A stretch of DNA of 64,000 nucleotides, from positions 124,001 to 188,000 of the forward strand of contig JALHQO010000002.1 in NCBI GenBank assembly GCA_022841905.1, given 5' to 3'. Shown piece by piece: positions 1-64,000 of the stretch. Source of the stretch: Hyphomonadaceae bacterium (lineage in GTDB: Bacteria; Pseudomonadota; Alphaproteobacteria; Caulobacterales; Aquidulcibacteraceae). Within the stretch, counting starts at the first letter, position 1. Each line of letters opens with the position of its first letter. The notes under the pieces were generated by a model that did no database searches, was not told the origin of the DNA, and saw nothing but the letters and a program-made list of their open reading frames with translations. The translations under genes were made by a program, and so were the position numbers.

Positions 1-918
1 CAAGGTCCGTTCGGCGCCGGCGGCTCGGCCGACTTCTCCGATCTCTTCAACGAGATTTTCGGCGGCGGCTTCGAGGAGATGTTCTCGCGCGGCGGCAGAG
101 GCGGTCCGCGCAACGGCCCGCAACGCGGCGCCGATCTCCGCTACGATGTCGAGATTACGCTCGAACAAGCCTTCAAAGGCATGGAGCGCGAAATCGTCGT
201 GCCGCGCGCGCAAGCGTGTGCGCCGTGCAGCGGCTCAGGCTCGGAAGGCAACGCGCCGCTCGAGAGCTGCCGTACCTGCAACGGCGTCGGCCAAGTGCGC
301 GCCAGCCAAGGCATGTTCCGCATCGTGCGCACCTGCCCTGCCTGTCACGGCCGCGGACAATCGATCAAATCGCCCTGCAAGAGCTGCGGCGGACGCGGCC
401 AGGTGCAGAAAGAGCGCACGCTCTCAGTCAAGATCCCGCCCGGCGTTGAAGACGGCACCCGCATCCGTCTCGCCGGCGAAGGCGACATGGGCGCGCGCAA
501 CGGCCCGCCCGGCGATCTCTATCTCTTCCTCTCGGTGAAGCCGCACAATCTATTCGAGCGCGACGGCCCCGATCTCTATTGCCGTGCGCCGACGCCGATG
601 TGCAAAGCAGCGCTCGGCGGCGAGATCGAAATCCCCACCATCGAAGGCGAGCGCGCCAAAGTAACGATCCCCGCCGGCGCCCAAACCGGCCGCCGCTTTC
701 GCCTCAAAGGCAAAGGCATGACGCATCTGCGCGGCAAAGACCGCGGCGATCTGCATGTCGAACTCTTGGTGGAAACGCCGGTCAACTTAAGCGCCAAGCA
801 ACGCAAGTTGCTCGAAGAATTCGCCAAAGATTGCGGCGAAGAAGCCCACCCGCAAACGCAGGGCTTTTTCGACAGCTTAAAAAAGTTTTTCGAAACCGCC
901 GAAGGCCCGAGCCGGTAG
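1..918 (+). CDS. dnaJ: Chaperone protein DnaJ (5' end outside window)
   Basis: Co-chaperone of DnaK: it stimulates DnaK ATP hydrolysis and delivers unfolded substrates in the cytoplasm. The frame is open from base 1, so the J-domain lies outside; the visible start is the end of the Gly/Phe-rich linker. Then come four CxxCxGxG zinc-binding repeats (CAPCSGSG, CRTCNGVG, CPACHGRG, CKSCGGRG, about bases 220-415) and the substrate-binding C-terminal beta domains (for example DLYLFLSVKPH and GDLHVELLVETP). The four Cys repeats mark true DnaJ rather than CbpA. In many alphaproteobacteria dapB follows dnaJ; here a LysR/lipoprotein pair and a non-coding element separate them. Confidence 0.95.
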   Translation, partial: QGPFGAGGSADFSDLFNEIFGGGFEEMFSRGGRGGPRNGPQRGADLRYDVEITLEQAFKGMEREIVVPRAQACAPCSGSGSEGNAPLESCRTCNGVGQVRASQGMFRIVRTCPACHGRGQSIKSPCKSCGGRGQVQKERTLSVKIPPGVEDGTRIRLAGEGDMGARNGPPGDLYLFLSVKPHNLFERDGPDLYCRAPTPMCKAALGGEIEIPTIEGERAKVTIPAGAQTGRRFRLKGKGMTHLRGKDRGDLHVELLVETPVNLSAKQRKLLEEFAKDCGEEAHPQTQGFFDSLKKFFETAEGPSR

Positions 919-930
919 TTGGCGCTATTC

Positions 931-1476
931 TCAGTCCGTGCGAGCCAGTTCTGCGGTCCGATCCATTCCGATCTGATTGACCAGCGCATCCGCATGCCTG
1001 TGCACAAGCTCCCACGCGCCATCTCGACGGCACCAGACTTGAGTGACCCGCAATGACCAGTCCTGCTCCGGTAATCCCGCGACTATGGCGCGCTGACGCT
1101 CAATGAAAACCAGCACCGCCATGTCGTGGCTCGTGTAGTTTTCCACCAGTTCGAAACTAGCTTCGCCACTCGTGAAAGTGCGGGCAAGCTGATCGAGGTG
1201 AGCGGGGCTGGGGTCGAAGCGGCGACTGACACCGCCCAATGGCTGCATCAGGGTAAAATCGCCGGCAATTGGGCCGACAAGCGCAAACCAGCGGCGCATG
1301 TCGCCGCTGATAAAGGCGGCGTTGGCGTTTTCCGCACGCGCCGAAAGTTGTGCGACCACATCGTTCTGCTCCGCCAGCGCGCCGCGCCCGCTACACCCGG
1401 CTATGGACGCTAGAAACGCGAGCACCGCCGAGGCGCCCAAGAGGTTGAGTGGGGTTCTCGCACCCAATTTCAGCAT
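931..1476 (-). CDS. SnoaL/NTF2-like lipoprotein
   Basis: 181-residue predicted lipoprotein. A signal peptide ends in a lipobox (ASIAGC, Cys at about residue 28), followed by one SnoaL/DUF4440-type domain (pattern AAFISGDMRRWFALV near the start, WCRRDGAWELVHRHAD near the end), the fold of NTF2-like polyketide cyclases and ketosteroid isomerases. The reaction is unknown. The start has a good ribosome binding site (GGAGAAG). It is divergent from the LysR gene at 1552, with 75 bases between, so it is the likely target of that regulator (inference). Its 3' end nearly abuts the convergent dnaJ stop. Confidence 0.75.
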   Translation of the reverse strand: MLKLGARTPLNLLGASAVLAFLASIAGCSGRGALAEQNDVVAQLSARAENANAAFISGDMRRWFALVGPIAGDFTLMQPLGGVSRRFDPSPAHLDQLARTFTSGEASFELVENYTSHDMAVLVFIERQRAIVAGLPEQDWSLRVTQVWCRRDGAWELVHRHADALVNQIGMDRTAELARTD

Positions 1477-1551
1477 GACAACTTCTCCGTTCTCTTTGCA
1501 GAGAGCGTGACGCTTCCATGCTTATGCATCAAATGATATGATTTCAGCAAT

Positions 1552-2529
1552 ATGCTGAATCAAACTGATCTGAGCCGAACCGACCTCAATCTGCTGGTAT
1601 TGTTTGAGACGGTGATGCGAGAGCGGCATGTGGGGCGTGCGGCGCAGCGCATGAACCTGTCGCCGTCAGCGGTGAGCCATGGCTTGGCGCGACTTCGTGC
1701 ATTGTTATGCGATCCGCTCTTTGTCAGAACGCCGCGCGGCGTGACACCGAGCGATCGCGCTCTGGCGCTTGAGGCGCCGGTTGCTGAAATCCTGGCTCGC
1801 GTGCGAAGCGTTGTCGCGATCTCGGCGCCGTTCGAACCGAGCACTTCGAGTCGCGTTTTCACGATCGGCGCGCCGGACGGAACGGCTGCGGTCTTTCTGC
1901 CACCACTGATGCAGTCTCTCGGCACGCATGCGCCACACATCGACATTCGCATCCGCCAGCTGATGCCGCGCGCGGGCGACCGCTCGCCCGAAACAGGGTG
2001 GCGTCAAGCCTTCGTCGACCTCGATGCGCGGGCAATGGACCTCGCGGTGATGCCTATGGTGGCGGCGCCTGCGCGCTTTTCTACGCGAACGCTGTTCGAA
2101 GAGGACTTCATCATCGCCGCACGCGCCAAGCACCCTTGGCTCAAGACCCCCACTCTGTCGGCATTCGTCGCCGCCGAGCATCTCGTGGTCTCGCACACAG
2201 GAGACCCCTATGGGTTTGTCGACATCGCATTAGCTGAGCGAGGCCTGGCGAGGCGAGTGACGCTCACCGCGCCCAATTTCACGTTGGCGCTAGCGCTACT
2301 CGCAGAAACCAGTCTGATCGCCGCTGTCCCCCGGAGCATCTTTCATCTGCACGGCGCTCACTTCAACCTAAGTTGCGCTAGCCCGCCACTCGCGCTTCCC
2401 CGATTCACAATGACAATGGTTGCACCGACGCCCGCCCTTCAGGACACGGGCTTACGCTGGCTTATCGACACATTAGTGGCTGCGACAGCAAAGTTGCCCA
2501 CGAAGGCCGCACGGCGCGGCAAGAAATAG
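1552..2529 (+). CDS. LysR-family transcriptional regulator
   Basis: 325-residue LysR-type regulator. An N-terminal winged helix-turn-helix (about residues 10-70; LNLLVLFETVMRERHVGRAA, SPSAVSHGLARLR) is followed by a periplasmic-binding-protein-like effector domain (about 90-310). The sequence VRTPRGVTPSDRAL after the HTH is typical of the NodD/NahR-like subgroup. The ligand is unknown. It is divergent from the lipoprotein gene, and LysR proteins commonly regulate the adjacent divergent gene from the shared spacer, which is AT-richer than its surroundings. The pair sits in the gap between dnaJ and dapB and may be a local insertion. Confidence 0.92.
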   Translation: MLNQTDLSRTDLNLLVLFETVMRERHVGRAAQRMNLSPSAVSHGLARLRALLCDPLFVRTPRGVTPSDRALALEAPVAEILARVRSVVAISAPFEPSTSSRVFTIGAPDGTAAVFLPPLMQSLGTHAPHIDIRIRQLMPRAGDRSPETGWRQAFVDLDARAMDLAVMPMVAAPARFSTRTLFEEDFIIAARAKHPWLKTPTLSAFVAAEHLVVSHTGDPYGFVDIALAERGLARRVTLTAPNFTLALALLAETSLIAAVPRSIFHLHGAHFNLSCASPPLALPRFTMTMVAPTPALQDTGLRWLIDTLVAATAKLPTKAARRGKK

Positions 2530-2810
2530 CATCGCATCGCGATAAACCCGGAACCTCAGGGATCGCCTGCCCATCGGTTGCCCTGGCGTCTGGATCGCGC
2601 TTCGCGCGTCCGGCATGACGAATAGAAGGATAGAGCACATCGCTATCCCGCACTTCGCACCAGCGCTTGTCGGCCAGAGCGCGGGGCGCCGCCCCGCATT
2701 GGCTCAAAATATCAAGCGTTAGCGCAAAGCTGCGAGCCGGAGGCTCGCGCTCCAACGTGCGAACAGCGAAAATCAGTCCGCCCCACTTCATTCGCACCTA
2801 CACTCCCCTC
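2530..2810. repeat. Intergenic hairpin-rich stretch without a supported gene
   Basis: No convincing coding sequence. The stretch holds several short GC-rich inverted repeats, for example GCGGGGCGCCGCCCCGC near 2683-2699 and GCGAGCCGGAGGCTCGC near 2730-2746, and a copy of a common alphaproteobacterial type of palindrome (GATCGCGCTTCGCGCGTCCGG, 2593-2613, given here in part). It lies just beyond the 3' end of the structured element on the minus strand. A 111-codon minus-strand open frame here reads like translated repeat sequence. Confidence 0.5.
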
Positions 2811-3151
2811 GTCCGCACACGGGAGATTTCGAAGAGCTCCGAAACTTTGGAATGTGTGGACACGGTCGGTGTGGAGTCTGTTTGCGGGGCGTGAAACCGC
2901 GAAGTCCTGAGTGTCCGAACTCAGCACACAGAACCGGCGAATTGGGCATGGAGCTAAGTCCCAAAGGGAGATCCTTCGGTGAAGGGTGGCCCCGGAAGCG
3001 CACCGTGCAGGAGGCGAGCTGGCCATCGTCAGCGTTCAACAACTCCTCGCGCCCAGGCCGGGAAAAACGATCGGAAACGGGGCGCGTGCAACGCGCACTA
3101 TCCGCCGCAAGGCGGAACGAGCACTACCTACGGCGCCGAGCGCGCGCCCCG
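2811..3151 (-). ncRNA. Candidate structured RNA, copy A (homologue of the element at 50619-51049)
   Basis: Read on the minus strand this non-coding stretch aligns along its whole length with 50619-51049. Shared blocks in order: a 5' helix CGGGGCGCG/CGCGCCCCG (3151-3143 with 3086-3078) enclosing a small hairpin (3116-3101); TTTTTCCCGG; GAGGAGTTGTTGAACGC (3048-3032); a hairpin (2985-2973); CTTAGCTCCATG (2958-2947); TTCGCCGGTTCT; a 6-bp hairpin CTGAGT/ACTCAG (2924-2907); CGGTTTCAC; and a terminal ACAC/GTGT helix enclosing TTTCG/CGAAA (2861-2811). Several helices keep pairing but differ in sequence between copies, which points to a conserved RNA fold. Function and exact ends are unknown; no nuclease or transposase gene adjoins it. 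Confidence 0.6.
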
Positions 3152-3231
3152 ACTCCCTTCGGACCACATGGAAAGAATGCGAAACGCGTCCGGCTTGCCG
3201 CTGACGCGGCGAAAGTCCATGAGGTGACGCC

Positions 3232-4038
3232 ATGACACTTTCCATCGCCATCGCCGGCGCCGCCGGCCGCATGGGCAGCGCGATCATCCGCGCCGCTTCC
3301 GCCGATCCGCGCTTCCGCATCGCTGGCGGCACCGAACGCACCGGCTCGCACGCGCTCGGCATGGATCTAGGCGCGCTCGCCGGCGGCAGCGGCTTTGGCA
3401 TCGCCGCCGCCGATAGCGTCCACGCCGCCGCGACCAGCGCCGATGTCTGGATCGATTTCACCACGCCGGAAGCCACCGTCGGCGCGCTCGAAGCTTTAGG
3501 CGGCACGCAAGTCTGCGCCGCCATCGTCGGCACCACAGGTTTCGACGCCGCGCAAGAAGCGCGCATCACCGAAACAGCCCAGCGCCTCGCCATCGTGCGC
3601 TCCGGCAATTTCAGTCTGGGCGTGAATCTGCTCGCCGCGCTCGTGAAACAAGCGGCCTCCAAGCTTGGTCAAGGCTGGGATATCGAAATCGCCGAGGCGC
3701 ATCACCGCCGCAAAGTCGACGCGCCTTCCGGCACCGCCCTCCTCCTCGGCGAAGCCGCCGCCGCCGGCCGCGGCAAACCACTCAGCGAACTTCGCCTCAA
3801 GCCATATGACGGCATCACCGGCGAACGCGCCGAAGGCGGCATCGGCTTTTCCGTCACCCGCGGCGGCGGCATCGTCGGCGATCACGACGTGGCGTTCATC
3901 TCCGAGCGCGAAATCGTGACGCTCTCGCACCACGCCGTGGACCGCGCCGTCTTCGCCGATGGCGCGCTTGCCGCCGCACATTGGGTCGCGGATAAACCGC
4001 CGGGGCTCTACGGCATGAACGACGTGCTCGGGCTTTAG
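3232..4038 (+). CDS. dapB: 4-hydroxy-tetrahydrodipicolinate reductase
   Basis: Reduces 4-hydroxy-tetrahydrodipicolinate with NAD(P)H in the diaminopimelate/lysine pathway, cytoplasmic. The 268-residue length is normal. The N-terminal nucleotide-binding motif GAAGRMG is at residues 9-15. The substrate and catalytic signature, with the His pair H157-H158, K161 and DAPSGTA (163-169), is complete. The start is supported by GAGGTGACGCC just upstream. Its stop overlaps the stop of the convergent DUF2244 gene by 4 bases. Confidence 0.97.
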   Translation: MTLSIAIAGAAGRMGSAIIRAASADPRFRIAGGTERTGSHALGMDLGALAGGSGFGIAAADSVHAAATSADVWIDFTTPEATVGALEALGGTQVCAAIVGTTGFDAAQEARITETAQRLAIVRSGNFSLGVNLLAALVKQAASKLGQGWDIEIAEAHHRRKVDAPSGTALLLGEAAAAGRGKPLSELRLKPYDGITGERAEGGIGFSVTRGGGIVGDHDVAFISEREIVTLSHHAVDRAVFADGALAAAHWVADKPPGLYGMNDVLGL

Positions 4039-4529
4039 GTGCCGCGCTTGGCCCGGTGCAACGCGGCGTCCAAAGCTTGCGCGAACGAGGCGCATTCGTC
4101 GGAAGAAAGAAACGCGTCCAGTCTGATCTGCATTTTGCGCGCGCGAATGAGGACGCCCGTCCCCTCCCGCGCCATCCGCGCCCACACCGGATTGAGCACC
4201 CAATGCCGCTCCGCTCCCGACGCATCGATGCTCGCCACATACACCTTGCCGGCCGCAACCCGCACCCGCTCCTCGGCCCTGGCGGCCCGGTAGTTCATGC
4301 GAAACGCAATATAGAGCGCCAACACATCGAGCCCGAGAAAACCCGCCACCGGAAAGGCGCCCTGCACCCAAAAGAACACCGCCACCACCGCATTGATCGC
4401 GATCACCGCAACAAACATCGCCTTGAACGCCTTCGCGCTCAGGCTGCGATGCGGGCGAAGCACGGCGTCCATATAGAGCGCGCCGTCCATCATCGGCGGC
4501 GAAGGGATGCGTTCCCAGTCCGGCGTCAT
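4035..4529 (-). CDS. DUF2244 family membrane protein
   Basis: 164-residue protein of the DUF2244 family, whose function is unknown. The family hallmark LRPHRSLSAKAF comes shortly before two hydrophobic segments (about residues 38-80, VAVIAINAVVAVFF and VAGFLGLDVLALYIAF). A soluble C-terminal half follows (VYVASIDASG, HWVLNPVWARM). I chose the Met at 4529 (MTPDWERI) because a longer frame to 4598 would run into the divergent nth gene. It is divergent from nth and convergent with dapB. Confidence 0.8.
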   Translation of the reverse strand: MTPDWERIPSPPMMDGALYMDAVLRPHRSLSAKAFKAMFVAVIAINAVVAVFFWVQGAFPVAGFLGLDVLALYIAFRMNYRAARAEERVRVAAGKVYVASIDASGAERHWVLNPVWARMAREGTGVLIRARKMQIRLDAFLSSDECASFAQALDAALHRAKRGT

Positions 4530-4572
4530 GCCCCTATGACTAACGCCATCGCGTACGCCGCAAAGAGTTGAG

Positions 4573-5271
4573 ATGCCAAAACGCCTGACCAAAGCCAAAG
4601 CGGAAGAGCTCTACGCCCGCCTCGCCCACGTGCGCCCCGACCCGCGCACCGAACTCGAATACGTGAACCCGTTCACACTCCTCGTCGCCGTCGTCCTCTC
4701 GGCGCAGGCGACGGATAAAGGCGTCAACCGCGCGACGGCGGAGCTCTTCAAAATCGCCGACACGCCCGAGAAAATGGCCGCCCTCGGCGAAGAGCAGCTA
4801 GGCAAATACATTCAGACCATCGGGCTCTGGCGCAACAAAGCCAAAAACGTGATCGCGCTTTCGCAAACACTAATCGCCGAGCACAAAAGCCAAGTGCCGC
4901 GCGCGCGCGAGGCGCTGGAAGCTTTACCCGGCGTTGGCCGCAAGACGGCGAACGTCGTTCTGATGGAAGTGTTCGGTGAAGGCACGATCGCCGTCGACAC
5001 CCACGTCTTCCGCGTCGCCAACCGCACTGGCCTCGCTGACGGCAAAACGCCGGAGGCGGTCGAAGACCAGCTCATGCGCATCACGCCGAAGCATTATCTG
5101 CACGGCGCGCATCATTGGCTGATCCTGCATGGCCGCTATACGTGCATCGCGCGCAAGCCGGAGTGCCCGCGCTGCGTCATCGCCGATATCTGCCTCTACC
5201 GCGACAAAACCCGCGTAATCGCGTCAACGAAAAAGCCCGCCGCCTCAGGCGCAAAATCCAAGAAGAGGTAA
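4573..5271 (+). CDS. nth: Endonuclease III (DNA glycosylase/AP lyase)
   Basis: Base-excision repair enzyme that removes oxidised pyrimidines and cleaves AP sites. 232 residues. Helix-hairpin-helix LPGVGRKTA (118-126) carries the catalytic Lys (K124), and the catalytic Asp is in VDTHVFRV (D142). Four Cys in the C-x6-C-x2-C-x5-C spacing (C191, C198, C201, C207) bind the 4Fe-4S cluster. A Lys/Ser-rich tail of about 20 residues follows; its coding sequence overlaps the 3' end of the convergent ATP-grasp gene by 76 bases. Confidence 0.97.
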   Translation: MPKRLTKAKAEELYARLAHVRPDPRTELEYVNPFTLLVAVVLSAQATDKGVNRATAELFKIADTPEKMAALGEEQLGKYIQTIGLWRNKAKNVIALSQTLIAEHKSQVPRAREALEALPGVGRKTANVVLMEVFGEGTIAVDTHVFRVANRTGLADGKTPEAVEDQLMRITPKHYLHGAHHWLILHGRYTCIARKPECPRCVIADICLYRDKTRVIASTKKPAASGAKSKKR

Positions 5272-6077
5272 GGCTCGATCGCCTCAATCTCAATCACACG
5301 CCACTTGCCGTCATCGCCGAGCACGAGATCGATGCGCACATAAAGCAAATCCTGCGGCGAACGCTCGCGCACCGCTTCGGCCGCTTCCATCGCCTCGGGC
5401 GGCGGCGCTTCGGCGAGAAAGCGCGTTTTGCCGGGCATGTTCGCCAGCCAATCGCCGCTCTGCGGCACTTTACGGATCGCATGCGAGAACACACCGCCAA
5501 ACCAGAACAGCGAGCGCTCCCCTTCCGTCTCGATCGAGCGCAGATAGGGCTGGATCATCGCAGGCCCCAGCGGCCCGGCGATCAGGTCGGCCTCGCTCCA
5601 CGCATTGCGCTTCAGCCGCACCGTGCGGATCGATCCCGCGCCCACTTGCGGCTTCACCACGATCTCAGCCGCGCTCAACGCATCAAACGCCTGCGCAATC
5701 GCGACAGCATCGGCCTTCTCAGCCCAGATCGTCTCGATCGCAGATGGGCCGAGCTCTTGCAGATAGGTCTTGCGCGCATTCCAGCGCACGACGGCGGAAG
5801 AATTGTAAACCGGCAAACCGGCGCGCTCGAACGACTCCAAGGTCGCGACGAAAAGCTCTGGCCGCTCGTGATAATCCCAGGTCGTGCGGATCACCGCGGC
5901 ATCGTAGCCGCGCGTCTCGATGCCAGGCTCATCCCAAGCGACGACATCGAAATCGATACCGCGCTCCGCGCCAGCGGCGAGGATCAGCTGTCGGCTCTTC
6001 TCTTCAAGCGGCGGCACGCCGCCAGGCGGGATCGTCGTTCCGCGATAGGTGCGGCAACTCAAATACGCGACGCGCAC
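5196..6077 (-). CDS. ATP-grasp domain protein (RimK/DcsG-like)
   Basis: 293-residue ATP-grasp ligase of the RimK/glutathione synthetase superfamily, closest in architecture to DcsG-like proteins. An N-terminal domain holds IRTTWDYHERPELF. The ATP-binding region shows EIVVKPQVGAGS (about residues 135-155), MIQPYLRSIETEGERS and the Mg-binding end VIEIEAIEPYLF. Such enzymes join a carboxylate to an amine; the substrates here are unknown. It starts 2 bases after the stop of the upstream lipoprotein gene, so the two probably form an operon. Its last 76 coding bases overlap nth in antisense. Confidence 0.85.
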   Translation of the reverse strand: MRVAYLSCRTYRGTTIPPGGVPPLEEKSRQLILAAGAERGIDFDVVAWDEPGIETRGYDAAVIRTTWDYHERPELFVATLESFERAGLPVYNSSAVVRWNARKTYLQELGPSAIETIWAEKADAVAIAQAFDALSAAEIVVKPQVGAGSIRTVRLKRNAWSEADLIAGPLGPAMIQPYLRSIETEGERSLFWFGGVFSHAIRKVPQSGDWLANMPGKTRFLAEAPPPEAMEAAEAVRERSPQDLLYVRIDLVLGDDGKWRVIEIEAIEPYLFLDFAPEAAGFFVDAITRVLSR

Positions 6078-6079
6078 GC

Positions 6080-6478
6080 TCAGCGCCGCGCCGCGGCTTC
6101 AGCTGCGCACTGGTTCAAGCTCGGTGTCGTCTCTCCGGCGCGGCGCGCGCTCGGATGCGCTTGCGCCAGGCGCATCGTGTTGCGGCCATCGGCGGTAAAC
6201 ACCAGCAGCAAACCGCAGCTCTGCAAACGATACGTCAGCGCCGCTCCCGCTCCATCGCGGCGCACGACGTCGGGCGCGCCAAACGCCCGCTCGATATCAG
6301 CCTGCGACGGCGCGCTAGCGCTGCCAGCCGCCGCCAAAAGCTGCGCTGCGCGCGAACTCTCGCCTGCCGAAGCAACAGGCGCCGACGGCGACGAGGGCGC
6401 GCTAGGCGCAGCCGTTGCGCAGGCGGAGAGGAACACGAGAGCGGTGAGAGAAGCCATGAATCGCATGCGCGCGAACAT
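6080..6478 (-). CDS. Small lipoprotein of unknown function
   Basis: About 132 residues. A hydrophobic N-terminus ends in a lipobox (LVFLSAC), followed by an Ala/Ser/Pro-rich linker and a small folded domain (ADIERAFGAPDVVRRDG, LTYRLQSCGLLLVF) reminiscent of SmpA/OmlA-type outer-membrane small lipoproteins; the similarity is weak and two Cys in the domain could form a disulfide. Start at 6478 chosen (MFARMRFMASL); the next Met at 6466 is also possible. A longer frame to 6562 would overlap the divergent kinase gene. Co-directional with the ATP-grasp gene 2 bases downstream. Confidence 0.7.
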   Translation of the reverse strand: MFARMRFMASLTALVFLSACATAAPSAPSSPSAPVASAGESSRAAQLLAAAGSASAPSQADIERAFGAPDVVRRDGAGAALTYRLQSCGLLLVFTADGRNTMRLAQAHPSARRAGETTPSLNQCAAEAAARR

Positions 6479-6555
6479 GCCGCTCAAATCAGCGCGCCGC
6501 AATGCTTGCGCGCCTTCCGCTGGCCGCTTAAACGCTCGAAAGACAAGGATTTCCC

Positions 6556-7554
6556 ATGACAAGTTCGAGCTATGACGTCGTTGCGGTCGGCAACGCCATC
6601 GTCGACATTCTGAAGGCCGTCCCCGACGCGTTTCTCGGCGAAGAGAACATTGCCAAGGGCGGCATGACGCTGATCGACGACGCGCGCGCCGATCATTTGA
6701 CCGCGCGCATGGCCGACGCCGTGGTCGCCGCCGGCGGTTCCGCCGCCAACACGATGACGGGCGTCGCCAGCTTCGGCGGCAAAGCTGCTTATATCGGCAA
6801 AGTCGCGGACGACGATCTGGGCGCCCGCTTCACCCAGGAATTCCGCGCCGCCGGCGTCGCCTTCGACACGCCTGCCCGCGCCACCCCGCCCGGCACCGCC
6901 CGCTCCCTCATCGCCGTCACCCCCGACGGCCAGCGCTCCATGAACACCTATCTCGGCGCCTCCACCCTGCTCTCGACCGAAGACATTGACGCAGCACTCA
7001 TCCAATCCGGCGAAACGCTCTTCCTCGAAGGTTATTTGTTCGACCGTGACGAAGCCAAAGCCGCTTTCGTGCGCGCCGCGGAAATCGCGCGCACTGCGGG
7101 TCGCAAAGTGGCGCTGACGCTCTCGGATCGCTTTTGCGTCGATCGGCACCGCGAGAGCTTTCAGCATCTGGTGAAAGGCCACGTCGATATCTTATTTTCG
7201 AACGAGAGCGAGATCACCGGGCTTTACGAAAACGATGATCTCGGCGCCGCACTCGACACCGCGCGCAAAGCTTGCCCAACCGTAATCGTCACGCGTGGAG
7301 AAGTCGGCTCGCTGATCGCCGCGGGCGACGAGACCGTTGAAGTGCGGCCGATGCCAGTCGCGAAAGTCGTGGATTCAACCGGCGCAGGCGATCAGTACGC
7401 GGCGGGCTTCTTGTTCGGCTTCGCACGCGGACGCTCACTGGCCGAATGCGGCGCGCTCGCCTCGCTCGCGGCTGGTGAAGTGATTTCCCACATGGGGCCA
7501 CGACCTGGGACCAATTTGCGCGCGCTGGCGCTGAAGAGCGGCTTCCGCGTCTAA
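6556..7554 (+). CDS. PfkB-family carbohydrate/adenosine kinase
   Basis: 332-residue ribokinase-fold kinase, probably adenosine kinase-like. The first PfkB signature region is at [16 protein letters not shown] (60-75). The second is [13 protein letters not shown] (273-285), with catalytic Asp D279 in the anion hole GAGD. It would phosphorylate a sugar or nucleoside hydroxyl with ATP in the cytoplasm; the substrate cannot be read from sequence alone. Its stop codon overlaps the stop of the convergent hslU gene, leaving no room for a terminator. Confidence 0.9.
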
Positions 7555-8855
7555 AGAATAAAGCGCGAAAGATCGGTGTTCTTGGCCAGATCGCCCACGG
7601 CGCTGCGCACGAGTGCTGCATCGATCTGCACGGTCTGGCCGTTGCGGTCAGGCGCGGTGAAGCTGATGTCGTCGAGCAAGCGCTCCATCACCGTTTGCAG
7701 CCGCCGCGCGCCGATGTTTTCGACGCTAGAATTTACGTCCGCTGCGATGCCCGCAATTGCCTCCACGGCGTCATCGCTAAACTCCAGCGTCACGCCTTCG
7801 GTTTTCAGGAGCGCGATGTACTGCTTGACCAAGCTCGCTTCAGGTTCCGTGAGGATACGACGAAAGTCTTCGCGCGTCAGCGCCTGCAGTTCGACCCGGA
7901 TTGGCAGGCGGCCCTGCAATTCCGGCAACAGGTCCGATGGTTTCGCGACGTGGAAGGCGCCTGATGCAATGAAGAGGATGTGGTCTGTCTTCACCGGGCC
8001 ATGCTTGGTGTTGACGATCGTACCTTCAATCAGCGGCAGCAAATCGCGCTGCACGCCTTCGCGGCTGACATCGCCGCCGCCCGCCCGCTCGGAGCGCGAC
8101 GCGATCTTGTCGATCTCGTCCAAAAACACGATCCCGTCTTCTGTCGTGATGCGCAGCGCTTCGCTCACCAGCGCGTCTTGATCCAAAAGCTTATCGCTCT
8201 CCTCACGCAGCAACGGCTCATACGCTTCCTCGACCGTCATGCGCACGCGCTTGGTGCGACGACCGAAGGCTTTGCCGAACAGGTCGCCGATATTGACCAT
8301 ACCGACGCCGGGCTGTCCGGGAATGTCCATTTGGCTAAGCGGCGATGCGGTGTCTTCGACGTCGATCTCCACCGCGGATTGCGCCATCTCGCCATTGCGC
8401 AGCTTTTTGCGGAAGGATTCACGCGTCGCAGCTGACGAGCCCTGCCCCACAAGCGCGTCAAGCACACGTTCTTCTGCCGCCGCTTCCGCTCGCGCCCGCA
8501 CTTCCTTGCGGCGCTGCTCGCGCACCATATTGAGCGCATGCTCGACCAGATCGCGGATGATCTGCTCTACGTCTCGTCCGACATAGCCAACTTCGGTGAA
8601 CTTGGTCGCTTCGACCTTCAAAAATGGCGCATTTGCGAGCTTGGCCAAGCGGCGCGCGATCTCGGTTTTGCCGACGCCGGTCGGGCCGATCATCAGGATG
8701 TTTTTCGGCGTGATTTCTTCGCGCAGGTTTTCCGGCACTTGCTTGCGCCGCCAGCGGTTACGTAGCGCGATGGCGACGGCGCGCTTAGCGTCCGCCTGGC
8801 CGACAATGTAGCGATCGAGTTCCGAGACAATTTCACGCGGCGAGTAATTGGTCAT
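7551..8855 (-). CDS. hslU: ATP-dependent protease ATPase subunit HslU
   Basis: AAA+ unfoldase that feeds substrates to the HslV peptidase. 434 residues, normal length. Walker A GPTGVGKT (57-64); the pore-loop motif GYVG (90-93); the inserted I-domain (about 105-235); Walker B IVFLDE (242-247); the C-terminal tail ending LSRFIL, which inserts into HslV to activate it. hslV lies 1.2 kb upstream on the same strand, but unusually the two are separated by a membrane protein gene. Confidence 0.98.
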
Positions 8856-8908
8856 GGCGCTGACTTAAGCGCCCTGCCCGCTCGCGTGAAGGGCGTCGCT
8901 GAGCCGCA

Positions 8909-10090
8909 TCAGGCGGCAATGGTCTCCGGCGGAAAAACGCGCGCCCACATGCCATCAGGCTTGACCCAACCAAGCAGCGCACGCCGCAAGCTGTGCCAGC
9001 CGGCGCCGAGAATAAGCACGAAAGCGCCAAGCACGATCAGAGTCGTCGCCGCAAGCGCGCCCGCACCCAAGCCGGCAGCGTTCATCAGAACGCCGATCGC
9101 GACCCCCGCCGTAATCAGCGCTGAGACGATCAATGCACGCCGGTTGATCAATAGCGACACCACGCCAAGCAGCACGATCACGACGAGCGTTGCGCCCGCT
9201 TGGATGGCCGCCGTCCCCGCGTTTTCCGAGCCCGCCGCTACGACCAGACCGGTGTTCGGCGACATGGCGTTGCCATCACCCGTCAGCGCCTGACCGATGA
9301 GCGCGAAAGCGCCGTTCAAAATCAGCGGCGCAGCCGCGAAGTGAAGCCAGAATCCGTTGTCCGAGAACCGCGTTGCACGCTCCGGATCGCGCGCATCGAA
9401 CGCAACGCCCGCCAAGAAGAGCAGCGCGCCGAGGATGAGATAAAGTGTCGGCAGGAATTGTATGGTCAGATCAAAATTGGTGATCATGCACGCGACGACG
9501 ACGAAAGCTGCCGACGCCGCGCCGACTAGGCCCAGTGAAAACGGCAAGCGGAAGCGCAGATAAAAGGCCAACGGCGTCAGCACGCCAAGCCCCATCGCGA
9601 GCAAGATGCCCACACGCAGCTCAGGCGGCATGGATTCGAAGTTCGCGCCGGATTCGCCGAAATCACGGCCCAAAAGAACGCCCGCGTAAATCATGGCGCC
9701 GGCAACGATGGCGAAGATGGTCATAGCGCAAACGATCGCGATCGCCGGGAGAAACAAGCGCCTGCGGCGCGCGAACACTTCGCCGAGGCCCCACATCACC
9801 GCCACCGCGAGCGCGCAAAGAGTGCCGGTCGTGACCGTGCCCTGCTCCGGCGAAGCCGCCGTTGCCACGTAGGTGCCGATGCCAATGGCCATGCCGATGG
9901 CAAACAGCACAATACCGATCGCCAGGAAGACGTCATGGAAGTTGCGGATGAAGCGGAGATTCTCTTCGCCCGGCAGCGCGGCAACGGCGCCGGTGGCGCG
10001 CGTCGCCAGAAAATCATGCAGCGGTTGCACTTGCTCGGCGCCAATAACCCCTGCCGCCGCCGCCGCTTCGAGATCAGTCCGGTTGGCCAT
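8909..10090 (-). CDS. Polytopic membrane protein between hslV and hslU
   Basis: 393 residues, not recognised with certainty (DUF2157-like in general appearance). A soluble N-terminal stretch of about 45 residues ([16 protein letters not shown]) is followed by roughly ten hydrophobic segments, for example [38 protein letters not shown] and [15 protein letters not shown]. No catalytic motif is visible. Its start overlaps the end of hslV by 17 bases and hslU follows 53 bases downstream, so all three are probably co-transcribed. The usual arrangement is hslV directly followed by hslU. Confidence 0.8.
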
Positions 10091-10628
10091 TAAGCGTCTC
10101 CACCGTCAGATTGCCGTTGGTATAGACGCATATGTCCGCCGCAATCGCCATCGCTTTGCGAGCAATGGCCTCGGCGTCCTCGATGTGGTCATAGAGCGCC
10201 CGCGCGGCAGCCAGAGCATAGTTTCCGCCGGAGCCCACGGCGATCACTTTGTGTTCCGGGTCGAGTACGTCGCCCGCCCCGGTAATCAGAAATGTCTCCT
10301 TCGCGTCGGCGACGATCAGCATGGCGTCGAGCCGGCGCAGCGCGCGATCGGTGCGCCAGTCTTTCGCGAGTTCGACGGCGGCGCGCGCTAGCTGCTTTGG
10401 GAAACGCTCAAGCTTTTGTTCGAGCCGTTCGAACAGCGCAAAGGCGTCCGCCGTAGCGCCGGCGAAACCGACAATGACTTCGCCATTGCCGAGCTGACGC
10501 ACCTTGCGCGCATTGCCTTTGAGTATGGTCGGCCCTGCCGACACCTGGCCGTCGCCAGCGATGACGACTTTGCCGCCCTTGCGAACGCAAACGATTGTGG
10601 TGCCGTGCCAGTTTTGCTCGTCGCTCAT
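10074..10628 (-). CDS. hslV: ATP-dependent protease subunit HslV
   Basis: Threonine peptidase of the HslVU (ClpQY) complex. 184 residues. The motif [10 protein letters not shown] places the nucleophile at T10 after a nine-residue leader (MSDEQNWHG) that must be removed, unlike E. coli where Thr follows Met directly. Further family motifs are [28 protein letters not shown] and [16 protein letters not shown]. The start at 10628 is the only Met giving a normal N-terminus. It is 31 bases downstream of the GGDEF-EAL gene and overlaps the membrane protein gene that follows. Confidence 0.97.
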
Positions 10629-10659
10629 GCGCCAGATGTGGCGGAGCGACCGCTCGCGA

Positions 10660-12759
10660 TCAAGCCGCGTCTTCGGAATCGATCTCTTCGCCGGCCTGGC
10701 GGCGCAGCACTTCGGCGAACTCAGCGGCCGGCATGGCGGCGCCGAAGAGGAAGCCCTGGACCCAATGGCAGCCGCGCGAGGCGACGAATTCCATGTCTTC
10801 GCGCCGCTCAATGCCTTCGGCCACGACTTCCATGTTCAGCGTCCGCGACAGCGCCAAGATCATATCGACGATCGCCGCCGCCTGCTCATCGCCCTGCTCC
10901 AATGCTCGAATGAACTGCTGGTCGATCTTGATCACATCGAACGGCAGCTTTGACAGCGCAGCCAAGCTGGAATGGCCGCAGCCGAAGTCGTCGATGGCCA
11001 GGCGTATGCCGGCTTCTTTCAGCGGGTTGATGATGCGTAGCGCCCGATCCGGATCTTCCATGACCACGGATTCAGTAATTTCGAGCTCAAGCTGCGACGG
11101 TGCAAGCCCTGCGTGCTGCACCACGCGCAGAACTTGATCGGCAAAGCGATCGCTGCGGAATTGCAGTGCCGAGACGTTGACCGCCACTTTCGCAGGATAG
11201 CCTGAGCGCGACCAGGCGGCCGCTTTCCAGCACGCTTCGCGCATGATCGCATCGGAAAGCGCGCCGATGAGGCCGCTCTCTTCAGCAACCGGAATAAAAC
11301 GGCCGGGGCTGACGATGGTGCGGTCCGGGCGGATCCAGCGCGCCAGCGCTTCACAGCCCTCGACGCGCCCAGTGGCAACGTTGATCTTCGGCTGGAAGTA
11401 AGCGCGGAACTCGTTGCGCTCCAGCGCGCCGCGCATTTCGCGCTCCAGCGTGACCCGCGCCACCGCTTCGCGATCGAGCGATTGTGTGAACACCTTCACG
11501 CGCGCGGGCGAGTTTTGCGCCGCGCCCATTGCCATGCGGGCGTGACGGATCACGGTTTCCGCGTCGCGGCCGTCGCGCGGCGCAAGCGCCACACCGCAAC
11601 AAGCGCCCAAAGTCAGTTTGTGGCCGCGCCACTCGAAGGTTTGATTGAGCGCTGCGTTGAGGTGTTGGGCAAAGCGCGCCGCCTCCCCTTGCGAAGCCAA
11701 ATCCGGCACGAACACCGCAAACTCGGCGGCGCCAAGACGCGCCGGCAGCGCCGCTTGCTGTTGCTGCGAGCGCAGCCGCACGACGCGATCGACTGTGCGC
11801 GTCGAAGCGACCAGCCGCTCCGCGACAACACGCAAGAAGTCGCGCGACGAGTCTGGATCGAGCGTTTGCAGCAGGCGCGGCAGGCGTTGCAATTCGAAAA
11901 CCGCCACTGCGCCAGCGCCAGCCTCGCGCTGTTGCATGATAGCGTGATCGACCTCGCGCACGAAGCGGTCGTGGTTGGGCAGGCGGGTGACGGGATCGAC
12001 GTAGGCGATTTCCTGGATCTGACGCATCGAAGCGTCGAGACGGCCGATCATCTTGTTGAACGCCGTGGCCAACGTTTCGAACTCATCGCCAGTGCGCAGC
12101 TCGATCGGCGCCGCCTCGCCGTTTTCAGCGATCCGCTCTGCGAATTCCGCGAGCGTATCGAGCGGCGCCACTGCGCGGCGGACAAAGTGGGATGTGATCG
12201 GGATCGCGGCAATGACGAGGCACGCGAGGATCAGCAAGAAGGGCGCGAGCGCTGGCAGCGCTGCGAACCGGTAGGCCATGCCATCCCACATGATGACGCC
12301 GACGCCGACAAGCTGACCTTCGCGAACAATCGGCGCGCCGATCGCCAAGCCGCCGGCTGCACGCTCATAAGCGACTTCTCGCGTTTCTAGAATGCGCGCA
12401 GCCACTGCCGCCGTAGCGTTTGTCTCGGCTTCCGTGCCGCCGCTTTGGACGATCACAGCACCGCTGCTGTCATAGACAGCCAAGCGCTCGACTTCGCTGC
12501 GCGAGGCGGTTTGCTCGGCCATCACGCCGAGGCTGTGCATGTCGCCCGCTGCGAGCAAGTCGCCGGCGACAGTGCCGAGGTGAATTGCGAGGCCTTGGGT
12601 GACGTGCAGCTGGTGGCGCGCGCTTTCGCGCTGAGCGCCGAACATCACGGTTGCGGCGGAGAGCACCGCAGTGACGATCAGCAGCACGCAGGCAAACAGC
12701 ACCGCGCGCGCGGCCAGCCCTTTCGGGCGGCGCAAGGCGATGGCGCTAATCTGACCCAA
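10660..12759 (-). CDS. Membrane GGDEF-EAL protein, probable c-di-GMP phosphodiesterase
   Basis: 699 residues. A membrane segment (about 18-45), a periplasmic sensor region, a second membrane segment (about 175-198) and a HAMP-like linker precede a GGDEF-type domain (about 250-410) and an EAL domain (about 430-685). The GGDEF signature is replaced by GAAEF, so cyclase activity is probably lost. The EAL domain keeps the expected motifs: [36 protein letters not shown] and EGIER. It should therefore hydrolyse cyclic di-GMP. The start is TTG, supported by GGAG 6 bases upstream. It ends 31 bases before hslV. Confidence 0.92.
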
Positions 12760-12890
12760 GCGTGTCTCCAGTTCTGCGCATGCGCGCGCGAGAACTCTTG
12801 GGCTAATTTGGTTAGGAGGGGCTGAAGACCGCTCGCCAACACAAGGTCATGATTGCGCAAGCAAGCTTAAGCCGCCGTTGAGAAACGCGG

Positions 12891-13421
12891 TTACTCGGCG
12901 TTCTTCTTCAAGAAGACGTAATAGGCGCCGGCGCCGCCATGGGCGCGGTGCGCTTGAGCAAAGCCAGAGACGATGGCGCGTAGGTCGCCGTCAGCCAGCC
13001 ACTCCGGCAAGCGTTGGCGCAACACGCCCGGCCCGGCCCGGCCGACGCCGGTGACGACGATGACGGTGCGGTCACCCCGCTTGTAAGCCGCGCGCAGGAA
13101 GCGACCCAACGTGGCGCGCGCTGTTTCCTGTGTATGACCGTGCAGATCGAGCGTGCCGCCAATCTCGATCTTGCCGCGACGCACGCGTTTTTCGTTGCCG
13201 CGGTTGGCGGGTGGCGGTGCTGGCGCGCGCGTTGGCGTAGGCGTTGATCGGACAGGCGCTGCCGCCGCTTTCACGATCGGCTTGCGCGGCGGCTCTGTGT
13301 TGTCCGGCTTGCGCGCGACGATGGCTGACTTGGCGGCGCGCTTGCGCGGCTTCACGCGCTCAACGACGCGCCGCCATAATTGTTGCTCGTCATCGGAGAG
13401 GTCGCGGCCGCGCTTGCTCAC
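12891..13421 (-). CDS. Smr-domain protein
   Basis: About 176 residues. A basic, Pro-rich N-terminal half is followed by a C-terminal Smr domain (LDLHGHTQETARATLGRFL, VTGVGRAGPGVLRQRLPEWL, AHGGAGAYYVFLKK), a nuclease-like fold found in MutS2 and stand-alone proteins in alphaproteobacteria. The LDLHG motif is intact. I chose the GTG at 13421 because it overlaps the stop of the upstream Tim44-domain gene as GTGA, indicating translational coupling; an upstream ATG at 13448 would overlap by 31 bases. Confidence 0.88.
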   Translation of the reverse strand: MSKRGRDLSDDEQQLWRRVVERVKPRKRAAKSAIVARKPDNTEPPRKPIVKAAAAPVRSTPTPTRAPAPPPANRGNEKRVRRGKIEIGGTLDLHGHTQETARATLGRFLRAAYKRGDRTVIVVTGVGRAGPGVLRQRLPEWLADGDLRAIVSGFAQAHRAHGGAGAYYVFLKKNAE

Positions 13422-14014
13422 GCAGCGGTGACGCGGCCCAAATACCAATTGGGATTGGACGAGCGCACGTCACGCTCGAACGTCCATTTTTCGCGCGCAT
13501 CGCGGATGCCAGTCGCGCCCTCGGCCAACTCGGCCTCGAACTTCACAGTGACGCGCGCGGTGTCGCCTTGCAGAGCCGCGTCGGCGATCTCGGCCGACTT
13601 CAGCCGCACCAGCTCGGGCCCGACGTCGCCGCTGGCTTCACGGGCGGTAATCGCTGCAGCGTAGGAGTCGAATACACGCGGCGTCAGCAAATCGCGCAGC
13701 GTATCACGGTCGCCCTTGGCGAAGGCGCCGACAATCATCTCATAAGCCGACTTTGCGCCGGCGACGAAGAATTCTGGGTCGAAGCTGGGGTCAGCGCGCA
13801 TGATGGCGACCAGGCCCTCGCCGCCCGCGCCAGCGCTTACAGCGGTCGGCAGGGGCTTAGCCAGAGGAACATCCGGCGCGATGCCGCCCTGAGCCGGCGC
13901 CGGCCGCGGTTCGCGTTCCTCGCCGGTGCGGCGTCCAAGCGTCACGTACAGCCGGAACAGCACAAAGCCGGCGACGAGCGCCAGCACGAAAATCTCAATC
14001 AAGCCCTGGTCCAA
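13418..14014 (-). CDS. Tim44/TimA-domain inner membrane protein
   Basis: 198 residues. One N-terminal membrane segment (about residues 5-22, LIEIFVLALVAGFVLFRLYVT), a charged Pro-rich linker, then a Tim44-like domain of cystatin/NTF2 type fold (PSFDPEFFVAGAKSAYEMIV, LLTPRVFDSYAAAI, KWTFERDV). The family is related to the mitochondrial import motor protein Tim44; the bacterial role is unproven but its genes habitually sit by secB. secB is divergent 158 bases away, and the Smr gene overlaps downstream. Confidence 0.9.
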   Translation of the reverse strand: MDQGLIEIFVLALVAGFVLFRLYVTLGRRTGEEREPRPAPAQGGIAPDVPLAKPLPTAVSAGAGGEGLVAIMRADPSFDPEFFVAGAKSAYEMIVGAFAKGDRDTLRDLLTPRVFDSYAAAITAREASGDVGPELVRLKSAEIADAALQGDTARVTVKFEAELAEGATGIRDAREKWTFERDVRSSNPNWYLGRVTAA

Positions 14015-14171
14015 AGACGTGCTCCCAAGCGCGCCAAGCTGTCGCGGATGACGCCTGCCGCTTTAAGATAGTGCCAACAGGTACGTTCCGCCAGCACGGT
14101 TGCCTTGGCCGCGCCGCCGCAGCATGCTGGCGCCCTCCCCCGGATCTCATTTCAGACGCGAGTTGTGGCGC

Positions 14172-14687
14172 ATGAACACGCACCCGGCCCCCGATGGCGG
14201 CCAAGTTCCAGCCGATTCCCCTCACCTGCGCGTACTCGCGCAATACGTGAAGGAACTGTCATTTCGAAATGCCGCCGCCGCCGCGGCCCAGGCCTACGAC
14301 ATCCAGCCCACGATCGACATGGGCGTTGAAGTGAAGTCGCGCTCCATGGGCGATCGCGGCGACGCCTTCGAGGTCGATCTATGCATTAACGTCAATGCCC
14401 GCCGCAACGACGAGGTGATGTTCTCAGCCGACCTCGTCTATGCGGGCCTATTTCAGTTCATGAATGTGCGCCAAGAGGACGTCGAGCCGCTGATCTGGAT
14501 CGAATGCCCGCGGCTGCTCTTCCCGTTCAGCCGGCAGATTTTGGCTGAGGTCACGCGCGAGGGCGGCTACCCGCCGCTGCTGATCAACCCGATCGACTTC
14601 ACGCCGCTCTATTGGGCCGAGTTGCGCGATCGCCAGAGCCGCACCGAGCAGCAACAGCCGCCGCAAGCTCAGGCCAGCAGCTTCTAA
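14172..14687 (+). CDS. secB: Protein-export chaperone SecB
   Basis: 171 residues. Tetrameric cytosolic chaperone that keeps precursors unfolded and hands them to SecA. Family sequence is clear throughout: LAQYVKELSFRNAAA near the N-terminus, VLVN-type core EVDLCINVNARR, YAGLFQF, IECPRLLFPFSRQI and EGGYPPLLINPIDF. The tail is Gln/Ala-rich. The start at 14172 gives a family-typical length; an upstream Met at 14100 would add an unlikely basic leader. It is convergent with dnaQ, with only 3 bases between the two stops. Confidence 0.96.
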   Translation: MNTHPAPDGGQVPADSPHLRVLAQYVKELSFRNAAAAAAQAYDIQPTIDMGVEVKSRSMGDRGDAFEVDLCINVNARRNDEVMFSADLVYAGLFQFMNVRQEDVEPLIWIECPRLLFPFSRQILAEVTREGGYPPLLINPIDFTPLYWAELRDRQSRTEQQQPPQAQASSF

Positions 14688-14690
14688 AGA

Positions 14691-15431
14691 CTAGCTTCCG
14701 GTTTTCAGCCAAAGCGCGTTCGGCCCAAGCCCGCCGATGAACGTCGCGTGCGCGGCCTCCTCCTCCGCAGTGAGGCGTGGCGCAAGCGGTGTCGCCCGCG
14801 GCTGACGGCGCGCGAACTGCACGGCGCGCACAGTCGTCGACTCTGTCGCGACCTCCACGGGATCGAACGCCAGCCTCTGCTCGCGCCCGCCCTTGAGCTG
14901 CAAATAGACCTCGGCCAAAATACGCGCGTCGATCAAGGCGCCGTGGCCGCCCGCGCCTTTGCGCGCGGTGAGATCGAAACCGTAGCGATCGAGCTGAAAG
15001 CGCTTTGCCAGCGCGTCGAGCGAACACGACGCGCCTGGAAATCTTTTACGCGCAATCATCAGCGTATCGACAAAGCGCTCAGCTGGGTGGGGCTCGCGGC
15101 GCAGACGGCGTAGCTCGGCGTTGAGGAAGCCCTGATCGAACGCCGCATTGTGCGCCACCAGCGGCGCATCGCCGACGAACTCCAAGAACTCATCGGCAAC
15201 TTCGGCGAACTTGCGATGCTGCACCAGAAAGTCGCGCGTCAGCCCGTGCACGCGCACGACTTCATCAGGCACGCTGCGTTCGGGGTTGAGATAGACGTGA
15301 TACTCGCGGCCGGTGCGCTCGAGATTGAACAGCTCGACGCAGCCGATTTCGACGATGCGGTCGCGGAGTTCGACCTCGAGGTGGTCCGGAAAAACGCCGG
15401 TGGTTTCCGTATCGAACACGATTTCGCGCAT
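14691..15431 (-). CDS. dnaQ: DNA polymerase III epsilon subunit (3'-5' proofreading exonuclease)
   Basis: 246 residues. DEDDh exonuclease that proofreads for the replicative polymerase. Exo I DTETTG (7-12), exo II HNAAFD (about 113-118) and exo III HGALIDA (about 183-189, with catalytic His and Asp) are all present. A C-terminal extension of about 50 residues after the nuclease core probably contacts the alpha subunit. It is the last gene of a leftward cluster ppsR-maf-aroE-coaE-dnaQ, 10 bases after coaE. Confidence 0.96.
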   Translation of the reverse strand: MREIVFDTETTGVFPDHLEVELRDRIVEIGCVELFNLERTGREYHVYLNPERSVPDEVVRVHGLTRDFLVQHRKFAEVADEFLEFVGDAPLVAHNAAFDQGFLNAELRRLRREPHPAERFVDTLMIARKRFPGASCSLDALAKRFQLDRYGFDLTARKGAGGHGALIDARILAEVYLQLKGGREQRLAFDPVEVATESTTVRAVQFARRQPRATPLAPRLTAEEEAAHATFIGGLGPNALWLKTGS

Positions 15432-15441
15432 GGATAACGCG

Positions 15442-16035
15442 CTAATCCTGTTTGCGCAGCGCGTCCAGCACCGCCCTGACCTGCTCGCGCGTCGCCTCCA
15501 GCGCGCCGCCCGTATCGATCACGAAATCGGCGCGCGCGCGCTTTTCGGCATCGGGGACCTGGCGGGCCAGCAGCGCCTCGAATTTTTCCGCCGTCATGCC
15601 CGGACGCGCCAGCACCCGCTCGCGCTGCACGTCGGCCGGCGCGGACACGACGACGATTTTGTCAAACAGAGCAGCACTCGAAGACTCGAACAAAAGTGGG
15701 ATATCGAGCACTACAATACCGGCGCCGCCCACGAGGCTGGCTTGCAGAAACTTCGCCTGCGCTTTGCGCACGAGTGGATGCACGATCGCTTCCAGCCGCT
15801 TGATCGCCTCGGCATCGCCGACAACGCGCGCCGACAGCGCTGTGCGGTCGATGCCGCCATCCTTGGTAACACCGGGAAACGCCGCTTCAATCGGCACAAC
15901 CGCCGCGCCGCCTGGTTCATAGAGCGCATGCACGGCGGCGTCTGAATCGAACGCCGGCGCGCCCTCCTCCGCGAACATTTTGGCGACGGTCGACTTGCCC
16001 ATGCCGATCGATCCGGTGAGACCAACCACTTTCAT
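15442..16035 (-). CDS. coaE: Dephospho-CoA kinase
   Basis: Last step of coenzyme A synthesis: ATP-dependent phosphorylation of the 3'-OH of dephospho-CoA. 197 residues. P-loop [12 protein letters not shown] (5-16). Substrate motifs include [35 protein letters not shown] and RVLARPGMT. The start at 16035 overlaps the aroE stop as ATGA; a longer frame to 16095 is inside aroE and is not needed. Confidence 0.96.
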
Positions 16036-16853
16036 GCAAGAGCCGCCATGAGCCGCGCGCGCGCCTTCTCGGTATCGGGTTTCACGCCGAACCAAAGTTC
16101 AAACGAGCGCGCACCCTGGTGAATGAACATGCCGAGGCCATCCATCGCCGTGAGCCCACGCGCCCGCGCCGAGGCGAGCAACGCGGTTTCAAGCGGCCGG
16201 TACACAATGTCAGCCACAATAGCGTTTGGCCGCGTGAACTGCACTGGCCAGTCTGGGTTCGGCTGCCCAACCATACCCAGCGTGGTGGTTTGCACGATCA
16301 AATCCGCGGCGCCGAAGCCGCGCTCAAGATCATCCCAGCGGAGAGAACGCCCGTTGCGCATGCTCGACGCGACAGAGTTTGCGCGCTCAGGCGTGCGGTT
16401 GGCAAAATGAATAGTGTCCACGTGTGGTGACAGCGCCGCGCCTATCCCCTGCGCCGCGCCGCCAGCGCCGACGATCAGCACGCGCTTCACCCGCCCACGC
16501 CAATCCGGCGCGGATTCATCCAGTGAATCGAGAAAGCCAGCACCGTCTGTGTTGAAGGCGGAGAGCGAGCCGTCCTTCTCCCAGCGTAAGACGTTAGCGA
16601 CCGGGCCTTCGCTTCGGTCAGCAGCGGCAGCAGCGGCTTCCTTATGAGGCACGGTGACGTTCAGCCCGGCAAAGCCCATGCCCTTCAGCGCACGAAGGGC
16701 CGCCGTTGCGTCGTCACTCTTCAGCGGCAGCGCAACATAAACAGCATCAAGCCCATGATCGGCGATCCAGGCATTATGCATCAATGGCGACAGCGAGTGG
16801 CCGACCGGATCGCCAATTACAGCGAGCACTTTGGTGGCGGCTGTGATCGTCAT
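16032..16853 (-). CDS. aroE: Shikimate dehydrogenase
   Basis: Reduces 3-dehydroshikimate to shikimate with NADPH in aromatic amino acid synthesis. 273 residues. Shikimate-binding HSLSP (19-23), catalytic Lys in NVTVPHK (K71) and catalytic Asp in FNTDGAGF (D103). The NADP-binding loop is GAGGAAQ (129-135). The C-terminal [12 protein letters not shown] helix is also present. It overlaps maf upstream and coaE downstream by 4 bases each (ATGA). Confidence 0.97.
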
Positions 16854-17440
16854 GCCTGCGCCACGCCGTGTTCGCGCAAGAACGCCAAGAGCGGCAGAAG
16901 CGGCAGTCCAAGCACGGAGAAATAATCGCCTTCAACGCGCTCAAACAATTGCGCGCCGAGACCCTCCAGTTGATAGGCGCCCACCGATCGCAACGTCGCC
17001 TCACCCGCCCGCGCCATATAGTCGTCGAGAAACGCGTCGGAGAACGCACGCATCTTCAGCTTCGGCGTATCGATGTGGCGCCAGATGATTGCACCTTCGC
17101 GGGCGACAACGGCGGCGGTGATTAGCTCATGCGTGCGTCCACGCAGTCTCAACAAATGGGCGCGCGCTTCTGCGACATCCTTCGGCTTGTCCAACACCTC
17201 GCCCTCGATCGCCAACATCTGGTCGGCGCCAATCACGAAATCCGGCAAGTTGCGTGAAACACTGAGGGCCTTGAGTTCAGCCAGCATGTCAGCCTGATCG
17301 CGTGGCTTCATGCCGTTGGCGCGCAAGCTGGCTTTCGCCGCTTCCTCATCCACGCGCGGCGTTTGCACGGCGATCTTCAGGCCCGCCGCTTCCAGCATAT
17401 GCCTGCGCGCGGCGCTTCCCGAAGCAAGGATCAAACTCAC
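16850..17440 (-). CDS. Maf-like nucleoside triphosphate pyrophosphatase
   Basis: 196 residues. Maf/YhdE/YceF family: hydrolyses non-canonical or methylated nucleoside triphosphates to monophosphates. The signature LASGSAARRHML (about 5-16), the active-site segment VIGADQMLAIEGEVLDKP and the region LRGRTHELITA are present. It starts with GTG overlapping the ppsR stop as GTGA and ends overlapping aroE. Which base it prefers (UTP/TTP or m7GTP type) cannot be settled by eye. Confidence 0.92.
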   Translation of the reverse strand: MSLILASGSAARRHMLEAAGLKIAVQTPRVDEEAAKASLRANGMKPRDQADMLAELKALSVSRNLPDFVIGADQMLAIEGEVLDKPKDVAEARAHLLRLRGRTHELITAAVVAREGAIIWRHIDTPKLKMRAFSDAFLDDYMARAGEATLRSVGAYQLEGLGAQLFERVEGDYFSVLGLPLLPLLAFLREHGVAQA

Positions 17441-18264
17441 TGGCCGCGATGCTCCGCCAGGAGGTTCAGCACGCCTGCGGCGGTTTCCTCGATCGATCGG
17501 CGTGAAACATCGATCGTCGGCCAGCCCTCGCGCTCGAACAGCTTCTGCGCCTCCATCACCTCACGGCGCACTTCATCTTCGTCCGTATAGGAGCCGGCGC
17601 GCGTTTCCTTCATCGCCACCAAACGATTGCGACGGATGTGAATGAGACGGTCGGCGGAAATCAGCAGGCCGACCACCAGCGGCCGCTCTTCGGCAAACAA
17701 TTCCGGCGGCAGCGGCACGCCTGGCACCATCGGCACATTCGCGGCCTTCACGCCACGGTGCGCGAGATAAACACTGGTTGGCGTTTTCGAGGTGCGGCTG
17801 ACGCCTACGAGGATCACGTCGGCATCGCTCAGTTCGACCACCGCCTGGCCATCATCGTGATCCATGGCGAAGTCGAGCGCGTCGATGCGCTTGAAGTATT
17901 CCGCGTTGAGCTTGCGCGCCGCTCCTACTCGATGGTTCAGTTCGAGGCCCAGATAGCGCGAGGTGGCGTCCAGCACTGGATCAAGCACGGCCACACATGT
18001 CATGCCCATCTTGGCGCACGCCTCCTCCAACACGGCCCGGTGGTCGAGATTGGAGAGGGTGAACATGACGATGCCCGGGGCATCCTCAATCTCCTTGATC
18101 ACCCGCTCCAGCTGCCGCACCGAGCGGACCAGGAAGTAGGAGTGTTCCACAGGCAGGACGTTATCGAACTGGGCGCAAGTCGCGCGCATGACCCCGGCCA
18201 GCGTCTCGCCGGTAGAGTCCGAGACCAGGTGGACGTTGAAATAGATCGCCAAGCGTTCGCGCAT
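17437..18264 (-). CDS. ppsR: Pyruvate phosphate dikinase/PEP synthase regulatory kinase-pyrophosphorylase (DUF299)
   Basis: About 275 residues. DUF299 proteins phosphorylate and dephosphorylate PEP synthase or pyruvate phosphate dikinase in response to ADP. Family sequence: LVSDSTGETL at the N-terminus, FTLSNLDHR, and the P-loop-like VGVSRTSKTPTSVYLA. I list the ATG at 18264; a GTG at 18273 in the same frame is equally possible. It reads leftward away from the probable origin; in Caulobacter the origin lies between hemE and a gene in this position. Confidence 0.93.
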   Translation of the reverse strand: MRERLAIYFNVHLVSDSTGETLAGVMRATCAQFDNVLPVEHSYFLVRSVRQLERVIKEIEDAPGIVMFTLSNLDHRAVLEEACAKMGMTCVAVLDPVLDATSRYLGLELNHRVGAARKLNAEYFKRIDALDFAMDHDDGQAVVELSDADVILVGVSRTSKTPTSVYLAHRGVKAANVPMVPGVPLPPELFAEERPLVVGLLISADRLIHIRRNRLVAMKETRAGSYTDEDEVRREVMEAQKLFEREGWPTIDVSRRSIEETAAGVLNLLAEHRGQ

Positions 18265-18273
18265 GGGTGTCAC

Positions 18274-18603
18274 ATATCAGGCTTGTGCGGCTTGTGGACA
18301 AGCTGTTGAAGAGAGGCGTGTTCAGCCACGCCTATCCGCCGAGGGGCCAAGTTCAGCGATTGTTGCTTAACCCAACCGGCGATTCCTCCCCGGCCTCTCC
18401 ACAGTCGCTAATGTTAGGCACAGACGAATCGTGACGCGTCGCCGCATGCGCCAAGCTGCTCACTGCTAAGGGCTTTCGCCCCGGCGCCAGGAATGGCAAG
18501 TCTGGGGACAAGCTGTGGGCAGTGAACTTCTCCCGGAAACTAGGTCGCTACAACAACGAGTCCCCTATACATCGGGATTCAAGTTTTAAGTTTAGAGGAC
18601 GGA
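18274..18603. other. Probable chromosomal replication origin (Cori-like)
   Basis: 330-base spacer between ppsR (leftward) and hemE (rightward), the position of the Caulobacter origin. Seen here: a DnaA-box-like TGTGGACAA at 18294-18302 (one mismatch to the inverse of TTATCCACA), a weaker TGGGGACAA at 18502-18510, CTCTCCACA near 18406, three GANTC sites (GATTC near 18381, GAATC near 18425, GATTC near 18577), a TTAACC half site near 18368 and an AT-rich patch 18570-18596. Coding strand switches across it. Synteny plus motifs make this likely but not proven. Confidence 0.65.
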
Positions 18604-19641
18604 ATGGCCGATCAGGAAATCCCGGCGCTTCTGCGCGTCTTGAACGGCGAGAGGCTCGATCCTCCTCCGATTTGGATCATGCGCCAGGCCGGCCGCTATC
18701 TGCCTGAGTACCGGGAGCTCCGGACCCGAGCGAAGAACTTCCTGGATTTCTGCTACTCCCCTGCCTTGGCGACCGAAGCAGTGATGCAGCCGTTGCGCCG
18801 GTTCCCGCTCGATGCGGCGATCCTGTTTTCCGACATTCTCGTTGTCCCGGACGCATTGGGTCAAAAGGTCTGGTTCGTTGAAGGCGAAGGCCCTCGGCTC
18901 GAGCCACTGATCGGCCAAGAGACGTGGAGCTTCGGCGATTCCGAGAAAGCCATTCAGCGTTTGGCGCCGGTGTACGAAGCGGTCGAACGCATCCGCGCCG
19001 CCATCCCGAAGGACATAGCGCTGATCGGCTTTGCCGGAGCGCCTTGGACGGTTGCGACCTACATGCTGCAGGGCCGCGGTGGCGATAAAGACGATGCGCG
19101 GATGGAGGTCTATCGACGGCCGGAGGACGTCGATGCGTTGCTCGATGTGCTGGTTGAAACGACCGCACAGCATCTCGCGGCGCAAGTTAGAGCAGGCGCG
19201 GACTGTCTGCAGATATTCGAAAGCTGGGCCGAAGGCCTGCCGCCGCTGATTTTTCAGCGTGTTATCGTCGGCCCGACACGCAAACTGTTCGCACGCGTGC
19301 GGGAGCTTGGCGTTACTGTGCCGATCATAGGCTTTCCGCGCGGCGCGGGCTCGGGGATCGGCGCTTACGCGCATGAGACGGGCGTGAACGCGCTTGGCGT
19401 GGACACGCAGACGTCCGCGATGGAAGTGATCGAAGCCGCACCCGAGGGCATGGCCCTGCAAGGCAATCTCGATCCCCTCACCCTCATTGTGGGCGGCGCT
19501 GCTTTGGAAAAGGCCGCGCGTGATGTGTTGAACGATTTCCGTTTCGTGCCGCACATCTTCAATCTTGGCCACGGCATCACGCCGCAAGCGACGCCGGAAA
19601 ACGTCGAGCGCCTCGTGAAGATCGTGAAGGGTCAAGTATGA
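18604..19641 (+). CDS. hemE: Uroporphyrinogen decarboxylase
   Basis: Decarboxylates four acetate side chains of uroporphyrinogen III in heme synthesis. 345 residues. N-terminal signature IWIMRQAGRYLPEYRE (with catalytic Arg residues), AAILFSDILVVPDALG (catalytic Asp), GFAGAPWTVATYML, and GNLDPLTL near the C-terminus. The ribosome binding site is GAGGACGGA. First gene right of the probable origin; hemH overlaps its end by 4 bases. Confidence 0.97.
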   Translation: MADQEIPALLRVLNGERLDPPPIWIMRQAGRYLPEYRELRTRAKNFLDFCYSPALATEAVMQPLRRFPLDAAILFSDILVVPDALGQKVWFVEGEGPRLEPLIGQETWSFGDSEKAIQRLAPVYEAVERIRAAIPKDIALIGFAGAPWTVATYMLQGRGGDKDDARMEVYRRPEDVDALLDVLVETTAQHLAAQVRAGADCLQIFESWAEGLPPLIFQRVIVGPTRKLFARVRELGVTVPIIGFPRGAGSGIGAYAHETGVNALGVDTQTSAMEVIEAAPEGMALQGNLDPLTLIVGGAALEKAARDVLNDFRFVPHIFNLGHGITPQATPENVERLVKIVKGQV

Positions 19642-20726
19642 GCGCTATGGCGCTTGAAACCGAAACGGAAGACGGGCCGGGCTTGCGCATTATGACAGCG
19701 CGGCGCGTGGCCATCATTCTATTCAATCTTGGCGGACCCGATACGCAAGAGGCGGTGCGGCCGTTTCTATTCAATCTGTTCAATGACAAAGCCATTATCG
19801 GCGCGCCGCAGCCAGTGCGGTTTTTGCTCGCGCAGTTGATTTCGCGTTCGCGGGAAAAGCTGGCGAAAGCCAATTACGCGCTCATGGGCGGCGGTTCGCC
19901 TATTCTGCCGGAAACCGTGAAACAGGCGGATGCACTGGATGCCGAGATCGCCAAGCGCGTCTCGAATGTCACCTTCAAATGCTTTCCGGCGATGCGCTAT
20001 TGGAAGCCATTCGTGAAAGACGCGGCAAAAGCTGCGCGCGCCTGGGGCGCCACCGACGCCATTCTGCTGCCGCTCTATCCGCAGTTTTCAACGACGACGA
20101 CGGCGTCATCATTGAGCGAGTGGAAGCGTCATAGCGACCTGCCCTGCTCCACCATGTGTTGCTATCCCGCCGGGGCCGCGTTCGCTCAAGTGCATGCGGA
20201 CGCAATCCTTGAAGCTTGGCGGCAAGCTGGTTCGCCAGCCAAACCACGGGTTCTGTTTTCCGCGCACGGCTTGCCGCAGCGTGTGATCGATAGCGGCGAT
20301 CCCTACCAATGGCAGGTCGAGCAAAGCGTCGCCGCTGTGCGCCGCTTGTTGCCGGCGGATTGGGAAATCCGCATCTGCTATCAATCGCGCGTCGGGCCGC
20401 TGAAATGGATAGGGCCCTCCACCGAGGAAGAAATCGAGGCGGCCGGACACGATAAAGCGGGTGTCATCATCTCCCCGATCGCGTTTGTGTCCGAGCACGT
20501 CGAAACGCTGGTCGAGCTCGATATTGAGTACGCGCAACTTGCGCGCAGCTTGGCTCTGCCATTTTATGTGCGCGCGCCGGCGCCGGGGGCCGCCCCGCGT
20601 TTCATTGACGCGCTGGCCGAACAGGTCGAGCGGGCGTTGTCGGCGCCGGGTAAGGTGCAGGCGGAGAATGGGGGGCGTATCTGCCCCGCCCAATTTGGGC
20701 TCTGCGCACAAGGGAGCGGGCGCTGA
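19638..20726 (+). CDS. hemH: Ferrochelatase
   Basis: Inserts Fe2+ into protoporphyrin IX. 362 residues by this start. Family motifs: ILFNLGGPDTQEAVRPFLFN, MGGGSPILPET, LLPLYPQFSTTT, the catalytic His in LFSAHGLPQR and the Glu of SEHVETLVELD. An internal Met at 19692 (MTARRVAIILFN) gives a more typical N-terminus and may be the real start; the listed ATG overlaps hemE's stop. It overlaps hemJ by one base, giving a compact hemE-hemH-hemJ unit. Confidence 0.95.
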   Translation: MSAMALETETEDGPGLRIMTARRVAIILFNLGGPDTQEAVRPFLFNLFNDKAIIGAPQPVRFLLAQLISRSREKLAKANYALMGGGSPILPETVKQADALDAEIAKRVSNVTFKCFPAMRYWKPFVKDAAKAARAWGATDAILLPLYPQFSTTTTASSLSEWKRHSDLPCSTMCCYPAGAAFAQVHADAILEAWRQAGSPAKPRVLFSAHGLPQRVIDSGDPYQWQVEQSVAAVRRLLPADWEIRICYQSRVGPLKWIGPSTEEEIEAAGHDKAGVIISPIAFVSEHVETLVELDIEYAQLARSLALPFYVRAPAPGAAPRFIDALAEQVERALSAPGKVQAENGGRICPAQFGLCAQGSGR

Positions 20727-21196
20727 TGGATCACGTGATCGGCTACGACCTCGCCCGAGGTTTGCACATCATCGCGGTGATCGCCTGGATCGCGGGCTTG
20801 CTCATGCTGCCGCGCTTTTACGCCTACATCACCGTCAGCCAGCCTGGCGGCGAACTCGAAACCGCGATGCTCAAGGCGGCGCGCAGCCTGCGGATGATCA
20901 TCCTGACGCCCAGCTTGATCGTCGCCTGGGCGTTCGGCATTTTCCTGTTCGGGACCTACCTCACAGGCGACTGGACCCGGCCCCCCGGCGATACCCTCGC
21001 CGCCGTGCCGCACTGGTTCTGGCTCAAGTTTCTGCTGATCCTGGGCTTGAGCGGCTACCATGGCTACCTATCTGCAGAGGGTCGGCGCATCGCCAAAGGT
21101 GAACGTCGGCGCTCCGAGAAGTTCTGGCGGCTGATGGGAGAAATCCCGTTTGTTGTCGCCATCGCCGCCGTGCTGCTGGCGACACTGGAACCCTAA
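20726..21196 (+). CDS. hemJ: Protoporphyrinogen oxidase HemJ
   Basis: 156-residue membrane protein of the HemJ family, which oxidises protoporphyrinogen IX to protoporphyrin IX. Four hydrophobic segments are visible (about 8-28, 50-75, 90-110, 135-153). The conserved His is in LARGLHIIAVIAWIAGLL, and MLPRFYAY, WFWLKFLLILGLSGYHGYL and the tail EIPFVVAIAAVLLATLEP follow. It starts on the last base of hemH. Downstream lies a 203-base leader before rho. Confidence 0.93.
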   Translation: MDHVIGYDLARGLHIIAVIAWIAGLLMLPRFYAYITVSQPGGELETAMLKAARSLRMIILTPSLIVAWAFGIFLFGTYLTGDWTRPPGDTLAAVPHWFWLKFLLILGLSGYHGYLSAEGRRIAKGERRRSEKFWRLMGEIPFVVAIAAVLLATLEP

Positions 21197-21399
21197 TCTC
21201 AAGCCTGGCCGGTAACCTCGGCTTGACGCTTTAGGCCCATTGTGGTGTGCATGAGCTTGCGTGCTTCGGCACGCGTGCGACGGCGGCGCTGCTCAATTCT
21301 CCTTATCCGCCGGAACCTCTTCCCATCGACGGCCCTGCCCGCGCGTTCACGCGCGAGGCCCGTCTCAAAATCTGAAATTCCCCGAGACACGAAATTCCC

Positions 21400-22692
21400 A
21401 TGACTGAAGTACAAGCACTAGACGGGCTCACCTCGCTCACGTTGCAGGAGCTCAAACGTAAGACCCCGGCAGAAATCCTCGCTCTCGCGGAATCGCTTGA
21501 GATCGAGGGCGCCAACACGCTCCGCACCCAGGACATGCTGTTCTCGATACTGAAGTCTGTCGCTGAGCGCGGCGTCGAGATCGGCGGCGCGGGTGTCTGC
21601 GAAATTCTATCCGACGGCTTTGGCTTTCTGCGCTCGCCGCAATCGAGCTATCTGCCGGGCCCGGACGACATCTACATCTCGCCGCAACAGATCCGGAAAT
21701 TCGGCCTGCGCACTGGCGATACGGTCGAAGGCCAGATCAAAGCGCCGAAGGATGGCGAACGCTATTTCGCCCTGACCAAGGTAAACTCGGTCAATTTCGA
21801 AGACCCGGACAAAGTCCGCCACAAGGTCCACTTCGATAATCTGACGCCGCTCTATCCGACCGAGCGGCTGAAGATGGAGCTCGACGATCCGACCATCAAA
21901 GACAAAACCGGCCGCATCATCGATATCGTAGCGCCGATCGGCAAAGGCCAGCGCTCGCTCATCGTCGCGCAGCCGCGGACGGGTAAAACCGTCATCCTGC
22001 AAAACATCGCCAAGGCGATCGAAGCCAACCACCCGGAAGTGTTCTTGATCGTTCTCTTGATCGATGAACGCCCGGAAGAAGTCACCGACATGCGCCGCAC
22101 GGTGAAAGGCGAGGTGATCTCCTCAACCTTCGACGAACCGGCTACGCGCCACGTCGCTGTCGCGGAAATGGTGATCGAGAAGGCCAAGCGCCTGGCTGAG
22201 CACGGCAAGGATGTAGTCATCCTGCTCGACTCCGTCACCCGTCTCGGCCGCGCCTACAACACCGTCGTGCCCTCTTCCGGCAAGGTGCTGACCGGCGGCG
22301 TCGACGCCAATGCGCTGCAGCGCCCGAAGCGCTTCTTCGGCGCGGCGCGCAATCTCGAAGAAGGCGGCTCGCTCACCATCATCGCGACGGCGCTGATCGA
22401 CACCGGCTCGCGCATGGACGAAGTCATCTTCGAAGAGTTCAAGGGCACCGGTAACAGCGAACTTCAGCTCGACCGCAAGGTCGCCGACCGCCGCATCTTC
22501 CCGGCCATCGACGTGCTGAAGTCCGGCACCCGGAAAGACGATCTCATCACGCCGAAAGAGCATCTGCAGAAGATGTACGTGCTCCGCCGCATCCTCTCGC
22601 CGATGGGCACGCAAGACGCGATTGAGTTCCTGCTCGACAAGCTCAAAGGCTCGAAGAACAACGACGACTTCTTCCAGAGCATGAATACGTAA
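21400..22692 (+). CDS. rho: Transcription termination factor Rho
   Basis: 430 residues. Hexameric RNA-dependent ATPase that ends transcription of untranslated RNA. An N-terminal helical domain ([18 protein letters not shown]), a cold-shock-like RNA-binding domain ([35 protein letters not shown]), then a RecA-type motor with P-loop [21 protein letters not shown], Walker [17 protein letters not shown] and the Q-loop GGVDANAL. The leader 21197-21399 has a GCGCGTTCACGCGC hairpin near 21341; autoregulation by attenuation is typical of rho but not shown here. Confidence 0.98.
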
Positions 22693-22717
22693 CCTCACCC
22701 GCGAGCGGTGATCGAAG

Positions 22718-22751
22718 GAGGCGCGGCGCAAGTCGCGCCTCTTTTGCGTTT
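22718..22751 (+). terminator. Rho-independent terminator after rho
   Basis: Perfect 8-bp stem GAGGCGCG/CGCGCCTC (22718-22725 with 22734-22741) with an 8-base loop, followed by TTTTGCGTTT. It lies 26 bases after the rho stop and 42 bases before the glutathione transferase start. Confidence 0.85.
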
Positions 22752-22792
22752 GAGGCTCGGGTGCTAAGCGTCGCTCAAACGGAGGGACGCTC

Positions 22793-23398
22793 ATGCTCAA
22801 AATCTATCACTCCCAAGGCGCGCGTTCGTTGCGCGTGTTGTGGCTGTGCGAGGAAATGGGCGTGCCGTACGAGACGGCGGAGGCCTCCTTCTTCAAACCG
22901 AGCGACGAGTTCAAAACCGTGAACCCGCTGCGCACTGTGCCAGCAATGCAGGACGGCGATGTCAGCATGATCGAATCCGTCGCCATGATGATCTACATCA
23001 TAGCTAAGCACGGCCCCACCGATCTCGAAGTGAAGCCGAGCGAGCCGGGCTACGCCGACTATCTGCAATATCTGATGTTCGGCGAAGCGGGGCTCGCCGT
23101 CTATGGTAATCCCCTCGTCGCCACCCGCTTCCTAGCGCCCGCTGAGCAAAAGGAAAACTACACCGCGGGCTATCTCAAAAGCGCGATCCTGAAGCGGCTC
23201 GAATTCGTAGGCCAACGCCTCAATGGCAAACCCTACGTCGCCGCCGATCGCTTCACCGCCGCCGACATCTCGGTCGCCTACATCGCCACCGGCGCAAAGT
23301 TCGCGGGCATCGAAGATGAGATCCCGGCGCCAGTGAAGAGCTACATCGAAAACCTCTGGCAGCGCCCTGCGTATCAGCGCGCCGCGGCGGTGAAGTAG
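22793..23398 (+). CDS. Glutathione S-transferase family protein
   Basis: 201 residues. N-terminal thioredoxin-like domain (residues 1-80; MLKIYHSQGARSLRVLWLCEE, NPLRTVPAMQDGD with the cis-Pro, ESVAMMIYI with the glutathione-binding Glu-Ser) and an all-helical C-terminal domain (about 90-200; YVAADRFTAADISVAYI with the N-capping box). Substrate unknown. The ribosome binding site is GGAGGG. Its stop abuts the convergent oxidoreductase stop with no spacer. Confidence 0.93.
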   Translation: MLKIYHSQGARSLRVLWLCEEMGVPYETAEASFFKPSDEFKTVNPLRTVPAMQDGDVSMIESVAMMIYIIAKHGPTDLEVKPSEPGYADYLQYLMFGEAGLAVYGNPLVATRFLAPAEQKENYTAGYLKSAILKRLEFVGQRLNGKPYVAADRFTAADISVAYIATGAKFAGIEDEIPAPVKSYIENLWQRPAYQRAAAVK

Positions 23399-24364
23399 TT
23401 ACGGCGCAAGCACCAAGCTGCCGGTCGTCTTGCGCGCTTCCAGATCGCGATGCGCCTGCGCGGCGTCGGCCAAAGGGTAGCGCGCTGGCGGCGCGATCTT
23501 CACGGCTCGCTGCGCGGTGACGTCGAACAAATCCGCGGCAGTTTCGTCGAGTTGTTCGACCGTTGCGATGTAATCGAACAAGGTCGGGCGCGTCAGGAAG
23601 AGCGAGCCGCGTTGCGCCAAGGCGGATGGTGCAATGGCCGCCGGCGGGCCCGATGCATTGCCGAACGACACCATCATCCCAAGCGGTCGCAAGCTATCGA
23701 GCGACGCATCGAATGTATCTTTGCCGACGCTATCGTACACAACGTGCGCGCCGCCGCTGATTTCACGCACGCGCTTGGCGATGTCGTCGCGCCCATTGAT
23801 GATCGTGTGATCGGCGCCGAGTTCTTTCGCGAGCGCCGCTTTTGCATCGCTGCCGACGACGGCGATAACAGTTGCGCCAAGATGTTTGGCCCATTGCACA
23901 GCAATCTGACCAACGCCGCCGGCGGCTGCGTGGATGACAACGACATGGCCGCGTTCCACGCGAAACGTCTTACGCAAAAGAAAACGCGCGGTCATGCCTT
24001 TGAGCAAGGACGCGGCTGCGATATCGAATGAGATCGCAGCAGGCAACGCCACCGCTTGCGCTTCGTTGACGACATAAGTTTCCGCGTACGCGCCAATTGG
24101 CCCGCTCGCATACGCGATGCGATCGCCCTGCTTGAAGCGCGTTACGTTCGCGCCAACTGCCTCAACAACGCCAGCCGCCTCGAGCCCTAATCCGCTTGGC
24201 AGCGGCGTCTTGTACAAGCCGGTGCGGTGATAGACGTCGATGAAGTTCACACCGATCGCACGATGGCGCACGCGCACTTGCCCGGGCCCCACCTCTGGCG
24301 TTGGCGTCTCTGACAGCGCCATGACTTCCGGCCCGCCATTTCTCTCGATGCGTATCGCTTTCAT
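23399..24364 (-). CDS. qor: NADPH:quinone oxidoreductase, zinc-free MDR family
   Basis: 321 residues. Medium-chain dehydrogenase/reductase of the quinone oxidoreductase (Qor) type, reducing quinones or enals with NADPH. GroES-like domain with GVNFIDVYHRTGLY and GLEAAGVVEAVG; nucleotide-binding fold with HAAAGGVGQIAVQWAKHLGA. No structural-zinc Cys cluster. The start at 24364 (MKAIRIERNGGPEVM) matches the family; it is 17 bases after the upstream GDPD gene, with which it probably forms an operon. Confidence 0.92.
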   Translation of the reverse strand: MKAIRIERNGGPEVMALSETPTPEVGPGQVRVRHRAIGVNFIDVYHRTGLYKTPLPSGLGLEAAGVVEAVGANVTRFKQGDRIAYASGPIGAYAETYVVNEAQAVALPAAISFDIAAASLLKGMTARFLLRKTFRVERGHVVVIHAAAGGVGQIAVQWAKHLGATVIAVVGSDAKAALAKELGADHTIINGRDDIAKRVREISGGAHVVYDSVGKDTFDASLDSLRPLGMMVSFGNASGPPAAIAPSALAQRGSLFLTRPTLFDYIATVEQLDETAADLFDVTAQRAVKIAPPARYPLADAAQAHRDLEARKTTGSLVLAP

Positions 24365-24381
24365 CGCCGATCCTTCCGTGA

Positions 24382-25293
24382 TCACCGCACCGCGCATTGG
24401 CCCGCCGCGAAGCCCGCTTCGCCATCGGCTGCGTCGAGATCGCGATAAGCCTCGCGCACGTCGTCCACCGCCACGATCTGCACGCCAATGCGCGGCGCGT
24501 TGGAAAAATCGCGGCCCTCACCGAACATGCCCGCGCGTGTCTCCACGCCCCGTTCCGCCAGCGCGCGCACCAAGCTCGCGTCCGGCGTGTTCGTGCCAAC
24601 CCAAGCGACGATGCGCGTGAGATCGACGCCGCGACGCTCCAGCGTGTCGAGTTCGCGAACGCTTGAGATGGTCGTGTAGATCATCGCTTGCGGCGCAAGC
24701 TGGGCCAGGCGCGTCGCGCCATCGATGCTGTAGGTGATGAACACCACCCGGCCCATCGCGCCGGCGAGCTCGACCTCCGAGATCACGTCTTCGTAGCGAA
24801 CGCCGCGCTTGATATCGAGCTCGAGCACCGTGCGTCCGTCCGCCCAATCGAGCGCCTCGCGCAAGGTCGGCACGCGCGCATCGACGCGGCGGCCGTCATC
24901 GTCTTCCAGCGAAAACGCCAGCAACTGCGCCATGTCGAGTTCAGCGACGGCGCCACTGCCCGTCGTCGTGCGCTCGACGCGATCGTCATGCATCAACACC
25001 AGCACGCCATCCGCCGTGCGCGCGATGTCGACTTCGAGAAACGAGCCGAGCGCTTGGCGCAGCGTGTTCTCGAACGTCGGGATCGCATTCTCCGCAAAGC
25101 CTGGCGCCGGTCCGCCGCGATGTGCCGAGACCGCGGTGAAGTCGCCGCCGCGCAAGCAATCGAAATAGCCGGCGAGGTTCGACGGCGCGGATACGGCTTG
25201 TTCGCCGCTGTTGCCTGCATCGAGATTGGCCCCGTCCGGCGTTGGCCCGCAGCTCGCGAGCGCTAGCACTGCGGCGATCAGAGCGCGCTTCAT
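24382..25293 (-). CDS. Glycerophosphodiester phosphodiesterase family lipoprotein
   Basis: 303 residues. A lipoprotein signal (LAALASC-like, Cys at about residue 15) is followed by a GDPD TIM barrel: SAHRGG with the catalytic His, ENAIPTFENTL, LEVDIARTADGVLVLMHDD, LELDIKRG, and a shortened C-terminal part with IVAVDDV. It would cleave glycerophosphodiesters to glycerol-3-phosphate in the periplasm. It overlaps the upstream dienelactone hydrolase-like gene by 4 bases (ATGA). Confidence 0.9.
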   Translation of the reverse strand: MKRALIAAVLALASCGPTPDGANLDAGNSGEQAVSAPSNLAGYFDCLRGGDFTAVSAHRGGPAPGFAENAIPTFENTLRQALGSFLEVDIARTADGVLVLMHDDRVERTTTGSGAVAELDMAQLLAFSLEDDDGRRVDARVPTLREALDWADGRTVLELDIKRGVRYEDVISEVELAGAMGRVVFITYSIDGATRLAQLAPQAMIYTTISSVRELDTLERRGVDLTRIVAWVGTNTPDASLVRALAERGVETRAGMFGEGRDFSNAPRIGVQIVAVDDVREAYRDLDAADGEAGFAAGQCAVR

Positions 25294-25979
25294 GCCAGGT
25301 GCTGGCCGAAGAACGCGACCGTGCGGCCATCAGCAAGCGCCGTCGCGTCCGCATCGTAGTGCTTGCCGCCTTCGCGCGTGAAGGCGTGATCTTGCTCGGC
25401 GTATTCGTGCACGGTGACGAGCGGGTTGCTCGATAGCGTTTCGCGGATCGTGTTCAGCGCCTCGACCGGGATGAAGCTGTCTTTCATCGGGTTGTGCAGC
25501 ATGAGCGGCTTCTTGATGCCGCCAGCTTCGCCGAGCGCCGTGTGGATGCCGCCGCCATGATACGCGACCGTCGCGTCGCTGTCGGTCCGGCACGCCGCCA
25601 GGAACGCGATGTAGCCGCCCATGCAGTAGCCCATGACGCCTGCTTTACTGACCCCCTGGCTGCGCGCCCACTGAAGCGTCGCCTGCACGTCAGTGACGCT
25701 GGCGTTCTTGTCGAGCGTATTCATGTAGCCGAACGCCTCCTGCCACTCGGCGTCGGACTGATCGGTCAGATCGATGCCCGGTTTGATGCGCCAGAAGAGA
25801 TCGGGCGCTACCGCCAGGAAGCCCTCGCGCGCCAGCCAGTCCGCTTTGCCGCGCATCACCGCGTTGACGCCAAAAATCTCCTGCACGACCACGACGGCGC
25901 CTTTCGGCGTCCCGCTCGGCCGCGCCACATAGGCTTTGAACGCGCCGTCCGGTCCGGCAATTTCCGCCCATTCACCCAT
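25290..25979 (-). CDS. Dienelactone hydrolase family protein
   Basis: 229 residues. Alpha/beta hydrolase with a Cys nucleophile in GYCMGG, the conserved Glu in VVQEIFGVN and the catalytic His in EQDHAFTREGG. The real substrate may differ from dienelactone; the family includes many broad carboxyl-ester hydrolases. I chose the Met at 25979 (MGEWAEIAG), which has GGAG 6 bases upstream. First gene of a likely three-gene operon with the GDPD lipoprotein and the quinone oxidoreductase. Confidence 0.9.
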   Translation of the reverse strand: MGEWAEIAGPDGAFKAYVARPSGTPKGAVVVVQEIFGVNAVMRGKADWLAREGFLAVAPDLFWRIKPGIDLTDQSDAEWQEAFGYMNTLDKNASVTDVQATLQWARSQGVSKAGVMGYCMGGYIAFLAACRTDSDATVAYHGGGIHTALGEAGGIKKPLMLHNPMKDSFIPVEALNTIRETLSSNPLVTVHEYAEQDHAFTREGGKHYDADATALADGRTVAFFGQHLA

Positions 25980-26060
25980 CACGGTCTCCAATGCCTGTCT
26001 CTGAGAGCTTGGCCGCGTTATAGACGCCCCGAGCTTGCTGACGCGAAGGGATTTGGAGCC

Positions 26061-26312
26061 ATGAAGTTCACGGTCAATGTCGAGTGCTCGCCAGAGGAAG
26101 CCCGCCGCTTCATGGGCCTACCGGATGTCACGCCGATCAATGAGGCGCTCGTCTCCGAGATGGGCAAGCGCATGGAGAAGAACCTCGCTCTGATGAGCGG
26201 CGAGACCATGATGAGCTCGTGGATGAGCGTCGGCACCCAGGCGCAGGACGCGTTCGTGAAGCTGATGACCTCGGGCGCGACTGCGGCCGCCGCTTCACGT
26301 GAAAAACCCTAA
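26061..26312 (+). CDS. DUF6489 family small protein
   Basis: 83 residues, cytoplasmic, function unknown. The sequence begins MKFTVNVECSPEEARRFMGL and continues DVTPINEALVSEMGKRM, a pattern I recognise as a small family confined to alphaproteobacteria (DUF6489). It contains an amphipathic Met-rich middle (LMSGETMMSSWMSVG). A ribosome binding site, TTTGGAGCC, precedes the ATG. It ends 20 bases before mnmE. Confidence 0.8.
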   Translation: MKFTVNVECSPEEARRFMGLPDVTPINEALVSEMGKRMEKNLALMSGETMMSSWMSVGTQAQDAFVKLMTSGATAAAASREKP

Positions 26313-26332
26313 GCGGCCTTAGCGCTTTTCAC

Positions 26333-27658
26333 ATGAAACCGGACACCATCGTGGCGCTGGCCTCCGGCGCGGGTCGCGCCGGCGTCGCCGTGATCCGGCT
26401 GTCCGGCCCCGCCGCGGGCGCGACGCTGCACGCGCTGACAGCGCGGGATTTGCCCAAGCCACGCGCCGCCACGCGCGAAGCCTTCTGCGATCCACACACT
26501 GGCGCTTCGCTCGATGACGGCTTGGCGCTCTGGTTTCCGGGCCCCGCGAGCTTTACCGGCGAAGACGTCGCCGAACTCCACATCCATGGCGGCCCGGCGG
26601 TGATCGCCGCCATCATCGATGCGTGCCTCAGCCAGCCCGGTGTCCGCGTTGCTGAGCCGGGCGAGTATACCCGCCGCGCCTTCGAGAACGGCAAGCTCGA
26701 CCTGGCCGAAGCGGAGGGCCTAGCCGACCTCGTGGACGCCGAGACCGAGGGCCAGCGTCGCCAGGCCCTCCGCCAGCGCCGCGGCGCTCTAAGCGCGGTC
26801 TATGAGGGCTGGCGCAGCCGTCTGATCGAGGCGGCGGCCTTGATCGAAGCCGAGATCGATTTTCCGGATGAAGACCTGCCTGGCGCCTTGGCGCAGCGCG
26901 CCGGCCCGATCCTACAAGCGCTGGCCGCTGACATGGGTCAGCACCTCGACGACGCCCACCGCGGTGAGCGCATCCGCGACGGCTACCGCATCGCCATCAT
27001 CGGCCCACCGAACGCCGGCAAGTCGAGCCTGCTGAATGCGCTGGCCCAGCGCGAAGCGGCGATCGTGAGCGAGATACCCGGCACCACGCGCGACGTGGTC
27101 GAGGTGCGCTTGGTGCTGGCGGGCTATCCTGTCTGGATCGCCGACACGGCGGGGCTGCGTGAGGCGGCGGACGCGATCGAGGCCGAAGGCGTGCGCAGGG
27201 CGTTGGAGCGGGCTGAGGAGGCTGACCTGCGGGTTGGAGTCGTGGAGGCGGGCGGCGATGTACCCGGCGCCGTGAGCGCCATGCTCGGCGCTGCGGACAT
27301 CCTCGTCCGCTCCAAACTCGACCTCCATGGACCGGCGCATGCCGGCGAGACGCCGGCGGTCCATGTTAGCGCGACGACTGGCGAAGGCTTGCGCGATCTG
27401 GAAGCGCTGCTTGCTGAACGCGTCGCTCACGCGCTCGGCCGGGAAGAAGCGCCGGTGCTGACGCGGGCGCGGCATCGGCGCCTGGTTCAGGATGCCCAAT
27501 TGGCGATCGTCGGCGCACAAGCGGCGATCGCCAACGGCCCAGAATACGCGGCCGAAGACGTGCGTCGCGCCGCGACCGCGATCGGGCGTTTGACGGGACG
27601 CATTGATGTCGAAGATTTGCTTGACGAGATATTTTCGAGCTTTTGCATCGGCAAGTGA
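26333..27658 (+). CDS. mnmE: tRNA modification GTPase MnmE
   Basis: With MnmG it installs the 5-carboxymethylaminomethyl group on U34 of tRNAs. 441 residues. N-terminal formyl-THF-binding domain (TIVALASGAGRAGVAVIRLSG), helical domain (GEYTRRAFENGKLDLAEAEG) with an embedded GTPase domain (G1 GPPNAGKSS, G2 IPGTTRDV, G3 DTAG) and the C-terminal tetrapeptide CIGK bearing the essential Cys. The ATG lies inside a parS-like sequence. mnmG follows after 286 bases of repeat-bearing spacer. Confidence 0.97.
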   Translation: MKPDTIVALASGAGRAGVAVIRLSGPAAGATLHALTARDLPKPRAATREAFCDPHTGASLDDGLALWFPGPASFTGEDVAELHIHGGPAVIAAIIDACLSQPGVRVAEPGEYTRRAFENGKLDLAEAEGLADLVDAETEGQRRQALRQRRGALSAVYEGWRSRLIEAAALIEAEIDFPDEDLPGALAQRAGPILQALAADMGQHLDDAHRGERIRDGYRIAIIGPPNAGKSSLLNALAQREAAIVSEIPGTTRDVVEVRLVLAGYPVWIADTAGLREAADAIEAEGVRRALERAEEADLRVGVVEAGGDVPGAVSAMLGAADILVRSKLDLHGPAHAGETPAVHVSATTGEGLRDLEALLAERVAHALGREEAPVLTRARHRRLVQDAQLAIVGAQAAIANGPEYAAEDVRRAATAIGRLTGRIDVEDLLDEIFSSFCIGK

Positions 27659-27687
27659 GACTCGCACGAAAACCGCATGGAATATGC

Positions 27688-27703
27688 AGTTTCACGCGAA
27701 ACT
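27688..27703. promoter_or_regulatory. parS-like ParB-binding site
   Basis: The 16-base sequence AGTTTCACGCGAAACT is a near-perfect palindrome and matches the parS consensus TGTTTCACGTGAAACA at 13 of 16 positions (13 of 14 in the core). It lies between mnmE and mnmG, upstream of parAB. Weaker matches lie at 26291-26306 and 26325-26340 (around the mnmE start), 27723-27738 and 30548-30563. Confidence 0.5.
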
Positions 27704-27753
27704 GATGAACTGAAATTAGCGGGTTGCACGTGAAGCGAAGGCTCACTGCTTCA

Positions 27754-27906
27754 CTCAAACTCACCCATTCCCGGATGCACGAAGCGCAGTCCGGGACCCA
27801 TAAACACGCGTGTTCGAAGGCTGCGCTCTCACGTCTATCAGAACCGGTTATGGGTCCCGGGCTCGATGCTCCGCATCGCCCCGGGAATGGGTGTGAGCGT
27901 GAGCAA
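27754..27906. repeat. Nested palindromic repeat upstream of mnmG
   Basis: Two nested inverted repeats: outer arms CACCCATTCCCGG and CCGGGAATGGGTG, inner arms CCGGGACCCATA (27791-27802) and TATGGGTCCCGG (27849-27860), with a central AACACGCGTGTT palindrome (27804-27815). Such REP-like elements are dispersed in many alphaproteobacteria. No gene is supported in it. Confidence 0.75.
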
Positions 27907-27944
27907 GTGACGCGGCAAACCCGCTCCTATATGAACCCCCACAC

Positions 27945-29813
27945 ATGAGCTCAGCGCACTCTTTCGACGTCATCGTCATCGGCGGCGGCCACGCAGGCTG
28001 CGAAGCCGCGGCCGCGGCTGCGCGCTTGGGTGCGCGGACGCTGTTGTTGACGCATAAGCTCGAAACCATTGGGGAGATGAGCTGCAACCCGGCCATTGGC
28101 GGCTTGGGCAAGGGCCACCTCGTCCGTGAGATCGATGCGCTCGACGGCGTCATGGGCCGGGTGGCCGACGCCGCCGGCATCCAGTTCCGGCTGCTCAACC
28201 GCTCCAAGGGCCCAGCCGTTCGCGGGCCGCGCGCCCAGTCCGATCGCAAGCTCTATCGCCAGGCCATGCAGGTTGCGCTGGCGGAGCAGGCGAACCTGAC
28301 CATCCTGGCTGCCGCGGTTGAAGACCTCATCCTGATCGGCGGAACCGTTGCTGGGGTGACCACCGCCGAGGGCCGAGAGTATCGCGCGCCCCGCATCGTC
28401 CTAACGACCGGAACGTTCCTGAAGGGCGTGATCCATATTGGCGACAAGCGCATCCCCGCCGGTCGCCACGGCGAAGCGTCGGCGATTGGGCTTTCGGATC
28501 GCTTGTACGGCGCGGGTTTCGCGATGGGGCGGCTGAAGACCGGCACCCCGGCGCGGCTGCAATCCAGTTCGATCGATTGGGCCTCGTTGGAGAAGCAGCA
28601 CGGCGACGAGGAGCCGACGCCATTCTCATTCCTGACAACGCGCATCACCAACGAGCAGGTGGCCTGCGGCGTCACTTACACGAACGCTGAAACGCACCGG
28701 ATCATCGAAGAATCGCTTTCGAAGTCCGCCGTGTATTCCGGCGCGATCAGCGGACGAGGGCCGCGCTATTGCCCGTCGATCGAAGACAAGGTCGTGCGTT
28801 TCGCCGACAAGTCTGCGCATCAAATCTTCTTGGAGCCTGAAGGCCTCGACGACGACACCGTCTATCCGAACGGGATCAGCACATCGCTGCCGGAAGACGT
28901 GCAAGAGCGTTTCATCCGCACCATCGCGGGGCTCGAGAACGTCATCATCAAGCGCCACGCCTACGCGATCGAGTACGACTATGCCGATCCGCGCGAACTG
29001 ATGCCGACGTTGGAGACGAAGCGCATCGCCGGTCTCTATCTCGCCGGCCAGATCAATGGCACCACCGGCTATGAGGAGGCGGCTGCGCAAGGATTGATCG
29101 CCGGCCTCAACGCGGCGCGCGCGGCGGGCGGCGAAGCACCGTTCGAGATTAGCCGCGCGGAAGGATACATCGGCGTGATGATCGACGACCTCGTTACGCG
29201 CGGCGTCACCGAGCCCTATCGCATGTTCACCTCGCGCGCCGAGTATCGCTTGTCGCTGCGAGCCGATAATGCGGACCAGCGGCTCACGCCGAAGGGTATT
29301 GAGCTAGGCTGCGTGGGTGCCACGCGAAACGCCGCTTTTGCTGGCAAAATGCGCGAAATCGACACTGCTCGCCAAATGGCGCGCGCGTTCAATCTGACGC
29401 CGCAGCAAGCCGAAGCGCACGGCCTCAAAGTCAACCAAGATGGCCAGCGCCGCGACGCGCTGCAGCTGCTTGCGTATCCCTCGATCAGCTTCGCGCAGCT
29501 CACCGCGATCTGGCCGGAGCTTGGCTCGCTCAGCCCGCAAGCCCGCGAGCAGATCGAGATCGATGCGATGTATGCGGGCTATCTCGATCGCCAGGCGCTC
29601 GACGTCGAGGCCTTCAAGCGCGACGAAGATCTGCGCCTCTCGCCCGATCTCGATTACGCCAGCGTCGGCGGGCTTTCGAACGAAGTGCGCGAGAAGCTCA
29701 TCGCCGCGCGGCCCGTCACGCTCGGCCAAGCTTCGCGCATCGAAGGCGTCACCGCTGGTGCGCTCACGGCATTGCTGGCGCACGTAAAGCGCGAACAGAG
29801 GAAACGTGCATGA
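27945..29813 (+). CDS. mnmG: tRNA modification enzyme MnmG (GidA)
   Basis: FAD-dependent partner of MnmE in wobble-uridine modification. 622 residues. N-terminal FAD-binding [10 protein letters not shown] (13-22), [33 protein letters not shown] (conserved Cys), a second nucleotide-binding stretch at [18 protein letters not shown], and [18 protein letters not shown] near residue 425. Length is normal. It overlaps the DUF3088 gene by ATGA, the first of three such overlaps leading to rsmG. Confidence 0.98.
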
Positions 29814-30160
29814 AACCCGCTCGCGACACGCTCTTCATCATCGTCGCGCCGTTCGAAGACGCGGCGCTCGACGGCACGTGGTTCTGCACATCGTGCGCGA
29901 CCATGGAAGGCGCGTTGCTCGCCAATCCGGATTGGGCAGCGCGCATCGATGTGAAGCGCAGCGCATTCCCGCGGCCGCGCCATGACATCATCGCGCTGAT
30001 CGGCGAGGGCAACCAATCCATGCCCGTCCTCGTGCTCGCCGCGGGCTCGACGCCGCCGGCCGACGCCAAGGAGTTCGAAGGCGTCTTCTTCCTCGATGAA
30101 CCCAAATCCATCACCCGCTACCTGGCCGCCACCTATGGCGGAGCAGGGCCGCATCCGTGA
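29810..30160 (+). CDS. DUF3088 family protein
   Basis: 116 residues. Family of unknown function with a thioredoxin-like appearance: [20 protein letters not shown], a C-x2-C (CTSC) where DUF3088 members have a CPHC-type motif, and [15 protein letters not shown]. The gene is inserted between mnmG and rsmG and coupled to both neighbours by 4-base overlaps (ATGA at its start, GTGA at its end), so it must be co-expressed with the tRNA/rRNA modification genes; any functional link is inference. Confidence 0.8.
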
Positions 30161-30507
30161 GTCCGCGCCAGGTCGTCGAGGCTTGGGTCGAGGCCTTCAA
30201 CCGGGCTGATGTGGAGGCCTTGGCGGCGCTCTACGCCGAGGACGCTATCAACCATCAAGTCACGTGGGCGCCCCTCGTTGGCCGGCCCGCCATCCGCGCC
30301 ATGTTCGAGCGCGAGTTCGGTCACGCCCAGATGGTCTGCATCAGGGAAAATCTGTTTGAGGATGGCGACTGGGCGATCTTGGAGTGGCGCGATCCGAAAG
30401 GCTTGCGCGGCTGCGGCTTCTTCCAGGTCGTCGCCGACCAGATCGTCTTTCAGCGCGGTTACTGGGACGAAGGCACATTTCGCCGGCAACAGGGGCTGGA
30501 GACTTGA
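30157..30507 (+). CDS. SnoaL-like domain protein
   Basis: 116 residues, single SnoaL/NTF2-like domain: VVEAWVEAFNRADVEALAALYAEDAI-type N-terminus, a middle FEREF segment, and EDGDWAILEWRDPKG followed by RGCGFFQV. Reaction unknown. It starts with GTG in a GTGA overlap with the DUF3088 gene and ends in a TTGA overlap with rsmG. Confidence 0.85.
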   Translation: MSPRQVVEAWVEAFNRADVEALAALYAEDAINHQVTWAPLVGRPAIRAMFEREFGHAQMVCIRENLFEDGDWAILEWRDPKGLRGCGFFQVVADQIVFQRGYWDEGTFRRQQGLET

Positions 30508-31139
30508 GCTACGGCCCTGACGCGTTCGCCAGGGACCTGGCTTTCCCCGTTCCCCGTGAAACAGTGGAGCGCCTGGAAACCTATCGGCGTCTGCTGGCCG
30601 AGTGGTCCGAGCGGATGAATCTGGTTGGCCCCAAGGAGCTGGACCAGTTTTGGAGCCGGCACGCTCTGGACAGCGCCCAGCTGCTCAAATTCGCTCCACA
30701 GGCGAAAAAGTGGGTGGATCTAGGGTCTGGCGCTGGGTTCCCAGGCTTGGTGGTGGCAGCCTTTATGGCGGATCAGGCGGGCGCCTCCGTCCACCTCGTT
30801 GAATCGACCGGGAAGAAGGCCGCGTTTCTGCGCGCGGTAGCGGAGGAGGCACGGCTGCCGGTTCAGGTGTTCAACGAGCGGATCGAGGCGTTCCGAGCGG
30901 GCAAGGGCCCGTATGACGCGGTTACCGCCCGTGCTTTGGCTCCCTTGCCGCGACTCATCGCCTATGCGAAGCCGATTCTCGATCGCGGCGCGATCGGGCT
31001 CTTCCATAAAGGCGCTGATCTAGACGCTGAGCTCGCCGCCGCAAAAGACGTCCTGAATGGTGGGGCGTACCGGGCAGACGTGCTGGAGAGCTTGAGCGAT
31101 CCGCGCGGCCGCATTGTTCGCATAACAAAGGCCGCCTGA
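30504..31139 (+). CDS. rsmG: 16S rRNA (guanine527-N7)-methyltransferase RsmG (GidB)
   Basis: 211 residues. Uses SAM to methylate G527 of 16S rRNA. SAM-binding motif VDLGSGAGFPGLV, then HLVESTGKKAAFLRAV, VFNERIEAF and DAVTARALAPLPRLI. I chose TTG at 30504: it overlaps the previous stop (TTGA), has GGAG 3 bases upstream, and gives a family-typical length; ATG-started alternatives add a spurious basic leader. A parS-like sequence (30548-30563) lies within its 5' part. parA follows 29 bases later. Confidence 0.94.
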   Translation: MSYGPDAFARDLAFPVPRETVERLETYRRLLAEWSERMNLVGPKELDQFWSRHALDSAQLLKFAPQAKKWVDLGSGAGFPGLVVAAFMADQAGASVHLVESTGKKAAFLRAVAEEARLPVQVFNERIEAFRAGKGPYDAVTARALAPLPRLIAYAKPILDRGAIGLFHKGADLDAELAAAKDVLNGGAYRADVLESLSDPRGRIVRITKAA

Positions 31140-31168
31140 TCGCTGGGCTCCGAAAAGGAGACGGGGAC

Positions 31169-31957
31169 ATGCGTGTTTTGGCGATCGCCAACCAGAAGGG
31201 CGGCGTAGGCAAGACGACGACGGCCATCAATCTCGGCACCGCTTTGGCTGCGGCCGGGAAGGGCGTGCTGATCTTCGACACCGACCCGCAGGGCAATGCT
31301 TCGACGGGCCTCGATATTCATCCGCATGATCGCGCGGTGACGAGCTACGACGTTCTCGTTGGCCAGCTGCCGCTCGCGAAAGCGATCATGCCGACTAAGG
31401 TGCCCGGCCTTTACATCACTGCTGGTGACGCGCGTTTGTCCGGCGTTGAAGGCGAACTGATGGGCGAAGCGCAGCCGCAGTTTTTCCTGCGCAACGCGAT
31501 CGAGAAGTTTCGCGCGGAATCGCAGCTAGGCGTGGATTACATGCTCATCGATTGCCCGCCATCGTTGAACGTTCTGACGGTGAATGCGCTGACCGCAGCC
31601 GATGGCGTGCTGGTGCCGTTGCAAACAGAATACTTCGCGCTCGAAGGCCTGGCGCAGCTGATCGCGACCATCAACGCGGTGAAAGTGAATTTGAATCCGG
31701 CGCTCGAAATCCAAGGCGTCGTGCTCACCATGTACGACAAGCGCACGACGCTCAGCGAGCAAGTGGCGCAAGAGGTGAGGGCGCACTTCCCGGACAAAGT
31801 CTATGAAACAGTGATCCCGCGTAACGTGCGTATCAGCGAGGCGCCTAGCCACGGCCTGCCCGCCATCATCTACGATCAGAACGCCACTGGTAGCAAAGCC
31901 TACATCAAGCTTGCGAAAGAGCTGATCGAACGCGAGCGAATGTTGAACGCAGCATAG
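31169..31957 (+). CDS. parA: Chromosome partitioning ATPase ParA
   Basis: 262 residues. Deviant Walker A KGGVGKTT (10-17) with the signature Lys, FDTDPQGNAS (Walker A'), LIDCPPSLNVLTVNAL (Walker B region) and a C-terminal DNA-binding Arg/Lys region (IPRNVRISEAPSHG). It forms a nucleoid-bound gradient that pulls ParB-parS complexes. The ribosome binding site AAAGGAGACGGGG is strong. The ATG lies 29 bases after rsmG; parB follows 91 bases later. About 12.6 kb from the probable origin, the usual distance range. Confidence 0.98.
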   Translation: MRVLAIANQKGGVGKTTTAINLGTALAAAGKGVLIFDTDPQGNASTGLDIHPHDRAVTSYDVLVGQLPLAKAIMPTKVPGLYITAGDARLSGVEGELMGEAQPQFFLRNAIEKFRAESQLGVDYMLIDCPPSLNVLTVNALTAADGVLVPLQTEYFALEGLAQLIATINAVKVNLNPALEIQGVVLTMYDKRTTLSEQVAQEVRAHFPDKVYETVIPRNVRISEAPSHGLPAIIYDQNATGSKAYIKLAKELIERERMLNAA

Positions 31958-32048
31958 TGCAAACGCTGTTTTGGTAGGAACTCGGCAATAATTGCCGACG
32001 CAAACTTAACCACGAAACCGAATCGGGTCGGGTACGGAGACGAGGGCT

Positions 32049-33095
32049 ATGAGCGATTTGAGACCACGGGGCCTGGGGCGCGGACTGTCAGCGTTGCTCG
32101 GCGAGCCCGTGCGCACCGATACGCCGCCCACGCCAGCCAACGCGCCGGCTTGGCCTGCTCCAACGAATGAAACGCGCGCGCCAATCGAGCCGCCGCGCAA
32201 TGTGTTCGAATTGCCGGTGACGAACGCGCAAGCGCAACAGCCGCCGCAAGCGGTTGCGCCTGCGCCCGTCGTAACGCCGGTTGCTGCGCCGGCGCCAACG
32301 GCCGCTGCTGATGGTCCGCGCACAATCCCGATCGATCTCGTGCAGCGCAATCCCGGCCAGCCGCGCAAGCATTTCGACGAAGGCGATCTCAGCGATCTCG
32401 CCAACTCAATCCGTTCGCACGGCGTGTTGCAGCCGATCCTGGTGCGCCCGATCGCCGATGGTAAGTTTGAGATCGTCGCCGGCGAACGCCGCTGGCGCGC
32501 CGCGCAGCGCGCAGGCCTTCATTCGATCCCGGCTGTTGTGCGTGAGCTGAACGAAGTCGAGGTCGTGGAAATCGCGATCGTCGAAAACGTGCAACGCACG
32601 GATCTGAATCCGATCGAAGAAGCGCAAGGCTTCCAAGCGCTGATCGATCGCTTCGGCCGCACGCAGCAAGAAATCGCAGACGCGGTTGGCAAGTCGCGCC
32701 CGCACATCGCCAACATGCTGCGGCTGCTATCGTTGCCGGAAGAACTGCAGGAAATGGTGCGCGACGGGCGGCTCTCGTCCGGCCACGCGCGCGCCATTCT
32801 CACAGCGCCCGATCCGCGCGGCTTGGCGCAAAAGGCGATCAGCGAAGGGCTGAACGTCCGCGAAGTGGAGCGTCTGGCGCAAATCGCCAAGGACGAAAAG
32901 CACGGTCCGCGCGCCTCCGTGGTCGCCGCCGAAGCCAAGAGCGCCGATACGCGCGCGCTGGAACAGTCGCTGTCGAATGCCCTCGGCCTCGAAGTCGCGA
33001 TCGCGGAGAAGGGCGCCGGCGGCGAGTTGAAGATCACTTACAAGTCGCTCGAGCAGCTCGACGATGTGATCCGCCGCTTGCGCGGGGGCTTCTAA
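32049..33095 (+). CDS. parB: Chromosome partitioning protein ParB
   Basis: 348 residues. CTP-dependent clamp that loads at parS and spreads. N-terminal ParA-stimulating stretch RGLGRGLSALLG (8-19), a long disordered Ala/Pro linker (about 25-95), ParB/Srx nuclease-like domain with CTP-binding GERRWRAAQRAG and ENVQRTDLNPIEEA, an HTH with GKSRPHIANMLRLLSLP, and the C-terminal dimer domain. Complete. Confidence 0.98.
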   Translation: MSDLRPRGLGRGLSALLGEPVRTDTPPTPANAPAWPAPTNETRAPIEPPRNVFELPVTNAQAQQPPQAVAPAPVVTPVAAPAPTAAADGPRTIPIDLVQRNPGQPRKHFDEGDLSDLANSIRSHGVLQPILVRPIADGKFEIVAGERRWRAAQRAGLHSIPAVVRELNEVEVVEIAIVENVQRTDLNPIEEAQGFQALIDRFGRTQQEIADAVGKSRPHIANMLRLLSLPEELQEMVRDGRLSSGHARAILTAPDPRGLAQKAISEGLNVREVERLAQIAKDEKHGPRASVVAAEAKSADTRALEQSLSNALGLEVAIAEKGAGGELKITYKSLEQLDDVIRRLRGGF

Positions 33096-33111
33096 TCGCG
33101 CGACGCTGTTC

Positions 33112-34260
33112 GTGATGAACAGCGTCTATGCATCCTTCGGCACGACCATCTTCGAAACCATGTCGCGCCTCGCCGCCGAACGCGGCGCGGTGAATCTCGG
33201 CCAAGGCTTTCCCGAAGACGACGGCCCGCGCGACATTCTCGAAGCCGCGGCGCGCGCGACGCTTGAGGGCCCGAACCAATATCCGCCGTCGCGCGGATTG
33301 CCTGAACTACGCCAAGCTGTCGCGGCGCACTATCGCGCGCATCAGAACGAGGAGCTCGATTGGCAGCGCGAAGTCACGATCACATCCGGCGCCACCGAAG
33401 CCATCGCCGCCGCGCTGCTCGCCTTCATCGAACCGGGCGACGAAGTGGTGTTGTTTGAACCCATGTACGACGCGTACTTGCCGATGGTGCGTCGGGCAGG
33501 GGGCGTGGCGCGTGTTGTCCGCCTAGAGGCGCCGCACTGGCGGCTTGAGCGTGAAACAGTCGCGGCCGCATTCAGCGCAAAGACGCGCGTCGTCGTGATC
33601 AACACGCCGCATAATCCGTGCGCCGCAGTGATGAGCCGCGCCGAACTGGAAATGCTGGCGGAGCTTTGCCGTGCGCATAACGCGATCTGTGTCAGCGATG
33701 AAGTTTGGGAGCATGTGCTGTTCGATGGCGCAGAGCATGTCTCGATGCTGGAAGTCATGCGCGAGCGGACGTTGAAGATCGGCTCTGCCGGCAAGATGTT
33801 TTCGCTGACGGGTTGGAAAGTTGGCTTCGCGTGCAGCGCGCCGGCGTTGATGGACGCGTTCGCCAAAGCGCATCAATTCCTCACGTTCACCACGCCGCCG
33901 AACCTGCAACGCGCCGTCACCTACGCGCTGAGCAAGCCGCGTTCATATTTCGAAGAGATGAGCGCTGCTTTCCAGCGGTCGCGAGATCGTCTGGTCGGCG
34001 CGCTCGAAGGGGAGGGGTTTGCGCTGCTGCCGGCGCGCGGCGCGTACTTCGTCAGCATCGATCTGGTCGCGTCGGGCATCGCCATGAGCGACGAAGCCTT
34101 CGCCAAACACGCCATCGAGCACGGCGTGGCGACCATCCCAGTCTCCGCCTTCTACGCCAATCCCAACCCGCCAGCGCTGGTGCGTCTCTGCTCCGCCAAG
34201 CGCGACGAAACGTTGGACCGCGGCGCCGAAGCGCTCGTCCGCGCCAAACGCGCGCTCTAA
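33112..34260 (+). CDS. Aminotransferase class I/II (methionine/kynurenine aminotransferase-like)
   Basis: About 382 residues, PLP-dependent fold type I. Motifs: VNLGQGFPEDDGP, NQYPPSRGLPELR, TSGATEAIAAAL, NTPHNPCAAV (PLP-binding Asn), SDEVWEHVLFD and the Schiff-base Lys in GSAGKMFSLTGWKVGF. The GFPEDDGP start resembles YbdL-type methionine aminotransferases and kynurenine aminotransferases; the substrate is not settled. GTG at 33112 and ATG at 33115 are adjacent starts. It converges with the tiny-peptide operon and shares its terminator. Confidence 0.92.
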   Translation: MMNSVYASFGTTIFETMSRLAAERGAVNLGQGFPEDDGPRDILEAAARATLEGPNQYPPSRGLPELRQAVAAHYRAHQNEELDWQREVTITSGATEAIAAALLAFIEPGDEVVLFEPMYDAYLPMVRRAGGVARVVRLEAPHWRLERETVAAAFSAKTRVVVINTPHNPCAAVMSRAELEMLAELCRAHNAICVSDEVWEHVLFDGAEHVSMLEVMRERTLKIGSAGKMFSLTGWKVGFACSAPALMDAFAKAHQFLTFTTPPNLQRAVTYALSKPRSYFEEMSAAFQRSRDRLVGALEGEGFALLPARGAYFVSIDLVASGIAMSDEAFAKHAIEHGVATIPVSAFYANPNPPALVRLCSAKRDETLDRGAEALVRAKRAL

Positions 34261-34265
34261 AACGC

Positions 34266-34305
34266 GAAGAGCGCCGCGGGGGGAGCTACCCGCGACGCCC
34301 TTCTC
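34266..34305. terminator. Probable bidirectional terminator between aminotransferase and peptide operon
   Basis: Stem GAAGAGCGCCGCGGG (34266-34280) pairs with CCCGCGACGCCCTTC (34289-34303) with two mismatches or wobbles and an 8-base loop. On the minus strand it is followed by GCGTTTTAG. It sits between two convergent transcription units. Confidence 0.6.
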
Positions 34306-34336
34306 TTCAGGCCGTTTGATCGTCGTGCTTGGGAGC

Positions 34337-34429
34337 TTAAGCGACGATCTGTGCGGCTTGGTTCATGACGCTCATGGCGATCGGTGCGAACACGGCGCAG
34401 GCGGCGACCAGGGCGTAAAACTTGGTCAT
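34337..34429 (-). CDS. Tiny signal-peptide-like protein, family copy 2
   Basis: 30-residue protein (MTKFYALVAACAVFAP..., ending NQAAQIVA). Nearly identical in plan to the genes at 34445-34537 and 60897-60989. A Lys at position 3, a hydrophobic core (5-18) and a small-x-small site near residue 20 (AMS) resemble a signal peptide releasing a 10-residue tail; a single membrane helix is the alternative. Translation is supported by AGAGAG before the ATG and by paralogy. It starts 15 bases after the stop of the first peptide, so the two share one transcript. Confidence 0.75.
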   Translation of the reverse strand: MTKFYALVAACAVFAPIAMSVMNQAAQIVA

Positions 34430-34444
34430 CTGCTTGCTCTCTGC

Positions 34445-34537
34445 TCAGGCGACGATTTGCGCTGCTTGGTTCAGCGTGGCGAACGCGACGGGCGCCAGGA
34501 TCATGGCCGCCAACATCAGGGTGTAAAACTTGGTCAT
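34445..34537 (-). CDS. Tiny signal-peptide-like protein, family copy 1
   Basis: 30 residues: MTKFYTLMLAAM at the start, then ILAPVAFA and the conserved tail TLNQAAQIVA. The AFA motif is a good signal peptidase I site, which would free the last 10 residues. Strong ribosome binding site GAGGGAG 8 bases before the ATG, preceded by a 7-bp GC hairpin. First gene of a two-gene operon. Function unknown; no database family is recalled. Conservation of start, length and tail across three copies is the main evidence that it is real. Confidence 0.78.
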   Translation of the reverse strand: MTKFYTLMLAAMILAPVAFATLNQAAQIVA

Positions 34538-34551
34538 TTGGTTTGCTCCCT

Positions 34552-34568
34552 CGGGGCGCCGCGCCCCG
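34552..34568 (-). promoter_or_regulatory. Hairpin before the ribosome binding site, peptide locus 1
   Basis: Perfect 7-bp stem CGGGGCG/CGCCCCG with a 3-base loop, 14 bases before the ATG at 34537. The equivalent position of locus 2 has CGAAGCG/CGCTTCG (61005-61020), so pairing is kept although the sequence differs. Confidence 0.6.
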
Positions 34569-34603
34569 ACCAGACAAACCTAATGCCCCCCTTACCCTGT
34601 CGC

Positions 34604-34619
34604 TGTGACGGTGGGCACA
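34604..34619. promoter_or_regulatory. CRP-like palindrome, peptide locus 1
   Basis: TGTGACGGTGGGCACA, matching TGTGA-N6-TCACA with one mismatch. It lies 66 bases before the first peptide ATG, exactly the spacing of the matching site in locus 2 (61056-61071). A CRP/FNR-family activator site is the simplest reading; the protein that binds is unknown. Confidence 0.55.
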
Positions 34620-34676
34620 ACGGATGATGGCAAGCGAATATTGATCGGCCGCACGCGGCGCTTCATGCTTAGCGCC

Positions 34677-34832
34677 ATGAGCAAGCCTGTTTCCGGCGGG
34701 GCGGTTTTCCTGCTCTGCCTCTTCGTTGGGATTATCTTCGACCAAGTCGCCATTGGGATCCTGGCTGGCCTAGTCCTCGGCGCGGCCGTTGGCCGGCCCA
34801 AGCTCGGCGGCGGCACGGATGCGAGTCCTTAG
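34677..34832 (+). CDS. Small predicted membrane protein
   Basis: 51 residues (MSKPVSGGAVFLLCLFVGII...), with one or two hydrophobic segments (about 8-22 and 26-40) and a Gly-rich charged tail (GRPKLGGGTDASP). A longer in-frame start at 34605 would lie inside the CRP-like palindrome and is unlikely; ATG at 34665 is another option. No clear ribosome binding site. Function unknown. It is divergent from the tiny-peptide operon. Confidence 0.45.
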   Translation: MSKPVSGGAVFLLCLFVGIIFDQVAIGILAGLVLGAAVGRPKLGGGTDASP

Positions 34833-34883
34833 CGCGGAGTTAGGGCCATCAGCCCTAACTCTCTTATAGAGCCCAATACGAGT

Positions 34884-36206
34884 TTAGCCCGGGGTAGCGG
34901 CCAGCGGCTCAACATGCGGCGCATCCACCGGATCCGTCTCGCCGCGTGAAACAACCTGCGCCACCACCAGATCGCCGGTCACGTTGAGCGTCGTGCGGCA
35001 CATATCGAGGAAGCGATCGACGCCGAGGATGAGGCCGATGCCTTCCGGCGGAATGCCGACCATAACCAAGATCATCGCGATCACCGGCAGCGATCCCGCC
35101 GGCACGCCGGCCGTACCGATGCCGCCCAGGATGCAGACGAGCATGACGATCACTTGCTGCGTCAGCGTCAGATCGATGCCGAAGAATTGCGCGAGGAAGA
35201 GCACGGTCACGCCTTCGAACAAAGCCGTGCCGTTCTGATTGGCTGTGGCGCCGACGGTCAGCACGAAGCGCGAAATCTTGCGCGGTAGCTTTAGTTCGGT
35301 TTCCGCCGCCCGCAGCGAGACGGGCAGGGTGGCGTTGGAGGAGGCGGTCGAGAACGCCACCACGATCGGCTCACGCACTTGGCCGAAGAACGCGATCGGG
35401 TTCTTGCCGCCGAGCAGCATCAGGATGATCGGGTAGACAACGAACATGTGCACCGCCATCGCGCCGATGGCGACGCCGGCGAATGCCGCCAGCCGCACCA
35501 GCAGATCCCAACCAAACAACGCCGCCAGATTGAACATCAGGCAGGCAATGGCGATCGGCGCTAGTTTAATCACGAGCGTGATCAGCTTCATCATCACTTC
35601 GAACAGGCCAGTGATGGTTTGTTGCAGCTGATCGGTGGCGGGGCTCTTCACCAGCACCAGGCCGATGCCGAAGAGCAGCGCGAACACCATCACCGGCAAA
35701 ACCAAATTGGCGCTCGCCGCGGCGAAGACGTTTTGCGGGATGAGATCGAGGAAGAATTGCCCGAGGTTTACGCTATCGGGCGCGTTCTCGACAATGCCGG
35801 CCGCACCCTCCGCACCTTGCGCTAGAAGTTGCTGCGCCAAAGCAGGATCGACACCGTCGCCTGGTCTGAAGAAATTCACGAAGCCGAGGCCGATCAAAAC
35901 GGCGATGGTTGAGATCACAACCGTCAGCGCCAGCGTCTTCCAACCGACGCGGCCAAGCGCGCCGAGATCGCCCATCTCGGCGATGCCGACAACCAGCGCG
36001 CTGAACAGCAGCGGCAGCACCAGCATGAAGAGCAAGCGCAGGAAGATTTGCCCGAGCGGGCCGGTGATGTTCGAGGTGACCCACACAACCCATGGCGTCT
36101 CGGGTCCCAGATTGAGGTTCACATAGAGGCCAGCGAGGAGGCCGATGGCGAAGCCAGCCAACATCAGCCAATGGAACGGTATGCCGCCGCGCTTGGTATC
36201 AGCCAT
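34884..36206 (-). CDS. Dicarboxylate/amino acid:cation symporter (DAACS family)
   Basis: 440 residues, GltP/DctA-type secondary transporter in the inner membrane, coupling uptake of glutamate, aspartate or C4-dicarboxylates to Na+ or H+. Eight membrane helices plus re-entrant loops are expected. Visible motifs: FLRLLFMLVLPLLFSALVVGI, the hairpin-1 Ser-rich ASSNATLP, and the substrate/cation region TVGATANQNGTALFEG. The tail is short and Pro-rich. Substrate cannot be assigned by eye. Confidence 0.93.
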   Translation of the reverse strand: MADTKRGGIPFHWLMLAGFAIGLLAGLYVNLNLGPETPWVVWVTSNITGPLGQIFLRLLFMLVLPLLFSALVVGIAEMGDLGALGRVGWKTLALTVVISTIAVLIGLGFVNFFRPGDGVDPALAQQLLAQGAEGAAGIVENAPDSVNLGQFFLDLIPQNVFAAASANLVLPVMVFALLFGIGLVLVKSPATDQLQQTITGLFEVMMKLITLVIKLAPIAIACLMFNLAALFGWDLLVRLAAFAGVAIGAMAVHMFVVYPIILMLLGGKNPIAFFGQVREPIVVAFSTASSNATLPVSLRAAETELKLPRKISRFVLTVGATANQNGTALFEGVTVLFLAQFFGIDLTLTQQVIVMLVCILGGIGTAGVPAGSLPVIAMILVMVGIPPEGIGLILGVDRFLDMCRTTLNVTGDLVVAQVVSRGETDPVDAPHVEPLAATPG

Positions 36207-36341
36207 CTCGTGTCGCTCCCATCGGTTGCATCGTCGCTAGCGGGGCAGGGCTGTCGGATCAAGCAGCATCGGAACAACAGCCCGCGCCGGAACGGCTGTC
36301 GCGCGCGTCCGTTGCATCACGACGCATACGGAGCACGTCCC

Positions 36342-36425
36342 ATGGCAGAGCTATCGCCGCTAGTTTGGCTTATTCCCTACGGCATCGCGCTCGTCTTGCT
36401 GCTGGCAATCCCGGCGTCGCGTTGA
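36342..36425 (+). CDS. Possible 27-residue membrane peptide
   Basis: Short frame MAELSPLVWLIPYG followed by IALVLLLAIPASR, essentially one membrane helix. GGAG lies 8 bases before the ATG. Its stop touches the end of holA. It is divergent from the symporter gene. No paralogue in the window; real expression is uncertain. Confidence 0.35.
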   Translation: MAELSPLVWLIPYGIALVLLLAIPASR

Positions 36426-37451
36426 TCAGCCGCCGACGAGCTTGGCGACGCCGCGATAAGCGTCCGCCGCGATAAGTTCCTGCGGCGCGCCGGCTGTTTT
36501 GCTGCGCAGCTCCGCCGACCAGAGCACGTCATACGCGGCGCTCAGCTTCTTAGTCGTCCAGAGTCGCGCTTGCGCCGCCACCGCGTCGCGCTCTTTCCAG
36601 AACACAGGCGGGCGCAACTTTCCCACCGCATCTGACGGACTCGCCCCCGCATCGATATGCCCGCGCAGCTCGCGCAACTGATGCAGCCGCCGCAACAGTG
36701 CACGCAGTGCGGACACGCCAGATAAATTATCGATCCGCGCCAGAGATTCTACCGCCTGTGCCGCTTTGCCTTGCGCCGCCGCTAAGCTCGCCGCATCGAG
36801 GGCGCTTTCAACTTCGCTCGCCATTAGCGCTTCGAGGTCGTCCGTGTTGATCGGCCGGCCAAGCTTGTGGGCGTAGAGCCCGAGCTTCTCGATCTCCTGG
36901 CGCATCAAACCGCGATCGGCGGGGAGGGCGGCGAGGAAAGCGTCTTCGGCGTCGCGCTCGAAAGAGAGACCAAGGTCCTTCGCCAGCGAGCGCGCAAACT
37001 GACCACGCTCCGCTTCCGTCTCTTCGTAGAACGCAATCACCGCGGCTTGCTTGGCGGCGGTGAAATGTTTCACGAGCGCGGCCGTTGAACCCAGATCGCC
37101 CGCTTCCACGATCAGATAACCGGCGGGTTCATCACGTTCGATCGACGCCAGCGCATCGATGATCGCCTCGTCGCCGCCTTTGCCGGAAATGCGCGCCCAT
37201 ACGATGGTCGGTCCGCCAAGCAGTGATTGCGCGGCCAAGGCGTCGCCGAGTTTAGCGCTATCCTTCTTGATCTCGTCGTCGCCCATCTTGGTGATGGCGT
37301 ACGGATCGTCGGACTTGCCGACCGCCCAGGCCGCAAGCGTTTGCGCGGCTTCGTGCACGAAGCTCTCGTTCGGCCCGTAGAGGAGGACAGCGCGGACGGC
37401 TTTGTCCGGCTTGTCGAGAAAGCGCCGGATCGAGGCGCCTTGAATCTTCAT
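36426..37451 (-). CDS. holA: DNA polymerase III delta subunit
   Basis: 341 residues. Clamp-loader subunit that opens the sliding clamp. Family sequence: VLLYGPNESFVHEAAQTL (degenerate AAA+ P-loop region), GGPTIVWARISGKG, LPADRGLMRQEIEKLGLYA, and the C-terminal collar region (SALRALLRRLHQLRELRG). The start at 37451 (MKIQGASIRRFL) is standard; a longer frame overlaps lptE. Last gene of DUF3576-leuS-lptE-holA, a typical alphaproteobacterial order. Confidence 0.94.
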   Translation of the reverse strand: MKIQGASIRRFLDKPDKAVRAVLLYGPNESFVHEAAQTLAAWAVGKSDDPYAITKMGDDEIKKDSAKLGDALAAQSLLGGPTIVWARISGKGGDEAIIDALASIERDEPAGYLIVEAGDLGSTAALVKHFTAAKQAAVIAFYEETEAERGQFARSLAKDLGLSFERDAEDAFLAALPADRGLMRQEIEKLGLYAHKLGRPINTDDLEALMASEVESALDAASLAAAQGKAAQAVESLARIDNLSGVSALRALLRRLHQLRELRGHIDAGASPSDAVGKLRPPVFWKERDAVAAQARLWTTKKLSAAYDVLWSAELRSKTAGAPQELIAADAYRGVAKLVGG

Positions 37452-37455
37452 CGCG

Positions 37456-37941
37456 TTACGGCGTGCCTGCGCGCGCCTGCGCCAAGCGCAGTGCGAGTTC
37501 GGCGCGGAAGCGTTGCGCCATGGTTTCCGCGGCGCGCTCGCGCGCATCGTCTTGCGCCGCGATTTCGCCGAACGCGGCGGTCGGGATGTCGTAGTTGACG
37601 ACCGTGAACACCGAGCCGCGCATGACGCGCCCGCCGGCCGCCGGCGTCAGCACATAGTTGGCGATTAAGCGTAGTTCCGAGCGCGTGGCGGATTCGTCGA
37701 CACGGATGCCGAGCGGCGTCACTTGTTCGGAGAGCGTGATCTCCAACGTCGCCGGCGGATCGCCATTGTTTTCGACCGCAAGCAGCCGATCGAGTTCGGC
37801 CTTCAGCACGTGCCCGGCCATGCCGTCGATCTGGGCGACGCTCACCGGGCCGATAGCGGCGCCGCCGCCCGGCTGGGCGTACATCGGCTGAAAGCCGCAA
37901 GCGGCGAGCAGCAGGGTCAGGCTGGCGAGCAGTGCGCGCAT
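37456..37941 (-). CDS. lptE: LPS assembly lipoprotein LptE
   Basis: 161 residues. Lipoprotein signal MRALLASLTLLLAACGFQPMY, with CGFQPMY the hallmark of alphaproteobacterial LptE. With LptD it inserts lipopolysaccharide into the outer membrane. The mature part has IPTAAFGEIAAQDDARERAAE near the C-terminus (conserved in the family, shown here in part). GAGGA precedes the chosen ATG. Its start overlaps the end of leuS? No: leuS ends at 37952, 11 bases before this start; 4 bases separate it from holA. Confidence 0.92.
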   Translation of the reverse strand: MRALLASLTLLLAACGFQPMYAQPGGGAAIGPVSVAQIDGMAGHVLKAELDRLLAVENNGDPPATLEITLSEQVTPLGIRVDESATRSELRLIANYVLTPAAGGRVMRGSVFTVVNYDIPTAAFGEIAAQDDARERAAETMAQRFRAELALRLAQARAGTP

Positions 37942-37951
37942 CGGAGTGTCC

Positions 37952-40582
37952 TCAGTTCGCGACGATATTGACGATCCTGTCGGCGACCACAATCACCTTA
38001 CGGACAGTCTGCCCTTCAAGGAATTGCACCACGGACGGGTGTTTCAGCGCCATTTCGCGGACATCGGCCTCCGGCGCGCCCGCTGGCGCCTCGATCTCCG
38101 CCCGTTTCTTGCCGTTCACCTGGATCGGCAGCGTGACGGTGGTGCGCGCCGCCAGTTGCGGATCGGCCACAGGCCATGTCGCGGTGGCGACGAAGCCCTG
38201 CCCGCCGAGCGCCTCCCAGCACTCCTCGGCCAGGTGCGGCATGAACGGCGCGATCAGTTGCGCCAGGATACGCAGCGCTTCGCCACGCACCCAACGGCTG
38301 GCTTCGTCGTCGCCTTTCAGCTTGGCGATGCCGTTGACCAGTTCGTAACAACGCGCGACCGCGACGTTGAAGCGGAAGTTCTCGATGTCGTCAGTGACGC
38401 TCTGAATGGCGCGGTGCGCGAGTTGGCGCAGCGCCAGAGGTTCGCCCAGCATGATGGTCTTCGGCGGCGCATCAGTGGGCGAGGGCATGTCGCCGGCGCT
38501 CGCCAGCGTCCAAACTCGCTGCACGAAATTCCACGCGCCTTTAACGCCCGACGCCGTCCACTCGACATCGCGCTCGGGCGGCGAGTCCGACAGCACAAAC
38601 CAGCGCGCAACGTCAGCGCCGTAATCGGCGACGAACGCGTCGAGGTCGACGACGTTCTTTTTCGATTTCGACATCTTTTCAATGTCGCCGACTTCCACGG
38701 GCTTGCCGCTCTTCAGCTCGACACGTCCGCCGCCGCGGACTTCCGTTTCTTCCGGCAACAGCCAAGCGCCGGCAGCAGATTTGTATGTCTCGTGGACGAC
38801 CATGCCTTGCGTGAACAAGCTCTTGAACGGCTCGCCGCTTGGCAAATCGAGATAACCGCAATCGCGCATCGCGCGGGTGAAGAAGCGCGCGTAGAGCAAG
38901 TGCAGCACGGCGTGCTCGACGCCGCCGACATATTGATCGACCGGCAGCCAATAGTTCGCCAGCGTCTTGTCGAACGGCGCGGCTTCGTTGTTTGGGTCGG
39001 TGAAACGCGCGAAATACCAGCTCGAATCCACGAATGTATCGAGCGTATCGGTTTCACGCTGCGCCTCGCCGGCGCACTGCGGGCACTTCACATGCTTCCA
39101 GGTCGGATGCCGATCCAGCGGATTGCCCGGCTTGTCCTTGTCGAACGTCACGTCTTCCGGCAGCGCGATTGGCAGATCCTTTTCTGGCACAGGCACGACG
39201 CCGCATTTGGCGCAGTGAACCGCCGGGATCGGGCATCCCCAATAGCGTTGCCGTGAAACACCCCAATCGCGCAGTCGCCATTGCGTCGTCGCTTCGCCCG
39301 CGTCGAGCTTCACCAGTTCATCTATCGCGCGCACGATCGCATCGCGCGTGCTCAGCCCGTCGAGGAAACCAGAATTGTAAATGACGCCGTCGTCGGTGAA
39401 CGCTTCGTCGGTCACCGAATACGTTGCCGCATCCGCACCGGGCGGCAGCACGACGGGTTTAAACGGCAGGTTGTACTTGTTGGCGAAATCCAGATCGCGC
39501 TGATCGCCAGCCGGCGAGCCGAAAATGGCGCCCGTGCCGTAGGTTGAGAGCACGAAATTCGCGCCCCACACTGGCAAAATCCAATTCGGATCGAATGGGT
39601 GTCGCACGCGCAAGCCGAGATCCACGCCGAATTTCGGCGCTTTCTCGATGTCCGCCTCGGACGTGCCGAGATGGGCGCAATCTTCAATGAACTTCGCCAC
39701 CGCCGGATTGTGCGCAGCGATCGCCTTGGTCAGCGGATGATCCGGCGCCAACGCCAGAAAGCTTGCGCCGAACAGCGTGTCAGGGCGCGTGGTGTAAACC
39801 TCGATCGGATCGCGTGCGTGGTTCGGTTGGCCGGCGGGCGAGGGAGGCAGAAAGTCCGGCGCGCTTTCGACCTCCCACCAGATCTTCGCGCCCTGGCTTT
39901 TGCCGATCCAGTTCGACTGCATCAGCCGCACTTTGTCGGGCCACTTGTCCAAGCCGCCGATCGCTTGCAGCAGATCGTCGGCGTAGGCGGTGACCTTGAA
40001 CATCCATTGCTCAAGCTCGCGCGTTTCAACCGGCGCGCCCGAGCGCCAACCTTTGCCGTCCACCACCTGCTCGTTGGCGAGCACAGTGTTGTCGACCGGG
40101 TCCCAGTTCACTTTCTGCTTCTTGCGATAGACGAGGCCCTTTTCCCAAAAGGCCAGGAACATCGCCTGCTGGTGTTTGTAATAAGCGACGTCGCACGTCG
40201 CCAATTCGCGCGACCAATCGATCGCGAGGCCCAACAGCTTCAGCTGATCGCGCATCGCCGCGATGTTATCGTAGGTCCAGCCTTTGGGATGGATGCCGCG
40301 CTCCATGGCGGCGTTTTCGGCTGGGAGGCCGAAAGCGTCCCAACCCATGGGATGCAGCACGTTGTAACCATTGGCGCGCCGGAAACGTGCAATCACATCG
40401 CCCATCGCATAATTGCGCGAGTGGCCGACATGGATGCGTCCCGACGGATAGGGAAACATCTCGAGGATGTACGCCTTCGGCTTACCCTTCGCTTCGTCCG
40501 GCGCTAACGCGCGATCGATCGCTGACGCAGCCCAACGCTCGCGCCACTTCGGCTCGACTTCACGATGATTATAACGCGACAT
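37952..40582 (-). CDS. leuS: Leucyl-tRNA synthetase
   Basis: 876 residues. Class I aminoacyl-tRNA synthetase. HIGH motif as HVGH (51-54), a long CP1 editing insertion (about 220-430, with [20 protein letters not shown]), a Cys-rich patch (CAKCGVV, CPQCAG) and KMSKSKKN near residue 635, followed by the anticodon-binding helical domain. Normal length and complete. Preceded by DUF3576 and followed by lptE. Confidence 0.98.
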
Positions 40583-40632
40583 TCCAGCGCCCTCTTATGG
40601 GGCGCTTGAGTGGCGGCAAACGCCCCGCCTGT

Positions 40633-41145
40633 CTAGTTACCGCCGACTGAGCTCAGCCGAAGCTGACGCGCGCGCGTAAGGATCGCGTTCTCGATCTGGA
40701 TTTCAGTATCCGGATCGACGGACGCATCCGTCCATGCGCCGCCCTGATTGGTCTGGCGGAAGATCGACACGTTGAGCGCATCAGCGCGCAGGCGAGTGTC
40801 GAGAATGTAAACTGTCGCCTTGAAGCGCTCGTTCGGCGCCGCAGCGTCTGAATACCAATCGGTGATGATCACGCCGCCGAACGGATCGGCCGAGGTGAGG
40901 GGCATGAAGTTCAACGTGTCGAGCGAAGCGCGCCACAGGTAAGAGTTCACGCCGATGCCGGCTTGCGCGCCGCCACCACTAGAGCCGCCGCCGCCGCCAA
41001 AGATGGAGACGCCACCGCGATCGCGGTTGTCGTCAGCGCGTGACTGCCCGGCGGGGGCGTCGTCGCCCCGGAACATCGAACAGGCCCCAAGCGCCAGGGC
41101 GGCGACCATGAAAAGCGCGCCCTTGAAGAGCCCAGCCTGCGTCAT
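40633..41145 (-). CDS. DUF3576 family lipoprotein
   Basis: 170 residues. Lipoprotein signal with lipobox ALGACS, a Gly-rich linker (FGGGGGSSGGGAQ), then the conserved DUF3576 domain (GVNSYLWRASLDTLNFMPL, SADPFGGVIITDWYS, LRADALNVSIFRQ). Function unknown, but it is nearly always directly upstream of leuS-lptE in alphaproteobacteria, which suggests an envelope role. Start at 41145 has GGGAGGAC upstream. Confidence 0.9.
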   Translation of the reverse strand: MTQAGLFKGALFMVAALALGACSMFRGDDAPAGQSRADDNRDRGGVSIFGGGGGSSGGGAQAGIGVNSYLWRASLDTLNFMPLTSADPFGGVIITDWYSDAAAPNERFKATVYILDTRLRADALNVSIFRQTNQGGAWTDASVDPDTEIQIENAILTRARQLRLSSVGGN

Positions 41146-41414
41146 TCGAAACGTCCTCCCTACCGCCGCCGCACCATCCCCGACGCCGCGCGCCCGCCCA
41201 TATATCATGGGCTTCGGGCGGGGCCAGAGGTGGACTGCGATGCTGGCGTAGTTGTGGCGCAGCTTCGCCTGATTGGCTAACCCAGCGGAAACGGGGCAGT
41301 CCGCCACCGTTTGGACCTAATATTCGCGCCGGGCTGTGTCCTAAAGTTCACTGCGGATCAATTGATCATCGGCTATATTGTTTTGGTACGAACCGAAAGC
41401 TGTGGGGAAAGTAC

Positions 41415-41879
41415 GTGTTTAGGCCGTCCGCCTGGGTGATTGCTGGAGCCGCCGTCTTGGCGACGGCTGGCGTCGCGCATGCGCAGGAGCAGGCCGCCCC
41501 CATCGCGGCCCCGGAAACTAGCATTTCGCGGAGCAATGGCGGGGTGCCCTGGTACCAGCGCTTCACGACCTCGGGCGGCGTCACCGAATCAATCACCGGC
41601 GAAAGCGAGAATGACCGGGCGTTGGCTCCGGCTTGGACGCTGAACCAGCGCTGGGGTGTCACGGTCGATGTCCGCGAAGCCGAGCGGATCGATCGCCTGC
41701 CGGAAGGCAGCCGTGGTGACCAGGCTTCGGTTGGCGCTTTCTATCAGTTTACTCCGAGCATGCGTGTCGGCGGTCAGCTGAGCGTTGAAAGCCCGGAACG
41801 TCCGATCACCGTCGCCCCGATTGGGAATGACGAAGAACCGCGTGCGGGCGTCCGTATCGAGTCCGCGTTCCGCTTCTAA
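41415..41879 (+). CDS. ntrZ: NtrZ-family periplasmic protein
   Basis: 154 residues. Signal peptide ending GVAHAQ, then a short domain with WTLNQRWGVTVDVREA, DQASVGAFYQFTPSMRVGG and a C-terminal RIESAFRF. This matches NtrZ, described in Caulobacter as a periplasmic inhibitor of the NtrY sensor kinase. It starts with GTG. ntrYX is not in the window. The stop overlaps the stop of the convergent ThiE-like gene by 4 bases. Confidence 0.85.
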   Translation: MFRPSAWVIAGAAVLATAGVAHAQEQAAPIAAPETSISRSNGGVPWYQRFTTSGGVTESITGESENDRALAPAWTLNQRWGVTVDVREAERIDRLPEGSRGDQASVGAFYQFTPSMRVGGQLSVESPERPITVAPIGNDEEPRAGVRIESAFRF

Positions 41880-42466
41880 GCGCCGAACGCATCCACAGCA
41901 GCGATTCCCGCAAAGCCGCGCCCCGTGAGCAAACGCGCGCGCGCGGCGTTCAGTCCGCCAAGCGCGATCACTGGCACGCCAGCCCCGCGCGCGATCTGGC
42001 TGGCGCGGAAGAGGCCAAGCGGCGGATTGCCTGATGCGCTCCGAGTCGCAAACACTGGGCCCAAGATGCACGCGTCTACATCTGCCGAGGCGGCGCGTGC
42101 GCAGGCTTCGGCAGAATGTGCGGAGGCAGTCATCAGGCCACCATGCGCGCGCGCTATCAAGCGGCCTTCTGGCCAGTGCACACCCGCTGCGCCGACCCTT
42201 TCAGCAAGCGATGGATCCGCGGCAATCAGCAGAATTAAGCCGCATGCACGCGCGATTGCCGCCAATTGCCGGGCAACGTGCGCGCGATCGGGCGCGCCAA
42301 AGTGTCGATACACAATCGCGGTCCCACGCGGCAAACGCCGCGCCACAGCGCACGGGTCAGGCGTGCGCGCTGGATCGGTGAAGAAATAGAGCGCCGGAAT
42401 GGGCGGACTGCCGGCCTCGCGGTTGAGCCTGGCCGCGCGCGCCGCTAGCAGATGAACAGAAGCCAT
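41876..42466 (-). CDS. Thiamine phosphate synthase-like (ThiE/TenI) protein
   Basis: 196 residues. TIM-barrel of the ThiE/TenI family: LYFFTDPART, HWPEGRL, ASAHSAEACARAA, DACILGPVFATRSASGNPPLG and VIALGGLNAARA. It could make thiamine phosphate or be a TenI-like isomerase; only one such gene is here and no other thi gene is near. The ATG at 42466 overlaps the divergent yggS ATG (CATG), so the two starts share bases; AAGG lies upstream. Confidence 0.85.
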   Translation of the reverse strand: MASVHLLAARAARLNREAGSPPIPALYFFTDPARTPDPCAVARRLPRGTAIVYRHFGAPDRAHVARQLAAIARACGLILLIAADPSLAERVGAAGVHWPEGRLIARAHGGLMTASAHSAEACARAASADVDACILGPVFATRSASGNPPLGLFRASQIARGAGVPVIALGGLNAARARLLTGRGFAGIAAVDAFGA

Positions 42467-43130
42467 GAGCGACCTTATCTCAGACATCGCCACGCGCCGC
42501 GCCGACATTCTCGCGCGCCTCGCCGCCGCGGCCCAGCCGCCGCGGGCGGTCAAGCTGGTCGCGGTCTCGAAGCAGCAACCGGAAGAGCGCATCGACGCGG
42601 CGCTCGCCGCCGGTCAGCGCGTGTTCGGCGAGAACCGCGTGCAAGAGGCGTTAAGGCGCTGGTCGTCGCGGCGCCCGCTTTTCGCCGATCTCGAATTGCG
42701 CCTGATCGGCCCGCTGCAGTCGAACAAGGCGGAGGAGGCGGCAGCTTTCTTTGACGCAATCGATGTGCTCGACCGGCCCAAGCTCGCAGCCGCCCTTGCT
42801 GACGCCGCGCAGAAGCTCGGGCGCTGCCCGCGGGTTTTGATTCAGGTGAATACGGGCGAGGAGCCGCAGAAAGCTGGCGTCGAGCCCGCCGAGGCGGATG
42901 CATTCATCAAAGCGGCGCGGGAGCAGTTCGGTTTGCCGATCGACGGCCTTATGTGCATCCCGCCAGCCGATGAGGCGCCGGCCATGCATTTCGCGCTCTT
43001 GGCGGAGATCGCCGCACGGAACGGGCTGACTGAACTCAGCATGGGCATGAGTGACGATTTCGAGACCGCCGCCCGCTTCGGCGCCACCCAGGTTCGGGTG
43101 GGCTCAGCCCTGTTTGGGCAGCGCCATTAG
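42465..43130 (+). CDS. YggS/PLPBP family pyridoxal phosphate homeostasis protein
   Basis: 221 residues. PLP-binding TIM barrel without known catalysis. PLP Lys in KLVAVSK (K36), FGENRVQEA, LIGPLQSNKAEEA, QVNTGEEPQKAGV, LMCIPP and LSMGMSDDFETAARFGATQVRVGSA-type C-terminus. It starts within the same four bases as the divergent ThiE-like gene. Confidence 0.94.
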   Translation: MSDLISDIATRRADILARLAAAAQPPRAVKLVAVSKQQPEERIDAALAAGQRVFGENRVQEALRRWSSRRPLFADLELRLIGPLQSNKAEEAAAFFDAIDVLDRPKLAAALADAAQKLGRCPRVLIQVNTGEEPQKAGVEPAEADAFIKAAREQFGLPIDGLMCIPPADEAPAMHFALLAEIAARNGLTELSMGMSDDFETAARFGATQVRVGSALFGQRH

Positions 43131-43191
43131 CCCTCGCGGTTGCAAAGGTGTGAGGGTACGTGGTCAGTAGAGCTAGGGTAGCCTCGACCGC

Positions 43192-43881
43192 ATGAGCCGC
43201 GACACGACCATTCTCATAATCGACGACGACGCCGACCTGCGGCAGGCGTTGGTGGAGCAGTTCGACCTGGAGCCCGGTTATGCCGGCGTAGGCGCTGCCA
43301 ATGCGGCCGAAGGCTTCGGCGCGGCTGAAGCGGTGAAGCCGGCCGCCATCGTGCTCGATGTTAGCCTGCCCGACATGGACGGTTTCGAAGCGTGCCGGCA
43401 GTTGCGCGAGCAAGGCGTGAAGGCGCCGATCATCATGCTCACCGGCCAGGCGCAGGAAGAAGAGCATCAAGTGGCCGGGCTCGACGCCGGGGCCAATGAT
43501 TATGTGCTGAAGCCGTTTAAATTCTCAGTGCTGCTCGCCCGCATCCGCGCTCACTTGCGCAGCCACGAAGCCAGCGAAGACGCCGTCTATCGCATCGGCC
43601 CTTACGAGTTTCGTCCGTCCACGCGCGTGCTGGTCGATAGCGAGCAGAAGAAGGTGCGGCTCACGGACAAGGAAACGTCGATCCTGCGCTACCTCTATCG
43701 CTCCGGTGAAAAGCCGGTCGGGCGCGAGGAGCTGTTGCGCGAAGTGTGGGGCTACAACGCCAACGTCACCACCCACACGTTGGAGACGCACATCTATCGC
43801 CTACGTCAGAAGATCGAGCCCGACGCTCAAAGCCCCAAACTGCTGATCACCGAAACCGGCGGATACCGGTTGCAGGTCTGA
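43192..43881 (+). CDS. OmpR/PhoB-family response regulator
   Basis: 229 residues. Receiver domain (about 5-118) with acidic pocket IIDDDAD, phospho-acceptor D56 in VLDVSLPDMDG, the Thr in MLTGQ and Lys in VLKPFKF (K107). A winged-helix DNA-binding domain follows (about 135-229; RLTDKETSILRYLYRSGEKP, REVWGYNANVTTHTLETHI, GGYRLQV). No sensor kinase gene adjoins it, so it is an orphan here. queE starts one base after its stop. Confidence 0.94.
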   Translation: MSRDTTILIIDDDADLRQALVEQFDLEPGYAGVGAANAAEGFGAAEAVKPAAIVLDVSLPDMDGFEACRQLREQGVKAPIIMLTGQAQEEEHQVAGLDAGANDYVLKPFKFSVLLARIRAHLRSHEASEDAVYRIGPYEFRPSTRVLVDSEQKKVRLTDKETSILRYLYRSGEKPVGREELLREVWGYNANVTTHTLETHIYRLRQKIEPDAQSPKLLITETGGYRLQV

Positions 43882-43882
43882 G

Positions 43883-44644
43883 ATGGACTTGATCCTCGCC
43901 CGCGACGATCGCGGTGCGCCCGAGATTTTTCGCTCGATCCAAGGCGAGGGCCCCAGCGTGGGCCGTCCGCGCACGTTTATCAGGCTGTCGGGCTGCAATC
44001 TGCACTGCGTTTGGTGCGACACCGCTTACACGTGGAATTGGTGGGAAACGCCGTTTGCGCACGAACGCGATACGCCAGGCGCGCCGCACAAGTTCGATCG
44101 CGTGCACGAAGCTCTGCGTGTCGAGCTCGCCGATATCGCCGCTATGGTCGCCGCGTTGCCGAGTGAAGGCGTTGTCATTACGGGCGGTGAGCCGCTCATG
44201 CAACGCGCGGCGTTGCCGGCGTTGATCGATGCGCTGAGGGTCGACCAGCCAGCGTTGCGGATCGAGATCGAGACCAACGGCTCAATCGCGCCGCCGCAAG
44301 ACTTGGCGGATCGCGTCGATCTTTTTGTTGTCTCGCCCAAACTTGCGCATTCCGGCAATGACGCCGCCGTGGCGCTCAAGCCCGACGCGCTTGCGGCTTA
44401 CGCTGCGCTTCCAGCTGCGATGTTCAAGTTCGTGGCCCGAACGCCAGCTGATGTCGCGGCCGCCGCCGATATTGCGCGCCAGCACGCGATCGCGCGCGGG
44501 CGCGTTTGCATCATGCCTGAAGGCACGGACTCCGCCGTTCTGGACTCGCGCGCTTTGCTGCTCTCCGATGCGATCATCGCGCACGGCTTCGCGCTTAGCC
44601 CGCGCCTCCACATCGCGCTGTTCGGGGCAGCTCGCGGGGTCTAG
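43883..44644 (+). CDS. queE: 7-carboxy-7-deazaguanine synthase QueE
   Basis: 253 residues. Radical SAM enzyme converting 6-carboxytetrahydropterin to 7-carboxy-7-deazaguanine for queuosine. EIFRSIQGEG substrate motif; cluster Cys C38, C42 and C45 in SGCNLHCVWCD (C-x3-C-x2-C, with the usual QueE-type loop); VITGGEPLMQ. The other que genes are not in the window. Co-transcribed with the response regulator (1-base gap). Confidence 0.94.
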   Translation: MDLILARDDRGAPEIFRSIQGEGPSVGRPRTFIRLSGCNLHCVWCDTAYTWNWWETPFAHERDTPGAPHKFDRVHEALRVELADIAAMVAALPSEGVVITGGEPLMQRAALPALIDALRVDQPALRIEIETNGSIAPPQDLADRVDLFVVSPKLAHSGNDAAVALKPDALAAYAALPAAMFKFVARTPADVAAAADIARQHAIARGRVCIMPEGTDSAVLDSRALLLSDAIIAHGFALSPRLHIALFGAARGV

Positions 44645-44666
44645 TCAGCAGGCGCCGGCGCCTCAC

Positions 44667-46568
44667 CTAGGAAGCGGTTGCTTCCTTGCCGGCGACGGCG
44701 CGCGGCGCAGCCGGTCCGCGTGCGGCGGCGGCTTTCATCGGCTTGCCCGAGCGTGCGGCGCCGAGGCGATCAACGAGAGCGGCGTACTCGTCCCACAAGC
44801 GTTGCGGCAGACGTTCTCCGAACTTCTCGTAGTGGCCAGGGATGAGATCAGCTTCCTCGGCCCAGACGTCGAGATCGACGCTGGTGAGAATCTCCATCGC
44901 TTCCTCGCTGATGCTGAGACCGTTCGTATCGAGTGCCGCCTTCGTGGGCACGAAACCGATTGGCGTTTCGCGCGCGTCGGCTTTGCCGTCCAAGCGTTCG
45001 GCGATCCACTTCAGAACGCGAGCGTTTTCGCCGAAGCCTGGCCAAATGAACTTGCCCTCCGCGTTCTTGCGGAACCAGTTGACGAAATAAATCTTCGGCA
45101 GCTGTGCGCCCTTCTGCTCGCCGATGCGGAGCCAATGCGCGAAATAATCGCCCATGTGGTAGCCGCAGAAAGGCAGCATCGCGAACGGATCGCGGCGCAG
45201 TTCGCCGACCTTGTTCTCCGCGGCGGCCGTGCCTTCCGACGCCACGTTCGAGGCCAAGAACACGCCGTGCCCCCAATCAAACGATTCCGTCACCAGCGGC
45301 ACAGCACTCGCGCGGCGGCCGCCGAACAGGATTGCGTCGATCGGCACGCCTGCCGGGTCTTCCCATTCCGGTGCGATCACTGGGCATTGGCCGGCGGGCA
45401 CGGCGAAGCGTGAGTTCGGATGAGCGGCCGGGAATTTTGAATCTGGCATCCACGCATTGCCCTGCCAGTCGGTCAGACCTGCCGGCGGCGTTGCTGTCAG
45501 GCCTTCCCACCACACGTCATTGCCGGCGGTGAGCGCGACATTGGTGAAGACGGTGTTCGAGTGCAGCGTATCGAGCGCGCTCTTATTGGTCTTCGAGCCG
45601 GTGCCCGGCGCCACGCCGAAGAAGCCGGCTTCCGGATTGATCGCGTAAAGGCGGCCATCGTCGCCGAAGCGCATCCAGCAAATGTCGTCGCCGATGGTCT
45701 CGGCTTTCCAGCCTGGAATGGTCGGCTGCAGCATGGCCAAATTGGTTTTGCCGCACGCCGACGGGAACGCGGCGGCGACGTATTTGTGCTCACCCTTCGG
45801 ATTGGTGAGCTTCAAGATCAGCATGTGCTCGGCGAGCCAACCCTCATCGCGGGCCATCACAGACGCGATGCGCAGCGCGAAACACTTCTTGCCGAGCAGC
45901 GCGTTGCCGCCGTAGCCCGAGCCGTAAGACCAAATTTCGCGCGTCTCCGGGAAATGCACGATCCACTTTTCGTCGTTGCAGGGCCACGGCACGTCTTTTT
46001 GACCAGCGGCAAGCGGCGCGCCGAGGGTGTGAACGGCCGGCACGAAGAAACCGTCTTCGCCCATTTGTTCGAGCGCGCCTTTGCCCATCCGCGTCATGAT
46101 CCGCATCGAGGCGGCGACATAGCCGGAATCAGTGATCTCGACGCCGAGCTGAGAAATTTTCGAGCCGAGCGGACCCATGCAGAACGGCACCACATACATC
46201 GTGCGCCCGCGCATGCAGCCGTCGAACAGGCCGTTCAGGCGCGTGCGCATTTCCGCCGGCGGCTCCCAATTATTTGTGGGGCCAGCGTCTTCTTTATCTT
46301 GCGAGCAGATGAACGTGCGGCTCTCGACGCGCGCGACGTCTTTCGGATCGGAGGCGGCGTAAAAGCTGTTTGGGCGCGCTTCGGGATTGAGTTGCTTCAG
46401 CGTCCCGGCCGCGACCAATTCCTTGGTCAGGCGATGCCATTCCTCTTCCGAACCGTCGCACCAATAGACGCGGTCCGGCTTGGTCAGAGCCGCGATGGAT
46501 TCCACCCACTGAACCAGTTTCTTATGCTGTGTCGGGGCCGGGTGAAGGCCTGCGATCTGTGTGGTCAC
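44667..46568 (-). CDS. pckG: Phosphoenolpyruvate carboxykinase (GTP)
   Basis: 633 residues. Converts oxaloacetate and GTP to PEP, the entry to gluconeogenesis. GTP-type features: kinase-1a loop FPSACGKTN with its reactive Cys, [39 protein letters not shown] (given in part), [10 protein letters not shown] and [12 protein letters not shown]. The GTG at 46568 is chosen because GGAGG lies 7 bases upstream and the residues match the family start. The promoter spacer is 46569-46766. Confidence 0.96.
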
Positions 46569-46766
46569 GGAATCCCTCCAGGCGCCACGTTGTTGGTGCG
46601 CGGCGCTCGTTCTCAAACGTCCAAAGTCTGTGCGGTTGCCTTTATGTCAAACTGCTTCTTCGGACCACTGTGACTCTGCGGCTCACTCGCTCATGACACC
46701 GGTGGCAATCGCGCATGCAGAGCAGCATTGCCGAATCTGCACGCGCGATGGGCGTGCGCGAAATGC

Positions 46767-48623
46767 TTAAGCGCGCTGGGTCGTCGTCCAGTCAGACATG
46801 ATCTGCTCGAGCACGGTGAGCGGCACCGCGCCATTGGCGAGCATGGTGTCGTGGAAGCCCTTCAGATCGAAGCGCGCGCCGAGCGTTGCGCGCGATGCGT
46901 CACGCATGCGGTTAATGGCTTGGCGGCCGACCATGTAGCTGCAGGCCTGGCCCGGCCATACGCAATAGCGCTCGATCTCGGTGGTGACGGAGCTTTCCTG
47001 ATCGCCGGTCGCTTCCATCATCGATTGGATCGCTTGCTCGCGGCTCCAGCGCAGATGATGGATGCCGGTGTCGACGACGAGACGTGAGGCGCGGAACGTC
47101 ATTGATTGCAGATAGCCCAAGCGGCCGAGCGGATCAGTGGCGTAGACGCCGAGTTCGTCAGCCAGTTGTTCGGCATAGAGTCCCCAGCCTTCACTAAAGG
47201 CCGAGAAGCCCAACATGGCGCTGCGGATGAAGGGGATCGAGCCGGACTCTTGCTGGATCGAAATCTGCCAGTGATGGCCCGGAACGCCTTCGTGATAGTT
47301 CAGCGTCGGCAGTGTGAACTTCGGCCACTCGGCCGTGTTGCGCAGATTGATGTAGTAGGCGCCGGGGCGCGAGCCATCGAGCGCGGCGCGCTGATAATAG
47401 CCGCCCGGCGCCCCCGCCTCCGACGTCGGCGGCACGCGGCGAATTTCGAGCTGCGCTTGCGCCAGCGTGTTGAACGCTTGCGGCATCAGCGATTCGATGT
47501 GGCGGGTTTGCGTGTTGAGGTCGGCAAGGATTTGCGTGCGGCCTTCGTCCGTATTGGGATAAAGCTGATCCGGGCGGCGCGAGATTTCCTGCACGCGCGC
47601 CGCAACGCTGCCGCGGGTCAGGCCTTGGCCGCGCAAAATCCCATCCATCTCGCTATTGAGCGAGGCGATGAGCTCGAGGCCCATGTTGTGGATCTCTTGC
47701 GGCGACATGGTCGTCGTGGTGCGGCTGCGCAGCGATGCTGCGTACATTTCAGCACCTTGCGGCAAGCGCCAAATGCCGGCGTCATGCACCGCGCGCGGCC
47801 GCACGGTGCGCAGAGCCTCGATCTGGCGGCGATAGGCCGGGAACACCGTGTCGCGCACCAAGGCTTCAGCGCGCGAAACGTAAGAGGCGCGGTCCGCCTC
47901 GGGGATTTCCGCGACCGCCGGTAAACGGCGCACCAAGGTTTGAACCAGCACGGTTTCAGCTGGCGCGCGCGATGAGAAGCCTTCGAGCGACGCCAGCGCG
48001 CCATCGATGGCAAAATCCGGGGGGATGACGCCAGCGGCCGCGTCCTCGGCGATGATGAGCGTTTCTTGATCGAGCTGGCCGGCGAAGCCGCTCAAGCGGG
48101 CGAGATAAGCGTCGGCTTCATCGCGCGTGCGCAGCGGGTGTTGCGCGTCGAGGAAATCCGGGCCGTTGCGATAGGCGCCGGTCAGCTGGGTGACGACATA
48201 GGGCGAGCCCGCGCCGCCACCGACTTCGAACGCCGAATTGGCGAGGCTGTTTTCCCATGCGGTGGCGACGACGTCGTAGGTCACCTGGTCACGCGCCGGC
48301 AGGCTGGCGCGGTTGATGGCGCGCAGCTCAGCCAGTGCGGCTTGCTGTAGCGCGCGGCCTTCGCGGCCGGCGGCTTTCGAGAGATCGCTGACCTTATCGA
48401 TGTGGCGATAGCCGGCGCGCTCTTCGCTCAGACCCAAGCTGGTGCAGCGTTCCGGCGAGCGGCGCAGTGAAGTTTGGACGGCGCGATCGAGTAGTGCGGT
48501 GAGTTGGGCGCTTAGCTCTCCAGCGGTGGGGGTGGGGGTCGGCCCCGCAGGCGTGGCGCAACCGGTGAGCAGAGCCGTGCTCGCGGCGCCGGCGGCGAGA
48601 AAGTCGCGTCGTGAAAAGCGCAT
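46767..48623 (-). CDS. DUF885 family lipoprotein, putative metallopeptidase
   Basis: 618 residues. Tat-type signal (SRRDFLAAG) with a lipobox LLTGC. Mature part is a DUF885 helical protein with a zinc-peptidase-like motif LNYHEGVPGHHWQ (about residue 430) and SEGWGLYAEQL. Such proteins are thought to be M32-like peptidases, acting here in the periplasm or on the outer membrane. The start at 48623 has GGGGAC 6 bases upstream. Confidence 0.88.
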   Translation of the reverse strand: MRFSRRDFLAAGAASTALLTGCATPAGPTPTPTAGELSAQLTALLDRAVQTSLRRSPERCTSLGLSEERAGYRHIDKVSDLSKAAGREGRALQQAALAELRAINRASLPARDQVTYDVVATAWENSLANSAFEVGGGAGSPYVVTQLTGAYRNGPDFLDAQHPLRTRDEADAYLARLSGFAGQLDQETLIIAEDAAAGVIPPDFAIDGALASLEGFSSRAPAETVLVQTLVRRLPAVAEIPEADRASYVSRAEALVRDTVFPAYRRQIEALRTVRPRAVHDAGIWRLPQGAEMYAASLRSRTTTTMSPQEIHNMGLELIASLNSEMDGILRGQGLTRGSVAARVQEISRRPDQLYPNTDEGRTQILADLNTQTRHIESLMPQAFNTLAQAQLEIRRVPPTSEAGAPGGYYQRAALDGSRPGAYYINLRNTAEWPKFTLPTLNYHEGVPGHHWQISIQQESGSIPFIRSAMLGFSAFSEGWGLYAEQLADELGVYATDPLGRLGYLQSMTFRASRLVVDTGIHHLRWSREQAIQSMMEATGDQESSVTTEIERYCVWPGQACSYMVGRQAINRMRDASRATLGARFDLKGFHDTMLANGAVPLTVLEQIMSDWTTTQRA

Positions 48624-48701
48624 TGTCAGTGTCCCCACAAATGATCTGGCGAGGATACTATAGGCTGGCGGCTGCAGGACAAATCGCTTGCGACCAAGGG
48701 C

Positions 48702-49490
48702 TCAGAGCTTGAGGCCCGCGACCACTGGAACATGATCGCTCGGGCGCTCCCAGGAGCGGCAGGGAACGTGAATGTGGAAGGCTTCGGCTTGTGAGGTCAC
48801 AGCAACATCGCTGGTGGCCCAGATGTGATCGAGGCGGCGGCCGCGATTGTTCCTGGTCCAATCGGGGCTGCGATAGCTCCACCAGGTGAAGAGCTTTTCC
48901 GGATCGGGCCGATGCAAGCGCGCCAGATCGACGAAGCCGCCGAGATCGCGCACGGCGTTCAGCCGATCAGTCTCGCCCGGCGTGTGCGAGACGACGTTGA
49001 GCAATTGTTTGTGGCTCCAGACATCGAACTTGCCTGGCGCCACGTTGAGATCGCCGACGAGCACGGTGGGCGTCAGCCCTTTGCGCTTTTTGTAGAGGCG
49101 CTTCATGCGGTCGAGCACGTCGAGCTTGTGGACGAATTTGGGGTTGGTCATTTCCGGTTCGTCAGCGCCGGCGGGCACATAGAGACTATGGATCTCGATG
49201 CCTTCGATGTTGGCGGCGGCGATGCGGGCTTCGCTCTTGGGGCAGATCTTTGGGGCTTCGACCGGTTCGAGCTTTAGCTTCGAGACGATGGCGACGCCGT
49301 GCCAGCCTTTTTGGCCGACGACGTGGATATGTTTGTAGCCGGCGGCCTTGAACGCCTTGGCGGGAAACTCGCCGTCGCGGCATTTGATTTCTTGCAGGCA
49401 CAGCACATCGGGCTTCGCGTCGGCCAGGAAGCGGCACACGGTTTCTATGCGCAGGCGGACGGAATTGATGTTCCAGGTGGCGATTTTCAT
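48702..49490 (-). CDS. xthA: Exodeoxyribonuclease III
   Basis: 262 residues. AP endonuclease/3'-exonuclease of the Xth family. Motifs: ATWNINSVRLR, LCLQEIKCRD (metal-binding Glu), SLYVPAGADE, VLVGDLNVAP (catalytic Asp/Asn) and the terminal SDHVPV with catalytic His. The start at 49490 (MKIATWNINS) is the family start. lolA is upstream, the common ftsK-lolA-xthA order apart from an insertion between ftsK and lolA. Confidence 0.95.
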   Translation of the reverse strand: MKIATWNINSVRLRIETVCRFLADAKPDVLCLQEIKCRDGEFPAKAFKAAGYKHIHVVGQKGWHGVAIVSKLKLEPVEAPKICPKSEARIAAANIEGIEIHSLYVPAGADEPEMTNPKFVHKLDVLDRMKRLYKKRKGLTPTVLVGDLNVAPGKFDVWSHKQLLNVVSHTPGETDRLNAVRDLGGFVDLARLHRPDPEKLFTWWSYRSPDWTRNNRGRRLDHIWATSDVAVTSQAEAFHIHVPCRSWERPSDHVPVVAGLKL

Positions 49491-49517
49491 GGGGCGGTTC
49501 TGCCGTGCGCCGGGGCG

Positions 49518-49558
49518 CAAATGAAAGAGGCCCGATCGCATTCAGCGACCGGGCCTCC
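49518..49558 (-). terminator. Rho-independent terminator after lolA
   Basis: On the minus strand GAGGCCCGGTCGC pairs with GCGATCGGGCCTC around ATTCA-type loop (49527-49557), followed by TTTCATTTG. It separates lolA from xthA. Confidence 0.75.
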
Positions 49559-49763
49559 AGAGCGCCTTGAGGGGACGCATATCGCCGGCAGGGGATGTCC
49601 GGCTTTGCGGGCGCCGCGCTGGATCTGTCAGCGGGGGGGGACGACGCGACCCAGGGGGATGTGCGGCGACCGCTGCGTTGTATGTACGCCACAGACCCAA
49701 AAAAATCAAGGACCAGCTGGTGTAAGCACTTGCCACTTCGCGCGGCTTTTGAATGTGCGCAAC

Positions 49764-50402
49764 CTAGCGCCGCCCTGGCCGCCCGCTCTCCAGCATGTCT
49801 TCGAGACGGAAGAGCGCGCGATTGAAGCTGGCAGGCTGCGTAATGTCGGAGAGCGTGATGCGGGTGCGGGCGCCGGTGGCATCGATCACGTCCCACGAGC
49901 GCAGCTCTGCGCCGTCGCCGAAAAACTGCAGCACGATCTGGCCATCGGTTTGGCCGCCGCGATCACTGCACGTCACCATCAACCACGGCCCCGCCTGCGA
50001 AACCCGCAGCACGCGCGCATTGCGTTCGAGATCGACGGTTGCGCCCAGAATAATGTTGAGCGGCGTGGAGCGCAGCGGCGTGCGTTCTGTGGTGCGCAAT
50101 TCGGTGTCGCGCAACGCCACCACGCTGCCATCGGACACGACCAGCATCGTCGCCGGCGGATCGTATTCGAAGCGCATGCGGCCTGGCCGCTGGATATAGA
50201 CGGTGCCGCTGGCGCGGCCGCCGCCGGGGGAAGCTTGCATGAAACGCGCTTGCAGGCGCTGGAAGCTGTTCAGCGTGCGGTTGGCGCGGGCAAGGCCGGC
50301 GGCGCGATCAGCCCCGGCGAGCACGACGGGGGCGGTTTGCGCATAAGCGGCCGGCGCCAGCGCCAGGGCGCCAAGGCCCATCAGGATGGAACGTCTTTTC
50401 AT
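49764..50402 (-). CDS. lolA: Outer-membrane lipoprotein carrier protein LolA
   Basis: 212 residues. Periplasmic chaperone carrying lipoproteins from LolCDE to LolB. Signal peptide ending PAAYAQ, then LARANRTLNSFQRLQARFMQ, GTVYIQRPGRMRFEYDPP and TRITLSDITQPASFNRALF. Start at 50402 (MKRRSILMG) chosen; Met codons at 50411 and 50426 are possible. The 49559-49763 spacer shows no gene. Confidence 0.92.
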   Translation of the reverse strand: MKRRSILMGLGALALAPAAYAQTAPVVLAGADRAAGLARANRTLNSFQRLQARFMQASPGGGRASGTVYIQRPGRMRFEYDPPATMLVVSDGSVVALRDTELRTTERTPLRSTPLNIILGATVDLERNARVLRVSQAGPWLMVTCSDRGGQTDGQIVLQFFGDGAELRSWDVIDATGARTRITLSDITQPASFNRALFRLEDMLESGRPGRR

Positions 50403-50487
50403 CGGGCTCATGTGGCCCAAACGCATGGCGGAAAAAAGGGTTCTCTGGGTGCGGCGGTGTGGCGATGGGGTTCAGGTGCGGTTCATC

Positions 50488-50606
50488 GAGGGACTAGGGA
50501 TTAGGGACGAGGGACTAGGGCGTGCGGGTTTAGCCGTGCTGCGCAATCGCAAGCACGCTTCACCCAGTCCCTAGTCCCTCGTCCCTCGTCCCCAATCCCT
50601 AGCCCC
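50488..50606. repeat. Long imperfect inverted repeat of GGGACTAGGG-type units
   Basis: Left arm GAGGGACTAGGGATTAGGG continuing to 50526 and right arm (50552-50606) made of TAGTCCCTCGTCCC-type units; within each arm the 7-13-base unit repeats imperfectly in tandem. The arms can fold into one long hairpin around a GCGTGC/GCACGC step. It lies between lolA and the structured element, at the left edge of the inserted island. Confidence 0.75.
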
Positions 50607-50618
50607 CAAAGTGGGAGG

Positions 50619-51049
50619 CGGGGCGCGCGTGACGCGCGAGGTCGTCTCATAAGGTGCGCCGGTCATCGCTGACCAAGCGCCGCGCGTCAGACGCGCCCCG
50701 TTCGAACCGTTTTTCCCGGCGTGAGACCGAGGAGTTGTTGAACGCCGCTGCGATCGCCCGCAGCTGGCTCGCCTCCGTCACGATGGACTTTTCGGCGCAA
50801 CCCACCATCGATAGATGGCGCCTTGGGGCTTAGCTCCATGCTCGTTTCGCCGGTTCTACGCGCGGGAGCATGCCGAAACTCCCGGACCCTTCGGTTTCAC
50901 TCCCCGAAGGCAGATTGAAGAAGCTCGCTTCGCTTGCGCTTGCGCTCTTCAGCTTTTTCTGGCTTCGCGAAAAATCGCTACGCCACCGCGCCGATCCGCC
51001 TCCACACATCTCAAAGGTTCGGTGCACTTCGAAACCCTCCCGCGTGTGG
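50619..51049 (+). ncRNA. Candidate structured RNA, copy B (homologue of 2811-3151)
   Basis: Non-coding stretch aligning with copy A. Blocks: 5' helix CGGGGCGCG (50619-50627) with CGCGCCCCG (50692-50700) and an inner GGTCA/TGACC hairpin (50661-50674); CCGTTTTTCCCGGCG; GAGGAGTTGTTGAACGC (50729-50745, identical to A); hairpin CCATC/GATGG (50804-50817); CTTAGCTCCATG (50829-50840, identical); TTCGCCGGTTCT (50846-50857, identical); hairpin CGGGAG/CTCCCG (50863-50884); CGGTTTCAC; and terminal CCACAC/GTGTGG (51002-51049) enclosing GGTT/AACC. An extra 75 or so bases (about 50915-50990) are absent from A. Role unknown. Confidence 0.6.
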
Positions 51050-51166
51050 GATGAGCCAAGGATAAGCGCGGGCTTGGGGGTGTGGGATAGATTTTTTGTT
51101 GGCGCAGGAATTTCAAGCGCGGGGCGGGGGTTTGGTGTGGGATAGGGGGCGCCACTCAGCTTTGAG

Positions 51167-52373
51167 TTAGGCAGCCCACCTAACACTCGCACGTTTCCCG
51201 CGGCGCTCACCGGGATGGTCTTCATGATCGGAGACCAAAGACAGGAATGCTTTGGGCACCTTCTTCGTGCGCTCTTCGGGAGGCGGCGCTGCGGACGCGA
51301 TTCGCAAGAGCTTTGTTGACGTCTCCGCGCTCCGACCAAGCACGACACCGATTTCTCGAGCGATTGTTTCTGCGAGTAAGCTCGGGACCGCGTTGCCGAT
51401 TAGTCGCTGCGCATCGCTGATGCGAAGCGAGCTGTAAGACAAGTCGTCCGGGAACGATTGCAGGCGCCCCATCTCGTGGGCCGAAAGTCTTCGATTTTTC
51501 CAATGGAACGGGCCTGTCGCCGGGCCGGATTGCGCTTGAATCGTCCACCATGGGAGGCGCTTGGAAAGTTTCAACAAGAAGGACCAATAGCGGGTGCGCC
51601 AGCCGAACAGAGGCATGCCGCCGCCTCGTGGCGTATGCCACAGGTAATTTTGACCTGGAGGGAAGCAATTCCGCCCACTTTCCCCGCATCCGAAGTTCGT
51701 GCTCGTGGTCGGGGTCTTCTAAGTCGGCGAGTGCGTCCCAAGCAGTTCGCCACTCTTGAAGCCCGAGAAGCGACGCCTGGTCACTGCGAGCATGGGTCGG
51801 AGTTGGAAACTTGAAGTCCGAGCTGTCACGAAATCCGATTAGAAACGCTCGCTCTCGCGCCTGAGGCGCTCCGAAGTCCGCTGCATTGAGCACTCGCAAA
51901 GCCACGCTATAAGAGGATCCGGTTTCCTGGTTTATTGCCTCGATTCCGCGCAACAGAGCATTCAATCCCTCCGACTTCCCTTTGAATGTAAGCCCGTGGA
52001 CGTTTTCTCAGAGGAATGCGCGCGGCTGCGTGTCGCGGAGCACTCGGAGATAAGCCATAAGGGTGTCTGCGCGCGGATCATCTAACCGCCGAGCATCGCC
52101 CGACGCCCAATAGCCTGATTTCGAAAACGGCTGGCAGGGTGGTCCGCCGATCAAGACGTCGGCCTCTCCAACTTTGAAGTTTGCTTGTCGCAAAATCTCT
52201 TCGGAGCTGAAGCCGTGGATGTCGCCCTCTAGCACAGCCCATTCAGGTCGATTCCGCCTAACGGTTGAGCATGCGATCGGATCATACTCGACTGCGACAC
52301 GCGTCTCGAAACCTGCGGCTTCAAATCCGAAGTCCAATCCGCCGATGCCGGTGTAAAGGCTAATCGCAGACAT
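51167..52373 (-). pseudogene. DNA (cytosine-5) methyltransferase, disrupted by a stop codon and a frameshift
   Basis: All C5-methyltransferase motifs are present but in broken frames. The N-terminal part begins MSAISLYTGIGGLDFGFEAAG (motif I) and has GGPPCQPFS with the catalytic Cys. An in-frame TGA (52008-52010) falls just before ENVHG (motif VI). Translation resumes in the same frame through QARERAFLIG (motif VIII). A frameshift near 51656 then moves the reading to the next frame (GQNYLWHTPRGGGMPLFG) up to GNAVPS (motif X); about 8 bases appear deleted. Repaired length would be about 400 residues, normal for the family. An extended start at 52442 is possible. Divergent from the nuclease gene at 52639. 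Confidence 0.88.
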
Positions 52374-52638
52374 CGGCTTTGACGCCTTTGGCTTCTTTTG
52401 CCTTACAACCAATGGCGCCGACGACACACGCTTCCTTGGCACGCTGTTTCCTCGAGGCGAATCGCTTGGAACGCAAGCGGAACAAAGCGTACTTGGCGAG
52501 TGATGAAAAGGCCTCTAATCGGCGCGCAGGGGGAATAATGGAGCCTACTGCAGACAGCGTAGTTGGATGGCTTCGCGTAGCGTGCGCGTCGCATGAACTC
52601 ATGCCCCTGGCCGTCTTGACGGCAAAGGGCGACGACAA

Positions 52639-53286
52639 GTGGCCTTTGACCGCCGCGAACGAAACCGAATTCGGGCAGCGCTGGAGAAGGCGAAGCGCTT
52701 GGTGCCGCTTCCCAAGGAGCCGGCCGCGCCCGCGAATGTTCTCGAGGTCTCGGTGATCGATTATTTGCTGGATGCGCTTCGCGCGGAAACGAAGGCAACC
52801 GTCGTGCGCGGAACTGAGCGAGGCTATCCGGATTTGGAAATTTCGCTCGATGGAAAATACTTTGCCGTCGATTTTAAAGCAGCGCGCCGAAACAAGGCTA
52901 AAACCCAAACTGAAAGTCGTATAACGCTCTGCACTGGGAATACGTACTTTCGTTATCCGCAGTTGCACTGGCCAAACACTTTTAGACCATTTCGGGAATA
53001 TGCGGCGCACATCGAAGTGCTCGCAATTTACACCCTAAATACGCAGTCAACGTGGCGCGTGGATGATCTTGAGTTTATCGTTGGGCAGATGTGGCGTTTT
53101 GGTTCGCGGCAACGATCATCGACAGCGCGAGAATATGTTGGCGCTGTGCTGTCACTCAACGATCTGCGCTCGGAGAAAGGCGATTTCGCCACCGAGGATG
53201 AATTCCTAAAGTTTTGGAGAAAGTATCCCTTCAAAATAGGACGGACGGTTCAGCAGCAGCTCGACAAGCTACTCAAGAACAGCTGA
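52639..53286 (+). CDS. EcoRV-like type II restriction endonuclease
   Basis: 215 residues, intact. The catalytic signature RGYPDLEISLDGKYFAVDFK gives P64-D65, then D78-F79-K80, the PD-(D/E)xK pattern. Flanking sequence resembles EcoRV: the region after the active site with a YPF/RPFREYAAHIEV-type turn, and a C-terminal ATEDEFLKFWRKYP close to the EcoRV SEDEFLDYWRNY. Recognition site is unknown. GTG start at 52639 with AAGGG upstream. Base composition is AT-richer than neighbours, suggesting transfer. Its presumed partner methyltransferase is broken. Confidence 0.75.
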   Translation: MAFDRRERNRIRAALEKAKRLVPLPKEPAAPANVLEVSVIDYLLDALRAETKATVVRGTERGYPDLEISLDGKYFAVDFKAARRNKAKTQTESRITLCTGNTYFRYPQLHWPNTFRPFREYAAHIEVLAIYTLNTQSTWRVDDLEFIVGQMWRFGSRQRSSTAREYVGAVLSLNDLRSEKGDFATEDEFLKFWRKYPFKIGRTVQQQLDKLLKNS

Positions 53287-55656
53287 TCAATCCTCGTCCA
53301 CCACATCAACCAGAATATCCCGCTTCCCGGCAGCGTTCGCTTCCGAGATGATCCCCGCCTTTTCCATCTTCTCGATCAAAGTGGCGGCGCGGTTGTAGCC
53401 GATCTGTAATCTCCGCTGGAGATAGCTGGTGGACGCTTTGCGGTCGCGGCGGACGATTTCGACGGCGCGTTCGAACAGGCCGTCGCCGTCGCCGCCTTCG
53501 CCGTCGAACAATTCCGGATTGTCGTCGGCGCCGTTTTCGTTCGGCTCTTGGGTGACGTCGGTGCGGTATTGCGGCTGGCCTTGCTCTTTCAGCATGGCGA
53601 CGACGCGTTCGACTTCGGCGTCGGTCACGAAGGGGCCGTGCAGACGGCGGATGCGGCCGCCGCCGGCCATGAACAGAAGGTCGCCCATGCCGAGCAATTG
53701 TTCGGCGCCTTGTTCGCCGAGGATGGTGCGGCTGTCGATCTTCGAGGTGACCTGGTAGGAGATGCGGGTCGGGAAGTTGGCCTTGATCGTGCCGGTGATG
53801 ACGTCGACCGAGGGGCGTTGCGTCGCCATGATGACGTGGATGCCGGCGGCGCGCGCCATTTGCGCCAGACGCTGCACGGCGGCTTCGATCTCCTTGCCGG
53901 CCGTGATCATCAGATCGGCCATCTCGTCGATGACGACGACGATGTAGGGCATCGGCTCTAAGGGGAGCTCGCGGGTTTCGTAGATCGGCTCGCCGCTGGT
54001 GGGGTCGAAGCCCGCATGCACGGTGCGCTCGAGGCGCTCGCCGCGCTCCAGCGCATCGCGGACGCGCTCATTATAGCCGGTGATGTTGCGCACGCCGAGC
54101 TTGGACATGCGGCGATAGCGGTCCTCCATCTCGCGCACGGTCCATTTGAGCGCGACGACGGCTTTCTTCGGATCGGTGACGACCGGGTGCAGCAGATGTG
54201 GGATGCCCTCATAGACGCTGAGCTCCAGCATCTTGGGGTCGATCATGATGAAGCGGCACTCATCAGGCGTGTGCTTGTAGAGCAGCGATAAGATCATCGC
54301 ATTGATGCCGACCGATTTGCCCGAGCCGGTGGTGCCGGCGATGAGCAGGTGGGGCATCTTGGTGAGATCGGCGGCGAAGGGGTCGCCTTCGATGGTCTCG
54401 CCGAGCGCCAGCGGCAGATCGCCTTGCGTGCCGGCGAAGCTGGCGGAGTTGAGGAGCGAGCGCAGGAACACGGTTTCGCGCTTGCCGTTGGGCAGTTCAA
54501 TGCCGATGGCGTTGCGGCCGGGGATGACGGCGACGCGCGCGGCGGTGGCGTTCATGGTGCGCGCGATGTCGTCGGAAAGGCCGATGACGCGCGATGATTT
54601 CACGCCGGCGGCGGGCTCGAACTCGAACAAGGTCACGACGGGGCCGGGGCGCGCGGAGAGCACTTCGCCCTGCACGCCGAAGTCGGCGAGCACGGTTTCG
54701 AGTTGGCGGCTCATGGCGTGCAGCGTTTGCGGATCGTGCTGCATGCTGCGCTGCTTCGGCGTCGAGAGCAGATCGGTGTCAGGCAGATCGAACTCGCGGC
54801 CGAAGTGGAACGAGGCGTGCTGCTTTTCCTTCTTCGGCGGACGCGGACGCTCCGGCGCGCGCTCGCGGCGCGGTTCTTCAGCGCGCACGCGTTCGGGGCG
54901 CGGCGCAGGCCGCGGCGGGCGCGGACGCTCGGCTTGCGGGCGCTGGTCGATGAGCGGGCGGGTTTCCTCTTCCGTATCGCGGCGCGCCTTCTCCGAGACG
55001 TAGCCGATGGCGCGCTGCGTAACGGCCGCGCCGCCAACAGCCGCACGGCGCGCAACGTGCGCGGCGTTCTTCACGTCTTCCGCGCGCACCTGGAACGACC
55101 AGCCAATGCTGAGCAAACCACCGATGGCGCAGAGAATGCCGGTCAGCACGTGCGGGAACGGCAGGCCTGGCATCGAAGCGAGACCCGCGATGATGCCGGA
55201 CACCCAATCGCCGATCAGGCCGCCAAAACCAGTCGCCAGCGGCCAGCCTTCCGGCGTCGGGATGATGGCGGCAGCGGCGGCGAGCAGCGTGATGCCGAGA
55301 AAGGCGACGCCAACGCGGCGCTTGTCGATGCGCGCCACCAATTGCCGGCGCATGATGCGCATGATTCCAGCCGCGAGCAGCGCAGCCATGAGCAGAGGCG
55401 CGGCGGCGCCGAAAATCTGGATGGCGAGATCGGCGAGCATGGCGCCGGGGCCGCCGAACAGATTGTGCGTGGCGCCGTTGCTGGCGGTGTTGAGGCTCGG
55501 ATCTTCCGGCGAATAGGTGAGCACCGCGCCCAGGCCGTAAAAGCCGAAGACAGCGCAGCTCACAGAGAGCGCGGCGCGCTTCAACGCCAGGCGCCCGGCG
55601 GCGGACGAAGCGACGGAGGGCGTTCTCGCCCCTTGATGGTAAACGTCGTCAGTCAT
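53287..55656 (-). CDS. ftsK: DNA translocase FtsK
   Basis: 789 residues. Septal DNA pump coordinating segregation with division. About four N-terminal membrane helices (30-190), a Pro/Arg/Glu-rich linker (about 235-285), the alpha and beta motor domains with Walker [14 protein letters not shown] and Walker [14 protein letters not shown], and a C-terminal winged-helix gamma domain ([20 protein letters not shown]) that reads KOPS sequences. Its stop codon directly abuts that of the convergent nuclease gene. The spacer 55657-55890 upstream shows no gene. Confidence 0.97.
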
Positions 55657-55890
55657 GTGTTTGGAGCTGCTCGTTTTGGCGCCGCGTTCAAGTTCGCGAC
55701 TTTTGGCCCTCCCGGTAAACGAGCGATGAAGATTCGGCTGCGAACAGGGTTACTCCAGCATTCATGTAACAGTGCAAAAAGACTGCGTTAATTGAGGTAA
55801 ACGCTGCGATCGTGCACGGCGCGCGTAGCCGCTTGCCGGCGCCGTTCGGTGTGGCGCCGATCCGATCCCGTTTCAGCGCCGCAATCAGCC

Positions 55891-55923
55891 AAGGAAAAAG
55901 CGCGGCTCTTGCGAGCCGCGCTT
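55891..55923 (-). terminator. Rho-independent terminator after amtB
   Basis: Perfect 11-bp stem AAGCGCGGCTC/GAGCCGCGCTT (55898-55908 with 55913-55923), loop of 4, followed on the minus strand by TTTTTCC. It begins 22 bases after the amtB stop. Confidence 0.9.
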
Positions 55924-55945
55924 GAGTACAGGGGAGTTCTGCCGA

Positions 55946-57472
55946 TTAAGAGTGGTAGGCCACCTCGCCGTGCTCGGCGTAGTCGACGCCTTCCGATTCA
56001 GTTTCCTTGCTGACGCGGCCGCCGGTGAGGCCGCGCGCGATCACCCAAACGATCAGCGAGCCGATGCCGGACCAGGCGAGCGTGACGAGCACGCCTTTGG
56101 CTTGCGCAATCACTTGCGGAACGATGCCCGGATAGATCGCCACGCCGCCGGCGGCGTAGTCGACGATGCCAGCGCCGCCGAAAGCGGGGTTCACGACAAT
56201 GCCGGTGCCGATGGCGCCGACGATGCCGCCAATGCCGTGGATGCCGAACACGTCGAGGCTGTCATCGTACTTGAGCCAGGACTTGAGCGCCGAGCAGGCA
56301 AACAAGCAGATCGGGCCAGCGACGAGGCCGAGGATGAGCGCGCCCACGGGGCCTGCAAAGCCAGCCGCAGGCGTGACCGCGACGAGGCCAGCGACGGCGC
56401 CCGAAGCGAGGCCAAGCAAGCTCGGCTTACCCTTGGTGAGCCACTCGGTGAGCATCCACGAGAGTGCGGCGCCAGCTGGCGCAACGAACGTGTTGATCAA
56501 AGCGAGCGCGGCGTAGGCGTTGCTCTCAAGATTGGAGCCGGCGTTGAAGCCAACCCAACCAACCCAGAGCAGGCCCGAGCCGATCACCGTGAAGGTGAGG
56601 TTGTGCGGCGGCATCGGTTCTTTGCGATAGCCGGTGCGCGCGCCGAGCAGAATGGCGCCGACGAGTGCTGCAACGCCTGAGTTGATGTGCACCACGGTGC
56701 CGCCGGCGAAGTCGAGCGCGCCAAAGCTCCAGATCAGGCCCGCGCCCGCGGCGACGGCTTCAGCGTTGGCGGGATCGGAGGCCATGAGCGGGCCGCCCCA
56801 CCACCAGACCATGTGCGCCATCGGGTAATAGACGACGACCGGCCAGAGGATCGAAAACACAACAATAGTGCTGAATTTCACGCGTTCGGCGACGCCGCCG
56901 AGGACGAGTGCGGCGGTGATGCAGGCGAACGTCATCTGGAAGGCGACGAACACCAATTCCGGAATGGCGACGCCGACGGAGAAGGTTTCCACGAGCGTCG
57001 ATGTGTCGACGCCAGTGAGAAACGCCTTGCTCAAGCCGCCGACAAATCGGTTCAAGCCACCGCCGTCGGTGAAGGCGAGCGAGTAGCCGACCAACAGCCA
57101 CATCACCATGCCAATGGCGGTGACGACGAACACCTGGCTCAAAATCGAGACCATGTTCTTGGCGCGCACGAGGCCGCCATAGAAGAGCGCAAGGCCCGGG
57201 ATGATCATCAGCAGCACGATCACCGTGGAGATCAGCATCCAGGCGACGTCGCCCTTATCGACCGCCAACTCCGGCGCCGCCGCGACTTCTTCCACAACCT
57301 CTTCGACAACAACCGCTTCGGCTTCCGGCGCCGGCGCCTCGACCGTCGCGGCTTCCTGCGCCCACACCATGTCGGGCGCGGCCAATCCTAGCGCCAGCGT
57401 CGCGGCAAGCGCCGCTCCGCCGATGCGCACCGCACGCCATAGGCCGTGCAGCTTCCCCTGATTTTTTGTCAT
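55946..57472 (-). CDS. amtB: Ammonium transporter
   Basis: 508 residues. Amt/MEP/Rh channel for ammonium in the inner membrane. Signal peptide (to about 40), then an unusual Ala/Val/Glu-rich acidic stretch (about 42-72), then eleven helices: VAWMLISTVIVLLMIIPGLA at the start, MAHMVWWWGGPL, GGTVVHINSGVAALVG with a pore His, VGWVGFNAGS and FGIHGIGGIVGAIG with the second pore His. The start at 57472 has GGAG upstream. No glnK (P-II) gene adjoins, though the pair is usual. Confidence 0.95.
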   Translation of the reverse strand: MTKNQGKLHGLWRAVRIGGAALAATLALGLAAPDMVWAQEAATVEAPAPEAEAVVVEEVVEEVAAAPELAVDKGDVAWMLISTVIVLLMIIPGLALFYGGLVRAKNMVSILSQVFVVTAIGMVMWLLVGYSLAFTDGGGLNRFVGGLSKAFLTGVDTSTLVETFSVGVAIPELVFVAFQMTFACITAALVLGGVAERVKFSTIVVFSILWPVVVYYPMAHMVWWWGGPLMASDPANAEAVAAGAGLIWSFGALDFAGGTVVHINSGVAALVGAILLGARTGYRKEPMPPHNLTFTVIGSGLLWVGWVGFNAGSNLESNAYAALALINTFVAPAGAALSWMLTEWLTKGKPSLLGLASGAVAGLVAVTPAAGFAGPVGALILGLVAGPICLFACSALKSWLKYDDSLDVFGIHGIGGIVGAIGTGIVVNPAFGGAGIVDYAAGGVAIYPGIVPQVIAQAKGVLVTLAWSGIGSLIVWVIARGLTGGRVSKETESEGVDYAEHGEVAYHS

Positions 57473-57650
57473 GCCCCGCTCCATGTCTATCTAGCGGTGC
57501 GATTGGTCGAGGCGGGGACGGTTCCCGCAAGCACGCGGGGGCCCACTATTGTGCAGTGCGGCGCCTTCGCTCAAAAAAAAGGCGCCGTGCCTCAAGCTTG
57601 CGCGTTGAGGCCGCATCGACGCCGGAGCGGCGAGAGGCCTATCGTTCGCC

Positions 57651-58916
57651 ATGAGCAATGGTCGCGGTTTTGATGCGGACGTGATTCTGGGCGGCGGCGG
57701 CCTGGTTGGGCAGACGCTGGCTCTGGCGTTGGATCAGGCCGGGCTTTCGGTGATCGTGATCGATGCGGCCAAGCCCGCTGAAACACTGGCGCCGGCCTTT
57801 GATGGCCGCGCGTTTGCGATTGCCTTTGCGTCATACCGGATGTGGCGGGCTTTGGGCTTGGGCGATGAACTCGATCAGGTCGCGCAGCCGATCGAACAGA
57901 TCATGGTGACGGACGGGCGCCTTGCCGGCCGCGGCCGGCAAGGCGGGCCATCGCCGCTGCATCTCCATTTCGATCGCGCTGAACTCACCGATAGCGATGA
58001 GCCTCTGGGCTTAATGCTCGAAGCGCGTCACGTGCGCATGGCGCTTGATCGCGGCGTGAAGGCGCGCCCTTCGATCCGCATGATCCAGCCAATGTCCGTC
58101 ACTGATATCGCGCGCGATCCCGCTGGCGTGACTGTGACGCTGGCGAATGGCGAAACATTGCGCGCGCCTTTGCTTGTCGGCGCAGACGGTCGGCGCTCAT
58201 TCGTGCGCCAAGCCGTCGGCATTCGCACCATCGCTTGGGATTATCCGGTGACGGCGATCGTCGCCACCATCGCGCACGAAGAGCCGCACGGCGCCGTCGC
58301 GCACGAATACTTTCTGCCCAACGGCCCGTTCGCGATCCTGCCGCTGAAAGGCAACCGCTCCAACATCGTCTGGGCCGAACCACGTTTGGCCGCCGATGCG
58401 TTGCTGAAAATGAACGAGCCGGACTTTCTGGCCGAGCTGCGTCTGCGCTTCGGCGATCATCTCGGCGCGCTCGCACTGCAAGGCCCGCGCTTTGGCTATC
58501 CGCTCTCGATGCAATTGGCCGAACGCATGATTGATACGCGCGTCGTGCTCGCCGGCGATAGCGCACACGGCATCCATCCGCTCGCCGGGCAGGGCTTGAA
58601 CCTCGGCTTGAAGGATTGTGCCGCGTTGGCCGAATGCATCGCCGATGGCGTGGGCCTCGGGCTCGATCCGGGCGATGTCTCGATCCTCGAGCGCTACCAA
58701 CGCTGGCGGCGGTTCGACAATGTGTCGATGGCGCTCGGCATGGAATTTTTTGACAAGCTCTTCTCCAACGACATCCCGCCCATTGCCGCCGCGCGTCGCG
58801 TTGGCTTGGCTGCGGTGAACGCCGTCGGCCCAGCGCGTCGCTTCTTTATGAAGTATGCCGGCGGCGCGGCTGGCGATTTGCCGAAACTGTTGCGTGGCGA
58901 AAGCTTGGCTGCTTGA
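57651..58916 (+). CDS. UbiH/UbiF/Coq6-type FAD monooxygenase
   Basis: 421 residues. Ring hydroxylase of the ubiquinone pathway type. FAD-binding GGGGLVGQTLALAL near residue 14, the DG motif LLVGADGRRSFVR, and the family signature VVLAGDSAHGIHPLAGQGLN. Which ring position it hydroxylates cannot be read by eye. It overlaps the MFS gene by TTGA and heads a three-gene unit with MFS and GtrA. Confidence 0.93.
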   Translation: MSNGRGFDADVILGGGGLVGQTLALALDQAGLSVIVIDAAKPAETLAPAFDGRAFAIAFASYRMWRALGLGDELDQVAQPIEQIMVTDGRLAGRGRQGGPSPLHLHFDRAELTDSDEPLGLMLEARHVRMALDRGVKARPSIRMIQPMSVTDIARDPAGVTVTLANGETLRAPLLVGADGRRSFVRQAVGIRTIAWDYPVTAIVATIAHEEPHGAVAHEYFLPNGPFAILPLKGNRSNIVWAEPRLAADALLKMNEPDFLAELRLRFGDHLGALALQGPRFGYPLSMQLAERMIDTRVVLAGDSAHGIHPLAGQGLNLGLKDCAALAECIADGVGLGLDPGDVSILERYQRWRRFDNVSMALGMEFFDKLFSNDIPPIAAARRVGLAAVNAVGPARRFFMKYAGGAAGDLPKLLRGESLAA

Positions 58917-60295
58917 GCACGACACCGCTTGCGCCCGCCGAGCGCCTCAATCGCGGGGCGTGGTCGTGGGCGCTGTTTGAGTGGGCGCGCAATCCCTACA
59001 TCATTCTCTGCGGCGTCTATGTGTTTGCGCCGTACGTCACCAACATCGTCGTCGGCGATCCTGTGCGCGGCCAAGTCGCGCTCGCTGGTTGGCATACGAT
59101 TTCCGGCATTACCGTTGCGCTCACGGCGCCGTTCCTCGGTGCGGCGGCTGACAGCATGCGCAGGCGAAAGCCGCTCTTGGCGGCGATCCTCGCTGTGATG
59201 GTCGTGGCGATGTTGGCGCAATGGTACGCGATGCCGGGCGGCGCTGGCCTGCCGCTCTGGGGCGTCGGCGCGGCGATCATCGTCGCCGGCATTTGCTTTG
59301 CGTGGACGGAAGTTCTGCACAACGCGATGATTACGAGCGTCGCCTCGCCGCGTTTGGTGCCGGCGGTGTCGGGGCTTGGCTTGTCGCTTGGCAATGCAGC
59401 GTCGGTATTGCTGCTGATTTTCGTGCTGGTGACGATTGCGCTGCCCGGCACGGTGCTGCCAGGCGCGCCTCTGTTCGGACTCGATCCCGCAGCGCACGAA
59501 CCGGCGCGCAGCGTCGTCGTGATTTGTGCGATCTGGATGGCGGCGTTTTCCGTGCCGTTATTCCTTTGGTCGCCCGATGGCGTAGCCGGCGGCGGCGCCA
59601 AATTGTTCGACTCGATCGCGCAGGGCGCAATCAATGTCACGCGCACAATCCGCAAACTGCGCGACTATAAGAACGTCGCACTCTTCCTGCTGGCGCGCAT
59701 GTTCTACGCCGACGGTACGACAGCGATCCTCATCTTCAGCGGCGCTTATGCGTCGGGCGTGATGGGCTGGGATCTGCTGGAGATGCTGCTTTATGGCCTC
59801 TCGCTTTCGATCGTGGCGGTGAGCGGCGGCTTTTTCGGCGCTTGGCTGGAACACCGCATCGGCTCGCGCAACGCGCTGGCCTCGATGATCGCGCTGACGC
59901 TTCTGTGCCTGGTGGCGATGACGTCGATGTCGCTGACCTCGATCCTGTTCATGCCGGCCTCATCGGCGCCGGTGTGGGACGCCCCGGTGTTTCAAAGCGC
60001 GCCGGAACTCGCCTATCTGGGCTTCTCCATGCTGATCGCGATCTCGATCACCAGCGCCATCGCTTCGGGCCGCTCGCTGATGGCTAAGCTCGCGCCGAAG
60101 GGCATGGAGGGCGAACTGTTCGGGCTTTACGCGCTTTCCAACGCCGCCACGGTTTGGCTGGGGCCGATGCTGGTCGAGTATTTCACCTCCGCTTACCAAA
60201 GCCAGCGCGCCGGCTTTGCCTCCATCGCCATTCTGCTGCTGGCAGGGCTCTTGCTGTTGCTTAGGGTTAAACCGCCAGCGGAGCAGAGCGGGTGA
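58913..60295 (+). CDS. MFS transporter, UMF1 (Atg22-like) family
   Basis: 460 residues. Twelve or so membrane helices. N-terminal WSWALFEWARNPYIILCGVYVF and APFLGAAADSMRRRKPLL are typical of the UMF1 family related to vacuolar Atg22; a central loop (about 215-245) holds SIAQGAINVTRTIRKLR. Substrate unknown. The TTG start overlaps the stop of the ubiH-like gene, and its end overlaps the gtrA start as GTGA. Confidence 0.9.
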   Translation: MSTTPLAPAERLNRGAWSWALFEWARNPYIILCGVYVFAPYVTNIVVGDPVRGQVALAGWHTISGITVALTAPFLGAAADSMRRRKPLLAAILAVMVVAMLAQWYAMPGGAGLPLWGVGAAIIVAGICFAWTEVLHNAMITSVASPRLVPAVSGLGLSLGNAASVLLLIFVLVTIALPGTVLPGAPLFGLDPAAHEPARSVVVICAIWMAAFSVPLFLWSPDGVAGGGAKLFDSIAQGAINVTRTIRKLRDYKNVALFLLARMFYADGTTAILIFSGAYASGVMGWDLLEMLLYGLSLSIVAVSGGFFGAWLEHRIGSRNALASMIALTLLCLVAMTSMSLTSILFMPASSAPVWDAPVFQSAPELAYLGFSMLIAISITSAIASGRSLMAKLAPKGMEGELFGLYALSNAATVWLGPMLVEYFTSAYQSQRAGFASIAILLLAGLLLLLRVKPPAEQSG

Positions 60296-60696
60296 CGCCC
60301 GAATTCGTGCAGCAATTCATGCAGCGCGCCGTGGTGCGCGACTTTCTCCGCTTCGCCGCTGTCGGCGCGGTGGCGACGGTCGTGCACTATGCCGTGCTGA
60401 TCGCGATGACGGAGCTTGGCGGCGCAAGCCCGGTCATCGCCACCATTTGCGGCTTCTTCGTCGGCGCGCTGGTGAGTTACACGCTGAACCGCCGCTACAC
60501 GTTCGCAACTAAGCCCGCGTTCGGCAAAGGCTTGCTCAAGTTTCTGCTGGTGATCGCCGTCGGCGCCGTGATCAATGCAGGCATCGTGGCTGCGTTCGTG
60601 AACGCCGGCGTCCACTACATGATCGGCCAAGTGATCGCGACGGGCCTGGTGCTGATCTGGAATTTCGCCGGCGCGCGGCTCTTGGTTTTTCGCTGA
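60292..60696 (+). CDS. GtrA-family membrane protein
   Basis: 134 residues, four membrane helices. GtrA proteins are thought to flip undecaprenyl-linked sugars or assist cell-surface polysaccharide synthesis. Family motifs: FLRFAAVGAVATVVHYAVL, ICGFFVGALVSYTLNRRYTF and LIWNFAGARLLVF. GTG start. No glycosyltransferase gene is near. Followed by a strong terminator. Confidence 0.93.
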   Translation: MTPEFVQQFMQRAVVRDFLRFAAVGAVATVVHYAVLIAMTELGGASPVIATICGFFVGALVSYTLNRRYTFATKPAFGKGLLKFLLVIAVGAVINAGIVAAFVNAGVHYMIGQVIATGLVLIWNFAGARLLVFR

Positions 60697-60706
60697 CGCA
60701 GAAAAA

Positions 60707-60743
60707 GGACGCGGAGGGGAGCAATCTCCGCGTCCTTCTCTAT
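60707..60743. terminator. Bidirectional terminator between gtrA and peptide locus 2
   Basis: Perfect 10-bp stem GGACGCGGAG/CTCCGCGTCC (60707-60716 with 60726-60735). Plus-strand tail TTCTCTAT; minus-strand tail TTTTTCTG. It can end both gtrA and the convergent tiny-peptide operon. Confidence 0.9.
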
Positions 60744-60782
60744 CGCCGCGCGTTTGGGCGTGGGGGGCTTGGTCGTCGCGGG

Positions 60783-60896
60783 CTAAGCGACGAGGCGCGC
60801 GGCTTGAACGAAAACGGTCACCACCAAGGGCGCAAACACCAGGGCGGCTGCGACGAGCGCCAGAACAATGGCCGCGGCGCTGAACTCCTCCCGCAC
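60783..60896 (-). CDS. Divergent member of the tiny signal-peptide-like family, copy 4
   Basis: 37 codons from a GTG that starts one base after the stop of copy 3 (TAAGTG). The last 26 residues align without gaps to copy 3: hydrophobic LALVAAALVFAP, then LVVTVFVQAARLVA in place of the NQAAxIVA tail. No ATG and no properly spaced ribosome binding site for the GTG (GGGAGGAG lies inside the frame), so it may be decaying or use an unusual start. Confidence 0.45.
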   Translation of the reverse strand: MREEFSAAAIVLALVAAALVFAPLVVTVFVQAARLVA

Positions 60897-60989
60897 TTAA
60901 GCGACGATCAGCGCGGCTTGGTTTAACGTGGCCATCGCCATCGGGGCGAACACGGCGCAGGCGGCGATCAGGGCGAAAAACTTGGTCAT
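60897..60989 (-). CDS. Tiny signal-peptide-like protein, family copy 3
   Basis: 30 residues: MTKFFALIAACAVFAP, then MAMA and the tail TLNQAALIVA. It is 22 of 30 or more identical to copy 2 and has the same length. AMA near residue 20 is a good signal peptidase site. GGAGC precedes the ATG by 9 bases. First gene of peptide locus 2, with the same palindrome and hairpin arrangement upstream as locus 1. Confidence 0.78.
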   Translation of the reverse strand: MTKFFALIAACAVFAPMAMATLNQAALIVA

Positions 60990-61004
60990 CTCATTTGCTC
61001 CACT

Positions 61005-61020
61005 CGAAGCGCTCGCTTCG
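61005..61020 (-). promoter_or_regulatory. Hairpin before the ribosome binding site, peptide locus 2
   Basis: Perfect 7-bp stem CGAAGCG/CGCTTCG with a 2-base loop, 15 bases before the ATG at 60989; counterpart of 34552-34568 in locus 1. Confidence 0.6.
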
Positions 61021-61055
61021 ATGAGGAGAAGGTAGGAGCAGGTTAGGGATGGCGA

Positions 61056-61071
61056 TGTGACGGCGGTCACG
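61056..61071. promoter_or_regulatory. CRP-like palindrome, peptide locus 2
   Basis: TGTGACGGCGGTCACG, a TGTGA-N6-TCAC(A) palindrome with one mismatch. It is 13 of 16 identical to the locus 1 site and has the identical 66-base spacing to the peptide ATG. Confidence 0.55.
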
Positions 61072-61077
61072 CCGCGT

Positions 61078-61272
61078 TCACGGCGACCGATACGTCAGGC
61101 TTCGCGGGTTGAGCACACGGTAAGTCGTAGCGCCGTGGAGTTTGCGGATGCGGGCAAAGTCGATGCGCGCCATGGCGAGGGCTTCGGCCTGGTCCGTGGC
61201 GTTGACGGTGTAGGAGTGGACGACGTCAGCGTCCGCCACGAACTCGACCAGGAAGCTCACCAGGGCTCTCAT
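61078..61272 (-). CDS. Small hypothetical protein
   Basis: 64 residues (MRALVSFLVEFVADADVVHS..., ending NPRSLTYRSP). Soluble, with an alternating hydrophobic N-terminal strand and an Ala-rich helix (DQAEALAMARIDFARIRKL). No family recognised. Its stop lies 6 bases before the CRP-like site of the peptide operon on the same strand. The competing plus-strand frame has poorer amino acid composition. Confidence 0.55.
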   Translation of the reverse strand: MRALVSFLVEFVADADVVHSYTVNATDQAEALAMARIDFARIRKLHGATTYRVLNPRSLTYRSP

Positions 61273-61442
61273 ACAGCACGCAGGTACCGGCGGCGCCGAT
61301 TCTGCTCTGTACGCTATCGTACAAAGAGATGACGAAAGGCTGTCTTTGTGCGGTTGCGTACCGAACTGCCGGGAACTTGCGGGCTAAGGTTCCATCGTTC
61401 GCACGCACTCGGCGCCCACGAACTTTGCTCGGGAGGAACCCC

Positions 61443-61613
61443 ATGTCCATCTCGCACCAAGAGTTTCTGAAAGTCTGCACATTCTGCGGTGAGATTTTCG
61501 ACGCCAACATCGAAGCCGAAGGCATCCATCACCGGCAGCTCAACCACGCGCCCTTGCTCCCCGTGCGCAAATCGTGGCGGCGGCCAACTTTGATGTGCGT
61601 TCGCGCGCGCTAA
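61443..61613 (+). CDS. Small C2H2-like zinc-finger protein
   Basis: 56 residues (MSISHQEFLKVCTFCG...). A C-x2-C pair (CTFC) followed 13 residues later by HH and then H (GIHHRQLNH) resembles a single C2H2 zinc finger; the tail is basic and Arg-rich (RKSWRRPTLMCVRAR). Strong ribosome binding site GGGAGGA 7 bases before the ATG, and a terminator follows, so it looks like a free-standing monocistronic gene. DNA or RNA binding is inference. Confidence 0.6.
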   Translation: MSISHQEFLKVCTFCGEIFDANIEAEGIHHRQLNHAPLLPVRKSWRRPTLMCVRAR

Positions 61614-61665
61614 GCCGAAGAAGCGCGGGGACCGTCTCAGCCGCGATCCCGATGCTTCCTGTGAG

Positions 61666-61708
61666 CGGCCTTCCAACCTTCACCCGTCTGGAAGGCCGTT
61701 TCGTCTTC
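61666..61708 (+). terminator. Rho-independent terminator after the zinc-finger gene
   Basis: Perfect 10-bp stem CGGCCTTCCA/TGGAAGGCCG (61666-61675 with 61689-61698), then TTTCGTCTTC. Confidence 0.88.
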
Positions 61709-61734
61709 TAACTCGGTTTAGCGGGCGCTGAGCT

Positions 61735-62094
61735 TCAAGCCTCGTCCCGAAGCCCGCGCAGCCGCAATGTTTCACGATAAACGCGGAGCTTTTCTTCTTT
61801 GTGGGCGCCTAAATCGTAGAGCAGGTCCCAGGAATAGAGGCCGGTGTCGTGGCCGTCGTCGAAGCTGATGCGCACGGCGTAGCGGCCGATGGCGTCGGCG
61901 CGTGTGACGCCGACATTGGCTTTGCCCTTCACCGGCGGCGGCGCATCGCCGCCATGGCCCTTGTTTTCGGCGCTCGGGCTTTCGATGCGCAGCAGTTCGA
62001 ACGGAATGTCGAACTTGGCGCCGTCATCGAAGCTGATGTGCAGCGCTTTCGCTTCGCGGTCGAAGACAAGATCGGTGGGCCAAGGTGAGGTCAT
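61735..62094 (-). CDS. DUF971 (gamma-butyrobetaine hydroxylase-like N-terminal domain) protein
   Basis: 119 residues, single DUF971 domain: ALHISFDDGAKFDIPFELLRIESPSAE, then YAVRISFDDGHDTGLYSWDLLYDLG. The fold is that of the N-terminal domain of gamma-butyrobetaine hydroxylase; stand-alone members have been linked to iron-sulfur or Mrp/ApbC proteins, which is not testable here. A 13/16 match to parS (TGTTTCACGATAAACG) lies within its 3' end and is probably chance. Confidence 0.9.
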   Translation of the reverse strand: MTSPWPTDLVFDREAKALHISFDDGAKFDIPFELLRIESPSAENKGHGGDAPPPVKGKANVGVTRADAIGRYAVRISFDDGHDTGLYSWDLLYDLGAHKEEKLRVYRETLRLRGLRDEA

Positions 62095-62104
62095 TTGGGC
62101 GCAC

Positions 62105-62287
62105 TCACTCGTCCGCCCCCAACTCGCGCGCTTCGTCGATCAGCATGATCGGCACGCCGTCGCGGACGGGATAGGCGAGGCGGGCGGCGTCGCTGATCAG
62201 CTCTTGCTTGGCGCGGTCATAGCGCAGCGGCGTGCGCGACTGCGGGCAGACGAGCACTTCGAGCAGCTTCGGATCAACGTCACTCAT
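62105..62287 (-). CDS. Trm112-like protein
   Basis: 60 residues ([21 protein letters not shown]...), a short UPF0434/Trm112 domain with the typical [20 protein letters not shown]. Eukaryotic Trm112 activates methyltransferases; the bacterial role is unclear. Only one of the zinc-ribbon Cys is present, as in other alphaproteobacterial members. It overlaps the upstream LON-like gene by ATGA. Confidence 0.9.
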
Positions 62288-62946
62288 TGCATCGACCGCG
62301 GCCCGCCGCCGCCTTCATCGGCGACATCCCATTCGAGCAGCGCGATCAGCGCGTTGTTGCGGTCTTCCAGCGTTTGGCTTTCCAGCAGCGCTTGCTTGGC
62401 GGCGGCGTCGAACGGGCAGATTTGCGCGGCGACATTGATCACGGTTTCCGTCGGCGCCTGCTCGACTGAATCCCAATCGACCGAGAAGCCGTGCAGGCCA
62501 GCGTATGTTTTGAGCGTCGCGATCAGCTTGCCGCGATCGATGGCGCGGTCGCTGGCGGGCGCGAAATCGTCAGCGAACGCATCGTAGGAGACGAAAGCCT
62601 GGCGATAGGGCGTGCCGGCATTGAGTTCGCGCAGCGCATTGAAGCGCGCGACGCCGGTCAGCGTGATCAGATAGCGGCCGTCATCGGTTTCCGAGAACGT
62701 CGTGATGCGCCCCACCGTGCCGACATCGGCGAGATCGGCCACCGTCTCGCCATCGTCGCCGACGCTGGGCTGGATCATGCCGATCAGCCGCTCGGCGCCG
62801 AGCGCGTCGTCGACCATGTTGAGATAGCGCGGCTCGAACACGTTGAGCGCCAGCACGCCGCGCGGCAACAGGATCGCGCCTTCCAGCGGAAAGAGCGGGA
62901 TCGTCTGCGGCAAGTCCGCAGGTTTGCGATAGCCGAATGCGCTCAT
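62284..62946 (-). CDS. LON substrate-binding domain protein
   Basis: 220 residues. Stand-alone Lon N-terminal (LAN/PUA-like) domain: [54 protein letters not shown]-type core. No ATPase or protease domain. Binding partners are unknown. Coupled by ATGA overlaps to ybbN upstream and the Trm112 gene downstream. Confidence 0.92.
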
Positions 62947-63845
62947 GAGAACAGGATCGCCGAAAGCTTGCGGCGCCCGCTCTTGGTCACCTCCGACATC
63001 GGGCCGGCGGCCTCGAACACTTTCAGAAGCTGCGCGCGCGCAGCGCCCTCATTCCACTCGCGGTCTTTCTCGATGATGGCGAGCAGATGTTCGCTGGCGT
63101 TTTCGAGATCGCCACGCGCCGAGAGCGCTTCGGCCAATTCGAAGCGTGCTTGCAAATCTTCCGGATCGTTGGCGACCTTGAGACCGAGATCGCTGGCGTC
63201 GCCCGTCGCTTCCGCCTTGCCGGCCAGTTCGAGTGCTGCGCGCACGCTTGCCACGTCCGGGTCGTTGGCTTTTTCCGGCGGCGCGTGTTCGAGAATTTCG
63301 CGCGCCTGCTCGGGATCGCCTGCAGTGAGCGCGACGCGCGCCATGCCGGCAATGGCTTTGACGTTCTCGGGATCGAGCTGCAGCACGGCGGTGTAGCCCT
63401 GCGCCGCGCCGCCAATGTCGCCGAGCTTCAGCGACTCCGCCGCTTGCTCCAGCAGCGGTTCGATCTCGGCCGTCATGTCGGCGCCGGCGAGGCGTTCGAC
63501 GAAGAGCTTGATCTGGCTTTCCGGGATCGCGCCCATGAAGCCGTCAATCGGCCGGCCTTGATCGAAGGCGTAGACAGCCGGGATCGATTTGACGCCCAGT
63601 TGGCCGGCGACGCCGGGATGTTCGTCAATATTGATCTTCACCAGCCGCACCGCGCCGCCAGTGGCGCGCACGGCTTTTTCGAGCGGCGGCCCGAGCGTCC
63701 GGCAGGGGCCGCACCAGGGCGCCCAGAAATCCACGATCACCGGCGCTTGCCGCGACGCCTCGACCACGTCGGCCATGAAGCCCTGGTCGGAACCGTCTTT
63801 GACGATGTCTGTGTCCGGCGTCGCCGCGCCGTCGATGAAGGTCAT
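62943..63845 (-). CDS. ybbN: Thioredoxin-TPR co-chaperone (YbbN/CnoX-like)
   Basis: 300 residues. Thioredoxin domain (about 20-125) with active site WAPWCGPCR and cis-Pro SIPAVYAF, followed by TPR-type helical repeats (about 130-285). E. coli YbbN (CnoX) holds oxidised proteins for GroEL. Unlike E. coli CnoX, which has SxxC, the CxxC is complete, so redox activity is likely. Start at 63845 (MTFIDGAATPD) with AAGG upstream; 63875 and 63899 are alternatives. Confidence 0.93.
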   Translation of the reverse strand: MTFIDGAATPDTDIVKDGSDQGFMADVVEASRQAPVIVDFWAPWCGPCRTLGPPLEKAVRATGGAVRLVKINIDEHPGVAGQLGVKSIPAVYAFDQGRPIDGFMGAIPESQIKLFVERLAGADMTAEIEPLLEQAAESLKLGDIGGAAQGYTAVLQLDPENVKAIAGMARVALTAGDPEQAREILEHAPPEKANDPDVASVRAALELAGKAEATGDASDLGLKVANDPEDLQARFELAEALSARGDLENASEHLLAIIEKDREWNEGAARAQLLKVFEAAGPMSEVTKSGRRKLSAILFS

Positions 63846-63861
63846 GCGTGTGTCCTTATGT

Positions 63862-64000
63862 TCAGGGGAGAACATGGGCCGGAGGCGCGCCAGGTTCAAT
63901 TCGTGTCGGTTGGCCGGCGGCGTCGAAACTGAGCCGGATCGGCTCGCGGCCCAGGGCGCGGACGAATTTCAGCATGTCGCCCGGGCTGATGGCGGTGGTG
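63862..64000 (-). CDS. Partial gene running off the right edge (C-terminal 45 residues)
   Basis: Open minus-strand frame from the window edge to a TGA at 63862-63864. Visible sequence includes ISPGDMLKFVRALGREPIRL and ends PPAHVLP. I do not recognise the family from this fragment. It is the next gene upstream of ybbN, 16 bases from the chosen ybbN start. Confidence 0.6.
   Translation of the reverse strand, partial: TTAISPGDMLKFVRALGREPIRLSFDAAGQPTRIEPGAPPAHVLP

Follow-up and report, generated by a model that had tools for sequence, protein, structure and literature searches.

A genus-wide multigene family of 30-residue proteins with a signal-peptidase-like site and a palindromic promoter signature in the Caulobacterales

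Very short hydrophobic proteins encoded in multiple copies, some in tandem and others dispersed, are known from the type I toxin loci Ldr, Ibs, and Zor of Escherichia coli. In Gram-positive bacteria, Phr peptides and other pheromones are made from short precursors in which a signal-peptide-like N-terminal part precedes a short conserved C-terminal peptide, and envelope-stress regulons under ECF sigma factors are likewise a familiar kind of system. A review of type I toxins characterizes these as short hydrophobic proteins of 19–35 aa, describes a search for tandemly duplicated ones, and, with IbsC, ShoB, and DinQ as the exceptions, lists a cationic C terminus for them (PMC8309996). A further precedent is VcdRP of Vibrio cholerae, a CRP-repressed RNA encoding the 29-aa protein VcdP, which is reported to bind and activate citrate synthase (PMC8672173).

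The window analyzed here (the whole 64,000-nucleotide stretch from a Hyphomonadaceae genome) contains members of a new family of a familiar kind (micropeptides that are exported or reside in the membrane), set apart by its unusual copy number and characteristic promoters. The family resembles Ldr, Ibs, and Zor in its very short, hydrophobic products and its multiple tandem and dispersed copies, but no antisense signature was found for it, its C terminus is not cationic, and it carries an A-x-A site, a QAAxIVA tail, and a palindromic promoter. With VcdP it has in common a length of about 30 codons, a short transcript, and CRP-type control (proposed for our family); unlike VcdP, its members are hydrophobic, signal-peptide-like, encoded in many copies and often paired, and the control would be activation rather than repression. 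Like Phr precursors, the proteins combine short length, a signal-peptide-like N-terminal part, and a conserved C-terminal peptide, yet the host is Gram-negative, the tail is nearly uniform across the genus, and no receptor-like neighbor recurs. Part of the family lies behind the motif GCATCC-N16-GCATCT, as do a DUF6249-ECF operon, GIN-domain genes, and efflux genes, which recalls ECF-sigma regulons, whereas most copies in the genus use the palindromic signature instead.

That the family is new, as a first-pass annotation of this DNA had proposed, is borne out by the library searches: Pfam and NCBIfam returned no match for the three window proteins at E ≤ 1, and PADLOC none for 44 family members at E ≤ 0.1. 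The marginal hits of these 44 members elsewhere are read as chance, namely one member in PHROGs (E 0.063, at a cut-off of E ≤ 0.1) and, in Pfam, a PsbX-like family (four members, best E 0.0063 over 44 scans), which was rejected, and one other family (one member, E 0.051). A full-text literature search limited to one collection gave no mention of three family peptide strings.

Loci in the window and extent of the family

Three ORFs on the minus strand of the window encode exactly 30 aa each and share the MTKF start and NQAA(Q/L)IVA end that had been ascribed to them, and all three match the family. Two form a tandem pair, with the first gene at 34445–34537 (MTKFYTLMLAAMILAPVAFATLNQAAQIVA) and the second at 34337–34429 (MTKFYALVAACAVFAPIAMSVMNQAAQIVA); the third copy (MTKFFALIAACAVFAPMAMATLNQAALIVA) lies at 60897–60989. 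A fourth ORF on the same strand (60783–60896), immediately behind the stop codon of the third copy, had been described as a divergent member: it does exist and encodes 37 aa, but it begins with GTG, lacks MTKF, and matches the family weakly (E 0.009 and 0.025). Two loci in other genomes (L085 and L103) share the GtrA-like neighbor but have an ordinary copy with ATG and MTKF as their second gene, and the window ORF therefore appears to be a second gene that has diverged or is decaying. Compared by eye with the aligned records of ULC027bin2 (L197, L228), a very close relative, the three window genes show two changes of amino acid and six silent changes: each protein of the tandem pair differs by one amino acid, the third is the same protein with two silent changes, and the 37-aa ORF is nearly identical.

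Both loci have further elements on the minus strand. Upstream of the tandem pair, an exact match to the promoter pattern described below (34577–34618) comprises the palindrome GTGCCCACCGTCAC (34605–34618) and TAGGTT (34577–34582); a 5′ leader hairpin predicted by folding, TCGGGGCG-cgg-CGCCCCGA (34551–34569), stands immediately 5′ of the ribosome-binding site, and 3′ of the pair an imperfect inverted repeat found by eye (34267–34305) is a putative terminator common to the convergent gene at 33112–34260. At the 60-kb locus, the corresponding elements are another exact pattern match (61029–61070; palindrome GTGACCGCCGTCAC at 61057–61070 and TACCTT at 61029–61034), a predicted leader hairpin TCGAAGC-gagc-GCTTCGA (61004–61021), and the inverted repeat aaggacgcggag...ctccgcgtcctt (60705–60738; by eye), a putative terminator common to the convergent gene at 60292–60696. 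With up to two mismatches allowed, the promoter pattern matches the window twice, against a mean expectation of 0.01 from shuffling. The motif GCATCCAANCGC occurs there 5 times versus 4.1 expected, and no known RNA family was matched within the window in Rfam.

Rather than being confined to two loci, as had been thought, these genes form a dispersed multigene family, the window's own genome alone giving 18 matches at E ≤ 10 (11 at E < 1e-6) with a profile from the three window proteins. A search of 299 genomes of the order with 44 members gave matches in 36 of them (E ≤ 0.001). Homologues occur in 29 of the 30 same-genus genomes, with at least 10 matches in 22 of the 30 and between 1 and 24 per genome at this threshold (up to 25 at E ≤ 1); the one same-genus genome without a match (G028) is 57% complete. 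Six genomes from other genera of the same family also have matches (E ≤ 0.001), and a match in G272, 24 residues inside a 617-aa frame, was judged spurious. The named family-bearing records are all MAGs, labeled mostly Hyphomonadaceae, Caulobacterales, or Alphaproteobacteria, and one Terricaulis sp. Copies were sampled from 99 stretches, taken from the best matches listed plus the window, and further copies exist. The sample holds 173 copies at E ≤ 0.01 (8 of 181 matches exceeded this value, including the diverged window ORF and a 33-aa copy whose promoter is at G020:C1:1393862), with lengths of 29–46 aa: 144 are 30 aa long, 13 are 31, and 9 are 29. The start codon is ATG in 171 of the 173.

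A phage or plasmid origin was rejected, as plasmids, phages, and viral contigs gave it no support (plasmids and phages had no match to one 30-aa query at E ≤ 1, and none of 23 pattern matches in viral contigs was confirmed) and some loci have neighbors in common across genomes, such as an rlmJ-like gene in 7 and a radical-SAM-like gene in 8. The recurrent neighbors are mutually unrelated, and the sampled loci revealed neither a functional partner nor a recurrent receptor-like gene among them; GtrA, rlmJ, radical SAM, and pbpC are the names we presume for neighbors from their sequences. At L066, L076, L083, and L104, clusters of several divergent copies, partly with the second promoter type, adjoin genes that we take to be pbpC-like.

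The 30-residue protein is under purifying selection. Over the 140 of 173 copies that are distinct and have 30 codons (paralogues and orthologues mixed), mean pN is 0.208 and mean pS 0.503, so that constraint acts at the protein level. Both outcomes that the first-pass annotation had named as refuting, a lack of homologues elsewhere and a lack of protein-level constraint, were thus checked, and each check favored the family. In these 140 sequences P16 and A25 are invariant, Q24 and A18 occur in 139 each, and K3 occurs in 137 (R in two); A10 is also nearly invariant, and third codon positions vary. Conservation of K3 and A10 is on par with that of the C-terminal tail. Following K3 is an almost uncharged hydrophobic stretch of about 19 residues (mean Kyte–Doolittle value 2.4 over residues 4–14), and none of the 144 proteins of 30 aa has an acidic residue.

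Operon layout and promoters

Most loci are autonomous operons consisting of a palindromic activator-type site, a −10-like element, a 5′ hairpin, a ribosome-binding site, one or two genes, and a terminator; tandem pairs account for 56 of the 117 sampled operons and single genes for the other 61. Upstream of 103 of 116 first genes (one of the 117 was left out, having <150 bases upstream), the palindrome GTG(A/C)C-N4-GTCAC reaches a score of 9 or more out of 12, and the TA of TASSTT stands at ungapped spacing from it in 100–101 of these 103. Among the 56 second genes, one reaches a score of 9 and none exceeds it; 65 of 1160 shuffled upstream regions reach 9. Exact matches to the full pattern number 40 across five genomes. 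Intact copies follow 38 of them, counting the 33-aa copy whose promoter is at G020:C1:1393862; a decayed copy (L190) follows another, and the last stands before an ECF sigma gene of the window's own genome. Because the pattern was derived from the copies, 38 of 40 tests its specificity and not its discovery. The reversed pattern has no exact match in the window's own genome, and with at most two mismatches it gives 1, 0, 4, 1, and 1 matches in the five genomes, versus 14, 17, 18, 15, and 13 for the real one. The 37 inexact matches precede further copies as well as other genes, including ones for small or secreted proteins without a Pfam match. The palindrome alone (GTGAC-N4-GTCACRKC) precedes copies at only three of six sites in the window's own genome, and at seven of eight in G023. 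At class II CRP/FNR promoters, an activator palindrome (TGTGA-N6-TCACA) is centered near −41.5 and is accompanied by a −10 element; a transcription start at the A of CATCG would place the center of the family palindrome at −41.5.

Other genes also carry this promoter. In the window's own genome, near-identical ECF sigma genes stand behind it at G000:C25:3641 (L151, L189) and C23:3294 (L188), the former a PF07638 member and the latter apparently split into two frames. The L151 gene was considered as a master regulator and rejected, as it is absent from the ORFs inspected downstream of pattern matches in four other genomes. At L182, L183, L187, and L342, the gene for a second small membrane-like peptide (37–44 aa) is followed by one for a secreted-looking protein of ~350 aa, and one such peptide/protein pair had no Pfam match; the peptide gene has the palindromic promoter with one mismatch in the genus and GCATCC-N16-GCATCT in a sister genus.

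Leader hairpins of at least 5 bp occur in 73 of 96 distinct leaders, compared with 10% of shuffles, and comprise 35 distinct stem pairs; thus, the structure of the leader has been kept while its sequence changes. The mean folding z-score of the leaders is −1.3 (below −1 in 56%), and in most of the folds inspected the main stem does not include the ribosome-binding site. Perfect hairpins with stems of 7 bp or more occur in the 160 nt after the last gene in 87 of 117 operons (3 of 117 shuffled), with at least four T in the following eight bases in 69 of the 87, and there is little conservation of primary sequence downstream of the last gene.

The two genes of a pair differ at particular residues: position 19 is F, Y, or W in 38 of 39 first genes and M, L, or I in 39 of 52 second genes, and position 11 is C in 15 of 39 and 45 of 52, respectively (genes not encoding 30 aa, 17 of 56 first and 4 of 56 second, are left out). 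Strictly separate first- and second-gene lineages were rejected: mean identities differ between the two types (permutation 0/2000), yet only 54 of 112 genes find their best match beyond their own pair in a gene of the same position, and mixing of the lineages is therefore likely.

The window's own genome has 17 CRP-type HTH matches above the cut-off, 12 of which were inspected. One of them, at C11:128669-129355, has cNMP-binding and HTH_Crp_2 domains with a CRP-like SREKVNR helix, and its orthologues at E ≤ 1e-50 are present in 32 of 35 family-holding genomes and 3 of 264 others, a distribution confounded by descent and obtained with a cut-off set after the result was seen (at 1e-15, 83 of 299 genomes match). 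In G020, a family promoter lies ~150 bp after the CRP-type gene. As four other inspected proteins carry RE-x-V-x-R helices, the assignment of this protein as the regulator of the family is only a lead. A copy with a truncated C terminus is located ~1.3 kb after the CRP-type gene in the window's own genome (G000:C11:130708; L054).

The motif GCATCC-N16-GCATCT lies upstream of most of the 13 first genes that lack the palindrome and of several copies in sister genera, in which two other copies have the palindrome (L254, L261). It occurs 10 times in G000, 12 in G023, 8 in G117, 8 in G036, and once in G034, a genome without a peptide-family match at E ≤ 0.001 (reversed control, 0). Only a minority of the sites precede the family, and the genes behind the others, which include a DUF6249-ECF-sigma operon, GIN-domain genes, and efflux outer-membrane genes (by Pfam) as well as lipoprotein genes (by eye), point to an envelope-stress ECF regulon. 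In the region at G023:C1:2501981 (L349), a DUF6249 gene, an ECF sigma gene, and a putative anti-sigma gene lie behind the motif, and this system is likely autoregulated; DUF6249-like genes also occur in L324 and L331. At two loci of a sister genus (G117:C2:434545, L326, and C18:61207, L338), the palindrome sits inside the 16-base spacer of the motif, a placement that would suit repression rather than activation.

Cleaved precursors or membrane peptides

The small-x-small site noticed near residue 20 in the first-pass annotation proves to be a strongly conserved signal-peptidase-like motif. Its strict form (A-large-[AS] at 18–20) is carried by 110 of the 121 family proteins and by 2 of the 96 controls, which are internal 30-mers from computed hydrophobic stretches of heuristically called genes and not proven membrane helices. 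The looser AxA type at the same position is found in 114 of 121 and 10 of 96. When the strict motif is sought at any of nine registers, 11 of the 96 controls have it, and only one has it together with a proline four to six residues before the cut, versus 110 of 121 family proteins. Entropies at residues 16–20 are 0.00, 1.98, 0.07, 2.32, and 0.91 (121 distinct proteins). At signal peptidase I sites, residues −3 and −1 are fixed and −2 is free, and the alternation P16-x-A18-x-A20 is therefore as expected for such a site. Length variation among the proteins is N-terminal, with about ten residues between the A-x-[AS] site and the C terminus in the sequences listed, and the family has the positively charged n-region and hydrophobic core of Sec signal peptides. 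Other observations weigh against cleavage. The residue before the cut is V, which would be cut poorly by signal peptidase, in three of six sister-genus proteins inspected and 2 of 121 genus proteins. A weight matrix, built from only 24 roughly sited reference peptides, puts the best cut of 82 of the 121 proteins behind residue 20, with a family score of 5.7 against a reference median of 8.7 (83% above the reference 10th percentile). AlphaFold predicts a single continuous helix over residues 2–29 (mean pLDDT 85), although from a three-row alignment and with little to say on cleavage, and a mature part of ten residues is unusually short. With the site signature weighed against the AlphaFold helix, the V20 copies, the weak weight-matrix scores, and the short product, we give about an even chance that the members of this genus-wide family are very short precursors, exported by Sec and then cleaved.

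The same proteins could instead stay intact as single-span inner-membrane micropeptides with the N terminus inside, packing among themselves or against some larger protein of the membrane, a reading we consider only somewhat less probable; other small membrane proteins that bacteria induce under stress would be their counterparts. The uncharged hydrophobic stretch, the absence of acidic residues, the continuous predicted helix, and a tail conserved as much as the core would all agree with it, and the differences at residues 19 and 11 between pair members could suit heteromers. Conservation, however, shows no helical periodicity (p 0.63 over residues 2–30 of 121 proteins), and a helix-packing face was rejected on that ground; A-x-A with a preceding proline is rare in the control hydrophobic segments, and helix packing does not predict the alternation of P16, A18, and A20. 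Tandem, dispersed, multicopy genes for 30-aa hydrophobic proteins would also be expected of loci similar to Ldr, Ibs, and Zor, in which hydrophobic toxins are held down by antisense RNA. Here, synonymous sites vary, and thus there is no sign of an overlapping antisense RNA; it is this lack of an antisense signature that makes type I toxins less likely, and the little conserved primary sequence 3′ of the last gene, the position of the ribosome-binding site after the hairpin, and the non-cationic C terminus make the toxin reading improbable too. Slighter still is the chance that a dual-function or regulatory RNA is what matters, with the peptide secondary, for which the compact predicted transcript with its conserved 5′ hairpin and terminator would speak, and for which VcdRP offers a precedent (PMC8672173). 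Against this stand the purifying selection at the amino-acid level alongside variable third codon positions, the sequence differences among the 35 types of stem, and the little conserved downstream sequence. The first-pass annotation had suggested signal- or pheromone-like peptides; a species-specific pheromone is an idea that we reject as stated, because the ten-residue tail is nearly uniform across genomes of the genus.

A possible role in the cell envelope

Under the preferred reading of cleaved precursors, residues 1–20, with one Lys, the hydrophobic core, P16, and A18-x-A20, would form the signal peptide, and signal peptidase I would cut after residue 20 to release a neutral ten-residue peptide, typically (T/V)(L/M)NQAA(Q/L/M)IVA, into the periplasm. 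The many copies may provide a large dose under a CRP-family regulator (for most copies), and an ECF-sigma-type promoter would drive a minority of the genus copies and several in sister genera. The peptide, often in two related versions per operon, might function in the envelope of stressed cells, where its conserved non-polar C terminus could bind, for example, a periplasmic protease or chaperone; this is the weakest step of the proposal. Carried to its full extent, the proposal would describe a dose-controlled envelope-stress peptide effector, in which up to about two dozen precursors of nearly constant length, often encoded in two-peptide operons, flood the periplasm with near-identical ten-residue peptides under CRP-type and ECF control, the CRP-type regulator being confined to the genus and neighboring genera; this we put forward as speculative and rather unlikely.

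A family with at least 10 matches in 22 of 30 genomes of its genus is absent from the protein-family libraries searched, and it offers direct handles in the form of one promoter word, one candidate regulator, and one cleavage site. If the proteins are exported and cut, they would be bacterial micropeptides of a new class, with a promoter signature dedicated to them.
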